Part shown: one piece after another, positions 1 to 49,505 of the stretch | Numbering within the stretch: the stretch's first letter is position 1 | Layout: each line of letters opens with the position of its first letter | Assembly (NCBI GenBank): GCA_947258755.1 | Contig: CAMYJO010000036.1 | Span: 1 to 49,505 of the forward strand | Reading direction: 5' to 3' | DNA length: 49,505 nt | DNA from: an uncultured Gammaproteobacteria bacterium | GTDB taxonomy: Bacteria > Pseudomonadota > Gammaproteobacteria > JAADHQ01 | Notes under the pieces: model-generated | Told to the model about the DNA's origin: nothing | Database searches by the model: none | The model's input: the letters and a program-made list of their open reading frames with translations, nothing else | Translations under genes and position numbers: made by a program

Positions 1-56
1 AGCGAATGAGATTGCGCTCGCCTCTCAACGACAGTATTCGGCTCTTCAGTCAACAT
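1..56 (-). CDS. 5' end of a divergent gene, product unknown (partial)
   Basis: An ATG on the minus strand at 56 is preceded by a good ribosome-binding site (AGGGGA, about 4 nt upstream). The frame stays open to the window edge, giving 18 codons starting MLTEEPNTVVERR. This is too short to assign a family. A TTGACA hexamer lies on the same strand at 112-107, but no convincing -10 partner was found at 16-18 nt. The gene would be divergent from the envelope/two-component operon and would share its upstream region. Confidence 0.4.
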   Translation of the reverse strand, partial: MLTEEPNTVVERRAQSHS

Positions 57-160
57 AATATCCCCTTTCAGATAGAAGCTCTTAGCTTCCGAAAAAACAC
101 GGCTGTTGTCAATATTTCCTGGCAAAGCATGGTGAAATATAACCGAATCCGACGATAAAG

Positions 161-237
161 TCCTGTTTCGGGGTAGTTATGGCGGCCAGGGCCCGCCGAA
201 AGTGGTATTTCTGTGTATAACCCCGCTCAAGACAGGG
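161..237. other. Nested inverted repeats that could fold as a three-way junction
   Basis: Four pairings nest here: 162-166 with 232-236 (CCTGT/ACAGG, with flanking G-U pairs); 169-174 with 220-225 (CGGGGT/ACCCCG), continued by 178-180 with 217-219 after a 3-nt bulge; 181-185 with 193-197 (GGCGG/CCGCC); and 198-201 with 208-211 (GAAA/TTTC). Together they could form a stem closing a three-way junction. The strand is unknown. On the minus strand it would lie in the leader of the gene starting at 56. On the plus strand it lies upstream of the proposed promoter at 298-303. It matches no riboswitch class I could recognise. It is the main content of the otherwise gene-free stretch 57-342. Confidence 0.3.
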
Positions 238-268
238 CATATTTAGCGATTTTGCTCATTCGTTTAAG

Positions 269-303
269 TGTTCAGCCTGTGTTCAGTTACCTGGGCGTAT
301 TCT
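269..303 (+). promoter_or_regulatory. PhoP-box-like direct repeat with -10 hexamer
   Basis: TGTTCA at 269-274 and TGTTCA at 280-285 form an exact direct repeat with a 5-nt spacer, so an 11-nt period. Twelve nt downstream is TATTCT (298-303), a plausible -10. The architecture (6-5-6 direct repeat in place of the -35) resembles the enterobacterial PhoP box, whose half-site is (T/G)GTTTA. The operon it precedes ends in a PhoP/PhoQ-like pair, which suggests autoregulation. A start near 310 would give a leader of about 33 nt. A third TGTTCA at 305-310 is out of phase. Confidence 0.45.
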
Positions 304-342
304 GTGTTCAAGCTCAACAAAGCTATAGCACTGGAGAAAGAG

Positions 343-891
343 ATGAACATAAATAAGATAGCAATCGTCGCCCTCGCCGGCGCCATGGGTATGAGTACAA
401 TGGCCTATGCGGGCCATAAGGGCAAACATGCGCAGCGTTTTCATGATTATGCCAAGGTGACCTACGTTGAGCCCGTGTACAGAACGGTACGCATTAATCG
501 GCCTGAGCAGGAATGCTGGGATGAAGAGCGTGTCGTCGAGCGTGATTATCGACGCTCAGACCGAACCGCAGGCGGTATTGTCGGTGGTATACTGGGTGGC
601 GTTGCCGGTCATCAGGTGGGTAATGGACGTGGCAAGACAGCAGCGACGATTGTCGGTACCATATTAGGGAGTGCCATTGGTCGTGATGTTGCCGCCGAGG
701 GTGCGCGCCGACCGAGCAGTCATGTTGAAACCGAGACGGTCTGCAAAACGGTTAATCGCTATCAGGAAGAGGAAAGGTTGCAGGGCTATCGGGTAGGTTA
801 TCGCTACCGTGGTCATGAATATGATACCTTCATGGATAGACATCCCGGCAAACGATTAAAAGTGCGTGTCAGGCTTGATGTTATCGAATAA
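343..891 (+). CDS. Glycine-zipper 2TM envelope protein (17-kDa surface antigen type)
   Basis: The protein has 182 residues. The ATG at 343 is chosen over longer frames because it has a GGAG ribosome-binding site and begins a clear signal peptide (MNINKIAIVALAGAMGMS, cleavage near AYA-GHK). After a basic/aromatic stretch there is a glycine zipper at about residues 73-115, with GGIVGGILGGVAG then TIVGTILGSAIG separated by a short hydrophilic turn. This matches the Rickettsia 17-kDa antigen type, whose members sit in or near the outer membrane and are often linked to envelope stress. The C-terminal part is Arg/Tyr-rich. It is first in a run with the PepSY protein and a PhoP/PhoQ-like pair. Its last 19 codons and stop lie in the first copy of a 79-bp tandem duplication. 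The family is likely, the exact role unknown. Confidence 0.75.
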   Translation: MNINKIAIVALAGAMGMSTMAYAGHKGKHAQRFHDYAKVTYVEPVYRTVRINRPEQECWDEERVVERDYRRSDRTAGGIVGGILGGVAGHQVGNGRGKTAATIVGTILGSAIGRDVAAEGARRPSSHVETETVCKTVNRYQEEERLQGYRVGYRYRGHEYDTFMDRHPGKRLKVRVRLDVIE

Positions 892-991
892 TATTTCAGG
901 TGCTTTATATGAGGATAGACATCCCGGCAAACGATTAAAAGTGCGTGTCAGGCTTGATGTTATCGAATAATATTTCAGGTGCTTTATATGA
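834..991. repeat. Perfect 79-bp tandem duplication spanning a gene end and a start region
   Basis: Positions 834-912 and 913-991 are identical. The unit holds the last 58 nt of the glycine-zipper gene (including its TAA), the short intergenic spacer, the ribosome-binding region and the ATG of the next gene. The translation-start region is therefore present twice. The first copy now drives a 9-codon frame (909-938, MRIDIPAND then stop), and the second drives the PepSY gene at 988. Perfect identity implies a recent event. Confidence 0.95.
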
Positions 992-1305
992 AACAATCAA
1001 ACACATTGCTTCCAGGTATCCTGATGTCTCTGTGCCTGTTGCTCGCCGGTAGCTTACTGCCGGTTGCAGACAGTTACGCCGACTGGAGTGCGAATCAGTA
1101 CAGCAATGATTACAAAAAAAGTAATGAGCGTCGCAACGGCAATGATTATAAGGCATCGCAGTCCGGTCTGGATGATGCAGTTGCCAGGATCCAGGAGCAG
1201 ACCGGTGGGCGGGTATTACGCGCGCGGCAGAAGGGCTCTGTTTATAAAATCAAGGTTTTGATGCCCTCTGGTGTAGTCAAAACCTTCCGTGTACCGGCCA
1301 GGTAA
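988..1305 (+). CDS. Small secreted PepSY-type protein next to a two-component system
   Basis: The protein has 105 residues. The ATG at 988 (MKQSNTLLPGILMSLC) is preferred to an in-frame GTG at 979 because CAGG lies 8-10 nt upstream. There is an N-terminal signal peptide of about 33 residues (cleavage near SYA-DWS) and a polar linker. The C-terminal module begins DDAVARIQEQTGGRVLRA and ends in a KVLMPSGVVKTFRV strand. This fits a PepSY-type fold, as in small periplasmic proteins encoded beside PhoP/PhoQ-like pairs. By analogy it may modulate the sensor domain of the downstream kinase. The response regulator starts 19 nt after its stop, so cotranscription is likely. The start lies in the second copy of the 79-bp duplication. 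Confidence 0.6.
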   Translation: MKQSNTLLPGILMSLCLLLAGSLLPVADSYADWSANQYSNDYKKSNERRNGNDYKASQSGLDDAVARIQEQTGGRVLRARQKGSVYKIKVLMPSGVVKTFRVPAR

Positions 1306-1324
1306 TCAAGCGGATAGAGTCGCT

Positions 1325-2017
1325 ATGCGTATACTGTTAATCGAAGATGAGGATACACTGAGAAGCCAATTGGCCAAGACCATGACCGAGGCTGGCTTTG
1401 TGGTAGAAATGGCTGTTGACGGTGAAGAAGGCCTGTACCAGGGACAGGAATACCCATTTGACCTGGCCGTTGTCGATCTTGGTCTGCCGAAGCTGTCTGG
1501 TATCGACGTGATTCAAACCTGGCGCAGCGAGGGTCGGGACATTCCGGTGCTTATTCTAACCGCACGCGGGCGTTGGCAGGAAAAAGTGGAAGGCCTTGAG
1601 GCCGGCGCCGATGATTATATGGTCAAGCCCTTCAGTCCCGAAGAATTGTTGGCCAGAATCAGGGCGCTGTTGCGGCGATCGAGCGGATGGGCGCAGTCGC
1701 AATTGCAATGCGGGCCCGTGCAACTCGACATGACCGAACAATCGGTCTGTGTTGATGGAAACAAGGTCGATATGACCGCCTATGAATACCGCATACTCGA
1801 ATTTCTGATGCTGCATGCCGGTGAGGTGATCTCGAAGGTTAAACTGACCGAACATATCTATCATCAGGACTTTGATCGCGACAGTAATGTGATCGAGGTG
1901 CTGGTCGGACGCCTGCGTAAAAAAATCGATCCTGAAAGCCGTTATAAACCGATAGAGACACTGCGCGGACGCGGTTATCGTTTCGCTATCGCCCGCAATA
2001 CAGAGCCAAGCGTATGA
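1325..2017 (+). CDS. OmpR/PhoP-family response regulator
   Basis: The protein has 230 residues. It starts at the ATG at 1325 (MRILLIEDEDTL); the longer frame has no support. The receiver domain spans about residues 1-115: acidic pair E7/D8, phospho-acceptor D51 in VVDLGLPKLSG, Thr in LILTARG, and K101 in MVKPF. The winged-helix trans_reg_C domain spans about 125-225 (YRILEFL, VIEVLVGRLRKKI, TLRGRGYRF). It is the DNA-binding output of a PhoP/QseB-type system. It overlaps the kinase gene by 4 nt (ATGA), so translation is coupled. The PhoP-box-like repeat at 269-285 is a candidate autoregulatory target. The subfamily (PhoP, QseB or ColR) is inferred from the kinase and not proven. Confidence 0.9.
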   Translation: MRILLIEDEDTLRSQLAKTMTEAGFVVEMAVDGEEGLYQGQEYPFDLAVVDLGLPKLSGIDVIQTWRSEGRDIPVLILTARGRWQEKVEGLEAGADDYMVKPFSPEELLARIRALLRRSSGWAQSQLQCGPVQLDMTEQSVCVDGNKVDMTAYEYRILEFLMLHAGEVISKVKLTEHIYHQDFDRDSNVIEVLVGRLRKKIDPESRYKPIETLRGRGYRFAIARNTEPSV

Positions 2018-3354
2018 CGCTAAGTCGGCGCTTATTACTGGCGGCGAGTATCATCTTGTTTGTTTTCCTTGGTCTCACCGGTGTGGTGCTGGATCGTGCC
2101 TACAAGCATAGTGCGGAACAGGCCGTGCATGAGCGCCTGCGAGGGCAGGTGTTTATTATGCTTGCCGCAGCCAACTTTGATGAGCAGCAAAAACGCCTGC
2201 AGGTCGATGAACCACTCCCGGACCCGCGCCTGTCGTCACCACAATCCGGTTTGTATGCAGGCATCTATTCTTCGCAAGGTTCTCTAATATGGAAATCTCC
2301 CTCGGCTTTGGGCCTGGATCTACCGCTTTATACCAATGATGAGATTGCCCAGTGGCATTTTCAACAACTGCCTGATAAGCGCGGCGTAAGCTTTTTCAGT
2401 CTCAGTTTTGCTGTAGCCTGGGAAGCGGCACGTGGGCAGCAGTTTCGTTATATCTTTCAGGTACTGGAAGACCGTGATCAGTTTGATCGCCAGGTCTCCC
2501 TGTACCGCAACGAGCTTTGGGGCTGGCTGCTCGGCGTCACCGTCTTGTTGTTATTGGCACAGGTCGTGATTCTTGGCTGGAGTCTGAAACCGCTGAGGCA
2601 AGTGGCAAATGACCTGGATCGCGTCAAGGCGGGTGAGGCCGACCGTCTGCAGGAGGACTACCCGGGAGAGATCCGTGCACTAACGGCCAGCATTAATACC
2701 TTCATTGATTCCGAACGTAGTCAGCGTGATCGCTACCGCAATACCCTGGCCGATCTGGCCCATAGCCTGAAGACCCCGTTGGCTGTGTTAAAGGCTGGCA
2801 TCAATGATAAAGATTCCACTAACGATCAATCTTTGCACGAACCCATTGATCGTATGACGCAAATCGTTGACTATCAATTGCAGCGCGCCTCCGCTGCCGG
2901 CAGGACCAGTCTCGGGGCAACGGTACCCCTACGGCAAAATATCGAGCGTTTGGTGAATACCCTGGACAAGGTGCATACCGGCAAGGGTATTCGTTGTGAT
3001 ATTAATATTGCCGATGACCTCGAGTTTCCGGGTGAGGCCGGTGATCTGCTTGAGTTGGCTGGAAACCTGCTTGAGAATGCCTATAAGTGGTCGCAAGGAC
3101 GTGTTCGCGTTACTGCAAGCATGGCGGGGGGAATGTTACAGATAGAAGTCGAAGATGATGGCAAGGGTATCGACGCAACGCAACGCACGGCTGTACTGCA
3201 ACGCGGCAGGCGCGCCGATGAGAGTGTATCCGGCCATGGCATCGGTCTATCGGTCGTACAAGAAATCGTCACAGTCTATGGCGGTAGCTTTAGCGTCGGC
3301 GACAGTGCGGATCTGGGTGGTGCGCGCATGTGTATACGCATACCTTTTGCCTGA
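2014..3354 (+). CDS. PhoQ-like membrane sensor histidine kinase
   Basis: The protein has 446 residues. TM1 lies at about residues 7-26 and a periplasmic sensor at about 27-168, with motifs (LYAGIYSSQGSLIWKSPS) typical of PhoQ-type sensors. TM2 lies at about 169-190, followed by a HAMP-like linker (SLKPLRQVANDLDRVKAGE). The phospho-acceptor is H250 in LADLAHSLKTPLAVL, a PhoQ-like H-box. The N-box is LAGNLLENAYKWS (351-355), G1 is DDGKGID (381-387) and G2 is GHGIGLSVVQEI. All catalytic boxes are intact. It would autophosphorylate and phosphorylate the upstream regulator. The ligand (divalent cation, pH or peptide) cannot be read from sequence. The start overlaps the regulator stop. Confidence 0.9.
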   Translation: MTLSRRLLLAASIILFVFLGLTGVVLDRAYKHSAEQAVHERLRGQVFIMLAAANFDEQQKRLQVDEPLPDPRLSSPQSGLYAGIYSSQGSLIWKSPSALGLDLPLYTNDEIAQWHFQQLPDKRGVSFFSLSFAVAWEAARGQQFRYIFQVLEDRDQFDRQVSLYRNELWGWLLGVTVLLLLAQVVILGWSLKPLRQVANDLDRVKAGEADRLQEDYPGEIRALTASINTFIDSERSQRDRYRNTLADLAHSLKTPLAVLKAGINDKDSTNDQSLHEPIDRMTQIVDYQLQRASAAGRTSLGATVPLRQNIERLVNTLDKVHTGKGIRCDINIADDLEFPGEAGDLLELAGNLLENAYKWSQGRVRVTASMAGGMLQIEVEDDGKGIDATQRTAVLQRGRRADESVSGHGIGLSVVQEIVTVYGGSFSVGDSADLGGARMCIRIPFA

Positions 3355-3420
3355 ACGCTGCACGATAATACCGGCGTTGGTCTTCCTGTTTGTTGCAATT
3401 ATTTTTGCTATGGGTAATGA

Positions 3421-4233
3421 ATGATGAGCATGAAGCGTTTACTTGAGGTTATGCAGCAGCTGCGCGATCCGGATCATGGTTGCCCGTGGGATCAGCAGCA
3501 GGATTTTGCCAGCCTGGTGCCGTATACCATCGAAGAGGCCTATGAGGTTGCCGATGCCATTGCCCAGCAGGACTTTCAGGAGTTACGTGATGAGTTGGGT
3601 GACCTGCTGTTTCAAGTGGTGTTCTACGCGCAAATCGCCCGTGAGCAGCAGCTGTTTGACTTTAATGATGTGGCCGCCGCCATTGCTGATAAATTAATCA
3701 GACGTCACCCGCATGTGTTTGCAGGTGAACGTATCGACACTGCCGAACAGCAAACGCAGGCATGGGAGGAGCACAAGCGCCGCGAACGCGCACACAAAGC
3801 GACCGCCGAGCCGGTTACCCCCAGCGAGCTGGATGGCATCGCCAAGGCCCTGCCTGCGCTGGTACGCGCACAAAAGCTGCAACGACGTGCCGCACGGGCC
3901 GGCTTTGATTGGGATTCGATTGAGCCGGTCTATGCCAAATTGAATGAGGAAGTGGATGAGTTACGCGCCGCCGCGCAATCAGCGCACAAGGATAGTATCG
4001 AAGACGAACTGGGTGACCTGTTATTTGCCGGCGTTAACCTGGCGCGCTTTCTGGATATCGATGCCGAGCAGGCCTTGCGCCGAGCCACTGCTAAATTTGA
4101 GCGCCGTTTTCGTGATGTTGAAAAACGGGTTGCCGCCGAGGCGGGTGATATGCAGGCCATGTCGGTCAACGAACTCGATGACATCTGGGAAGCAGTCAAG
4201 CGCGAACATCAACAGGCGCTGGACGAAGATTAA
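3421..4233 (+). CDS. mazG: Nucleoside triphosphate pyrophosphohydrolase MazG
   Basis: The protein has 270 residues, close to the usual length of about 265. It contains two tandem MazG all-alpha domains. The first (about 1-115) has CPWD, EEAYEVADAI and DELGDLLFQVVFYAQIA. The second (about 150-250) has EEVDELRAA and IEDELGDLLFAGVNLARFL. The acidic EExxE and ExxD residues that bind Mg are present. It hydrolyses NTPs and dNTPs to the monophosphate plus pyrophosphate, cleaning nucleotide pools, in the cytosol. Starts at 3421, 3424 and 3430 are all possible; 3424 is best spaced from a weak GGG element. It lies 66 nt after the kinase gene and may be a separate unit. Confidence 0.93.
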   Translation: MMSMKRLLEVMQQLRDPDHGCPWDQQQDFASLVPYTIEEAYEVADAIAQQDFQELRDELGDLLFQVVFYAQIAREQQLFDFNDVAAAIADKLIRRHPHVFAGERIDTAEQQTQAWEEHKRRERAHKATAEPVTPSELDGIAKALPALVRAQKLQRRAARAGFDWDSIEPVYAKLNEEVDELRAAAQSAHKDSIEDELGDLLFAGVNLARFLDIDAEQALRRATAKFERRFRDVEKRVAAEAGDMQAMSVNELDDIWEAVKREHQQALDED

Positions 4234-4296
4234 TAGCTGCCATTGTTTTTATGATGTTGCTGTTGCGGTTTAATGCAATCTGATAGGGATAGTAAT

Positions 4297-4710
4297 ATGT
4301 TTTTTCCTGACGCCGAATTACGTTTTCATTGCACTGGTTGTGGCCAATGCTGTCTCGGGCATGCGGACGCGCATTACATTGAACTGGCCGCGGGCGAGGC
4401 CGCGAATATCAGGCACTATCTGGGCTTTGATAAGAAAAAATTCCAGCGTGACATCCTCGTCACCCTGGATGACAAGGGCAAGGGCATCAAGATCAATGCG
4501 CACGGACGCTGTGTGTTGTTGGATGAAAATAATCGTTGCTCAGTCTACCCGGTCAGGCCGCGGCAATGTATGACCTACCCCTTCTGGCCGGAGTTGCTGC
4601 AATCAGAACAAGACTGGCACGCCGAGGCTGCTCGCTGTGAAGGCATCAATCAGGGCGCTGTTGTCGCTGCCGCGCATATTAAGAAACAATTGAAGCTGTT
4701 GGGTTCCTGA
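4297..4710 (+). CDS. YkgJ-type cysteine-cluster protein
   Basis: The protein has 137 residues. The ATG at 4297 is chosen over 4273 because AGGGA lies 7-8 nt upstream. Cysteines cluster as HCTGCGQCC near the N-terminus, then GRCVLLDENNRCSVYPVRPRQCMTYPFWP, and a late Cys in AARCEG. This is the signature of the YkgJ / Fe-S-oxidoreductase-like zinc or iron chelating family (CxxCxxCC ... C ... C ... RPxxCxxYPF). The biochemical role of the family is poorly defined. It sits between mazG and dsrC with gaps of 63 and 133 nt. Family assignment is good, function unknown. Confidence 0.8.
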   Translation: MFFPDAELRFHCTGCGQCCLGHADAHYIELAAGEAANIRHYLGFDKKKFQRDILVTLDDKGKGIKINAHGRCVLLDENNRCSVYPVRPRQCMTYPFWPELLQSEQDWHAEAARCEGINQGAVVAAAHIKKQLKLLGS

Positions 4711-4843
4711 AATGGCGATACTTATCATCGAAGCAGGCCGCACTCGATTTTTGCAGAATGTTGGCTATCCTTAAGGAAGCCCGGTATTGCTGTTTTAGAT
4801 AACACAATGCTATGAACTTTATGTAACCCTGAGGTATAGGCCG

Positions 4844-5197
4844 ATGCCGGATATCATGAAATTTATTCTTAATGAAGCATCCATTGAGTCGGACCCTAAT
4901 GGCTATCTGCTCAACCTGGACGACTGGTCCGAGGATGTCGCAGCGGCTCTGGCGGCCGATGAGGACATCGAGCTGACCGAGCAGCATTGGGAGATTATTC
5001 ATTTTCTGCGCAATTATTATCTCGAATACGGTAATTCGCCCAACGTGCGCTCATTAATCAAAATGGTTGCGAAAAAGCTCGGTGCCGAAAAAGGCACGCG
5101 CAAATACCTGTATGACCTGTTCCCTTTAGGGCCTTCCCGCCAGGGTTGTCGGATTGCCGGACTGCCGCGACCGAATGATTGCATCGATCTGTCTTAA
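4844..5197 (+). CDS. DsrC/TusE-family sulfur carrier with two conserved cysteines
   Basis: The protein has 117 residues. The ATG at 4844 is favoured because GAGG lies 9 nt upstream; the ATG at 4856 has none. Core motifs are DWSEDVA, LTEQHWEIIHFLRNYYLEYG and LYDLFPLGP. The C-terminal arm GCRIAGLPRPNDC carries Cys102 and Cys113, exactly 11 residues apart, matching CysB and CysA of DsrC. TusE, acting only in tRNA thiolation, needs just the C-terminal cysteine. Two cysteines therefore point to a DsrC-like persulfide/trisulfide carrier. Four residues (IDLS) follow the last Cys, whereas typical DsrC ends almost directly after it. No dsrAB or tusBCD lies nearby, so it is an isolated paralogue here. 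Its stop codon opens repeat element A. Confidence 0.82.
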   Translation: MPDIMKFILNEASIESDPNGYLLNLDDWSEDVAAALAADEDIELTEQHWEIIHFLRNYYLEYGNSPNVRSLIKMVAKKLGAEKGTRKYLYDLFPLGPSRQGCRIAGLPRPNDCIDLS

Positions 5198-5607
5198 AGG
5201 CAGGGGAAAGGTACAAGGGGAAAGATAAAAGGGAAGGAATGGCCGGCTTTGCCGGCCATGATTTTATAGGCGTTTGTGTAAGTCCTTGTACTTGTTTACG
5301 AGTTTCTGGCGCAAGTACTTGCGCCAATGATTTTGTGGGAGCGGCCCTTGGCCGCGATAAACATAGTAGCGGGTTGCTAGTGGCTAGTAGCAAGGTAAAA
5401 CAGAACCCAGATCCTAGTCTTTTTCTAGCCACTAGCTACTCGCCCCTAGCTACTCGATTATCGCGGCCAAGGGCCGCTCCCACCAATAATTTGGACCTCT
5501 GGATCCATTTAAGTCAGGCGATAGCCTGCACCATCCCTTGTATCTTTTACCTTTTACTTTGTACCATGTACCTTCAATCTAGTACCTTGTATCTTGTATC
5601 TCCTTTC
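5195..5607. repeat. Composite intergenic element A
   Basis: This fills most of the gap between dsrC and amt. From the left: a purine tract beginning at the dsrC stop codon (5195-5237), whose complement reads as TTTTATC-TTTCCCC-TTGTACC-TTTCCCC; a hairpin at 5239-5259 (ATGGCCGGC-TTT-GCCGGCCAT); and a 20-bp perfect palindrome at 5307-5326. Then come perfect 26-bp inverted REP-like arms at 5335-5360 and 5458-5483. Between them lie inverted AGTAGCG/AGTGGCT and CTAGCCA/CTAGCTA heptamers. Finally ten in-phase heptamers run from 5538 to 5607 (TTGTATC, TTTTACC, TTTTACT, TTGTACC and so on). There is no coding content. Confidence 0.9.
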
Positions 5608-5654
5608 TAGTAATATCTTTGCTCTCTTTATAAATAATAATAAAGGATGCCGCT

Positions 5655-6845
5655 ATGGAATCTCTTCGATCCGGAAATGACGTTCTATTTGTCTTGTTGG
5701 GCGCGATCATGGTATTGGCCATGCATGCTGGTTTTGCCTTCCTCGAAGTAGGGACGGTACGTCGTAAGAATCAGGTCAATGCCCTGGTCAAGATTATTAC
5801 CGATTTTGCCATGTCCACAATTGCCTACTTTTTTATTGGTTATGGCCTGGCCTATGGGGTTGATTTCTTTTCCGCAGCCAGCACCCTGACTGAAAAGAAC
5901 GGTTACGAACTGGTCAAGTTTTTCTTCCTGTTGACCTTTGCCGCGGCCATTCCGGCGATCGTCTCCGGCGGTATTGCCGAGCGCGCCCGCTTCTACCCGC
6001 AGCTGATCGCCACTGCATTCCTGGTGGCCTTTATCTACCCCTTGTTCGAGGGCATGGTCTGGGGACAGATTTCGGTGCTACAAGACTGGCTGCAGGCTCG
6101 CTATGAGTTTGGTTTTCATGATTTTGCCGGTTCCATCGTTGTCCATGCCATGGGCGGCTGGATAGCGCTTACGGCCGTACTACTGCTCGGGTCACGCCAT
6201 GGCCGCTACGGTAAAAATGGTGAGATTTTTGCGCACCCACCTTCCAACATTCCGTTTCTGGCCCTGGGCGCCTGGATTCTGACTGTAGGCTGGTTTGGTT
6301 TTAATGTCATGTCGGCACAGGCCGTTGAGGGTATCAGTGGTCTGGTCGCGGTCAACTCGCTGATGGCCATGGTCGGCGGTATATTGACTGCCCTGATAGT
6401 CGGCAGGAACGACCCTGGATTCATTCATAACGGCCCACTGGCCGGGCTGGTGGCGGTGTGTGCCGGATCAGACGTTATGCATCCCCTGGGTGCCCTGGTC
6501 ACCGGTTCGGTCGCCGGTGCGTTATTCGTTATCACCTTTACCCTGACCCAGAACCGTTGGAAGATCGATGATGTGCTCGGCGTCTGGCCCTTGCATGGCC
6601 TCTGCGGTGCCTGGGGTGGCATCGCTGCCGGTATCTTTGGTATGACCTCGCTTGGTGGTATGGGCGGTGTGGCCTTCATGCCACAACTGATCGGCACCCT
6701 GGCCGGTATCGCAATCGCCCTATTGGGTGGGTTTATTGTCTATGGATTACTGAAAATGCTGATGGGACTGCGCCTGAGCCAGGAGCAGGAATACCAGGGC
6801 GCTGACCTGACGATTCATAAGATCGCATCGATGACGGATGACTAA
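5655..6845 (+). CDS. amtB: Ammonium transporter, Amt family
   Basis: The protein has 396 residues, eleven predicted membrane helices and no obvious cleavable signal. Family motifs: FLEVGTVRRKN; PAIVSGGIAERARF; the first pore histidine in FAGSIVVHAMGG; WFGFNVMS; and the second pore histidine in WPLHGLCGAWGGIAAGIFG. It conducts ammonium/ammonia across the inner membrane, normally gated by a PII protein. No glnK is adjacent, which is unusual for a bacterial amtB but common for extra paralogues. The start has an AAGGA ribosome-binding site about 9 nt upstream, and a TATAAA lies at 5629-5634. Repeat elements A and B lie directly upstream and downstream. The symbol is by family and orthology to E. 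coli amtB is not certain. Confidence 0.9.
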   Translation: MESLRSGNDVLFVLLGAIMVLAMHAGFAFLEVGTVRRKNQVNALVKIITDFAMSTIAYFFIGYGLAYGVDFFSAASTLTEKNGYELVKFFFLLTFAAAIPAIVSGGIAERARFYPQLIATAFLVAFIYPLFEGMVWGQISVLQDWLQARYEFGFHDFAGSIVVHAMGGWIALTAVLLLGSRHGRYGKNGEIFAHPPSNIPFLALGAWILTVGWFGFNVMSAQAVEGISGLVAVNSLMAMVGGILTALIVGRNDPGFIHNGPLAGLVAVCAGSDVMHPLGALVTGSVAGALFVITFTLTQNRWKIDDVLGVWPLHGLCGAWGGIAAGIFGMTSLGGMGGVAFMPQLIGTLAGIAIALLGGFIVYGLLKMLMGLRLSQEQEYQGADLTIHKIASMTDD

Positions 6846-6846
6846 C

Positions 6847-7014
6847 CAGTTGCTAGTAGCTAGTGGCGAGTAGCTAGAAAAAATCTATTTTAGTTCTTCA
6901 AATAACCTCGCCACTAGCCACTATACGGTCTACGACGCGTGTTTTGTAAGGAATATAATAGTTGTTAGGGGGCAATCTTTTCCTAGCTACCAGCCATTCG
7001 CAACTAGCTACTAA
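6847..7014. repeat. Composite intergenic element B (lacks REP arms)
   Basis: It begins 1 nt after the amt stop and ends 4 nt before the encoded CCA of the convergent tRNA-Pro. The left arm is a run of 7-nt units (AGTTGCT, AGTAGCT, AGTGGCG, AGTAGCT). The right arm at 6983-7013 is its approximate inverse (CTAGCTA, CCAGCCA, TTCGCAA, CTAGCTA). A partial extra copy (CTCGCCACTAGCCACT) lies at 6907-6922. There are no GCGGCC palindromes and no TTKHMYC tracts. This copy looks reduced or degenerate. Confidence 0.75.
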
Positions 7015-7018
7015 ACAT

Positions 7019-7095
<77 letters not shown>

Positions 7096-7124
7096 AATAC
7101 CTGTAATTGCAGAGTATCTTGGAA

Positions 7125-8093
7125 TTAATAACTTCTTTCAACCGAAAAATCGGCCAGCGACAGCATCGCTTCGATATGCGGCGATGATGGGAAAATGCTT
7201 AAGGCCTCGCGTGCCTTTTGTGCTTCATCGCGGGCCAGTTGTGCGGTGTAATTGATGGCGTCGGTTGCCTGGATGGCGGCCATGACCGCATCGATATTGT
7301 CCAGCCCGCCTTTTTCAATTGCCTCACGAACGACCGCAGCCTGTTCGCTGTTGCCATGCTGGATGGTATAAATCAGTGGCAGGGTAGGTTTGCCTTCGGC
7401 CAGGTCATCACCGATATTCTTACCCAGCTCAACGGCATTCGAGCTGTAATCAAGCACATCATCGACCAGTTGAAATGCGGTCCCCAGATGCATGCCATAG
7501 GTTGCCATTGCCTTGACCTGTGCGTCTGTTGAGCCGGCCAATATGGCGCCGAGCTCGGAACCGGCCTCAAACAGCTTGGCGGTCTTGCAATGAATCACAT
7601 CGAGGTAACTCTCGATGGTGGTGTCAGCATTATGCACATTCAGCAGTTGCATGACCTCGCCTTCGGCGATGGTGTTGGTGGCATGCGCGAGGATTTCCAT
7701 GACCCGCATGCTGTCGACCTTGACCATCATCTCAAAGGCGCGTGAATAGACAAAATCGCCGACCAGGACGCTGGCCTCGTTGCCCCAGATCGCATTCGCG
7801 GTCTGTTTGCCGCGGCGCATATTGGAGGCGTCAACGACATCATCGTGCAGCAGGGTGGCGGTATGGATAAACTCGATAATTGCGGCGACCTGGTGGTGGC
7901 CGTTGCCCTGATAACCGCAGGCGCGCGCACTCAACAGGACCAGGATAGGACGGACCCTTTTTCCACCACTATCTATAAGGTAATTACCCAGTTCGCCTAT
8001 CAGGGCGACCTCAGAGTAAAGCGACCGGCGAATCAGATCATTGACGGCATCCATATCATCATTGATGAGGTCACGGATGTCCTTCAGGTCCAT
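7125..8093 (-). CDS. ispB: Octaprenyl/polyprenyl diphosphate synthase
   Basis: The protein has 322 residues. It starts at the ATG at 8093 ([18 protein letters not shown]), which aligns with the IspB N-terminus and follows AAGGGA. An ATG at 8126 and an upstream extension lack a ribosome-binding site. Trans-isoprenyl synthase motifs are intact: [19 protein letters not shown], the first Asp-rich motif [15 protein letters not shown], the second LVDDVLDYS, and [19 protein letters not shown]. It elongates farnesyl diphosphate with IPP to make the ubiquinone side chain. It is divergent from rplU, an order conserved in many gammaproteobacteria. It probably reads through to tRNA-Pro. Confidence 0.93.
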
Positions 8094-8212
8094 ATGGTCC
8101 CTTTTTTCGACTGTTTTTGTTTGCATATAGATGAATTTACTATGTTTACCAGCTATCAGACTGCGTAGTGTACCTATCTCGTCCTGATCCTGCCAGAAAA
8201 TTGTCAAATTGA

Positions 8213-8241
8213 TTGACGGCCTGCTCGTAAATAGCTAGAAT
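8213..8241 (+). promoter_or_regulatory. Sigma-70 promoter of rplU-rpmA
   Basis: TTGACG (8213-8218) and TAGAAT (8236-8241) are separated by exactly 17 nt. Transcription would start near 8248, about 39 nt before rplU. It lies in the divergent ispB-rplU gap. Confidence 0.65.
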
Positions 8242-8286
8242 TGCCAGCTCTTTCAGATTTGGTCATAAAGTACAGGGTGATCTATT

Positions 8287-8598
8287 ATGTACGCCGTAAT
8301 ACAAACAGGTGGCAAGCAATACCGCTTAACTGCGGGCGATACAGTACGCGTCGAGACACTGGATGCGGAAGAAGGCGCCTCTGTTGAATTTGACAATATT
8401 TTGATGGTTGCTGATGGCGACAACATCAAACTGGGCACGCCTTTTGTTGAAGGTGGCAAGGTAGTCGCCAAGGTAAAGGCCCATGGCCGACACAAGAAAA
8501 TCGAGATCATCAAGTTCAATCGCCGTAAGCACTACGACAAACGAACGGGTCATCGACAGAATTATACTGAACTGGAAATCACCGATATCCAGGGTTAA
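8287..8598 (+). CDS. rplU: 50S ribosomal protein L21
   Basis: The protein has 103 residues, the standard length. It begins [18 protein letters not shown], has the conserved GDTVRVETL and [22 protein letters not shown] block, and ends [14 protein letters not shown] with the typical RxGHRQ signature. It binds 23S rRNA in the large subunit. It is first in the rplU-rpmA pair, 21 nt before rpmA. Confidence 0.98.
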
Positions 8599-8619
8599 TG
8601 GAAATAAGAGGCGCAAGCA

Positions 8620-8883
8620 ATGGCACATAAGAAAGCAGGCGGTAGTACTCGCAACGGACGTGACTCGGAGTCGAAACGTCTAGGTATCAAACGTTACGGT
8701 GGTGAAGAAGTTCTGGCTGGAAACATCATCGTACGTCAGCGTGGAACGCGTTTTCATGCCGGTAATAATGTCGGTTGTGGCAAGGACCACACCCTGTTCG
8801 CGAAGGAAAGTGGCAAGGTTGTGTTCGAGGTCAAAGGCCCTAAAAACCGCAAATTTGTCAGCGTGGTTGCAGCTGAAGCCTGA
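8620..8883 (+). CDS. rpmA: 50S ribosomal protein L27
   Basis: The protein has 87 residues. It begins [20 protein letters not shown] and contains the hallmark block [19 protein letters not shown]. The N-terminal arm that reaches the peptidyl-transferase centre is present from the start Met, without the cleaved N-terminal extension seen in Firmicutes. It is cotranscribed with rplU and followed by a strong intrinsic terminator. Confidence 0.98.
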
Positions 8884-8913
8884 GCTTATTCAAGCGGACA
8901 GATTGCTTAGAGA

Positions 8914-8937
8914 CCCCGCCTGAAGGCGGGGTTTTTT
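8914..8937 (+). terminator. Intrinsic terminator after rpmA
   Basis: A perfect 7-bp GC stem CCCCGCC-TGAA-GGCGGGG is followed by TTTTTT. It separates the ribosomal pair from obgE. Confidence 0.93.
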
Positions 8938-8954
8938 GTTTATAAGGATTGATG

Positions 8955-10451
<1,497 letters not shown>

Positions 10452-10461
10452 TGTATTTATA

Positions 10462-11595
10462 ATGCAAACACGACAACAAATAACCAGGGCCAAACGTTGG
10501 GTCGTCAAGATTGGCAGCGCGCTATTGACCGATGAAGGCCGTGGCCTGAATAAAGAATTGATCGGCCAGTGGGTCGATCAGCTAGCCGAGCTGCGCAGGA
10601 ACGGGCATGAGATCGTGCTGGTGTCGTCGGGTTCGGTGGCCGAAGGCATGACCCGCCTTGGTTGGAGTCAGCGTCCGCATGCCCTGCATGAGCTGCAAGC
10701 CGCCGCTGCTGTCGGTCAGATGGGCCTGGTTCAGGTCTATGAATCACATTTTCAACGCCATGGATTACATACCGCGCAAATCCTGTTGACCCATGAAGAC
10801 CTGGCGGACCGGCAACGGTATCTGAACGCGCGTTCTACCCTGCGTTCGTTGCTGGCATTGGGCGTGGTTCCGGTGATCAATGAGAATGATACCGTGGTCA
10901 CCGATGAAATCCGCTTTGGTGACAACGATACCCTGGCGGCGCTGGTGGCTAATTTCACCGAAGCGGATGTGTTAGTGATCCTGACCGATCAACAAGGCTT
11001 GTTCGATAAGGACCCGAGAACACATGCCGATGCCCGTCTGATTTCAAGCGGTTGTGCCGGTGATAGCAATCTTGAAGACATTGCTGGCGGTGCCGGTAAA
11101 CTGGGTATGGGCGGCATGTTGACCAAGGTCAGGGCGGCGGCACGCGCGGCACGCTCCGGTGCTGCGACCGTGATTGCATCCGGTAACGAGACGGATATAT
11201 TGCTGCGCCTGAGTTGCGGCGAGGACTTGGGTACCTTGTTATTACCCGAGGAAGAACCACTGCTGGCGCGCAAGCAATGGTTGGCCGGTCAGTTAAAGGC
11301 CAAGGGTCGTTTGCTAATCGACCAGGGTGCGGTCAAGGTATTACGCGATCAGGGCAGGAGTTTACTCCCCGTCGGCCTGACTGCCGTTGAAGGTCATTTT
11401 AGCCGCGGTGAATTGGTCGCCTGCATCGGCCCGGATGGTGCTGAGGTCGCACGCGGACTGGTTAATTACAATAACGATGAATGCCGACGACTGATCGGTA
11501 AATCGTCGGACCAGATTGAGTCTATTCTAGGTTATGTCGATGAGGCTGAATTAATCCATCGCGATGATATGGTGATAACGGCAGATAAAAGATGA
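10462..11595 (+). CDS. proB: Glutamate 5-kinase
   Basis: The protein has 377 residues. The amino-acid kinase domain (about 1-265) has [62 protein letters not shown] and [19 protein letters not shown]. The C-terminal PUA domain (about 285-365) has [14 protein letters not shown] and [20 protein letters not shown]. It phosphorylates glutamate in the first step of proline synthesis; proA is not in the window. The start at 10462 has no Shine-Dalgarno sequence; the pyrimidine tract of element C ends 10 nt upstream. The last codons (ADKR) fall in the purine tract of element D. The gene is thus bracketed by an inverted repeat pair. Confidence 0.95.
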
Positions 11596-11908
11596 AAGGG
11601 GAAAGATAAAAGGGGTTGTGTGGCCGTATTCATACGGCCAAGCCTGATTTCAATGGCCTCGTGCCTTTTTCATCTGTAGGAGCGGTCCTTGACCGCGATA
11701 TCAGAGTAGCGAGGGCCGAGTAGCTAGTGGCTAGAAAAAGACCAGGGTTTTGGCTCTGTTTTACCTCGCTACTAGCTACTAGCCACTCGTTACTGTTTTA
11801 TCGCGGCCAAGGGCCGCTCCCACAGGCTGGACATGAATATATTAATAAGTCTGAGCATATTCATATGCTCACTCATTCCCTTGTATCTTTCCCCTTTTAT
11901 CTTTTACC
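11582..11908. repeat. Composite intergenic element D
   Basis: The left purine tract (11582-11615) starts within the last codons of proB. A hairpin follows at 11621-11640 (TGGCCGTAT-TC-ATACGGCCA). REP-like arms lie at 11676-11700 (GCGGTC-CTT-GACCGC variant) and 11798-11823 (GCGGCC type). Between them are AGTAGCG, AGGGCCG, AGTAGCT, AGTGGCT and the inverse CTCGCTA, CTAGCTA, CTAGCCA. The right tract 11881-11908 reads TTGTATC-TTTCCCC-TTTTATC-TTTTACC. Segment 11642-11823 is a near copy of element C in inverse orientation, including the outer flank with CATTGAAATCAGGC. It lies between the convergent proB and rpsT genes. Confidence 0.9.
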
Positions 11909-11910
11909 TG

Positions 11911-11951
11911 CCCACAAAAAAGGCCGGTCAATGACCGGCCTTTTTTGTGGG
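11911..11951. terminator. Bidirectional terminator between proB and rpsT
   Basis: A perfect 20-bp stem with a 1-nt centre. Arms begin CCCACAAAAAAGGCCGG and the inverse. The A-run and T-run flank the GC core, so it can terminate both the plus-strand (proB side) and minus-strand (rpsT) transcripts. It directly follows element D. Confidence 0.9.
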
Positions 11952-11960
11952 CGCCTAAAC

Positions 11961-12221
11961 CTACATCGCGCGGATGGTCTGGTTCAGACGGCTTTTATGA
12001 CGTGCAGCCTTGTTTTTATGGATCAGGCCTTTGCCTGCCATCTGGTCAAGAGCGGGAATGGCGGCCTTATAGGCGGCCTCTGCTGCAGTTTTATCACCGG
12101 ATTCGATAGCCTTGACTACATTTTTCAGATAGGTACGCATCATCGAACGCTGACCGGCGTTACGCTTACGATGTGTTTCGGCCTGACGGGCCCTTTTTCT
12201 AGCTTGTGCTGAGTTAGCCAA
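11961..12221 (-). CDS. rpsT: 30S ribosomal protein S20
   Basis: The protein has 86 residues, begins [26 protein letters not shown] and ends [13 protein letters not shown]. It is a highly basic three-helix bundle, as in all S20 proteins, and binds 16S rRNA early in small-subunit assembly. An AGGAG ribosome-binding site lies about 9 nt upstream. It is divergent from murJ, as in Pseudomonas and E. coli relatives. It terminates at the palindrome at 11911-11951. Confidence 0.98.
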
Positions 12222-12261
12222 GGTAATACTCCTGCAAAAAATTCGCTTTCAAAGACCGCGC

Positions 12262-12290
12262 ATATTGCGGATTTTTTGCCTGTTTGTCAA
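12262..12290 (-). promoter_or_regulatory. Likely promoter of rpsT
   Basis: On the minus strand, a perfect TTGACA (12290-12285) is followed after 17 nt by CAATAT (12267-12262). Transcription would begin about 35 nt before the rpsT ATG. The -35 is strong and the -10 is a three-of-six match. Confidence 0.5.
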
Positions 12291-12443
12291 GTATGGCGGG
12301 GCTGTTTTTAGCGCTGTATGGACTGTAGGGTAGTAATATAGTGTGTCGGGCCGGAAAGCCGGGTATTATGGCTCGTGATGTTTGTTGGGGAAACAGGCGA
12401 AATAGTGTATTTTTGAGCGAAATGGCCATAAAAACCATAAAAA

Positions 12444-14021
12444 ATGAGTAAAAAACTAATAAAATCCACTGCCATTGTCAGTGCCATGACCATCCTGTCG
12501 CGGGTACTGGGATTTATACGTGATATCGTCCTGGCCCAGGTATTTGGCGCCAAGGCGGCGACCGACGCCTTTTTTGTAGCCTTTAAAATCCCTAATTTCA
12601 TGCGCCGCCTGTTTGCCGAGGGGGCCTTTGCGCAGTCCTTCGTGCCGGTGCTGAGCGAGACCAAGGCCGCCGGGGATGAGCAGGCCACCAAGGACCTGGT
12701 CGACCATGTGAGCGGCACGCTGGGCCTATTGTTGCTGGTGATTACCGTGATCGGGATTGTGCTGGCACCGGTATTGATCATGCTGTTTGCGCCGGGCTTT
12801 ATACTCAGCCAAGGCGAAGAGCAGGCGGTCTTGGCCAGTACCATGCTGCGCATCACTTTTCCTTATCTGTTATTTATTTCACTGACGGCCTTGGCCGGCG
12901 GTATCCTGAATACCTATGGCCGATTTGCGGTGCCGGCGTTTACCCCGGTGTTGTTGAATGTGTGTATGATCAGTGCTGCGGTGCTACTGGCACCCCGCAT
13001 GGACAATCCGGTCATGGCCTTGGCCTGGGGTGTATTGGCTGCAGGTATCGCGCAGTTATTATTCCAGTTACCGTTTCTGCGGCAAATTGGCATGTTGCCC
13101 CGTCCGCGTTTGCGACGCTCGCATGCCGGTGTCAGCAAGATTATGAAGTTGATGTTACCGGCGATTTTCGGCTCATCGGTGGCGCAGATTAATTTATTGC
13201 TGGATACCGTCATCGCCTCTTTTCTGGCTGCTGGTAGCGTCAGCTGGTTGTATTATTCCGACCGCCTGGTCGAGTTCCCATTGGGTGTCTTTGGCATCGC
13301 CCTGGCCACTGTTATTCTGCCCAGTCTGTCCAGCCGGCATGCAGAGCGCTCGCCGGAAATGTTCAGTATGACGCTCGACTGGGCCCTGCGTTGGGGTTTG
13401 CTGATTGGTCTGCCGGCCACGGTCGGTCTGTTTCTACTGGCGGCACCAATGATTGTGACCCTGTTCCAATACGGCGAGTTTAATGCCGATGCCGTGGCGA
13501 TGACTTCACTGAGCCTGATGGCTTATAGCCTCGGGCTGACCGGTTTTATCCTGGTCAAGGTGCTGGTGCCCGGGTTTTTTGCGCGTCAGGATACACGCAC
13601 ACCGGTGCGGATAGGTATCGTCGCGGTGGCGGCGAACATGCTGTTGAATATTGTTATCGTGGTGCCGATGGCGATGAGCGGGGCAACAGCGCCGCACGCC
13701 GGCCTGGCATTGGCAACGTCATGTTCATCGATTATCAATGCCTCGCTGTTGTTTCATACGCTAAAGAAGAAAGGCATCTTCCAGGCGCGTAAAGGCTGGC
13801 CGCTACTGCTCATGCAGATGGGCATGGCCTGTACCGCCATGGCGTTATTCATACTGTGGGCGAAGGCCGATATTGGGCAATGGCTGGAGTGGAAGGCCAT
13901 GGATCGTGTCTGGAACCTGTCCTGGCTTATCGCTATGGCCGCGGTTATTTATATTATGACTTTACTGATCTCCGGCGCACGCCCATGGCGTTGGCGCGTT
14001 AGCCTAAGTGATAGTTGCTAA
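12444..14021 (+). CDS. murJ: Lipid II flippase MurJ
   Basis: The protein has 525 residues with about 14 membrane helices. The MviN/MurJ N-terminus is clear: LIKSTAIVSAMTILSRVLGFIRDIVLAQVFGA, then AFFVAFKIPNFMRRLFAEGAFAQSFVPVL. Later motifs include LPAIFGSSVAQINLLLDT, SWLYYSDRLVEFPLGVFGIALATVILP and VKVLVPGFFARQDTRTPVRIG. It flips undecaprenyl-linked lipid II across the inner membrane for peptidoglycan synthesis. It is divergent from rpsT and upstream of ribF, the usual gammaproteobacterial order. Repeat element E starts about 10 nt after its stop. Confidence 0.95.
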   Translation: MSKKLIKSTAIVSAMTILSRVLGFIRDIVLAQVFGAKAATDAFFVAFKIPNFMRRLFAEGAFAQSFVPVLSETKAAGDEQATKDLVDHVSGTLGLLLLVITVIGIVLAPVLIMLFAPGFILSQGEEQAVLASTMLRITFPYLLFISLTALAGGILNTYGRFAVPAFTPVLLNVCMISAAVLLAPRMDNPVMALAWGVLAAGIAQLLFQLPFLRQIGMLPRPRLRRSHAGVSKIMKLMLPAIFGSSVAQINLLLDTVIASFLAAGSVSWLYYSDRLVEFPLGVFGIALATVILPSLSSRHAERSPEMFSMTLDWALRWGLLIGLPATVGLFLLAAPMIVTLFQYGEFNADAVAMTSLSLMAYSLGLTGFILVKVLVPGFFARQDTRTPVRIGIVAVAANMLLNIVIVVPMAMSGATAPHAGLALATSCSSIINASLLFHTLKKKGIFQARKGWPLLLMQMGMACTAMALFILWAKADIGQWLEWKAMDRVWNLSWLIAMAAVIYIMTLLISGARPWRWRVSLSDSC

Positions 14022-14031
14022 AGCAGTTGTG

Positions 14032-14144
14032 AGAGGCTAGTAGCTGGTAGCGAGGTAACACAAAACCAGAATTCTGGTCTTTTTCTAGCCACTCGCTACT
14101 CGCCACTAGCGACACGAATATCGCGGCCGAAGGGCCGCTCCTAC
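14032..14144. repeat. Composite intergenic element E (single REP arm)
   Basis: It starts about 10 nt after the murJ stop. Left 7-nt units are AGAGGCT, AGTAGCT, GGTAGCG; the centre is a perfect 14-bp palindrome ACCAGAATTCTGGT (14065-14078). The right units are CTAGCCA, CTCGCTA, CTCGCCA, CTAGCGA. One REP-like arm is present at 14118-14144, with a 4-nt loop variant. The left REP arm and the outer pyrimidine/purine tracts are missing. It lies in the murJ-ribF gap. Confidence 0.85.
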
Positions 14145-14253
14145 AGAAAGACTCTCCTTGCTTACCATTCGTCGCCAGCTCCTGATGTTAAATTAGGGTT
14201 TGTCACACAAGTTCAGTATACTTTGGGCGCATCATTATTCGATTCAGGACAGC

Positions 14254-15186
14254 ATGGAACTCATTCGCGGCTTACATAATCTTCGTCCCCGTCATCGTGG
14301 CTGTGTCGCCACGATCGGTAATTTTGATGGCGTCCATCTGGGTCATCAGGCGGTCCTCGGGCAACTGGCAGAAAAGGCCGAGGCCATGGGTCTGCCGACC
14401 GTGGTGATCACCTTTGAGCCACAGCCGCAGGAGTACTTTGCACCACAGCAGGCCCGTTCCCGGTTGACGCGCCTGCGCGAAAAGTTTCAGGCCCTGAAGC
14501 GTTATTCCGTCGACCGTATATTATGTCTGCGTTTTGACAAATCACTGGCTGAGCTCGAAGCACAGGACTTTATCGACAAGGTATTGTTACAGGGCCTGGA
14601 TATTAAATACCTGGTAGTCGGCGATGACTTCCGTTTTGGCAAGGGTCGTAGCGGTGACTTTGATCTGTTGTATCAAACCGGACAGCAGCATGGCTTCCCG
14701 GTTGTTAATATGCATACCTTTGGCATCGATGGTGAGCGTGTCAGCAGTACTCGTATTCGCCAGGCCCTGGAGGAGGGTGACCTGACCCTGGCCGAGAAAT
14801 TGCTCGGGCGTCCCTATCGTATGTGCGGGCGTGTCGCCCATGGCGATAAGCGTGGACGCACAATAGGCTTTCCTACCGCCAATATTCATTTGCATCGCAA
14901 GACCTCGCCGGTGCAGGGGGTTTATGCCGTCGAGATGTTCGGTATCGACGGCGAACCGGTGGCGGGTGTCGCCAATGTCGGAAACCGACCGACCGTCGAT
15001 GGCACGCGTAGCCTGCTTGAAGTGCATCTGTTTGACTTCAATGCCGAGATCTATGGCAGCTATGTACATGTGAATTTCCTGCATAAAATACGCGAGGAAA
15101 TGAAATTTGAAAGTTTTGAGCAATTGCAGCAGCAGATCATGGAAGATGCCGGCAAGGCCAGGCAATGGTTCATCGACAGAGTCTAA
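14254..15186 (+). CDS. ribF: Bifunctional riboflavin kinase / FAD synthetase
   Basis: The protein has 310 residues. The start at 14254 (MELIRGLHNLRPRHRG) matches the family N-terminus and has an AGGA site; an upstream extension to 14200 is unlikely. The FMN adenylyltransferase half (about 1-185) has GCVATIGNFDGVHLGHQAVL and VVGDDFRFGKGRSGDFDLL, ending in VSSTRIRQALEEGD. The riboflavin kinase half (about 186-310) has GRVAHGDKRGRTIGFPTANI and GVANVGNRPTVDG. It converts riboflavin to FMN and then FAD. It is first of the ribF-ileS-lspA-fkpB run. Confidence 0.96.
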   Translation: MELIRGLHNLRPRHRGCVATIGNFDGVHLGHQAVLGQLAEKAEAMGLPTVVITFEPQPQEYFAPQQARSRLTRLREKFQALKRYSVDRILCLRFDKSLAELEAQDFIDKVLLQGLDIKYLVVGDDFRFGKGRSGDFDLLYQTGQQHGFPVVNMHTFGIDGERVSSTRIRQALEEGDLTLAEKLLGRPYRMCGRVAHGDKRGRTIGFPTANIHLHRKTSPVQGVYAVEMFGIDGEPVAGVANVGNRPTVDGTRSLLEVHLFDFNAEIYGSYVHVNFLHKIREEMKFESFEQLQQQIMEDAGKARQWFIDRV

Positions 15187-15294
15187 TCTCTGATAACAAG
15201 TCGCAGATTAGTTAGGCCTTTTTTCCCCTACCTTGAATTATAAGGTATGATATCCAGCCAAAATAACGATTAGCAAGTAAGTAAAAGAGGACTC

Positions 15295-18042
15295 ATGGCG
15301 GATTACAAGCATACCTTGAATCTACCCAAAACAGATTTCCCGATGCGCGGCAACCTGGCCCAGCGCGAACCGGACATGCTCAAGCATTGGCAGGACATGG
15401 ATCTGTACGGAAAAATACGCGCGGCAGCGGCAGGTAAACCCCGGTTTATTCTGCATGACGGCCCGCCGTATGCGAATGGTGAGATCCATATCGGCCATGC
15501 GGTCAACAAGATTCTCAAGGATATCGTGATTAAATCGCGCGGCATGATGGGTCAGGATGCGCCCTATGTACCCGGTTGGGATTGTCACGGTCTGCCGATC
15601 GAGTTAAATGTCGAGAAAAAGGTCGGCAAGCCTGGACACAAGGTGGATGCACGTAGCTTTCGCAAGGCCTGTCGTGAGTATGCCGGTAAACAGGTCAACA
15701 AACAGCGCGATGATTTCAAGCGCCTGGGTATACTCGGTCAATGGGATCAGCCCTATCTGACCATGGACTACCAGTTTGAAGCGGACATCGTGCGCTCACT
15801 GGCAAAAATTATCGATAACGGCCATTTGCATAAGGGTTCCAAGCCGGTGCACTGGTGTACTGACTGCGGCTCGGCCCTGGCCGAGGCCGAAGTCGAATAC
15901 GAAGACCGCAATTCGCCGGCCATCGATGTGCGTTTTAATGTGCTCGATGAAGAGAGCCTGTTGGCCCGTTGCCAGGATGTCAGTGAAGGCCAGGGACCGA
16001 TCTCGGTTGTCATCTGGACCACGACTCCGTGGACCCTGCCGGCCAATCAGGCCGTGTCGCTGAACCCGGGACTGGACTACGAGCTGAGCGACTATCAGAT
16101 TGTTGGACGTTGCCAGGGACAGGAGCTTGAAGGCCTGAAGCTCGGGCATCCGTTTTATCAGCGTGAAGTGCCTATCATTCTTGGCGATCATGTCACTACC
16201 GAGGCCGGTACCGGCGCCGTGCATACTGCACCGGGGCATGGCCAGGAAGACTATGTGGTCGGCAGTCGTTACCATCTCAAGGTTGATAATCCTGTCGCTG
16301 CCAACGGCTGTTTCCTGCCCGACACCGAATTGTTTGCCGGCGAGCATGTGTTCTCGGCCAACGACCATGTCATCGAGGTGCTCAAGGCGCGTGGTAAACT
16401 GGTCCATCATCAGTCCCTGCGCCACAGTTACCCGCATTGCTGGCGCCACAAGACGCCGATCATTTTTCGCGCCACGCCGCAATGGTTTATCAGTATGGAT
16501 CAAGGCGGATTGCGGCAGGCGGCCATGACCGAGATTGGCAAGACCGAATGGATGCCGGACTGGGGTCAGGCGCGCATCGAGAGCATGGTGGAAAATCGCC
16601 CGGACTGGTGTATCTCGCGGCAGCGTACCTGGGGTGTGCCGATCCCGTTGTTTGTGCATAAACAAACAGCGGAACTGCATCCGGCTACCGACACCTTACT
16701 GGAAGCGGTTGCCACGCAGATCGAAAGCGACGGTATCGATGCCTGGTTTGAATTAAAGGCAGAGAGCCTGATCGGTGATGATGCCGAGCATTATGACAAG
16801 GTCACCGATACGCTGGATGTCTGGTTCGATTCCGGTGTCAGTCATAACGCCGTGCTCAACAGAAGGGATGCATTGTCATTTCCGGCCGACCTGTACCTGG
16901 AGGGTTCTGACCAGCATCGTGGCTGGTTCCAGTCATCCTTGTTGACCTCCATCTGCATGCATGAGCAGGCGCCCTATAAGTCGGTGTTAACGCATGGGTT
17001 TACCGTTGATGCCAAGGGCCAGAAAATGTCCAAGTCCAAGGGCAATGTGGTCGCGCCGCAGAAAGTGGTTAACCGCCTGGGTGCCGATATCCTGCGTCTG
17101 TGGGTAGCGGCGACCGACTACCGTAATGAAATCACGGTGTCGGATGAAATCCTGAACCGGGTGGCCGATTCCTACCGCCGTATCCGTAATACCGCGCGTT
17201 ATCTGTTATCCAATCTGAATGGCTTTGATCCAGCGCGCGATCTGCTCAGTGCAGAACAGATGTTGCCACTGGATCGTTGGGCGGTGGACAGGGCGGCATC
17301 GATGCAGGCCGAGATTATCAAGGCCTATGAAGATTACCAGTTCCATGTGATCTATCAGAAGCTGCATAACTTTTGTAATGTCGATATGGGTAGCTTCTAT
17401 CTTGATATCACCAAGGACCGACAATACACCACGCAGAAGGACAGTATCGCGCGGCGTTCCGGGCAATCGGCGATGTTTCATATCTGCGAGGCGATGACGC
17501 GCTGGTTGGCGCCGATCCTGAGCTTTAGCGCCGACGAGATCTGGAAATACATGCCGGGCGAACGCAAAGAATCGGTATTCCTGGAAGAATGGTATCAGGG
17601 CTTGTTCGAATTGCAGGCCGATGAGCAATTCAATCGAGCCTACTGGGACAGGGTCATCGAGACCCGTGAAGCGGTCAGCAAGGAATTAGAGCGCCTGCGA
17701 GTGGCGGGTGGCATCGGTTCATCATTAGATGCCGAGGTCGATCTGTATTGTGGCCAGGAACTGTTCGCGCAATTATCCAGCCTGGAAGACGAGCTGCGCT
17801 TTATCCTGATCAGCTCTTATGCGCGCGTACACCGGGATACAGACAAGACCGATGATGCAGTGCATTTTTCCTTGAGTACAAACGATGAGGTCTGGGTGGC
17901 AGTGAGCCCATGCGCACATGAAAAATGTGTGCGTTGCTGGCATCATCGCCAAGACGTCGGTACGCATGCTGAACATCCTGAATTGTGTGATCGTTGCATT
18001 GACAATGTCGATGGTGATGGTGAGCCAAGGTCATTCGCGTGA
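15295..18042 (+). CDS. ileS: Isoleucyl-tRNA synthetase
   Basis: The protein has 915 residues, close to bacterial IleS (about 940). The class I signature HIGH is at 65-68 ([14 protein letters not shown]). The editing domain spans about 200-400 with [11 protein letters not shown] and [21 protein letters not shown] is near residue 577. The C-terminal zinc module has [12 protein letters not shown] and CDRCIDNV. It charges tRNA-Ile and edits Val-tRNA. AGAGGA precedes the ATG. lspA begins 46 nt after its stop, and no T-box or attenuator was noted upstream. Confidence 0.98.
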
Positions 18043-18088
18043 TCGCGGATTTCAGTGTCATTCAGTTTTAGGGATTAAGTATACAATC

Positions 18089-18571
18089 ATGTTGAAATAT
18101 CTGTGGATTACATTAGCCGTTATCGTGCTGGATCAAATCAGTAAGCAACTGGCCGAGTATTATCTGGTCTATCATGTGCCAGTGCCGGTCATGCCTTCGT
18201 TTAATCTGACCTTGTCCTATAACCCGGGTGCGGCATTCAGTTTTCTCAGCGAAGCCGGTGAATGGAAGCGTTGGTTTTTTATTATCCTTGGGCTCATCGT
18301 CAGTGCCGTTATCTTCGTCTGGCTACGCAAATTACCGGCGACCGATAAATGGGTTGCTATAGCGCTAGGCTTCATTTTAGGTGGTGCACTGGGTAATATG
18401 ATTGACCGGATGTTTAACGAAGGCCTGGTTATCGATTTTATCCAGGTCTACTACGGTGAATGGAGCTGGCCGATATTCAATATCGCCGACTCGGCCATCA
18501 GCATCGGCGTGGCCATATTGTTATTCGATGCTGTTTTTGATGGCAACAAAAAAGTAAAACAAGACGCCTGA
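18089..18571 (+). CDS. lspA: Lipoprotein signal peptidase
   Basis: The protein has 160 residues with four membrane helices. The ATG at 18089 ([19 protein letters not shown]) aligns with LspA; the frame is open further upstream but overlaps ileS. The catalytic Asp residues lie in [19 protein letters not shown] and [11 protein letters not shown], and the conserved [11 protein letters not shown] is present. It cleaves prolipoproteins after diacylglyceryl transfer. The ribosome-binding site is weak, so coupling to ileS is possible. fkpB starts 10 nt downstream. Confidence 0.96.
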
Positions 18572-18581
18572 TGGTAAACAC

Positions 18582-19043
18582 ATGAGTGAAACAGCGACTA
18601 TTCAATCCGGCGATGAAGTTGTGCTGCATTGTTCGATTACACTCGAAGACGGCACCGTCGCCGAGAGCACCTTTGGTGATGAACCGATTCGGATCACTAT
18701 GGGTGATGAAAGCGTGTTGATCAACGGCCTGCAACTGGCGCTGTATGGCCTCAAGGTCGGTGACCGCGAAAGCATTAGCATTGATCCCGACAATGCCTTT
18801 GGTATGCCGGACGATGAAGCCATTCAGCAAATGCCGCGTTCTGATTTCCCCGCCGATATGCAGCTGGAAGAGGGGCAGATAATCGCGTTTTCAACGCCGG
18901 ATGGCGATGAGATACCGGGCGCGGTCAAACAGCTTGACGAAAACACCGTGACCGTGGATTTTAATCACCCGTTGGCCGGGCATGAGTTGAAGTTTGAGGC
19001 GGAGATTCTTGAAGTAATAGCTAAAGGGCAGGGGAAAGATTAA
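18582..19043 (+). CDS. fkpB: FKBP-type peptidyl-prolyl isomerase, SlpA/FkpB type
   Basis: The protein has 153 residues. The FKBP domain (IQSGDEVVLHCSITLEDGTVAESTFGDEP...LINGLQLALYGLKVGDRESISIDPDNAFG) carries the inserted IF domain typical of SlyD/SlpA (about 75-130) and closes with VDFNHPLAGHELKFEAEILEV. It has no His-rich tail, which fits FkpB and not SlyD. It is a cytosolic folding helper. The neighbour order lspA-fkpB is conserved. In E. coli and Pseudomonas ispH follows directly; here a pilus operon intervenes. The last residues (AKGQGKD) and stop are encoded in the purine tract of element F. Confidence 0.93.
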   Translation: MSETATIQSGDEVVLHCSITLEDGTVAESTFGDEPIRITMGDESVLINGLQLALYGLKVGDRESISIDPDNAFGMPDDEAIQQMPRSDFPADMQLEEGQIIAFSTPDGDEIPGAVKQLDENTVTVDFNHPLAGHELKFEAEILEVIAKGQGKD

Positions 19044-19485
19044 AGATACTTAAGTTCAGGTTAAAGGGAAAAGATACAAGATAAAAGGGAAAGGTGGTTT
19101 GCTTTTAGTTTAATTTTTTATCCATCGATAACGTATTTACTTTTTTCTTTTAATCTTTTTGTAGGAGCGGCCCTTGGCCGCGAAGCAAGAGTAGCGAGGG
19201 CCGTGTAGCTAGTGGCTAGAAAAAAACCAATCAGCTGATTCTCTTTACCTCGCTACCAGCCACTAGCCTACTAGCTACTGTTTTATCGCGGCCAAGGGCC
19301 GCTCCCACAGGTGCGGCTGAGATTGTTTGATTATTCTTTCTACGGAAGGAGGGATAAGCGGAAAATAGTCAATATTTCCTTGTGATTGTCTGCTCTAGAG
19401 TAATGTCAGTTCAAGACCCTATTATCTTGTATCTTTCATCTTTCATCTTTCATCTTTCATCTTTAACCTTTTACCTGCCTTTAAC
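19023..19485. repeat. Composite intergenic element F
   Basis: It fills the whole gap between the convergent fkpB and pilE stops. The left purine tract (19023-19094) begins inside fkpB; its complement reads TTTTATC, TTGTATC, TTTTCCC, TTTAACC, and later TTTAATC, TTTCCCC in phase. REP-like arms lie at 19161-19184 and 19283-19308. Between them are AGTAGCG, AGGGCCG, TGTAGCT, AGTGGCT, a central 12-bp palindrome AATCAGCTGATT, and the inverse heptamers. The right tract 19427-19486 is TTGTATC, four exact TTTCATC units, TTTAACC, TTTTACC, then TTTAACC after TGCC. It reaches the pilE stop codon. Confidence 0.9.
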
Positions 19486-19929
19486 CTACCAACAATCTGC
19501 CGTGTCGTCCCCTGCGCCATTGGATTCTTTTTTGCCAGCTTGGTCGAGCTCAAAGGATGCACATTGGGTATCCTGGTCCTGGCCACCTTCGCTTCTCGCT
19601 GTCGCTTGAAGGGTGAAGGTTGTGGCAGTTAGCACGGTATCTGTTATGGCGTAGTAACCCTCTCCATCGAATGGCGTATCATCCGAATTAGAATCGATAA
19701 AGGCGTTGCTGCCGTCTATCAGTTCACAGCTGGAGTTGGTGTAACTATTAAATTCGGTGAAACAGCGTTCCAGTATTTGTGCTGCTTGCAGCAGCACTGA
19801 CTGGGCTTCGGTCCTGCGCGATTTACGCACACTGTCCTGGTAGGCAGGGAAGGCAATTGCTGCCAGGACGGCGATGACGACGACGACGATCAATACTTCG
19901 ATCAGGGTAAAGCCTTTGGTTTTTTGCAT
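19486..19929 (-). CDS. pilE: Type IV minor pilin PilE-like
   Basis: The protein has 147 residues. The start at 19929 (MQKTKGFTLIEVLIVV) has AGGA 8 nt upstream; longer frames are unsupported. It has a class III signal with prepilin peptidase cleavage at G6-F7, Glu5 of the mature protein, a hydrophobic helix (VLIVVVVIAVLAAIAFPAY), and a C-terminal Cys pair (QCASF ... ADCW) typical of the D-region. It is the last gene of the minor-pilin operon and probably primes pilus assembly with PilV/W/X and PilY1. Its stop codon touches the heptamer tract of element F. Confidence 0.9.
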   Translation of the reverse strand: MQKTKGFTLIEVLIVVVVIAVLAAIAFPAYQDSVRKSRRTEAQSVLLQAAQILERCFTEFNSYTNSSCELIDGSNAFIDSNSDDTPFDGEGYYAITDTVLTATTFTLQATARSEGGQDQDTQCASFELDQAGKKESNGAGDDTADCW

Positions 19930-20064
19930 AACATGTTTCCTGTTAAGTCTTGGCAGGCCACGCAGGACCAATTCATTAATGAGTAAAATATCAATCCATG
20001 GGTATTATAGTGAACGCGGTATTGCATACCGATGGCAATAGCAACTCTCTATCCAGTAATCAAA

Positions 20065-20099
20065 CCTGCAGCCGGTGAGCATGACTCACGGGCTGCAGG
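20065..20099. terminator. Stem-loop after pilY1
   Basis: 15-nt arms (CCTGCAGCCGGTGAG and its inverse, one mismatch) surround a 5-nt loop. On the minus strand it follows the pilY1 stop by 6 nt, with only a weak T-rich tail. It could be a weak terminator or mRNA-stabilising hairpin that reduces pilE expression relative to pilY1. Confidence 0.5.
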
Positions 20100-20105
20100 T
20101 CCAAA

Positions 20106-23100
20106 CTAGCGCAGCTGGCGCCAGGATTGACGTCCGGCATCAGTACTGCCGGATTCTGTGGTGACTTCCAATCCGCCAGTGGTGCCGCTGCTGTACTTGT
20201 ATTCCTTGTCGCCGGTGGAAACTACAACCGGTGTCTTGGTAATACCGACCGTGGATTTCTTGCCAGAGACAACAAGCTTGTCATCATCGGCATCAATATC
20301 ACCATCATTATCGGTATCCAGGATCTTCACCAGATCAGCCTCGGTAAACAAGCCATCGCCGGTAAGGTCAAACGGTGTTTCTGGCAGGCGGGCGCCGGTA
20401 ATGCCATCCAGTTCCATCAGCCAACTGGTGCCGCCATTATTACAGGGTTCGGATTCCGGGATCAGCGTGGTAAACACGATACGATCACCGCGCAGTAATG
20501 ATGGGCTAATAACACGTTCGCCCTCGACGCCATTCACCGGTGATTGCAGGTTCATATACCATCCCTGCTTGATCGGTTGGGTGTTGTCGGTGTAGTTAAC
20601 TGTATTGTCCGTGGTAACTCTGACGCCAAAGCCCAGGGCCGTGGCCTCTGCCAGGATCGATTGTTGCTGCAGCGCGCTGCGACCACTGATTACGGAGCCA
20701 TTATCGCGGAGGCCATAATAAGTATGCAGCTGGGGTGAAGCGACATTGTTGTCGCCGGTCTCAAAGTACTTGCCAGTGCCGAAATAGATCATGACGTCGC
20801 CATCCGGGTGTCGGCCGACCTGAGGTTTGGCCGTAATCGGCTGGGGATTGGAAGAGGCATCCAGCGCAGTAAAGATCGGTGCCGGATTGCCCATAGCACT
20901 GAAGGCAGACCCCCAGCTGTTGGAATTGGTGTTACTGACATCAAATTTCCACATCTTACCCTTGAGATCACCGGCATAGATGGAATCCACAATTTTATCA
21001 CCATTGACATCGACGGCGACAGGGGTGCTGAGACCGTTGCCAGTCGCACTACCGACATCAAAGGTTTCGATAATACTGCCATCCGCGATATCAATGATAA
21101 ACAGGGTCGCTGTTTGACTGGCGCTATCGTAGCCATTGCCGATGATAGCGGCCCATTTACCATTGGCCATACGGGCAATGGTCGGGTCCGGGATGGTGTA
21201 ACCCAATTTGTTGATGATGTCGGTATTCGTCGTAGAACTGGCGGAGAACTCCCACAGTACCTTGCTGGCGTCAAAGTTATCCGGGTCGGTGACATCCAGG
21301 GCAAATATACCCTTGCCACCCGCACCGGTGCTGCCGACCAGCACGGTACGCCAGGCATCGGCGGTGCCATCGTTATCTGTATCGATATAGACATCACCGG
21401 CACGCGGTGAGCCATCGACAACGTACTGGTGAGCCAGGTTGAGACCGTAGTCCTTGTTACTCAGATTTGGCAGGTCGGGAATAACCGTCGCTGGCACATA
21501 GGCAAATTTTTCAACGCCGGTGTTGGCATCCAGCGCATGTAACATACCGTCATTGGCACCAAAATAGATAGTGTCATTCCTGCTGGCCGTAGCGGTCAGG
21601 AAGGCGGGATAAGAGCTGCCTTCGGTACCCAGGGTGGCATAACCGAAATTATCGGTACCGACATACCAGGGGCTGGAATTGATGACATCGCCCAACAGGC
21701 GTCGGTGCGAGGTCGTTGCTTTTGTGATCGGGTCTTTGGTAACAACAGTGCGCTCGCGATAGGTTGTGCCTTCATTGGTGCCGTCGCCGCGCAGGTAGTT
21801 GATATGTGCCTGCGTACCGAGGATAGTCTGTTGGTCGGCGCTGAAGTCAGCCAATGTATTAAAGGCGATGCCAGTGCCGCTAGGCGCCGTTGTCGCCGAG
21901 GCAGGCGGCTTATAGGTGAATATTTTACGGGCCGTGTGATCATTAGGGATCTTGTTCAATGTATCGGTATGCCAGTGTGGTGTAGAGATAACCGCCCCGG
22001 TGGTCTGATTCAGTTTAAAGGCCTGAACTTGACCGGACCAGTCGGTAGCATCAAAACTGGCCTGATAGATCAGCGTATTGGTATCCAGCCGCGTCGAGTT
22101 GGCGGCGACACCCGAGGCCGAAGCGAGGCCAATGGTATTCTGAACGGACTTGACCAGGGAATCGGCCAGGTCCGCGCCGCCGGTTGCTGCATAGGCTGTG
22201 CCGCCGGCATTATTCGCTGTATCCTGTAGTACGTCACGGATACCGCTGGCGAAACTGATGGTATCGACAGTCAGGTACTGCTTGCCGGTCATGCCGGTAT
22301 CGGTACGTAGATCACGCAGGCTGGTTCTTAGCTCATCGGTGGCGGGGTCTATAATAGTAGCCTTTTTGGGGGTGTCACTATTATAGCATGAGGCAACGGA
22401 TTTATCGCAAAATGCCCAGTAAGCCACATCATCGAGATTGTCTGCGCCATTGCCAGTAGTAATATCATCTGCATCACTGTCGCTATCGTAGTCCAGCAGG
22501 GCAGCAGGGATAGTGGCGTCTTCGAAGGGCTCGCCGTCGGTGATGATCAGCACCTTGCTCGCGAAGCAACTGAGGTTCTTGTTATAATCGGCGTCATAGA
22601 ACGGGTCGTTGGCAGCGCCTAATGACTTGGTGAAATTGCTGGCATCATAATGCGGGTTATCCTGCTCAAAATACTGGACAACCTCCCACAGGTTCTCGGC
22701 CAGCGGTGTGGTACCCCATATCAATGGGTAATGCTCTATTACATCGACGATATCGGTAATAGAGGTGGTGCCGATGTAGCCCTCCAGCGTGGTACGATAG
22801 CCGCCCGCATCACTTGGTTTACTCACGAACGGGTTCTTTGGAATCATGAATCTCATGGTGCCGCCATCGGTGGTGACGCCGGAATAAATATTGTTACTAT
22901 CCGGGTCATAGTTATAAAAGGAAATGCCCAGGCGTACATCGTCTTTTATGGTATGCAAAATGCCGGTGGGTTCATCCTTGACAACGACGGCCAGGTTATA
23001 ACTGGTACTGTTGGCGTTGAGTTTGGCATAGGGATCATAGGTGGTATGCGTCGCCCCATCTTCAGCCGGAGACGTGACCGTGAAGCTTGTACTATTCGCT

Positions 23101-23705
23101 ATAGGTGAGTAACTGGCGCTACTGCCGTGGCTGCGACTGGGGAAGACACTGGAGAATTGGTCGTCTCCAGGTTCATTGTTGGCGACAATCTTGTAATTCA
23201 GGTTGGTGCCATAGTTAAAAGCGGTGCGACTTTCCAGCTTGCCACCCACCAGCACGACACGGCTGGCGTCGGCACGTCGGCTCGTCGCCCAGTTCAGCCA
23301 GTTGCCACTCCAGCAGTTGCTGCCGGCGCCAAAAGTGGTGCAGGTTGATTCCTTGAACGCGCCGGTAGCCGTGGTGTCAACCGCTACATTGTAGCCGCTT
23401 AAATAGGCGGCGCTATTCACCGGTATCGTTGTGTCATATTCATAATTGTTTAGGCCATCATCCGGGGTTCGATCATCGAAGATGCCGGTATAGGTCGTGC
23501 CGGCATTGAAACCGCTGGGGTATAAACGAATTTTCATACTGCCGGAGTTATCCAGCATCAGCATCACATTGGGTTTGGGCTGGGTCGCCATAAAGAGGGG
23601 TGTCTGAGCTATGGCTGCTGCTGCATTACCCGTCGACAGACTGAGTGCCAGGGCCGCTATGAATGCGTGCAATGATGATCTTTTCATAATATTCATAATA
23701 TTCAT
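20106..23705 (-). CDS. pilY1: Type IV pilus tip adhesin/biogenesis protein PilY1
   Basis: The protein has 1199 residues. An N-terminal signal peptide (cleavage near NAAAA) is followed by a von Willebrand A-like region with the MIDAS motif D52-x-S54-x-S56 in MLMLDNSGSM. The C-terminal half is the PilC/PilY1 beta-propeller, with GANDGMLHALDANTG, PRAGDVYIDTDNDG and VDVNGDKIVDSIYAGDLKG; acidic loops bind calcium. Near the C-terminus, LTGDGLFTEADLV plus DTDNDGDIDADDDK resembles a dockerin-like EF-hand pair. It is exported and pilus-associated. Three in-frame ATGs arise from a 9-bp repeat (MNIMNIMK); GAGG 6 nt upstream supports the first. Confidence 0.93.
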   Translation of the reverse strand: MNIMNIMKRSSLHAFIAALALSLSTGNAAAAIAQTPLFMATQPKPNVMLMLDNSGSMKIRLYPSGFNAGTTYTGIFDDRTPDDGLNNYEYDTTIPVNSAAYLSGYNVAVDTTATGAFKESTCTTFGAGSNCWSGNWLNWATSRRADASRVVLVGGKLESRTAFNYGTNLNYKIVANNEPGDDQFSSVFPSRSHGSSASYSPIANSTSFTVTSPAEDGATHTTYDPYAKLNANSTSYNLAVVVKDEPTGILHTIKDDVRLGISFYNYDPDSNNIYSGVTTDGGTMRFMIPKNPFVSKPSDAGGYRTTLEGYIGTTSITDIVDVIEHYPLIWGTTPLAENLWEVVQYFEQDNPHYDASNFTKSLGAANDPFYDADYNKNLSCFASKVLIITDGEPFEDATIPAALLDYDSDSDADDITTGNGADNLDDVAYWAFCDKSVASCYNSDTPKKATIIDPATDELRTSLRDLRTDTGMTGKQYLTVDTISFASGIRDVLQDTANNAGGTAYAATGGADLADSLVKSVQNTIGLASASGVAANSTRLDTNTLIYQASFDATDWSGQVQAFKLNQTTGAVISTPHWHTDTLNKIPNDHTARKIFTYKPPASATTAPSGTGIAFNTLADFSADQQTILGTQAHINYLRGDGTNEGTTYRERTVVTKDPITKATTSHRRLLGDVINSSPWYVGTDNFGYATLGTEGSSYPAFLTATASRNDTIYFGANDGMLHALDANTGVEKFAYVPATVIPDLPNLSNKDYGLNLAHQYVVDGSPRAGDVYIDTDNDGTADAWRTVLVGSTGAGGKGIFALDVTDPDNFDASKVLWEFSASSTTNTDIINKLGYTIPDPTIARMANGKWAAIIGNGYDSASQTATLFIIDIADGSIIETFDVGSATGNGLSTPVAVDVNGDKIVDSIYAGDLKGKMWKFDVSNTNSNSWGSAFSAMGNPAPIFTALDASSNPQPITAKPQVGRHPDGDVMIYFGTGKYFETGDNNVASPQLHTYYGLRDNGSVISGRSALQQQSILAEATALGFGVRVTTDNTVNYTDNTQPIKQGWYMNLQSPVNGVEGERVISPSLLRGDRIVFTTLIPESEPCNNGGTSWLMELDGITGARLPETPFDLTGDGLFTEADLVKILDTDNDGDIDADDDKLVVSGKKSTVGITKTPVVVSTGDKEYKYSSGTTGGLEVTTESGSTDAGRQSWRQLR

Positions 23706-23731
23706 GATATACCTCTACACTCGCGTATAGT

Positions 23732-24250
23732 CTATCGTTTAAAGGTGGATTGGAGCATGACAATAGCATTACCGCTATCGCCTATGCCTCGAGCGGTCAC
23801 TCGAAAATATTTGGATGTACCGACTGTTCCGACTTCAAGGCTGCCGCTACTCGTGGCGGTCGCTAATTCTTCGACGATATATTGTGAATTGCCGACGTTG
23901 CCTGCCCTGGAGCCAGAGCCATCGCTGGCCCAGGTTGCCGAATCATCCCACCAATCAGTACCTGATGACTTGGCAAGGTACAGGCCGGTATTGGTCTTTG
24001 TTGTCGAAAATGGGCCCACCGATACAGCTGTCAGGTATGTTTCACCATCCCTGAGGGCGGCTTCAGCATACTGGAATGCGGTATCGCGGTCGCGGGCATT
24101 ACCTGCCATACGTTCCTGCATGGTGGTTGATTGCATTGCAGTGACGCCGATGATGGTCAATAGCAGTAGCATGATCAAACTGATTGCCAACGCAGCACCG
24201 GTTTGTGTGCGCATGCCAGTTTTTGGTTGAATAATATGTGTTCGTAACAT
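23732..24250 (-). CDS. pilX: Type IV minor pilin PilX-like
   Basis: The protein has 172 residues. The start at 24250 (MLRTHIIQPKTGMRTQTGAALAISL) has AGGA 9 nt upstream. The N-terminal hydrophobic helix (ALAISLIMLLLLTIIGVTAMQSTTMQERMAGNARDRDTAFQYAEAAL) is characteristic of PilX and lacks the Glu5 found in other pilins. It is a core minor pilin linking PilVWX and PilY1 at the pilus tip. pilW ends 16 nt upstream and pilY1 begins 26 nt downstream. Confidence 0.88.
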   Translation of the reverse strand: MLRTHIIQPKTGMRTQTGAALAISLIMLLLLTIIGVTAMQSTTMQERMAGNARDRDTAFQYAEAALRDGETYLTAVSVGPFSTTKTNTGLYLAKSSGTDWWDDSATWASDGSGSRAGNVGNSQYIVEELATATSSGSLEVGTVGTSKYFRVTARGIGDSGNAIVMLQSTFKR

Positions 24251-24266
24251 ATCTGTAGTTCCTGTG

Positions 24267-25364
24267 CTAAATGCGGTTCCTGATCTTGATGGTTTCAGTA
24301 AACGTGTGGCGTAGTTTTCGATCAGCATTCGTTGTGCTCTGCACGACATTCTGTGCCAGTGAGCGCACCTCGATGGTGATGCGGGCGCTGTTGACATTGG
24401 GCCATCTGTCCTCCGTCGTCACGGTATCGGCGTTTACATAGTAATTGACGGAGCCGTCGGCATCGGTATCAATACCGTAGAGGATGGTCATGCTCTCGAC
24501 GCCTTCGACCAGTTCTTCATTGACAATGGCGGCAGCCGCACTTGAATAACGGCGACGAAACAACGCCGGCTCATCTGACGCGCCATTGCCAATATAGTAG
24601 ATAGTTGATGCAAGTCCAAAGACCTCAGCGTCTTCTCCATAGGCCTTGCTCAATGTATTTTTAGTGTTCAGACTACTGCCTACGGTATGGGCGAGCGTAT
24701 CCTTGAGTGCTCCTGAAACAGGATTGTTGTTAACCCTGAAAAGATCGGCGTTTGTACAGTCCGATATCATCACAACACTTTGTTGGGAGATACCACAGGC
24801 TGCGGCATCGGCGATCTTGATATTGGCGGATGTCGAGTTCATGTAAGGCGTTACAACAGCTCCGCCATCACAGCTTGTCCCCAAGGTAACGATAAAGGCA
24901 TCGGTGCCGGCAATGGCCTCACCTTCGGCTGTGCCAGTGCGCAGGCCGCTCTCGTATAAGTCATGGCCACTGGCAAGCCCAGCACCGGGTATCGTATAAC
25001 CCAGCATGGAATTGGTGCCATCGAAAGCGTCAACAACAAACTTGATCTGAGCTTCGGCAGTTACAGAGGAATCGAATCCATCTGGATCAACGTTGTTGGT
25101 GTAGCTGGATGCGGCGTTCTTGCTCAAACAGCCGACAAAACCGGCCATGCGTACATCGGGGCGCATAAAATCAAAGGCGAAGCGGCCGTTCTCCTGCACC
25201 CTGGATGAGGCCTCATTGAGACGGTAGGCCTGCTTGTTGGATGCGAAGATCGTGATCGTGCCGGCGATCAACAGCAGGCTGATGACCATCGCCACCATCA
25301 GTTCGACCAGGGTCAGGCCAGATTGTTGCTTCAGTGTCTGTTTGTTCAGGTTTTGTCTGTTCAT
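24267..25364 (-). CDS. pilW: Type IV minor pilin PilW-like
   Basis: The protein has 365 residues. The prepilin signal is QQSGLTLVELMVAMVISLLLIAG, with Glu5 and long hydrophobic helix, followed by the PilW hallmark NEASSRVQENGRFAFDFMRPDVRMAGF. The large C-terminal globular domain is weakly conserved, as in the family. It starts inside the pilV stop (4-nt overlap), so translation is coupled. Confidence 0.9.
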   Translation of the reverse strand: MNRQNLNKQTLKQQSGLTLVELMVAMVISLLLIAGTITIFASNKQAYRLNEASSRVQENGRFAFDFMRPDVRMAGFVGCLSKNAASSYTNNVDPDGFDSSVTAEAQIKFVVDAFDGTNSMLGYTIPGAGLASGHDLYESGLRTGTAEGEAIAGTDAFIVTLGTSCDGGAVVTPYMNSTSANIKIADAAACGISQQSVVMISDCTNADLFRVNNNPVSGALKDTLAHTVGSSLNTKNTLSKAYGEDAEVFGLASTIYYIGNGASDEPALFRRRYSSAAAAIVNEELVEGVESMTILYGIDTDADGSVNYYVNADTVTTEDRWPNVNSARITIEVRSLAQNVVQSTTNADRKLRHTFTETIKIRNRI

Positions 25365-25918
25365 GGTGCGTAGCTCGTTATAAAGCGTTTCAGGTTGCCG
25401 GTGCGGTCATCGGTCCACCAGATTTTTACCGCATAGACGCTGCCTGTGCCATCACATCCATGGGTGGTGGGATCGGTGCCCAAATCTGTGTCTGCAGCTC
25501 TGTCATCATCGATGCAGATGACACCTACCCCACTGGGCAAAGACGTCGCCAGATCAACGCGCCACTGGTTGATATCGGTATTGGCCATTTCTGATGTGGA
25601 GCAACCCGTGGTAGTTTTGCAGTTCGCTGTCGCTGCTGGTGCGCTAACCGTATAAGGCGTGGAACTGGTTGTGATGGTATAGGCACCTTTGACTTCGTAC
25701 TGACCGGCCGCCACCGAGTTTGGATTGGCACGCATGCGGTCAATAATATCGTAAGCCAGCAAGGTCGCCTGCGTGCGCAGGTAAGAGCTGTGGTTGTTCT
25801 TCATGCTGGTAACTTGCAGGCCGGCCAGGCCGAGCAGGCCGATAGACAGAATCAGCACCGTGATCAGGATCTCGATCAGGGTGAAGCCCTTATCTTTATG
25901 TATCGATTTTATGTTCAT
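25361..25918 (-). CDS. pilV: Type IV minor pilin PilV-like
   Basis: The protein has 185 residues from the ATG at 25918 (MNIKSIHKDKGFTLIEILITVLIL). Alternatives at 25930 and 25954 would give a long unusual leader. The prepilin signal KGFTLIEILITVLILSIGLLGLAGLQ and the PilV motif NNHSSYLRTQATLLAYDIIDRMRANPN are clear. A Cys pair (NCKTTTGCS) follows. It overlaps pilW by 4 nt. Confidence 0.88.
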   Translation of the reverse strand: MNIKSIHKDKGFTLIEILITVLILSIGLLGLAGLQVTSMKNNHSSYLRTQATLLAYDIIDRMRANPNSVAAGQYEVKGAYTITTSSTPYTVSAPAATANCKTTTGCSTSEMANTDINQWRVDLATSLPSGVGVICIDDDRAADTDLGTDPTTHGCDGTGSVYAVKIWWTDDRTGNLKRFITSYAP

Positions 25919-25976
25919 TCTCGGTTCCATGGTTCGGAAAATGTTTGTTATCAATCAACTAGTCACTGCGCCAATA

Positions 25977-26567
25977 TCAGAAGCAGGGATCTTCACTAAT
26001 GCGTCCGCGGCCGATTGCTGAAACCGCCAGTATGCGTTCCTGGTTACCTTCACAATCGTTGGGCGTCAATGTCAGGGTGATAGCTGCATTCGCCAGGCCC
26101 GTCGGCAGGAACTGCACATTGGCGCTGGTGGCCGTCAGGGCCGGTGACCCAGCGAGAGCATCCCAGACACGTAGCAGGCAGTCTTCCGCCGGAAGGTTGG
26201 CGGCATCGACCTCGCAGACAGTGGCATCGCCATCATCCTCAAAGGTGCCATTCGTATTTTGATCTACAAACACGATCCAGCCATTGGCCCAGTCGGTACC
26301 GGGTGCGCCATCGCAATCGGTCTGGTCGTTACTGGAGCAGACACTGACCTGGATGCCACGCTTGAGTGCTTCACTGCGTGCCAGCGTCAATGCCGTCAAC
26401 ACGTCGTTGGATTGGGTCGTGACGCGGTTGTTCTGGATGGCAGTACGAAAGCCGGGTACCGCCACGGTCAGCAGGATCGCAGCGACTGCTAACGTGATCA
26501 TCAATTCGATCAGGGTAAAACCGCGCGTCTGTTGCATATTAGTGTTCATTTTTTTATCTGTATTCAT
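25977..26567 (-). CDS. fimT: Pseudopilin of the FimT/FimU (GspH) type
   Basis: The protein has 196 residues. The prepilin signal RGFTLIELMITLAVAAILLTVAVPGF, then NNRVTTQSNDVLTALTLARSEALKRGIQVSVCSS, is the GspH/FimT pattern. The C-terminal region has paired cysteines. It is first in the minor-pilin operon; FimT proteins in related bacteria bind DNA for uptake, whereas FimU is a tip pilin. The two cannot be separated here, so the symbol is tentative. The start is 26567, or 26549 if the second Met is used; neither has a good ribosome-binding site. An AT-rich promoter region lies at about 26640-26670. Confidence 0.78.
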   Translation of the reverse strand: MNTDKKMNTNMQQTRGFTLIELMITLAVAAILLTVAVPGFRTAIQNNRVTTQSNDVLTALTLARSEALKRGIQVSVCSSNDQTDCDGAPGTDWANGWIVFVDQNTNGTFEDDGDATVCEVDAANLPAEDCLLRVWDALAGSPALTATSANVQFLPTGLANAAITLTLTPNDCEGNQERILAVSAIGRGRISEDPCF

Positions 26568-26809
26568 GGCTTAATATTACGGTAAAAATGCACAATTTTG
26601 TATGTGACACAGTGCAGGGCTTTAGGTGGATTCTGTTTATTATCTATATATATCATATACTTATAATTTGCACGGGTAGACAAGTGGATTCTTTGTCCTG
26701 ACAAACGGTAGGACCAATAGGCTGCTTATGTCACTCCCTAACTGCCGTGGGCTTGCCTGTTCCTTCTTATTCATAGCCGTGCGTATGAAGACCTGCTGGT
26801 CTTTTTCTG

Positions 26810-26815
26810 TATAAT
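26810..26815 (+). promoter_or_regulatory. Consensus -10 hexamer directly before ispH
   Basis: A perfect TATAAT ends 7 nt before the ispH ATG at 26823, with no Shine-Dalgarno between them. If it is used, the mRNA would begin at or next to the start codon (leaderless). No strong -35 was found at 16-18 nt upstream. Confidence 0.45.
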
Positions 26816-26822
26816 CGCGTCC

Positions 26823-27758
26823 ATGGAACTGATTCTTGCCAATCCTCGCGGCTTTTGTGCCGGTGTTGATCGCGCCATCGAGATCGTCGAGCGTGCGCTG
26901 GAGGTTTTCGGCGCGCCGATCTATGTACGCCATGAGGTCGTGCACAATACCTATGTCGTCAATGACCTGAAGGACAAGGGCGCGGTATTCGTTGATGAGC
27001 TTGACGAGATACCGGATGACGCCACCGTTATCTTCAGCGCCCATGGTGTCTCCAGTGCGATTCAGCGTGAGGCCGAACAGCGTTCATTAAAGGTATTCGA
27101 TGCCACCTGTCCGTTGGTGACCAAGGTCCATCTGGAGGTGGCGCGGCATGCCGACCAGGGCCATGAAGTGATCTTGATCGGACATGAGGGCCATCCTGAG
27201 GTCGAAGGGACCATGGGGCGTTATCAAAATACTGCGCCCGATGCCGGCATTTATCTGGTCGAGACGGTAGAGGATGTCGATAGGCTGGTGGTCAATAACC
27301 CGGATAAGCTGAGTTATGTGACCCAAACGACCTTGTCGATGGATGATACGCAGGCCATTATCCAGGCCTTACGCCAGCGCTTCCCGAGGATTGAGGGGCC
27401 GAAAAAGGACGATATCTGTTATGCGACGCAAAATCGTCAGGATGCGGTTAAGGATCTGGCGCAGAAAAGTGACGTGGTGCTGGTTGTTGGTTCGGTGACT
27501 AGTTCGAATTCAAACCGTTTGCGCGAGCTTGCGGAAAAAATGGCGGTGCCGGCCTACCTGATTGACACCGCCGATGATATCCAGCCAGAATGGTTTACCG
27601 GCAAACAGGTCATTGGTCTGACCGCGGGGGCATCGGCGCCGGAGATCCTGGTCAATCAGGTACGCACCCGCCTGTCCGGTCTCGGTGTTGATTGCATCAA
27701 TGAGCATGCCGGAAAAATTGAGAGCATCACCTTTAATCTACCCAAGGAGTTGAAATAA
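26823..27758 (+). CDS. ispH: 4-hydroxy-3-methylbut-2-enyl diphosphate reductase
   Basis: The protein has 311 residues, the normal length. The three Fe-S ligand cysteines lie in [23 protein letters not shown] and [10 protein letters not shown]. The catalytic Glu is in [13 protein letters not shown], and the substrate-binding TSSNSNRL is present. It makes IPP and DMAPP in the last MEP-pathway step, using a 4Fe-4S cluster. In E. coli and Pseudomonas ispH is directly downstream of fkpB; here it is about 7.8 kb away across the minus-strand pilus operon and must have its own promoter. No ribosome-binding site is visible, and the start is fixed by the family N-terminus. Confidence 0.97.
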
Positions 27759-27884
27759 ACCTGTTGTCGCACGACCCAGCCCCATTCGGTTTAATCCAGA
27801 TTATGTATTGTCCCAACCACAGCCCAGCCGCTTGTGCAGTTTCTGCTTCTGTCTCTGTTGGCTACCGCACTGAGAGGTAATTCC

Positions 27885-28973
27885 TTGTACGATTGTGTTG
27901 TTGTCGGCGGTGGCCTGATAGGTATGTTGAGCGCGCGCCAGATGAAGCTGGAAGGCCGCTCGGTGTTGTTGCTCGATCAGGGTAGCCTCGGCGCGGAATC
28001 TTCGTGGGCCGGTGGCGGCATCCTGTCGCCGTTGTATCCCTGGCGTTATGCCGATGCGGTATCGCGCCTGGCTGCCTATAGTGCAAGCCATTACCATTCA
28101 CTGGCACAAACGCTGATGCAAGAGTCCGGCATCGATCCGGAATGGACCCAAAGTGGTTTGCTGATGCTGGATAGCGATGAAAAGACCCAGGCACAGGCCT
28201 GGGCACAACAGTTTGCGGTGGAGCTGCAAATTCTGGAGCGCAAATCGATAGAGGCCCTGGAGCCCGCCCTGGCAACCCAAACTAATGAGGCATTATTCTT
28301 ACCGTCGGTGGCGCAGCTGCGCAATCCGCGATTGGTCAAGGCACTGAAGGCCAGTCTGCAATATCATCAGATTGATGTCAGCGAACATGAAGCCGCCAAC
28401 ACAATAGAACAGAAAAATGGCAGGGTCGTGGCAGTGAATACGGCCAGGCGCAGGATTCCTACCGAGACGGTGATTATCACCGCTGGCGCCTGGAGCGCGG
28501 CCCTGTTGGCGCAGGCCGGTATCCAGGTCGAAGTCGAACCGGTGCGCGGGCAGATGTTGATATACAAGGCGGTACCGGAGCTCATTAGACATATCATTCT
28601 CGATCAGGGTCATTATCTGATTCCCCGACGTGATGGCCGTATCCTGATCGGCAGTACACTGGAATATGTCGGCTATGACAAATCGACTACGGAGCAGGCC
28701 CGCCAACAATTAAGCACCCGTGCCGTGGAGCTACTGCCTGCACTAGTTCAGTATCAGATCGAGAAACATTGGTCTGGTCTGCGCCCCGGCAGTCCCAGTG
28801 GTATACCTTATATAGGATGTCATGCCGACACCGAGGGGCTGTATTTCAATTGCGGCCATTTTCGCTATGGCGTCATCCTCGGCCTGGCATCGGTGCAGTT
28901 GCTGCATGAGCTGATCCACGGCCGCAAACCGATATTGGATCCCGCGCCATATGCGCTGAACGCCACGCGTTAA
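27885..28973 (+). CDS. thiO: Glycine oxidase ThiO (FAD-dependent)
   Basis: The protein has 362 residues from a TTG at 27885, chosen because GAGAGG lies 7 nt upstream and the Rossmann motif begins at once (YDCVVVGGGLIGMLSARQM). A GTG at 27834 would add 17 residues with no support. Motifs of the DAO family: ESSWAGGGILSPLYPW near the FAD site, TAGAWSAALLAQAG, and C-terminal HWSGLRPGSPSGIPYIG with GHFRYGVILG. It oxidises glycine to iminoglycine for the thiazole part of thiamine. No other thi genes are adjacent. It follows ispH by 126 nt. Confidence 0.88.
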   Translation: MYDCVVVGGGLIGMLSARQMKLEGRSVLLLDQGSLGAESSWAGGGILSPLYPWRYADAVSRLAAYSASHYHSLAQTLMQESGIDPEWTQSGLLMLDSDEKTQAQAWAQQFAVELQILERKSIEALEPALATQTNEALFLPSVAQLRNPRLVKALKASLQYHQIDVSEHEAANTIEQKNGRVVAVNTARRRIPTETVIITAGAWSAALLAQAGIQVEVEPVRGQMLIYKAVPELIRHIILDQGHYLIPRRDGRILIGSTLEYVGYDKSTTEQARQQLSTRAVELLPALVQYQIEKHWSGLRPGSPSGIPYIGCHADTEGLYFNCGHFRYGVILGLASVQLLHELIHGRKPILDPAPYALNATR

Positions 28974-29016
28974 TGCTGTCGAGTCTATCAGCGACCTTAA
29001 AACCATATATAAATAA

Positions 29017-29045
29017 TTGATATTAATTAGACTTTGTCTAATTAA
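29017..29045 (+). promoter_or_regulatory. Promoter with perfect 23-bp operator of the Fur-family gene
   Basis: TTAATTAGAC (29023-29032) and GTCTAATTAA (29036-29045) are perfect inverted arms around TTT. A TTGATA at 29017-29022 and a TAATTA at 29039-29044 form a -35/-10 pair with a 16-nt spacer, so the palindrome fills the spacer. The position fits autorepression by the downstream regulator, whose ATG is at 29065. Confidence 0.65.
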
Positions 29046-29064
29046 TAGGCATATACTTGTGTTC

Positions 29065-29493
29065 ATGGATAACAAGCAACGACAATGGCCATTAGACAGG
29101 CGTGCGGTGATCAAGCTGCTCGGGGATTGTGGAATCCAGGCTACCCAGCAACGTATTGATATCGCTCAGATCCTGTTTCATCAGCCGCAGCACTTGTCGG
29201 CCGACCAGATCCTGAAGACCGTGAATGAATCGCGCCCGTCTGTATCCAAGGCCACGGTCTATAATACGCTCGGCCTGTTCGCTGACAAAGGGCTGGTACG
29301 CCAGGTGATTGTTGATCCCAGTCGTGTCTTTTATGATTCCAACACCTCTGAACATCATCATCTTTATGATATTGATCACGGTACCCTGACGGATATTGCA
29401 CCCGAGCAATTAACGGTCAGCGGCATGCCGGCATTACCCGACGGCATGGTCACGGAAGGCATCGACGTTATTATTCGCGTGCGTAGCGAGTAA
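29065..29493 (+). CDS. Fur-family regulator, Irr/PerR-like
   Basis: The protein has 142 residues from the ATG at 29065 (MDNKQRQWPLDRRAV). The winged helix (about 15-90) has ATQQRIDIAQILF, HLSADQILKTV and SKATVYNTLGLFADKGLVRQV. The dimerisation half has SEHHHLYDIDHGTLTDI, resembling the HHH-F/L-Y-DxDxG pattern of Irr-type proteins. The two CxxC zinc motifs of Fur/PerR are absent; the only Cys is in GDCGIQ. It probably senses heme/iron or peroxide. A perfect palindrome in its promoter suggests autoregulation. The exact subfamily is uncertain. Confidence 0.82.
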   Translation: MDNKQRQWPLDRRAVIKLLGDCGIQATQQRIDIAQILFHQPQHLSADQILKTVNESRPSVSKATVYNTLGLFADKGLVRQVIVDPSRVFYDSNTSEHHHLYDIDHGTLTDIAPEQLTVSGMPALPDGMVTEGIDVIIRVRSE

Positions 29494-29704
29494 TACTCAC
29501 TGATCCCTTAGCTTTTTCATTCATATCTGCTTTAGCTTCTGCTAATGTATGAAGATTGTTAACAACTGTTTAATTTGCTTTAGACCCTGAATATATAGAG
29601 TATGCTGTTATTAATAGTGTCATTTTAAATGATGTTGGAGCTGCTTTGGTATTTAATGGTATCGCTGCGGGCCGTAACATCACGAAATCTGGTATCCATG
29701 CTCT

Positions 29705-32266
29705 ATGCGATTGACTAAATCTGCCAAGTTGCCTCGCCTTGCTGCGAGGTATAAGTACCTGGCCACGCTAACCGGTGTTGCCGTACTGCTGATCGCGATT
29801 ATTTCCACCTGGTATGTGAGCAGTATTCAGAAGAGCAGTGCCATGAGCCTGCAACACCTGGGTGACGTCAAGCAGCTCAGTACCCAGATCAGGTATCAGG
29901 TTGTTGATACCGATTTAAAGCTGAAGCAGTTGTTATTATCCAGCTCCATCGATGATGGTTCTGCACCGGTCGCAGCCCTCGAGCGTGCCATTGTCTATAG
30001 TAACGAGCTGCAACGACTGAGCGCGTCAGGTAAGGGTGACTTTGAGCAGGAATTGCCAGGGCTCATTACACAGTTACAATCCTATCAGCGCTTACTGATC
30101 GATCTTCTCGAACGCCGCAAAGACCTGAACTGGTTATACCCGGCCCTGCCTTTTATCAATGGCTCCATGCTGGAAGCCAATCAACGCTTTGAAACAGCCG
30201 TGCTGTCGGCCATCTCTGAGCTCAAGGACGAATCAGAGACCCCGTATTCAATGAAGGCCTTCCAGTATTTCTATGAATCCAATGACCTGTGGCGACGCAT
30301 TATTCTGAATTTTCGCGCGATGTTGATACGCTTTAGTGGGCTGCAGAACGTCCCCCTGGGGGCCAGTGCGGAAGAACAAAATATCCTGCTTTTGTTTGCA
30401 GAACTCGAGACAAGAATCAAGTCCATAGAAGCGCTGAATGCAGCAGGCGATCTCAGTTTTCAGAGTGAAATTGCTCTGGAAGAGATGCGCGCAGGTAGCC
30501 TGTCATGGAAGCAGGATTTTGAAAAAATGCGGCAAATGCGCCTGTCAGTCTACTGGCGTGCTGATATTGAATATCTGAATACCAGGATCAAACCTGTGCA
30601 GGAGGCTATTCTTGCCCGACTGGGCACCCTGGAAGGCTTGGCAGACACCTTATCAAGGCAGGAAATCAGAGTGGTCGACAAGGTGCTGAACCGCTTGATT
30701 GTACAGTTCTGGGTGCTCGCTATCTTCATTATTCTGGGTGTGATCATAGGTTACTCGACTATGCAGAAATTAATTTTGCGACCGGTGGCGCGTGTCGCCG
30801 AGGCCTTGTGGGCCGAGTCTCATGGTAAAACACCGGCGCAGCTGTCGACGGCCAGAACGGTGGAGATGAAACAACTGAAAGAAGCGTTCTCGGCGATGCG
30901 TAAACAGGTTACTGAACGCCAACAGGCGCTTGAATACCAGGCCTTGCATGATTCACTGACTTCCTTGCCCAACCGTGTGTTGTTGAATGACCGCCTCGAA
31001 CAACAGATTAACCAGGCCAACCGCGAGGAAAGCACACTGGCCTTACTGATTATGGACCTGAATGGTTTCAAGGAAATCAATGACACCCTGGGGCATCAGG
31101 TTGGTGACCGCGTGCTGGTGTCGGTGGCGGAGCGTATCCAGGAACAAATACGTCAGATTGATACGATCGCCAGGATGGGTGGAGACGAATTCGCAGTCTT
31201 GTTAGCGGATGTAAATAAGGACGAGACGATTGTGCTGGTCGAGCGCATCGTTAAATCACTTGAGAGCCACCTCGAGATTGCTGGGCATAAGTTACATGTC
31301 AGTGCCAGTATCGGCATCACCCTGTTTCCCGATCACGGCCATAATGCCAAGATTCTGGTACAGAGGGGCGATGTTGCGATGTACATGTCGAAGCGCTCTC
31401 ATACCCCGTATACGTTTTATGATCGCGAGCAGGATACCCACAATATAGGCATGTTGACCCTGCCTGCCGAACTGGAAGTGGCATTAAAGAAAGATCAATT
31501 GCAGCTCTATTATCAACCCAAGGTTGAAACCGGATCCGGGCAACTGATGGGAGTTGAGGCATTATTACGTTGGCAGCATCCCCGTCATGGCTGGGTTAAT
31601 CCGGAAGATATCGTTGAGCTGGCGGAATCCAGTGCGTTGATTTCCGAACTGACTGCCTGGGTCATCGATCAGGCGCTGGATGATTGCGTCAGTTGGTCGC
31701 AAAGAGGCCTGCAGTTGAATATAGCGGTCAACTTGTCACCACAAAATTTACATGATCCGGGTTTTGTCGATCAGGTGACTGCCTCCTTGTCTCGCCATGC
31801 CATCGATGGCGAAGCATTGACTCTGGAGATAACCGAGAATGCCTTCATCAGTGATCCGGCGCAGGCCGTGACCACCATTCATCAACTTCGGGCCATGGGT
31901 ATCAAGATTGCGATAGATGACTATGGTACCGGATTTTCATCTTTGTCCTACCTGCGCCAATTGGACGTGCATGAATTAAAAATCGACAAGGTGTTTGTCA
32001 TGAACATGCATCAGAATGACGATGATGTGACCATTGTGCGGTCGACGATTCATATGGCCCAAAGCCTGGGCTTGCAGGTGGTCGCCGAAGGCGTGGAGAC
32101 GGTCATGTCACTGCAGTTACTACGTGAATTGGGTTGTAATTTTCTGCAGGGCTATTTGATCAGCGAGCCACTTTCCGCGACACAATTTCTGGCCTGGCTG
32201 GATGACTGGGAAGGCTATGAATCGGTTGGTGTAAGCGTGGAAAATTCCGGTAATGAGGCGGGCTAA
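29705..32266 (+). CDS. Membrane GGDEF-EAL c-di-GMP protein
   Basis: The protein has 853 residues. TM1 lies at about 18-40, a largely alpha-helical periplasmic sensor at about 41-332, TM2 at about 333-353 and a HAMP-like linker at about 355-405. The GGDEF domain (about 410-570) has ALHDSLTSLPNRVLLNDRL and an intact RMGGDEFAVLL near 490. The EAL domain (about 590-840) has GVEALLRWQHP near 617, NLSPQNL, EITENAFI, IAIDDYGTGFSSLSYL and VAEGVE. Both active sites look complete, so it could synthesise and degrade c-di-GMP. The sensor domain is not recognised. It is monocistronic and ends convergently against glcF. Confidence 0.9.
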   Translation: MRLTKSAKLPRLAARYKYLATLTGVAVLLIAIISTWYVSSIQKSSAMSLQHLGDVKQLSTQIRYQVVDTDLKLKQLLLSSSIDDGSAPVAALERAIVYSNELQRLSASGKGDFEQELPGLITQLQSYQRLLIDLLERRKDLNWLYPALPFINGSMLEANQRFETAVLSAISELKDESETPYSMKAFQYFYESNDLWRRIILNFRAMLIRFSGLQNVPLGASAEEQNILLLFAELETRIKSIEALNAAGDLSFQSEIALEEMRAGSLSWKQDFEKMRQMRLSVYWRADIEYLNTRIKPVQEAILARLGTLEGLADTLSRQEIRVVDKVLNRLIVQFWVLAIFIILGVIIGYSTMQKLILRPVARVAEALWAESHGKTPAQLSTARTVEMKQLKEAFSAMRKQVTERQQALEYQALHDSLTSLPNRVLLNDRLEQQINQANREESTLALLIMDLNGFKEINDTLGHQVGDRVLVSVAERIQEQIRQIDTIARMGGDEFAVLLADVNKDETIVLVERIVKSLESHLEIAGHKLHVSASIGITLFPDHGHNAKILVQRGDVAMYMSKRSHTPYTFYDREQDTHNIGMLTLPAELEVALKKDQLQLYYQPKVETGSGQLMGVEALLRWQHPRHGWVNPEDIVELAESSALISELTAWVIDQALDDCVSWSQRGLQLNIAVNLSPQNLHDPGFVDQVTASLSRHAIDGEALTLEITENAFISDPAQAVTTIHQLRAMGIKIAIDDYGTGFSSLSYLRQLDVHELKIDKVFVMNMHQNDDDVTIVRSTIHMAQSLGLQVVAEGVETVMSLQLLRELGCNFLQGYLISEPLSATQFLAWLDDWEGYESVGVSVENSGNEAG

Positions 32267-32333
32267 TAGCAGGCAGGCTCGCCTGTATCAGCCTGGCACA
32301 ATGGTATTGTTGTAAACGCCCGCACTACCCTGT

Positions 32334-32666
32334 TTATTCTTTGCCTTCAACGTTTAAGGCCCGATCCACCAGTTCAATCCAGTGAAGTACCGGTACCGTC
32401 GCGCGTGTTTGCATGTGCATCAGGCAGCCGATGTTGGCCGTGGCGATGCAATCGGGATCCTGTTCGCTCAGATGTGTGAGCTTGTTGTCCAGCAGTTGAT
32501 TGGATAAGGTCGGTTGCAATACTGAATAGGTGCCGGCAGAACCGCAGCATAGATGGGCATCACGCGGGGTTACGACTTGATAGCCACATTGTTCTAATAG
32601 CGGTTCGACCTTGTTCGTGATTTGTTGTCCATGCTGTAAGGTGCAGGGTGAGTGAAAGGCAATCAC
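32334..32666 (-). CDS. glcF: C-terminal part of glycolate oxidase GlcF (split gene)
   Basis: The frame has 110 residues from a GTG at 32666. It corresponds to the second CCG (cysteine-rich) domain of GlcF: AFHSPCTLQHGQ, HLCCGSAGTY and ATANIGCLMHMQ, ending VLHWIELVDRALN. In E. coli these residues are fused to the N-terminal part in one protein of about 407 residues; the two pieces here sum to 402. The GTG overlaps the upstream stop by 4 nt (GTGA). Adding one nucleotide near 32667 would restore a single frame. It is either a frameshift or a genuine split with coupled translation. Confidence 0.8.
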   Translation of the reverse strand: MIAFHSPCTLQHGQQITNKVEPLLEQCGYQVVTPRDAHLCCGSAGTYSVLQPTLSNQLLDNKLTHLSEQDPDCIATANIGCLMHMQTRATVPVLHWIELVDRALNVEGKE

Positions 32667-33541
32667 CTCTGTAATGGCAATTGTTCGATCAGTTCACTGA
32701 TATCGAGGACCTTGGCACTGATCAGGCGTGCCTTTTCCAGGTATTCCGGATCATCTTCAAAATAGTGATGATATTCCTTCATGTGTACGCCACAGCCGCT
32801 GGCTGTGGCGACGATAGCTTCAACGCCTTCATTTAAATAAGGCCACCAGGCATCAATATTGGCGCGCATCTGCAGACGGGCATCATCGCTGGCGGCCAGG
32901 TGTTGGTTGACTGCGCCACAGCAGCCGGATTGTGAAGCACGTATGAGCTGGATCTGGAATCGTTCCAGCACTCGGGCGGTAGCGGCATCGATCTGCGGGT
33001 GGATGACACTTTGTGCGCAGGTATCCAGGATCAGTATTTTTCGCGACTGTTGTTGCGTAGGCCAGGGTTGGCTTGCCGGCAATGACGGTATTTTCTGTTG
33101 CAGTTTTGCCGGCAGCAGCGGTTTACCCAGGCCGGCCAGGCGCAACAGAACGCGCAGACGAAATGGGTGCGGGATAATTTTTCGTAACAATAGGCGTTTG
33201 ATTTTATCGGTCAGGGGGCGGTCAATTTTTTCTTCGATAAATTCGCGGCCAATATCAACCAGCCGGCCGTATTCAACACCGGAAGGGCAGGTGCTCTCGC
33301 AGGCGCGACAGGTCAGGCAGCGGTCGAGGTGCAGCTGGGTTCGTTGGCTGACTGTCTCGCCTTCCAGCATTTGTTTGATCAGGTAGATCCTGCCGCGTGG
33401 ACCGTCCAGTTCATCGCCGAGGAGTTGATAGGTCGGACAGGTGGCTGTGCAGAACCCACAATGGACACAGTTACGCAGGATGCGATTGGCCTGTTGTCCG
33501 CGCTTGGTTGCCAGCAATGCCGCAGGTAGTTCAGTTTGCAT
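32663..33541 (-). CDS. glcF: N-terminal part of glycolate oxidase iron-sulfur subunit GlcF
   Basis: The frame has 292 residues. Two 4Fe-4S ferredoxin motifs are intact: NCVHCGFCTATCPTYQ and RCLTCRACESTCPSG. The first CCG domain follows (LDTCAQSV, GCCGAVNQH, TASGCGVHMKEY). The frame stops at a TGA exactly between the two CCG domains. GlcF passes electrons from the flavin subunits to the quinone pool. Its ATG shares a base with the glcE stop (TAATG), so glcD-glcE-glcF are coupled. Confidence 0.88.
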   Translation of the reverse strand: MQTELPAALLATKRGQQANRILRNCVHCGFCTATCPTYQLLGDELDGPRGRIYLIKQMLEGETVSQRTQLHLDRCLTCRACESTCPSGVEYGRLVDIGREFIEEKIDRPLTDKIKRLLLRKIIPHPFRLRVLLRLAGLGKPLLPAKLQQKIPSLPASQPWPTQQQSRKILILDTCAQSVIHPQIDAATARVLERFQIQLIRASQSGCCGAVNQHLAASDDARLQMRANIDAWWPYLNEGVEAIVATASGCGVHMKEYHHYFEDDPEYLEKARLISAKVLDISELIEQLPLQR

Positions 33542-34599
33542 TACAGGTCCTTATACAGTCGGCCGGGGTTAAAGAGTCGTTGCGGGTCAAAGGACTGTTT
33601 CAAGCGTTGTTGCACTTGTAACATGGCGGCAGGCAATGGCTGGAATGCTTCGATATCCTGCGGCCCGTTCCGATACAAAGTGGCATGACCACCGACTTTG
33701 TCTATCATTTTCCGTATCCTGTCGGCGCCTATGTCGCTGACCAGCCAGCGTTGTGCACCACCCCAATCCAGAAAGGTTTTACCGTCCAATGCCAGCATCG
33801 GTGTATTCGCCGGTACTGACAGTCGCCATAGTGGTTTGTTGCCATCAAAGAAGGCATGCGACTGTTCGCGCAGGCGTTCCCATAGTTGTGCGTCATTATC
33901 GAGTGGCTCACCGCCCATCTTGTTATGCGCGGTTTTCAGGGCCAATTCATTGCCGGATAGGCGGAAATAGAGTTGATCGCCGTCATGACAGGCCGCCGAA
34001 ATCGGCATCGGCTTCTGGCTCCAGCGGGCGATGGCCTGCAAGGCCTTGGTGCTGTCTACTTCCTTTCTGATCGTGAATTCCTGTTGTGGTCTGGGAATCA
34101 CCCGGATCGAAATATCGAGCAGGACGCCGAGCGTGCCCATGGCGCCGGCCATCAGTCGGGAGACATCATAACCGGCGACGTTTTTCATCACTTCGCCACC
34201 AAAGCGCATCACCTGTCCATGGCCATTGATGATTCGACAGCCGAGGACGAAGTCGCGCGCGGCACCGGCATAAGGTCGGCGTGGGCCGGACAAATTGCAG
34301 GCAATGGTACCTCCCAGGGTGGCCTCGTCGCCAAAACCGGGAGGCTCGAAACCGAGCATTTGCCCATGTTCCTGCAGGCACTCTTTGATAGTTTTCAGGG
34401 GGGTGCCGGCACGTGCGGTCATTACCAGCTCGGCCGGCTCGTAATGCAGGATGCCGTTATGGCCACTGATTTGCAACGGTTGAGCCTGACAAGGATTGCC
34501 ATAAAAGGTCTTAGTGTTATTTCCCTGTATGGCCAGTGCTTGCTGACCTTGCAACGCATCTTGCACCTGTGCAAGGATGTCTTGTTCCAGGTCTTGCAT
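33541..34599 (-). CDS. glcE: Glycolate oxidase FAD-binding subunit GlcE
   Basis: The protein has 352 residues. PCMH-type FAD-binding motifs: GHNGILHYEPAELVMTARAGTPL, LGFEPPGFGDEATLGGTIACNLSGPRRPYAGAARDFVLG and VMRFGGEVMKNVAGYDVSRLMAGAMGTLGVL. It is shorter than GlcD and lacks the large C-terminal substrate-binding segment, as usual. It acts with GlcD and GlcF to oxidise glycolate to glyoxylate. It is coupled on both sides through shared stop/start bases. Confidence 0.92.
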   Translation of the reverse strand: MQDLEQDILAQVQDALQGQQALAIQGNNTKTFYGNPCQAQPLQISGHNGILHYEPAELVMTARAGTPLKTIKECLQEHGQMLGFEPPGFGDEATLGGTIACNLSGPRRPYAGAARDFVLGCRIINGHGQVMRFGGEVMKNVAGYDVSRLMAGAMGTLGVLLDISIRVIPRPQQEFTIRKEVDSTKALQAIARWSQKPMPISAACHDGDQLYFRLSGNELALKTAHNKMGGEPLDNDAQLWERLREQSHAFFDGNKPLWRLSVPANTPMLALDGKTFLDWGGAQRWLVSDIGADRIRKMIDKVGGHATLYRNGPQDIEAFQPLPAAMLQVQQRLKQSFDPQRLFNPGRLYKDL

Positions 34600-36065
34600 C
34601 AGAAACGTTCCAATTCGGGGTGGGCTAACTGGCCATTATGCACATGCATGGCACCGAACTCTGCGCAACGATGCAAGGTCGGTACGGCCTTGCCAGGGTT
34701 GAGCAGACCGATCGGATCGAAGGCATTTTTAATGGCATGGAATTGCTGTAATTCGTTGGCATCGAACTGAATGCACATCTGGTCTATTTTCTCGATGCCG
34801 ACGCCGTGTTCGCCGGTAATGGTGCCGCCGGCCTCGATGCATAATTCCAGTATCTTGCCACCCAATGCCTCGGTTTGTTCGAGTTCACCGGCTTTGTTGG
34901 CATCGTAGAGTATCAGTGGATGCAGGTTACCATCACCGGCATGGAAGACATTGGCGACCGCTAGTTGGTACTCGGCAGACAGTTCCGCAATGCGTTTCAA
35001 CACCCAGGCGAGCTTGCTACGCGGAATGGTGCCATCCATGCAATAGTAATCGGGGGCAATTCGTCCAACGGCTGGAAAGGCGGCCTTGCGACCCTTCCAT
35101 AGTTTTTGTCGTTCCTCTTCGTTTTCAGCGGTTTTAATGGTGCTGGCATGACTGTTCTTCAATAGAGCACGCACGTGCATGACCTGTTCGGATACTTCCT
35201 CGTTGGTGCCATCCAGTTCGCACAGCAGAATAGCAGCGGCATCGGTCGGATAGCCGGCATGGACAAAGTCCTCGGCAGCACGAATGGCCGGGTTGTCCAT
35301 CATTTCCAGCCCGGCGGGTATGATGCCTTCGGCAATGATGTGACCGACCGCATTGCCGGCTTGTTCGACATCATCGAAGGCGGCCATGATCACCTGTGCG
35401 CGTTCCGGGATCGGTAGCAGCTTGACTGTGATTTCGACGATAATGCCGAGCATACCTTCCGAGCCGGTCATCAGCGCTAGCAGATCATAGCCGGGACTAT
35501 CCAGGGCATGACTACCAATGGTCAGTAGCTCGCCGTCAATGGTCACTATTTTCAGGCGACTGATATTGTGTACGGTCAGGCCGTATTTCAGGCAATGCAC
35601 ACCACCTGAATTTTCGGCCACATTGCCACCGATGGTGCAGGCAATCTGTGAGGATGGGTCGGGAGCATAATACAGGCCAAACGGGGCAACGGCCTCGGAA
35701 ATGGCCAGGTTGCGCACGCCGGGCTGTACTGTCGCCTGGCGTTGTTCCTGGTCGATATCGATAATATGGTTCAGCTTGGCAAGACTGAGTACAACGGCAT
35801 CTTCGCGCGGTAATGCGCCACCCGACAGGCCGGTGCCGGCGCCGCGGGCAATGACCGGGATTTGCCGGGCATGGCAAAGGCGCACGATCGCCTGCACTTG
35901 CTCAACAGTGGAAGGCAGGACGACGAGCAAGGGCAGTTTGCGATAGGCCGAAAGACCATCGCACTCGTAAGGTCTCAAGTCTTCTTGTTCGTGCAGAATC
36001 GAATCGGCATCCAGAATGCGCGACAGTTTCTGAATTAATGGTTTTTTATCGGTCGAATTTTGCAC
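34599..36065 (-). CDS. glcD: Glycolate oxidase catalytic subunit GlcD
   Basis: The protein has 488 residues. The FAD domain has PVIARGAGTGLSGGALP, YAPDPSSQIACTIGGNVAENSGGVHCLKYG and LMTGSEGMLGIIVEITVKLLP. The C-terminal catalytic region has NVFHAGDGNLHPLILYD and GGTITGEHGVGIEK with the conserved His residues. It oxidises glycolate (and D-lactate in some relatives). It begins the glcDEF run. An upstream glcC regulator is absent. Only 69 nt separate it from the permease gene, so read-through from the ABC operon is possible. Confidence 0.94.
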   Translation of the reverse strand: MQNSTDKKPLIQKLSRILDADSILHEQEDLRPYECDGLSAYRKLPLLVVLPSTVEQVQAIVRLCHARQIPVIARGAGTGLSGGALPREDAVVLSLAKLNHIIDIDQEQRQATVQPGVRNLAISEAVAPFGLYYAPDPSSQIACTIGGNVAENSGGVHCLKYGLTVHNISRLKIVTIDGELLTIGSHALDSPGYDLLALMTGSEGMLGIIVEITVKLLPIPERAQVIMAAFDDVEQAGNAVGHIIAEGIIPAGLEMMDNPAIRAAEDFVHAGYPTDAAAILLCELDGTNEEVSEQVMHVRALLKNSHASTIKTAENEEERQKLWKGRKAAFPAVGRIAPDYYCMDGTIPRSKLAWVLKRIAELSAEYQLAVANVFHAGDGNLHPLILYDANKAGELEQTEALGGKILELCIEAGGTITGEHGVGIEKIDQMCIQFDANELQQFHAIKNAFDPIGLLNPGKAVPTLHRCAEFGAMHVHNGQLAHPELERF

Positions 36066-36134
36066 AGGACTAATGTAAAGGAATAAGCCGTGATTGCAAG
36101 CCTTGTTGTTATTTAGGGACTGTCTATCATTTTA

Positions 36135-37334
36135 TTATTCTGTTCTCAGTGCATCCACGGGGTTCATGTTGGCGGCCTTGCGTGCCGGCAATACTCCGGA
36201 TAATAGGCCGATGATGATCGCAATACCCTCAGCCAATAGTACATACAGTAGCGGTGTATGCACAGGCAGCGCTGGAATAAACAGATGCAGCAGTTGTGCA
36301 CCAATGATGCCGATCAGCAGGCCCAGTAGGCCACCTATCGCCGATAGCACCATGGCCTCACCCAGAAATATCCATAACACCTGGAAGCGTCGGGCGCCCA
36401 GTGCCCGCAACAGACCAATTTCAGCTGTTCTTTCCTGGATCGCAATCAGCATGATCGTCAGGATACCGACGCTACCGACCAGTAGTGAGATGCTGCCCAG
36501 TGCGGCCACGGCAAAGGTTAGTACATTGAGCACATCGCCCATCACGTCGAGCATTTGTTGTTGGGTGGTAATGGTAAAGTCTTCACGCCCATGACGTGCC
36601 TTCAGTATTCTTTTGATTGCGGCAACGACTTGTTGCTCATCCTGACCTTCTGCGTACATCAGGTTGATTTCCATCAGGCTGTCGCGGTTATACATACTCA
36701 TTGCACGCGCTGCGGGTATGTAGACAGTATCATCGAGGTCGAAACCGAGTATTTGCCCCTTGGCTTCCATGACACCGATGACACGGTAATTTTCGCCACC
36801 GATGCGAATCTTTTGTCCCAGGGGGCTGCTGCCTGCAAATAACTCCTGACTGAGTTTATGGCCGAGTACGGCAAAGGCGCGTGGCGAATCGATCTGATCC
36901 CGCGGCAGGAAGCGCCCGGATAGTACCTGGAATGAGAATGCCTGTGGCATATCCGACCCGACCCCGGAGACCGTGGTACGTCGCTTGCGACCACGGGCCT
37001 CTATCTCGGCATTACCTTGCACGGCAGGGACGATGGCCAGGGTATGGGGGACACGTCGCAGCGCTTCACTGTCTTCGATGGTCAATGGGTGATCATTACC
37101 AAAAATACCAATGGATGATCCCATCGTCGTAACCTTGCCGGGCTGAATGTTGATCAGGGTTGTGCCGAACTGGGTAAATTCTGCCAGTACGAAACGATGA
37201 ATGCCTTCACCGATCGAGGTCAGCAGTACCACCGAGGCGATACCAATGGCAATGCCGAGAATAGTTAGCGAGGCGCGCAAGCGTTGTGTATAGATGGCGC
37301 TGTAGGTGAGTCGGGTGAAGTCGGTAATATTCAT
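36135..37334 (-). CDS. FtsX/MacB-type ABC permease (second of two)
   Basis: The protein has 399 residues from the ATG at 37334 (MNITDFTRLTYSAIYTQRLRASLTILGIAIGIASVVLLTSIGEG); the longer frame overlaps the neighbour in another register and is rejected. TM1 lies at about 20-40, a MacB_PCD-like periplasmic domain at about 41-270, and three C-terminal helices follow with the FtsX motif RTAEIGLLRALGARRFQVLWIFLGEA. It has no ATP-binding domain and must pair with the ATPase at 38553-39230. It starts 4 nt after the first permease stop. Confidence 0.86.
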   Translation of the reverse strand: MNITDFTRLTYSAIYTQRLRASLTILGIAIGIASVVLLTSIGEGIHRFVLAEFTQFGTTLINIQPGKVTTMGSSIGIFGNDHPLTIEDSEALRRVPHTLAIVPAVQGNAEIEARGRKRRTTVSGVGSDMPQAFSFQVLSGRFLPRDQIDSPRAFAVLGHKLSQELFAGSSPLGQKIRIGGENYRVIGVMEAKGQILGFDLDDTVYIPAARAMSMYNRDSLMEINLMYAEGQDEQQVVAAIKRILKARHGREDFTITTQQQMLDVMGDVLNVLTFAVAALGSISLLVGSVGILTIMLIAIQERTAEIGLLRALGARRFQVLWIFLGEAMVLSAIGGLLGLLIGIIGAQLLHLFIPALPVHTPLLYVLLAEGIAIIIGLLSGVLPARKAANMNPVDALRTE

Positions 37335-37338
37335 TGTG

Positions 37339-38553
37339 CTAGCGGTGTGCGAGCGCCTGAATGGGGTCCAGGCGTGCTGCCCGTCGTGCCGGCATGACGG
37401 CAAACAACAGGCCGGTGCAAAGCGCGAGTAAGAAGGCGGCAGCAATCGCCCAGCCAGGTGCAACATTGTCGAGGGCGGGGAACAGGGTGTGAATAAACAG
37501 GTTGCCACCATAGCCGATGGCGATGCCCAGTAATGCGCCGGTTGCTGTCAGTAGACTGGCTTCGACCAGGAACAGATTCTGAATCTGATGGTGTGAAGCG
37601 CCGATGGCTTTTAGTAGGCCTATCTCTGCGGTGCGTTGACTCACGGTTACCAGCATGATGTTCATGATCAATATGCCGGCCACGGTCAGACTGATCGCGG
37701 CAATGCCGGTCACGGTCAGTGTTAATGAAGTAAAAATTTGATCGAAGGTGCCGAGCACCGCATCTTGCGAGATTACGGTAACATCCTCTTCACCCTGGTG
37801 CCTGGACTTGATTGTGTTAACGATATGTTGCTTGACCTGTTCGAGTGCATCACGTGAATTGACCTCGACCAGGATGCGGAATAGCGAGGGTGTATTAAAC
37901 AGGCTTTGTGCCGATGCGGTTGGAATAATGACAATGTCCTCTACATCAACACCAATCGAACGGCCTTCTGATGCCATGATGCCGATGATGCGAAACTGTC
38001 GGTCACCGATTCGGATTTTTTTTCCAATAGGGTTTTCGTTTTTAAAAAGTTCCTGTTTGAGTTTGCTGCCGAGCACGCAAACAGCGGCGGCGCGAGTGTC
38101 GTCAGCGGCAGGCAGAAAACGGCCGCGTGCCATCTTCCAGTTTCTGAGTTTGAGGAGTTCAGCATTTGAACCCATCACCGGGGTTTCACGGCTTAACTGT
38201 TGATAGGAGACATAGGCAGCGCCAATGACAACCGGGGCAATGCGGTTCACCTGTGCATGTTGTTTAAGACTGAGTGCGTCTTGCAGGGTCAGATCGCGCG
38301 GTGTTTCACCGCTGAATATATTCAGTGCATTGCCGCTGGTTTCAGTTTTCCCGGGTATGACTATCAGCAGGTTGGTGCCGAGGGATGAAAATTCCGAGGT
38401 CACGTAACGGCGCGCACCTTCGCCGAGTCCGGTCAGGATGACTATCGAAGCGACGCCAATGGCAATCGCCAGCAACATCAAGCCGGCGCGTAGCGGGTAG
38501 CGTACGATGGCGCTGAACGAGAACCTGATGATGTCGGTAATGCCCATCGACAT
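37339..38553 (-). CDS. FtsX/MacB-type ABC permease (first of two)
   Basis: The protein has 404 residues. TM1 lies at about 21-42 (AGLMLLAIAIGVASIVILTGLGEGARRYV), a periplasmic domain at about 45-275, and three C-terminal helices follow with the conserved QRTAEIGLLKAIGASHHQIQNLFLVEA. It is clearly paralogous to the second permease (same signature layout), which suggests a heterodimeric channel. The ATG shares a base with the ATPase stop (TAATG). A start at 38547 is also possible. Confidence 0.86.
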   Translation of the reverse strand: MSMGITDIIRFSFSAIVRYPLRAGLMLLAIAIGVASIVILTGLGEGARRYVTSEFSSLGTNLLIVIPGKTETSGNALNIFSGETPRDLTLQDALSLKQHAQVNRIAPVVIGAAYVSYQQLSRETPVMGSNAELLKLRNWKMARGRFLPAADDTRAAAVCVLGSKLKQELFKNENPIGKKIRIGDRQFRIIGIMASEGRSIGVDVEDIVIIPTASAQSLFNTPSLFRILVEVNSRDALEQVKQHIVNTIKSRHQGEEDVTVISQDAVLGTFDQIFTSLTLTVTGIAAISLTVAGILIMNIMLVTVSQRTAEIGLLKAIGASHHQIQNLFLVEASLLTATGALLGIAIGYGGNLFIHTLFPALDNVAPGWAIAAAFLLALCTGLLFAVMPARRAARLDPIQALAHR

Positions 38554-39230
38554 TATTGCTTACCTGTATCCACAGTGATGGCGCCATCGACAAATCTTAT
38601 TTTCCTGCCGGCGCGTTCGCCCAGTTCCGGATCATGGGTGACGACGATCAGGGTGATCCCCTGTTGGTTCATATTTTCAAGGATATCGATGACTTCCATT
38701 CCCGAATGACGGTCGAGGTTGCCGGTGGGTTCATCAGCCAACAGCACCCGTGGTTGCATAATCGTTGCTCTGCCAATGGCCACGCGTTGACGCTGTCCGC
38801 CCGAGAGTTGGTCTGGCTTGTGATCGGCGCGATCTGCAATACCGAGCTCATCAAGTATTTTTTTTGTGCGCTGTCGCCGTTCGCTCGCGGCGACTCCGGC
38901 CAACATCATCGGCAGGGCGATATTCTCTGCCGCTGTCAGGCGTGGCAGCAGATGGAAAAACTGAAAAACAAAACCGATTTGACTACTGCGTATTACCGCC
39001 TGTTGTTCGTCGCTGAGATGAGTAACGATTTCGCCCTCCAGTTCATATTCCCCGGAGCTGGGGTTGTCGAGCAGGCCGAGGATATTCAATAAGGTTGATT
39101 TGCCGGAGCCGGATGGCCCCATGATCGACAGGTATTCACCGTTGTCGATGGTCATGTTGATATCTCTTAAGGCATGTACCTGTTGATCACCTACCTGAAA
39201 AATGCGGTTTATCTCGGTCAGTTTGATCAT
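38553..39230 (-). CDS. ABC transporter ATPase, MacB/LolD type
   Basis: The protein has 225 residues. Walker A is GPSGSGKST, Q-loop GFVFQFFHLLPRLTAAENIALP, signature LSGGQRQRVAIGRA, Walker B VLLADEPTGNLD and H-loop VTHD. The length and the FQFF/LPRLT region are typical of the LolD/MacB/YknY group. It powers the two downstream permeases. It begins 6 nt after the adaptor gene, so the four genes form one operon. Confidence 0.92.
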   Translation of the reverse strand: MIKLTEINRIFQVGDQQVHALRDINMTIDNGEYLSIMGPSGSGKSTLLNILGLLDNPSSGEYELEGEIVTHLSDEQQAVIRSSQIGFVFQFFHLLPRLTAAENIALPMMLAGVAASERRQRTKKILDELGIADRADHKPDQLSGGQRQRVAIGRATIMQPRVLLADEPTGNLDRHSGMEVIDILENMNQQGITLIVVTHDPELGERAGRKIRFVDGAITVDTGKQ

Positions 39231-39236
39231 GCGGAA

Positions 39237-40379
39237 TTATTCGACAATGGCTTCGACGCCGGCCTCGACTCCTTTACGGTCGATAGAGGTAACAACGCGC
39301 TCACCGTCTTGCAGGCCACTCAAAATCTCGGTATGGACCCAGTTGGAGATGCCTTTTTTTATCGTCCGCTGTTGCAGTAGGCCATCTTCCGAGTTGTAGA
39401 TCAGCACGGTGTTTTCGTCTTTGATGGCCTCGGTCGGTATGCGTAGGGTCTTATCTTTAACCTCGATAATCACCTCGGCATCGGCACTGTAGCCGGGTAG
39501 TAGTTGGGCAATATCTGCCTTATCGACAAAGTCGACCTCAATATCAACAGTGCGCGCCTGTTTTTCGACATCGAGTACATACGGTGCAATTCTGCGTAAT
39601 GATCCGGCAAAAGTTCGTTTACTGAATGCGTCCAGGGAAATACGGGTTTGCATGCCTATTTTCAGGCCCGGCGCATCGACCTCATCGATAGGCGCGGCTA
39701 TATAGACACATTTTGGGTCAAACAGATCAACAGTCGGCAGTGTCGGTACACCGATAGGTGAGGGTGTTGCAAACTCGCCGATCTCGCCATTGACTTCGGC
39801 AATAATGCCAGCGAAGGGTGCATGTAATTGCGTGCGTTGCAACAGTGCCCTGGCCAGTGCTGTCTTAGCTTCACTGACCTTAATGTTCGCTTGCGCTGCA
39901 CGACAGGCGGCGCGTTTTGCCAGAGCGGCACCGACGGCACGGTCAGTGGTTTCATCAGAGGCGAGCTTTTTCTTGCGCAGGGACTTGAGGCGGCCGGCCT
40001 CTTTTTCGGCCACTTCAGCAGTCACACAAGCCTCTCTGGCGCGTGATTTTGTCGCCTGGGTTTCCTTTTCAGACAGCAACAATTCGGCCTTGATGTCTTC
40101 GTTCCAGATCTCCAGTAGCAGGGCACCGGCTTCAACCGTATCTCCTTCGGTGACCAACAGGCGTGAGATCTGACCGGCAATCGCAGGGGCCAGGCGTGCA
40201 TGTTTGCAGCTGCGCACGGTGCCGGCGCGGGTGTTGGTGACGGTATTTTCGACTTTGCCACTGCTGACCGCAACGACCGTTACCTTTATCGGATCGGGCC
40301 GCGTAGCCTGCCAAATCAGCAGGGCGATGATGGTGATAACAATGATGAGCAGAATGAGCTTGCCGTGTTTCCTGTTCAT
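39237..40379 (-). CDS. Periplasmic adaptor (MacA/HlyD family)
   Basis: The protein has 380 residues. There is one N-terminal membrane anchor (about 8-25). The lipoyl halves are at about 55-85 (RLAPAIAGQISRLLVTEGDTVEAG) and after a charged coiled-coil hairpin of about 95-175 (QLHAPFAGIIAEVNGEIGE). A beta-barrel and membrane-proximal domain follow (VYIAAPIDEVDAPGLKIG, TLRIPTEAIKDENTV). It bridges the ABC permeases to an outer-membrane TolC-like channel, not encoded here. Several cysteines in the hairpin region are unusual. The substrate is unknown: macrolide, peptide, lipid or metabolite export are all possible. Confidence 0.88.
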   Translation of the reverse strand: MNRKHGKLILLIIVITIIALLIWQATRPDPIKVTVVAVSSGKVENTVTNTRAGTVRSCKHARLAPAIAGQISRLLVTEGDTVEAGALLLEIWNEDIKAELLLSEKETQATKSRAREACVTAEVAEKEAGRLKSLRKKKLASDETTDRAVGAALAKRAACRAAQANIKVSEAKTALARALLQRTQLHAPFAGIIAEVNGEIGEFATPSPIGVPTLPTVDLFDPKCVYIAAPIDEVDAPGLKIGMQTRISLDAFSKRTFAGSLRRIAPYVLDVEKQARTVDIEVDFVDKADIAQLLPGYSADAEVIIEVKDKTLRIPTEAIKDENTVLIYNSEDGLLQQRTIKKGISNWVHTEILSGLQDGERVVTSIDRKGVEAGVEAIVE

Positions 40380-40409
40380 ATTGTCCTGATATGGGAGTGT
40401 GTTAAGTGG

Positions 40410-40853
40410 CTAATCGAGTATGCGTACGGCGAGTACATCGCAGGGAGCGTTATGCAGTACCGGGTAGGCCGTTGAGCCTAATATTCGTTGTATACCATGA
40501 CGTCCATGTGAGCCAATGACGATCAGATCTGCCTGTTTTTCAGTGGCAAATTGTATGATCTCGTGTTTAGGGTTGCCTGAGAGTACGATGCTGTGTTCGG
40601 GGTCTATGTCGTGTTCCAGCACCAGTTGTTTGAGGCTTTTCTGTGCCTGCTTGAGGATATCTTTTTCGTTACTGTACCAGTCCGGTGCAATGATGGGTTC
40701 ATAGCCAAAGTCGAGAGGAGGCATGTATTCAACGACGTGTACAATGGAGAGTTTGGCCTGGTGTTGCCTGCCAATGTCCATGCCGCGTGCCAGTACCTGT
40801 TTATTCGCCGGGGAAAAGTCGATGGCAATGACGACATTATTATAGACAGACAT
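40410..40853 (-). CDS. Universal stress protein, UspA family
   Basis: The protein has 147 residues. It begins MSVYNNVVIAIDFSPANKQVL and contains the ATP-binding signature G-2x-G-9x-G-S as GSHGRHGIQRILGSTA, then VLHNAPCDVLAVR. Usp proteins of this kind bind ATP and aid survival under stress. It lies 30 nt upstream of the adaptor gene on the same strand and may be cotranscribed with the ABC operon. Confidence 0.92.
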   Translation of the reverse strand: MSVYNNVVIAIDFSPANKQVLARGMDIGRQHQAKLSIVHVVEYMPPLDFGYEPIIAPDWYSNEKDILKQAQKSLKQLVLEHDIDPEHSIVLSGNPKHEIIQFATEKQADLIVIGSHGRHGIQRILGSTAYPVLHNAPCDVLAVRILD

Positions 40854-40909
40854 CTAATCTACTCCATAGAGCCCATGCTTATGATTGCTTGAGTCGTGAC
40901 TATCATGAT

Positions 40910-40937
40910 CCTTGCCCGCGCGTTAGAGTGGGCAAGG
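40910..40937. other. Inverted repeat between uspA and the XRE gene
   Basis: CCTTGCCC (40910-40917) and GGGCAAGG (40930-40937) are perfect 8-bp arms around a 12-nt loop. There is no T-run on either strand. It lies downstream of the XRE gene and upstream of the Usp gene on the minus strand, so it could be a weak terminator or a regulatory site. Confidence 0.4.
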
Positions 40938-41028
40938 TATTCCTAGAGCTGTATTACTGACAGCATGACATGAACACTTTAATCAGCGTTCATTGGTGCA
41001 CCTGCTAAAGCGCATTAATTTAATGAAC

Positions 41029-41457
41029 TTATGTCAGAATGCGAATGAGATCCGAGATACGTTTCTCGTCAGGTTCGGATCCTCTTAATTCTTCGGTGTA
41101 CAGATAGGCTGCCAGGCGGGCCTGTTGATCCTGGTTGAGATCTACGTCCAGTTTTTTAGACATGTGCTCGGTTTTGATCAGGCATTCCTTGAGCATTTCA
41201 ACATCGACTTCAGGGCGGGCGCTGACATCGTATTGCAGCCATTCCGGTGTCACCTTGAGGATATTGGCCAGTTTGATGATATTGTCTTGCGAGACATTGC
41301 CGCCGGATTCCCAGATGGAAACACTGGCACGTGAAATGTCCATGCGGCGAGCCAATTCAGCCTGGCTGATGCCAGCCTTGATTCTCGCTTTTTTTATTCG
41401 ACTACTGAGACTTTCGCTGCGTCCTTTGAATGTATCAACTGCGGTATTTGTTTCCAT
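41029..41457 (-). CDS. XRE-family helix-turn-helix regulator
   Basis: The protein has 142 residues. The HTH_3 domain spans about 18-75 (LSSRIKKARIKAGISQAELARRMDISRASVSIWESGGNVSQDNIIKLANILKVTPEWL). The C-terminal half (about 80-142) is polar and helical, with no protease or sensor domain recognised. The target is unknown. There is no neighbouring toxin or phage gene. An inverted repeat upstream (41497-41517) may be its operator. Confidence 0.85.
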   Translation of the reverse strand: METNTAVDTFKGRSESLSSRIKKARIKAGISQAELARRMDISRASVSIWESGGNVSQDNIIKLANILKVTPEWLQYDVSARPEVDVEMLKECLIKTEHMSKKLDVDLNQDQQARLAAYLYTEELRGSEPDEKRISDLIRILT

Positions 41458-41496
41458 GTTAATATCTCATAGCTATGAAGGGTTTATGATCAATTC

Positions 41497-41517
41497 ACAA
41501 AGACTAAATCTCTTTGT
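41497..41517. promoter_or_regulatory. Candidate operator of the XRE regulator
   Basis: ACAAAGA and TCTTTGT form perfect 7-bp inverted arms with a 7-nt spacer. A further TCTTTG half-site follows directly (41517-41522). It lies 40-60 nt upstream of the regulator ATG in AT-rich DNA. Confidence 0.4.
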
Positions 41518-41661
41518 CTTTGTTATAATGTTAAATATACGTCCAAATTCACTTATGTTCAATATTATTTGTTTAATTCGGTAGAAAAAACTGCGACATT
41601 TTCACAGTTGGCTTGTCAACTTTGTCGGCTAACAAGTTGATTTACAGTCCCGTGTTCGCCC

Positions 41662-42519
41662 TTATCCATGATCTGGCTGCTGGACTTCGACCCGCATCGA
41701 CAGATCGATGGCCTTGATGTCCTTGGTCAACGAGCCGATTGAGATAAAATCCACGCCACTTTCCGCTACTTTTCTAATGGTTTTAAGGGTAATGCCCCCG
41801 GATGCCTCGAGTTCGGCGCGGCCGGCATTGATGTTCACCGCTTCTTTTAGCATATCGGGGTTCATATTGTCGAGCAGCACGCGGTCGGCGCCGGCCTCGA
41901 TGGCCTCACGCAATTGAGGCAGATCTTCGACCTCGACCTCGAGCATTTTATCGGCAGCAAGGGCACGGGCATTATTAACGGCCTGGCTAATGGAGCCGGC
42001 CGTGGCGATATGGTTTTCCTTGATCAGCACGGCGTCAAACAGGCCGATACGGTGATTGCTGCAACCGCCGCAAGTGACCGCATATTTTTGTGCCAGGCGC
42101 AGACCTGGCAGGGTTTTGCGGGTATCCAGCACCCTGGTTTTCAGGTCTTCGAGCAATCTGGCGTATTGCCTGGCCCGGGTTGCCGTGGCCGACAGGGTTT
42201 GCAAAAAATTCAGGGCAGTGCGTTCGGCCGTCAGCAGCACACGGGCATTGCCGCTGATATGACAGAGTGTTTGACCGGGTTCGACCTCGTCCGCGTCATT
42301 GATAAGCCAGTCGATACGGGTCGCCGGATCCAGTTGTAGAAAGGCGGCATCGAACCAGGCCTGCCCGCACAGGGTCGCCGAATCTCGGCAGATGACTGTG
42401 GCGGTTGCCGTTTGCCCGGCTGGAATCAGGGCGGCGGTGATATCACCGTCACCGATATCTTCTTTGAGCGCCTGCGCCACCTGTTGAGCCAGGTCCCTTT
42501 TATAGTCTATCAATGGCAT
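41662..42519 (-). CDS. nadC: Quinolinate phosphoribosyltransferase (decarboxylating)
   Basis: The protein has 285 residues from the ATG at 42519 (MPLIDYKRDLAQQVAQALKEDIGDGDITAALIP), which has AAGG 5 nt upstream; a TTG at 42543 is rejected. Motifs: ERTALNFLQTLSATAT, DTRKTLPGLRLAQKYAVTCGGCSNHR, LIKENHI, EVEVEDL, DRVLLDNM and LEASGGI. It makes nicotinate mononucleotide from quinolinate and PRPP in NAD synthesis. nadA and nadB are not in the window. A short FKBP-like remnant lies just upstream. Confidence 0.95.
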   Translation of the reverse strand: MPLIDYKRDLAQQVAQALKEDIGDGDITAALIPAGQTATATVICRDSATLCGQAWFDAAFLQLDPATRIDWLINDADEVEPGQTLCHISGNARVLLTAERTALNFLQTLSATATRARQYARLLEDLKTRVLDTRKTLPGLRLAQKYAVTCGGCSNHRIGLFDAVLIKENHIATAGSISQAVNNARALAADKMLEVEVEDLPQLREAIEAGADRVLLDNMNPDMLKEAVNINAGRAELEASGGITLKTIRKVAESGVDFISIGSLTKDIKAIDLSMRVEVQQPDHG

Positions 42520-42526
42520 GTCACCT

Positions 42527-42574
42527 TTATTCGCTGACTTCAAGCAGTTCGACCTCGAAGCGTAGTTTGAATTG
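42527..42574 (-). pseudogene. Possible remnant of an FKBP-type isomerase C-terminus
   Basis: On the minus strand, directly before nadC, 15 codons and a TAA read QFKLRFEVELLEVSE. The LxFEVELLEV stretch is the typical last strand of FKBP peptidyl-prolyl isomerases. An in-frame TGA precedes it, and the retropepsin gene ends at 42608, so nothing else of the domain remains. It is either a deletion scar or a coincidence. Confidence 0.4.
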
Positions 42575-42607
42575 TCATAATTAATACCTCATGGCGGTAC
42601 TGGCTAT

Positions 42608-43126
42608 TCAGGGGAATTGGCGCAAGGTCAAAGACTCACCGCGCTGGATCATTTCCAACTTTTTCAGTACATTCATGCCTAGCAAGATGCCTTCACCGTC
42701 CATATAAGGATTGATGTTGGCGACGATATCATGCAGGACAATATCGGCTATGCGTAATTCTTTGAGGCGCGTTGAATAGACCTGGATCGTACCATTGGCC
42801 GTACTCACGTTCAGCGGGTAGCCCTTTTTCAGGCCAATGCGATTAGCGATGTTTTCCGGAATCGATACGTTGGTGGCACCCGTGTCGAGCAGGAAAACGA
42901 CCTTATTCTGGTTGATTTCTCCGGGCGTGACATAGTGACCGGCGCGGTTACGAATCAGTTGTACTTCCCTGACCCCTGAATCGAGTACGCGGCCCTGTAG
43001 ATCCTGGTTCGGATTATGTTGTTTTTCCAATAGATTACTGAAAAACAGGGTCATGAGTCCGAGGGCTAAGAGCCAGGCAAGGATAATCATGCCCTTGCCG
43101 ATGGATTTGCTGTTATCTGCTGACAT
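42608..43126 (-). CDS. Membrane-anchored retropepsin-like aspartic protease
   Basis: The protein has 172 residues. There is one N-terminal membrane helix (about 13-32: MIILAWLLALGLMTLFFS), a linker, and a single retropepsin-like domain at about 65-165. The active-site motif is FLLDTGATNVSIPENIANRIGL, followed by the flap region and the second hydrophobic motif GEGILLGMNVLKKLEMIQRGESL. Like other clan AA proteases it would act as a dimer, probably on the periplasmic side. The substrate is unknown. It lies divergent from queE. Confidence 0.88.
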   Translation of the reverse strand: MSADNSKSIGKGMIILAWLLALGLMTLFFSNLLEKQHNPNQDLQGRVLDSGVREVQLIRNRAGHYVTPGEINQNKVVFLLDTGATNVSIPENIANRIGLKKGYPLNVSTANGTIQVYSTRLKELRIADIVLHDIVANINPYMDGEGILLGMNVLKKLEMIQRGESLTLRQFP

Positions 43127-43197
43127 TCAGGCAGTATAACGAATACCAGCGCAACTGCGAAGCAGATCAAAACGCCCAGATGGTGTAGAATCCGCGC

Positions 43198-43872
43198 ATG
43201 CAAGCACAGCACAGTAACAATAATCAGGATGGCGAGCGTTTACGCATCACTGAAATCTTCCATTCCTTACAGGGTGAGGCCAACAGTGTCGGCTACCCGA
43301 CGGTCTTTATCCGTTTGACCGGCTGTCCCTTGCGTTGTGGTTACTGCGATACCAGTTATGCCTTTACTGGTGGTGAATGGGTGAGTCTGGACACGATCAT
43401 AGCCAGAGTGCAGGCTTATGGTGCGCGCCATGTGACCGTGACCGGCGGCGAGCCACTGGCGCAGAAGGCGTGTTTGGCGCTGCTCGAGCGCTTATGTGAT
43501 CTCGGGCTGGCGGTGTCGTTGGAGACCAGCGGGGCCGTCGATATCGCTGATGTCGACACGCGCGTCAGCCGGGTCATGGACCTGAAAACGCCGGGTTCGG
43601 GGGAGCAGGATAAAAACCGTTTGCAGAATATTGCGCAATTAACGGCACATGACCAACTCAAGTTTGTTATCTGTGATCGGCAGGACTTCGATTGGGCCTG
43701 CGAGCAAATCAGGGTCCATCACTTGACGGATCGCTGTGAGGTATTGATGTCGCCGGTGTTTGCGCAAATGGATTCGGCGGAGTTGGCCGCCTGGATTCTG
43801 GAATCCGGCCTGCAGGTCCGATTTCAGCTGCAATTGCATAAATTGTTGTGGGGTGATGAGCCCGGGCGCTAG
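43198..43872 (+). CDS. queE: 7-carboxy-7-deazaguanine synthase QueE
   Basis: The protein has 224 residues. It is a radical-SAM enzyme with the cluster motif C43-x3-C47-x2-C50 (TGCPLRCGYCDTSYAF), preceded by ITEIFHSLQGEANSVGYPTVFIRL, and has TVTGGEPL and MDLKTPGSGE. It converts CPH4 to CDG in queuosine biosynthesis. It is followed after 26-32 nt by queC, which performs the next step, so the two form a pathway operon. Confidence 0.94.
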   Translation: MQAQHSNNNQDGERLRITEIFHSLQGEANSVGYPTVFIRLTGCPLRCGYCDTSYAFTGGEWVSLDTIIARVQAYGARHVTVTGGEPLAQKACLALLERLCDLGLAVSLETSGAVDIADVDTRVSRVMDLKTPGSGEQDKNRLQNIAQLTAHDQLKFVICDRQDFDWACEQIRVHHLTDRCEVLMSPVFAQMDSAELAAWILESGLQVRFQLQLHKLLWGDEPGR

Positions 43873-43904
43873 CATCCGGCTAGCATAGATCAAGGTTAAT
43901 GACG

Positions 43905-44582
43905 ATGAATGAACAGAACAAGGCCGTGGTGCTCGTTTCCGGGGGGCTGGATTCAGCCACCACGTTGGCCATGGCACGCGAACAGGGTTTTGCCTGTTAT
44001 GCACTCAGTTTTCGTTACGGCCAACGGCATGTCGCTGAGTTGGATGCAGCCGAGCGAGTGGCGCAATCACTCGGTGCAGTTATGCATAAGACGATCGATA
44101 TAGATCTGGGCGGCATTGGTGGTTCGGCGTTGACCGATCACAGCATCGACGTGCCCGACCAGGCCGGCAAAGGCATCCCTGTAACCTATGTACCGGCGCG
44201 CAACACGGTGTTCCTGTCGCTGGCACTGGCATGGGCCGAGGTGATGCAGGCGCGTAATATCTTTATCGGCGTCAATGCCGTCGATTATTCGGGTTATCCC
44301 GATTGCCGCCCGGAATATATCAGCGCCTATGAAGGCATGGCCAATTTGGCCACCCGTGCTGGTGTCGAAGGCCATCATACCCATATCCAGACACCGCTGA
44401 TTGCCATGAGCAAGGCCGAGATCATCCAGACAGGTATGCGCCTGGGTGTTGACTATGGCCTGACAGTCTCCTGTTATGCCGCTGACGACCAGGGCCGGGC
44501 CTGCGGTCGCTGTGATTCCTGCCGTATCCGCCGTGAGGGTTTTCAGTCAGCGGCCGTCAGAGACCCGACGATTTACATCTAA
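43905..44582 (+). CDS. queC: 7-cyano-7-deazaguanine synthase QueC
   Basis: The protein has 225 residues from the ATG at 43905, which has AAGG about 9 nt upstream; the ATG at 43899 is too close. The PP-loop is [16 protein letters not shown], followed by [32 protein letters not shown] and the Zn site [24 protein letters not shown]. It converts CDG to preQ0 with ATP and ammonia. queF and tgt are not seen here. Confidence 0.95.
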
Positions 44583-44727
44583 GCTATTGAATTTTAAACA
44601 AAGCAAACGATAGGGGCTGGATATCTAACCACCTACAAGGTAGAATGGCCGAGTTTTTTTATACAGGTATGGTGCCAGCAGCTGGCGGCATACACTCGAT
44701 TTTAGTTTGTTTATTGAGGATATACAG

Positions 44728-45990
44728 ATGGTTTTTGAGGATTTTGCCAGCGCACAATCTTTTTTCCTGTGGGCAACATTTTTCGTCGCCCTGGTGATGG
44801 GTGCTGTGGTTAACAAAACAAATTTTTGCACCATGGGTGCGGTGTCCGATGCGGTTAACATGGGTGATACCAGTCGCATGCGTGCCTGGTTCCTGGCGAT
44901 CGCGGTGGCCATGCTCGGGGTAGTGGTTCTGGAAACGGCAGGTATTGTTGATGTTACTGCCTCTTTCCCCCCCTATCGCAGCAGTGAACTTATCTGGGTA
45001 GAGAACCTGCTCGGCGGGATCCTGTTTGGTATCGGTATGACCCTGGCTAGTGGCTGTGGAAATAAGACCCTGATCCGTATCGGCGCAGGCAATATCAAAT
45101 CCATCATGGTACTGCTGATTATCGGTGTGATTGCCTATTTTATGGTTAACCCATTCCCAGGCAGTGACCAGACCCTGATGTCGGTATTGTTTTTCGACTG
45201 GATTCGACCATTGTCGGTATCGCTGAAGTCACCCCAGGACCTCGGCGCCTTGATCGATCCTGAGCATGTGCAGCGTACGCGCATGGCCGTCGGTGGGTTT
45301 ATCGCCGCGGTCATCCTGTTCATCGTCTTCATCTCCAAGGAGTTTCGCAGCAGCTTTGACAATATCCTCGGCGGTCTTGTGGTTGGTTTATCGGTATTGG
45401 CGGGCTGGTATATCAGTGGTGCGTTAATCAATATCGACACCGGTGAGTCCACGCTGAATCTCGCCGGTTACTGGAATGAATGGGATATGTTGGTCGATAC
45501 TGAGGAAGGCAAGCCTGCCGAGTTGCGTTCGCTGAGCACTCAGTCATTCACCTTCATTAACCCGATGGGTCAGACCTATGGCTATGCCATGAATGGATTT
45601 GCATCCACCTACCTGACCTTTGGCCTGATGGCCCTGTTTGGTGTCATTGCCGGTTCTTTCCTATGGTCTGTCATCACACGCAGCTTCCGCATTGAATGGT
45701 TTGCGTCTTTCAAGGACTTTTTCAACCATGTGATCGGCGCAGTGCTGATGGGTTTCGGCGGTGTACTAGCCGTTGGTTGCACCATTGGTCAGGGGATTAC
45801 CGGGGTATCGACACTGGCACTGGGATCCATGATCGCGTTGGCGGGAATTATCTTTGGTAGTGCGATGACAATGAAAATTCAGCTCTACAAGATGATGTAT
45901 GAAGATGCCAGTTTCATGGCGGCCTTTATCACCGGTCTCGTCGACCTGCGTTTATTACCGAAAGGTATGCGTAAGCTGGAAGGAATTTAA
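44728..45990 (+). CDS. YeeE/YedE-family sulfur (thiosulfate) transporter
   Basis: The protein has 420 residues from the ATG at 44728, which has GAGG 8 nt upstream; a TTG at 44707 is less likely. About 9-10 membrane helices are apparent, with conserved cysteine loops: NKTNFCTMGAVSDAVNMGD, MTLASGCGNKTLIRIGAGN and VGCTIGQGITGVSTLALGS. The TsuA/YeeE type uses such cysteines to pass thiosulfate across the inner membrane; other YedE members may move other sulfur species. It is 63 nt before tRNA-Lys and near soxB, which fits a sulfur-related role. The substrate is inferred. Confidence 0.85.
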   Translation: MVFEDFASAQSFFLWATFFVALVMGAVVNKTNFCTMGAVSDAVNMGDTSRMRAWFLAIAVAMLGVVVLETAGIVDVTASFPPYRSSELIWVENLLGGILFGIGMTLASGCGNKTLIRIGAGNIKSIMVLLIIGVIAYFMVNPFPGSDQTLMSVLFFDWIRPLSVSLKSPQDLGALIDPEHVQRTRMAVGGFIAAVILFIVFISKEFRSSFDNILGGLVVGLSVLAGWYISGALINIDTGESTLNLAGYWNEWDMLVDTEEGKPAELRSLSTQSFTFINPMGQTYGYAMNGFASTYLTFGLMALFGVIAGSFLWSVITRSFRIEWFASFKDFFNHVIGAVLMGFGGVLAVGCTIGQGITGVSTLALGSMIALAGIIFGSAMTMKIQLYKMMYEDASFMAAFITGLVDLRLLPKGMRKLEGI

Positions 45991-46053
45991 AAAAATGCCA
46001 TCGGGGGTCTTGCGATTCCCGGTGGTTCCAGTATTATGCGCTTTCAACTTTCC

Positions 46054-46129
46054 GGGCCGTTAGCTCAGTTGGTAGAGCAGTGGACTTTTAATCCATTGGT
46101 CGAGCGTTCAAGTCGCTCACGGCCCACCA
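46054..46129 (+). tRNA. tRNA-Lys(TTT)
   Basis: A 76-nt cloverleaf. The acceptor is GGGCCGT paired with ACGGCCC, then A and encoded CCA (46127-46129). The D arm is GCTCAGTTGGTAGAGC and the anticodon loop CTTTTAA gives TTT. The T arm is GAGCGTTCAAGTCGCTC. It lies between the YeeE gene and a strong terminator. No attachment-site repeat or integrase is present. Confidence 0.98.
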
Positions 46130-46179
46130 TATTCCTGTCATCAGCCGGTTTCATTGCTTAGAGGCTTGAGCCGATGGCG

Positions 46180-46224
46180 CAGGACAAAAAAAGGCCCCGC
46201 ATTGCGGGGCCTTTTTTTGTCCTG
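46180..46224. terminator. Bidirectional terminator between tRNA-Lys and soxB
   Basis: A perfect 21-bp stem with an ATT loop. The arms contain AAAAAAAGGCCCCGC and the inverse, so each strand has a GC core followed by seven T. It ends transcripts from the tRNA side and from soxB, whose stop is at 46234. Confidence 0.95.
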
Positions 46225-46233
46225 CTGATTAGT

Positions 46234-48033
46234 CTATATCTCCAGGCCCGGGTTTGCGCCCAGCCCCTTGATCTTGGGTTCATTGAACTCGGAGATCTTG
46301 ACCACGGTCTTCTGGTTGCGCAGGTACTCGGAAACGACATCCCAGATCGGGCGACCTTCAAGCGGTTGGGCGACGCTGGCCCAGCCTGCGACCATGTAGC
46401 TCTTGCCCGGCATGATCTTGTCGCCATTCAGTTCCATATCGGTGATACGCTTGCCAATGGTCTCGGTCGGGTCGATCGCAAATTTGAGTCCGCCAACACG
46501 CACCATGTCACCGCCCTGCTGGTAGTAAGGGTCGGTGTTAAAGATATTGTCAGCGACATCTTCGAGGACCGTCTTGATGAATTCACCGGTCATTTCATTG
46601 CGGGTAACGACGGGGTAGGTCAGACCGGTCTGGGTCATGACGTGATCGAAGGTGATGTCCTGACCTGGAAGTACGCTGACACCCCAGCGGAAGCCCGGGG
46701 AGAAGGCGATTTCGGCATCCTGCACTTCCATCAAGGCATCACAGATCAGCTGGTCAAAAGTACCGTTGAAGTTGCCGCGTCGATATAACAGGTCGCCGGC
46801 AACGGCCAGTTTCTCATCCAGTTTTTTCTTCATGTTGAAGGTCTTGCCTTCGAAGGTAACATCCTGGTCGCGGACCTGAGTAATATAGTTGGCCATCGTG
46901 GTGTCCGGTTCGATCAGGTTCGAGAATACCGGCAACATCTTGAAGCGGAAATCACGGACCTTGCCGTTTTTGACATCAAAGTCCAGTACCGACAAGAATT
47001 TACCATTCGATCCGGAGTTGATGACCAGGGTCTTGCCACCGGGATTGCTGACTTCAACCGGTGCCGGGATGGCGTCATGGGTATGTCCACCCATGATAGC
47101 GTCAACACCGGTGACCCGACTGGCCATCTTCAGATCGACATCCATGCCGTTGTGAGACAGGACGACAACGACCTGGGCGCCTTCGCCACGGGCTTTGTCG
47201 ACCATTTCCTGCATGTTTTCATCACGGATACCGAAGCTCCAGTTGGGAACCATGTAGCTGGGATTGGCGATCGGTGTATACGGGAATGCCTGGCCGATAA
47301 TGGCAACCGGGATACCATTGATCTCCTTGATGGTATAGGGCTTGAACACGGCCTCTTCGAACTCACGATCGACGATGTTCTGCGCTACGAAATCAATATG
47401 CCCTTCAAAATCGTTCTCGATGACTTCCTTGACGCGGTTGGCGCCGTAGGTGAATTCCCAGTGGCCGGTCATGACATCGACGCCGAGCAGCTTCTGGGCG
47501 TCGATCATATCTTGTGCGTTGGTCCACACCGCCGTGCCGGAACCGCCACCCCAGGTGTCACCACCATCCAGTAATAGAGAGCCGGGTCGTGATGCGCGTA
47601 CGCTCTTGACCAGAGTCGCCAAATGGGCAAAACCACCGACAGCGCCATATTGCTGCGCGGCTTCGGTGAAATTCAGGTAGGTGAAGGCATGGGCGTCTAT
47701 GCTGTTTTTATCGATGCCGAAATGTTTCAGGAAGGCATCGCCAACTAGGTGCGGAGGGTTGCCTTTCATACCGGCAATGCCGATATTGACGTTGGGCTCA
47801 CGGAAATAGATCGGTAACAGCTGACCGTGGCAATCGGTGTAATGCATCAGTGATACATTACCGAAGGCAGGTATTTCATACATATCGCTCGGGGCAGTTG
47901 CGGCCTTGATGCCACCTGGTGTGCTAACGCCACCCTGGCCGCTTTCAGAACCTGAATCACATGCAGCCAGATTGAAGCCTGCCGCACTGGCGACTGCTAG
48001 CATTTGCATAAACTCACGACGGGACATATTCAT
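46234..48033 (-). CDS. soxB: Thiosulfohydrolase SoxB
   Basis: The protein has 599 residues. The N-terminus has a Tat signal (S-R5-R6-E-F-M) that ends in a lipobox-like LAAC25, so it may be a Tat-exported lipoprotein with Asp at +2. The 5'-nucleotidase fold supplies two metal sites: MHYTDCHGQLLP, LLLDGGDTWGGGSGT (SoxB hallmark), MTGHWEFTYG, VVLSHNGMDVD and GGHTHDAIPAP. It releases sulfate from the SoxYZ-bound sulfonate. A GAGGAG site precedes the ATG by about 8 nt. It is separated from soxA by a terminator and so has its own promoter. Confidence 0.97.
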   Translation of the reverse strand: MNMSRREFMQMLAVASAAGFNLAACDSGSESGQGGVSTPGGIKAATAPSDMYEIPAFGNVSLMHYTDCHGQLLPIYFREPNVNIGIAGMKGNPPHLVGDAFLKHFGIDKNSIDAHAFTYLNFTEAAQQYGAVGGFAHLATLVKSVRASRPGSLLLDGGDTWGGGSGTAVWTNAQDMIDAQKLLGVDVMTGHWEFTYGANRVKEVIENDFEGHIDFVAQNIVDREFEEAVFKPYTIKEINGIPVAIIGQAFPYTPIANPSYMVPNWSFGIRDENMQEMVDKARGEGAQVVVVLSHNGMDVDLKMASRVTGVDAIMGGHTHDAIPAPVEVSNPGGKTLVINSGSNGKFLSVLDFDVKNGKVRDFRFKMLPVFSNLIEPDTTMANYITQVRDQDVTFEGKTFNMKKKLDEKLAVAGDLLYRRGNFNGTFDQLICDALMEVQDAEIAFSPGFRWGVSVLPGQDITFDHVMTQTGLTYPVVTRNEMTGEFIKTVLEDVADNIFNTDPYYQQGGDMVRVGGLKFAIDPTETIGKRITDMELNGDKIMPGKSYMVAGWASVAQPLEGRPIWDVVSEYLRNQKTVVKISEFNEPKIKGLGANPGLEI

Positions 48034-48358
48034 TATTCAAGCTCCTCAAAAAAAATCTGTGATCCGGCATGCCTAATCCTGTTCAATCCGGAAGATCGGG
48101 GGTGGATAGTTTACTGTCAGGTTTTTTAAATTCCTGGCATGCGGGTCTTTAATTGTGAAAAATTCAGTATCGCAAATATACCTTTTGTACCCGGCGATTT
48201 CTACTAAAAATCGTCAATAAACCTGTTTTTATTGGGGCGGCATAGCGGGCTGCTTTGATTTCAGGGCTGATTTGATGGTGTGGGTAACTATGCCGGCGTT
48301 TTTAGTCAGTGTCAGAACCAGGACGGTGGCGTGTTGGGTGATATGAACAGGGGGGCAT
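48034..48358 (-). promoter_or_regulatory. soxB upstream region, no gene
   Basis: A 325-nt non-coding stretch upstream of soxB on the minus strand. It contains AT-rich blocks, a 6-bp inverted repeat CGATTT/AAATCG (48195-48213), and a direct repeat CGCATGCC/GGCATGCC. One weak sigma-70 candidate is TTGCGA with TTAAAG 17 nt downstream (about 48150-48178). No gene or known riboswitch was recognised. Confidence 0.4.
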
Positions 48359-48386
48359 AAAAAAACCCGGCCTAAGGCCGGGTTTT
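48359..48386 (-). terminator. Intrinsic terminator after soxA
   Basis: CCCGGCC-TTA-GGCCGGG on the minus strand, followed by a run of T (complement of the A-run at 48358-48365). It starts about 23 nt after the soxA stop. It would stop the soxZ-soxA transcript before soxB. Confidence 0.9.
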
Positions 48387-48408
48387 GCTGTCAATGAAGC
48401 CCTAGTGA

Positions 48409-49287
48409 TTACTGACGCAGGGCAGGTCCATTAACTTCAAGCCCATTACTCATGTAAGTATGGAAATACTCAAGAGCATTGTACTCGTCTTTCTGTGCCT
48501 TGAACGGCTTGGCACGGACCTGCTTGTTACAACCACCGTAACGGCGTTGGATTGTACCAAAACCGCGTGTAGGTCCGCGTTTGCCTTTGGCTTCACTCTT
48601 CTTCGCCCATTTTTTACGCCAGACAGGGAAGTGAGTGATATGACCAATCGCAGGGCTCAGCAGGTTACCACGCGCCATATTACCTGATTGATATACATGG
48701 CAATCGGCACAGGAGAAGTTCAGCTGACCGCGTTTGGCATAAAAGTGGCGTTTGCCTCTTTCGTAAATAGCCAGAGCACGTGGGTCATTCGGTACCTTGA
48801 TGTCGACTTTGTTACCGCGTGACGTGAAAGACATGTAGGCTGAAATAGCTGCTATCTTGCCTTTCTTCCAACCCAGTTTCTCCTCACCGTTGTCGATGCG
48901 ACATTTATTGATGGCCCCTTCCAGAGTAACGATCTTGCCGGATTTTGCATCAAAGCGAGGGTAGTTTTGACGAATGCCGATGCCGTTGTTTTCGAAGCAG
49001 CTTGCATAGGTTTTGCCGTTCTTGAAAGGCTTGTTAAACAGCTCCTTACCAAGGGCAACACCGTCCTCATACGCAGGTGCAAAGTCTTCAAACTCTAACC
49101 ACGCATCACGACGAGCCGTATCAATGGAATAGATGCCATCTTTGAAGTCAGCCATTTTGACATTGGGGAATCGCTTTTGAAAGTAAGACCTGAACGCTTG
49201 TAAATCTCCGCTAGGACTCGCCATTGCCAATAAAGGCGCGCCGGCAGCAATGCTGAAAGCGGTAGCGATTAGTAGGATTTTTTTCAT
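48409..49287 (-). CDS. soxA: Sulfur-oxidation c-type cytochrome SoxA (monoheme)
   Basis: The protein has 292 residues. The ATG at 49287 has GGAGG about 5 nt upstream; the longer frame is rejected. A signal peptide ends near AMA-SPSG. There is a single heme site, C193-A-D-C196-H197. The N-terminal region keeps two cysteines (C97 and C129) but no CxxCH, so this is the one-heme SoxA type. The distal ligand Cys is C253 in RRYGGCNKQVRAKPF. With SoxX it conjugates thiosulfate to the SoxYZ carrier. soxZ lies 46 nt upstream; soxX is outside the window or elsewhere. Confidence 0.96.
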   Translation of the reverse strand: MKKILLIATAFSIAAGAPLLAMASPSGDLQAFRSYFQKRFPNVKMADFKDGIYSIDTARRDAWLEFEDFAPAYEDGVALGKELFNKPFKNGKTYASCFENNGIGIRQNYPRFDAKSGKIVTLEGAINKCRIDNGEEKLGWKKGKIAAISAYMSFTSRGNKVDIKVPNDPRALAIYERGKRHFYAKRGQLNFSCADCHVYQSGNMARGNLLSPAIGHITHFPVWRKKWAKKSEAKGKRGPTRGFGTIQRRYGGCNKQVRAKPFKAQKDEYNALEYFHTYMSNGLEVNGPALRQ

Positions 49288-49333
49288 TTTTTCCTCCAGT
49301 ATTCTCTTTGGATTTTGCCTGCTTAAAGGCGCC

Positions 49334-49505
49334 TTATTTGACTGTGACGGTATGTGAATCGCTGGCACCGGTATTATCGTTCCAGCTGATCTTCACACTG
49401 TCGCCAGCAGCAGCGCCCTTGAACTTCATCGACAGGTAAGGATTGGCAGAAATCGCCGCGCCCCAGTCTGCATCCAGAACGTTCTTGCCATTGTGCTCGA
49501 CAGTC
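49334..49505 (-). CDS. soxZ: SoxZ carrier subunit, C-terminal part (cut by window edge)
   Basis: The last 56 codons are visible, in frame to the TAA at 49334-49336. They read as VLDADWGAAISANPYLSMKF, then KGAAAGDSVKISWND and the end SDSHTVTVK, matching the SoxZ C-terminus (NPY/PYL-x-F-x-F/KG...D-x-I/VK-x-SW-x-DN-x-G). SoxZ dimerises with SoxY, whose C-terminal Cys arm carries the sulfur intermediates. It precedes soxA in the same direction. Confidence 0.9.
   Translation of the reverse strand, partial: TVEHNGKNVLDADWGAAISANPYLSMKFKGAAAGDSVKISWNDNTGASDSHTVTVK

Follow-up and report, generated by a model that had tools for sequence, protein, structure and literature searches.

The question raised by this locus is what its tracts of degenerate 7-nt units are and what, if anything, reads them. 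The window, the whole stretch of 49,505 nucleotides that was analysed, comes from an uncultured gammaproteobacterium whose genome (G000) supplied about 1.2 Mb of sequence for the analyses below, together with selected loci from other genomes, among which G001 and G003 are congeners and G109 belongs to a different family. Loci centred on tracts were chosen because they carry tracts and are biased for conservation statistics. We propose that the tracts are arms of sites for a pentameric protein of the PF05635 family (IVP), a reading that we hold to be probable and that rests on what surrounds the genes of this family in many bacteria.

Heptamer tracts and the five-anchor rule

The initial annotation described ten consecutive in-phase units at 5538-5607, and these are present exactly as it listed them. 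Five-unit tracts of its consensus, TTKHMYC, with a score of at least 31/35 occur 24 times in 1.19 Mb of the host genome and not once in locally Markov-shuffled DNA, so that its expectation of unit counts above those of shuffled sequence is borne out. Four exact units in the register CTTKHMY are matched 40, 37, 15, and 29 times across four genomes of the genus (40 in G000), while the reversed pattern gives no matches in the same four. A genome-wide peak at period 7 had also been anticipated, and there is a slight rise, with intergenic autocorrelation values of 0.2691, 0.2696, and 0.2713 at lags 7, 14, and 21 and about 0.261-0.266 at lags 8, 13, 15, 20, and 22; the peak is weak, and the whole-genome test is a blunt one because the arrays are sparse. 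Two further points need amendment. The region 10392-10451 does not keep a single phase, since the 4-unit arrays that make it up, 10391-10418 and 10423-10450, are separated by a slip of 4 nt, and the label of 'outer tracts', although these are indeed heptameric, is incomplete because the inner tracts constitute a second family of heptamer arrays.

The natural register of the first, AAG-type family is CTTKHMY, and its arms usually end on the outer side in CTG, or CAG as read on the purine strand. Such a closure is found in 43/58 arms of G000, 29/38 of G003, and 28/31 of another family, f107, and arms of four units number 35, 22, and 20 in the same three sets. The dominant arm, read on the purine strand, is thus CAG-(RKDMAAG)4, with five AG (CT) anchors spaced by exactly 7 nt; 84 of 138 AAG-type arms have five anchors, 16 have four, and 10 have six. 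The inner tracts of the window are built of the unit CTMGYHA and follow the same five-anchor rule: of 92 CTAG-type arms, 50 have five CT anchors. An arm may stand alone or belong to an inverted pair, which encloses a hairpin, an unrelated spacer, or an IVP gene; spacers between paired arms are about 10 to 400 nt. They often abut gene ends, and the modal distance from the stop codon to the first unit is 6 nt (stop-NNN-CAG).

Heptamer arms and associated palindromes in the window
Feature	Position	Strand	Remarks
AAG-type arm CAG GGGAAAG GTACAAG GGGAAAG ATAAAAG	5201..5231	+	purine strand, five AG anchors; 3 nt past stop codon of dsrC-like gene
REP-like palindrome GTGGGAGCGGCCCTTGGCCGCGATAAA	5335..5361	+	nested between AAG and CTAG arms; inverted partner 5458-5483
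CTAG-type arm, left	5367..5394	-
CTAG-type arm CTAGCCA CTAGCTA CTCGCCC CTAGCTA CTC	5425..5455	+	five CT anchors
AAG-type array	5537..5610	+	pyrimidine strand, ten units (tract under study)
CTAG-type arm	6843..6877	-	five CT anchors; no AAG arms in this element; adjoins tRNA-Pro
CTAG-type arm	6907..6927	+	partial
CTAG-type arm	6983..7013	+	degenerate
AAG-type arm CAG-(RKDMAAG)4	10031..10061	+	3' end of obgE reads into arm
AAG-type array	10126..10153	+	pyrimidine strand, 4 units
CTAG-type arm CTCGCTA CTAGCTA CTAGCCA CTCGTTA CTG	10208..10238	-	five CT anchors
CTAG-type arm	10269..10303	+	4 units
AAG-type array	10391..10418	+	4 units
AAG-type arm (CTTKHMY)4-CTG	10423..10453	+	4-nt phase slip after array 10391..10418; directly upstream of proB
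AAG-type arm CAG-(RKDMAAG)4	11582..11612	+	3' end of proB
CTAG-type arm	11704..11734	-	five CT anchors
CTAG-type arm	11765..11795	+	five CT anchors, ends in CTG
AAG-type arm (CTTKHMY)4-CTG	11880..11910	+	partner of 11582-11612
CTAG-type arm	14024..14054	-	degenerate
CTAG-type arm	14085..14112	+	4 units
AAG-type arm CAG-(RKDMAAG)4+	19057..19094	+
CTAG-type arm	19189..19219	-
CTAG-type arm	19249..19279	+	degenerate
AAG-type array	19419..19477	+	8 units + CTG, includes run of CTTTCAT units
Further REP-like palindrome pairs	10181/10327, 11676/11823, 19161/19308		single one ending at 14144

Some other features of the window deserve mention. The obgE and proB reading frames run into heptamer arms (10031-10076 and 11582-11595, respectively) and thereby acquire repeat-encoded C-terminal tails. 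An ordinary bidirectional intrinsic terminator lies directly beside an arm at 11916-11955, and the arms therefore do not replace terminators. Rfam covariance models applied to 4700-20200 recover only the tRNA-Pro, with no match to the heptamer elements. A perfect 79-bp tandem duplication at 834-991 runs from the end of one ORF into the start region of the following one.

Inverted heptamer arrays on both sides of IVP genes

In one orthologous gap, AAG-type arms in G001 and CTAG-type arms in G000 flank the same small gene, whose four-helix-bundle product is a member of Pfam family PF05635 (E 1e-31). The IVP gene of the host genome itself (G000:C6:94691-94996) lies between rpsI and a tRNA and is bracketed by inverted CTAG-type arrays (L258 617-647 and 1028-1057). 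The solved PF05635 structures that its 117-aa product matches, 2gsc and 2rld, each comprise five chains, and proteins of this family (IVP/S23) are described as homopentameric toroids (PMC4990558; Lin 2006 as cited in PMC10053308).

A search of 16 heptamer-bearing genomes found PF05635 in 11, and nearly every strong-scoring locus is bracketed by inverted heptamer arrays, of units as different as GTGAGGG, TTCAGTG, GGCAGTC, ATACAAG, TAGCTAG, and GTGAATA. In a test of the flanks, loci were picked by the protein alone and scored as strong at a lag-7 identity of at least 19/28. This value is reached at lag 7 in 24/34 gammaproteobacterial flanks, at lag 5 in 1/34, and at lags 6, 8, 9, and 10 in none of the 34, with control rates of 0.26% for shuffled flanks and 4.6% for distal windows of all IVP loci. 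Genomes of other phyla give 31/50 flanks at lag 7; for Bacteroidota the counts are 19/58 at lag 7, 10/58 at lag 8, and at most 1/58 at lags 4-6 and 9-11. The flanks of RAYT genes, a control with another mobile gene, have no period-7 heptamer arrays. Among 82 IVP loci with full flanks, 54 have strong period 7, 12 weak period 7 (at least 17, a threshold that 9.5% of shuffled loci also reach, compared with under 1% for the strong one), 10 period 8, one period 9, and five none. The placing of IVP genes between inverted heptamer arrays is seen in Gammaproteobacteria, Bacteroidota, Cyanobacteria, and others.

The arrays are inverted at 43 loci and direct at nine, and the 5' arm is directly upstream of the IVP start codon. 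Although the heptamer sequence varies between loci, AG/CT is a common anchor: when 7-spaced runs of all 16 dinucleotides are compared, AG has the longest upstream (4.58, versus 1.69 when shuffled) and CT the longest downstream (4.58). Anchor runs of four or more around IVP genes most commonly have a length of five, and period-8 arrays mostly contain five or six AG/CT anchors, so that five is the modal number there as well. The period-8 loci are L388, L390, L364, L394, L395, L401, L415-L417, and L420, eight of the ten falling in one IVP clade.

Three observations bear on the distribution of IVP genes. The rpsI/tRNA-Gln junction is a recurrent site of IVP cassettes with differing heptamers in several families (L331, L332, L328, L330, L333, L335, and L337). 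Methylotuvimicrobium buryatense 5G (G240) has 553 four-unit CTTKHMY matches and two IVP loci with unlike arms, of GTGAATA and CTTGAAC types (L121, L274-L276, L329, and L336). Eleven PF05635 matches are found in a 1.5 Mb genome (G311:C1), most of them at the family cut-off score.

Dispersed arrays follow the heptamer of the resident IVP

The heptamer flanking the IVP gene is of CTAG type in G000, G003, and G109, of AAG type in G001 and G314, and of TAGCAAG type in G222. Dispersed CTAG arrays number 140 in G000, 69 in G003, 101 in G109, 30 in G222, and one in G314; there are none in G001 and seven other Gammaproteobacteria, and none in G240, where control matches do occur. As judged from these sequences, the dispersed heptamer type follows that flanking the resident IVP, and the dispersed CTAG arrays have both its heptamer and its anchor number. 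At rpsI/tRNA-Gln, the G000 IVP shares 85% identity with its G003 counterpart, 60% with that of G109, and 53% with that of the congener G001; it is thus nearer to a protein from another family with the same heptamer than to that of a congener, and protein and heptamer are therefore linked. In a set of 49 loci, heptamer similarity is correlated with IVP identity, although weakly (Mantel r 0.17, p 0.001), and period 7 and period 8 are distributed on the IVP tree with three changes versus 9.6 when shuffled (p 0.0005), with taxonomy partly confounding the period-8 clade.

Co-occurrence on a larger scale is in the same direction. IVP is present in 19/32 gammaproteobacterial genomes with AAG arrays versus 50/318 without, and arrays and PF05635 occur together in 35/39 cases across phyla, a figure that is only partly informative because PF05635 is common in Bacteroidota (157/198). 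No IVP was detected in some genomes with AAG arms, such as G092 and G304. The AAG arms of the host have no detected cognate, because only a CTAG-type IVP, and none of AAG type, was found in its genome; IVPs cognate to AAG arms are those of G001 and G314.

Comparison of orthologous sites suggests an order of events. There are orthologous gaps in which G000 has CTAG-type arms and G001 has AAG-type arms. The pairs in the window enclose REP-like palindromes and CTAG tracts, whereas in G003 a short hairpin is all that lies between the arms at the orthologous proB-rpsT and obgE-proB sites. CTAG/REP material is thus nested within AAG elements whose positions G000 shares with G003, and the AAG arms look the older in the host because of this nesting and because the resident IVP is of CTAG type. 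The orthologue comparisons inspected gave no sign of a target duplication, and the arms within one element are degenerate rather than identical. At one further site a 14-unit CTTTAAT-type array in G002 (L248 8387-8484) has no counterpart at the orthologous place in G000 (L011 15733-15760), and it appears to be a recent gain or expansion.

Taken with the five chains of the solved structures, the five anchors are most simply read as one IVP subunit per anchor. One pentamer would bind one arm: the single strand, of RNA or DNA, would wrap around the ring, with an NAG/CT step held by each subunit in the way that TRAP holds its (G/U)AG repeats. An IVP gene and its arms would constitute an autonomous unit, and the dispersed arms of the window would be non-autonomous copies inserted near gene ends, with the CTAG family and its REP palindromes nested in older AAG elements whose type of IVP survives in G001. 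We consider it probable that the tracts are arms of such pentamer sites and the dispersed copies non-autonomous relatives of IVP elements. The heptad-reading factor envisaged in the initial annotation is thus well supported as an idea and gains a candidate in the PF05635 pentamer, whose genes are array-flanked across phyla, the binding itself being what we infer from this arrangement.

Alternative explanations, related systems, and implications

A different role for the same protein is the alternative that fares best, although we regard it as unlikely. IVP could be a post-transcriptional regulator like TRAP or CsrA, its own 5' arms serving autoregulation and the dispersed arms defining a regulon, with no mobility involved. 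The abutment of arms on start or stop codons, including the IVP start, is as this would predict, and G000 and G003 have arms at the same orthologous places in which the unit words have altered and the CTT frame is retained; a translational role has also been suggested for the TAACTGA repeats (PMC4679880). However, the congeners differ in the presence of arrays (dsrC-amtB in G001; L011, L054, and L038 in G000), the rpsI cassette of IVP and arms is of differing type within one genus, and the genes neighbouring arrays have no obvious common function.

Replication slippage, with 7 nt as a favoured bacterial unit, would account for the tracts as long simple-sequence repeats. Heptanucleotide repeats are over-represented in bacteria and polymerase slippage has been proposed as the cause (PMC4679880, PMC4692102), and there are homogeneous expansions that look the part, such as the 14 units in G002 and 10 CTTTTAT-type units in G001. 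Slippage should however yield homogeneous units in variable number, whereas unit number peaks sharply at four plus CTG, giving five anchors, and adjacent units are no more similar than shuffled ones (p 0.16-0.36), so that the arrays do not look slippage-made. Moreover, the arms form inverted pairs with an IVP gene between them and follow the phylogeny of that protein, and we reject this explanation as improbable.

Equally improbable is that the arms act only as palindromic RNA or DNA hairpins, for example as bidirectional terminators or RNase III sites, with IVP as a passenger. Inverted arms do surround GC hairpins at gene 3' ends, and partner arms are slightly more similar than random partners (0.569 versus 0.503, p 0.005), but many arms are single, the complementarity of partners is far from perfect, and ordinary intrinsic terminators adjoin some arms (11916-11955); neither the five anchors nor the matching of heptamer to IVP would be explained. 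Rho binds spaced YC steps, and CTTKHMY always yields YC at unit junctions, every 7 nt in a G-poor RNA, but a Rho-utilisation tract is a very remote prospect since other IVP heptamers (GTGAGGG, GAGTTCT, TAGCTAG) give no YC-rich, G-poor strand and Rho would explain neither the five units nor the linkage to IVP.

The arrangement in which an IVP gene is flanked by its own heptamer has parallels in two known systems. The IVS/S23p elements in the 23S rRNA genes of Coxiella, Leptospira, and others encode a protein of the same family and are selfish elements bounded by inverted repeats, and the Coxiella IVS has tandem GACAGAT heptamers directly upstream of the S23p start (PMC4990558). Here, in contrast, the IVP gene is intergenic with inverted arrays on both flanks, the window elements lie between protein genes and not in 23S rRNA helix 25 or 45, and five-anchor arrays are dispersed genome-wide with a heptamer that differs from locus to locus. 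REP/REPIN-RAYT (TnpA-REP) systems likewise have a protein gene flanked by its own repeat, together with many non-autonomous copies that are dispersed singly or as inverted pairs, but RAYT is a Y1 transposase and IVP a four-helix-bundle pentamer. RAYT was rejected as the cognate protein because its flanks lack period-7 arrays, and a plain MITE/REPIN reading was set aside because the REP palindromes, while real, are a separate nested layer, the heptamer elements of G003 being at the same sites without them. The likeness to TRAP, a ring protein with one AG-containing step per subunit at fixed spacing, would be one of mechanism; IVP is a pentamer with 4-nt spacers between NAG steps and is an unrelated protein, not a TRAP member.

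The TAACTGA repeats of Beggiatoaceae, the STRR of cyanobacteria, and the G-rich heptamers of Xanthomonas and Nostoc are also intergenic, some in convergent inverted pairs (70 inverted heptamer pairs in Xanthomonas campestris; PMC4692102). Unlike the IVP arrays, none has so far been linked to a protein, although a mobile repeat-binding protein was proposed for the TAACTGA repeats (PMC4679880). The units described here, CTTKHMY or CTMGYHA, do not have the published TAACTGA or STRR sequence. It is nonetheless doubtful that they are a separate and unrelated heptamer, because IVP heptamers vary freely while keeping a CT-N5 or N5-AG frame, which TAACTGA (= CTGATAA) also fits. The Xanthomonas and Nostoc heptamers GGGAATC and GGGGATT have no AG or CT anchor, and not every published heptamer therefore fits.

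Heptameric repeats have been noted in bacterial genomes for decades without a cause, and PF05635/S23/IVP pentamers have been solved without a function. We found no statement of a general link between heptamers and IVP in the open-access journal literature, to which the search was confined. Linking the two makes them jointly testable, because it pairs a ring protein with a nucleic-acid site of five steps and predicts definite numbers, five anchors 7 or 8 nt apart. It seems to us rather more probable than otherwise that many of the intergenic heptamers of bacteria in different phyla are footprints of a single class of protein-marked element, in which five AG/CT steps at a spacing of 7 (or 8) nt are read by a pentameric IVP ring and the heptamer and its spacing co-evolve with the protein. 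A modular reader with a clade-dependent heptamer code could serve as a programmable nucleic-acid binder. There would also be a bearing on the spread of 23S rRNA intervening sequences and on Avd, a homologue of PF05635 proteins in diversity-generating retroelements (PMC10053308), which acts together with a reverse transcriptase and TR/VR repeats. If true, the proposal would provide a function for the long-orphan S23/IVP family and an origin for heptamer repeats that have been called unexplained.
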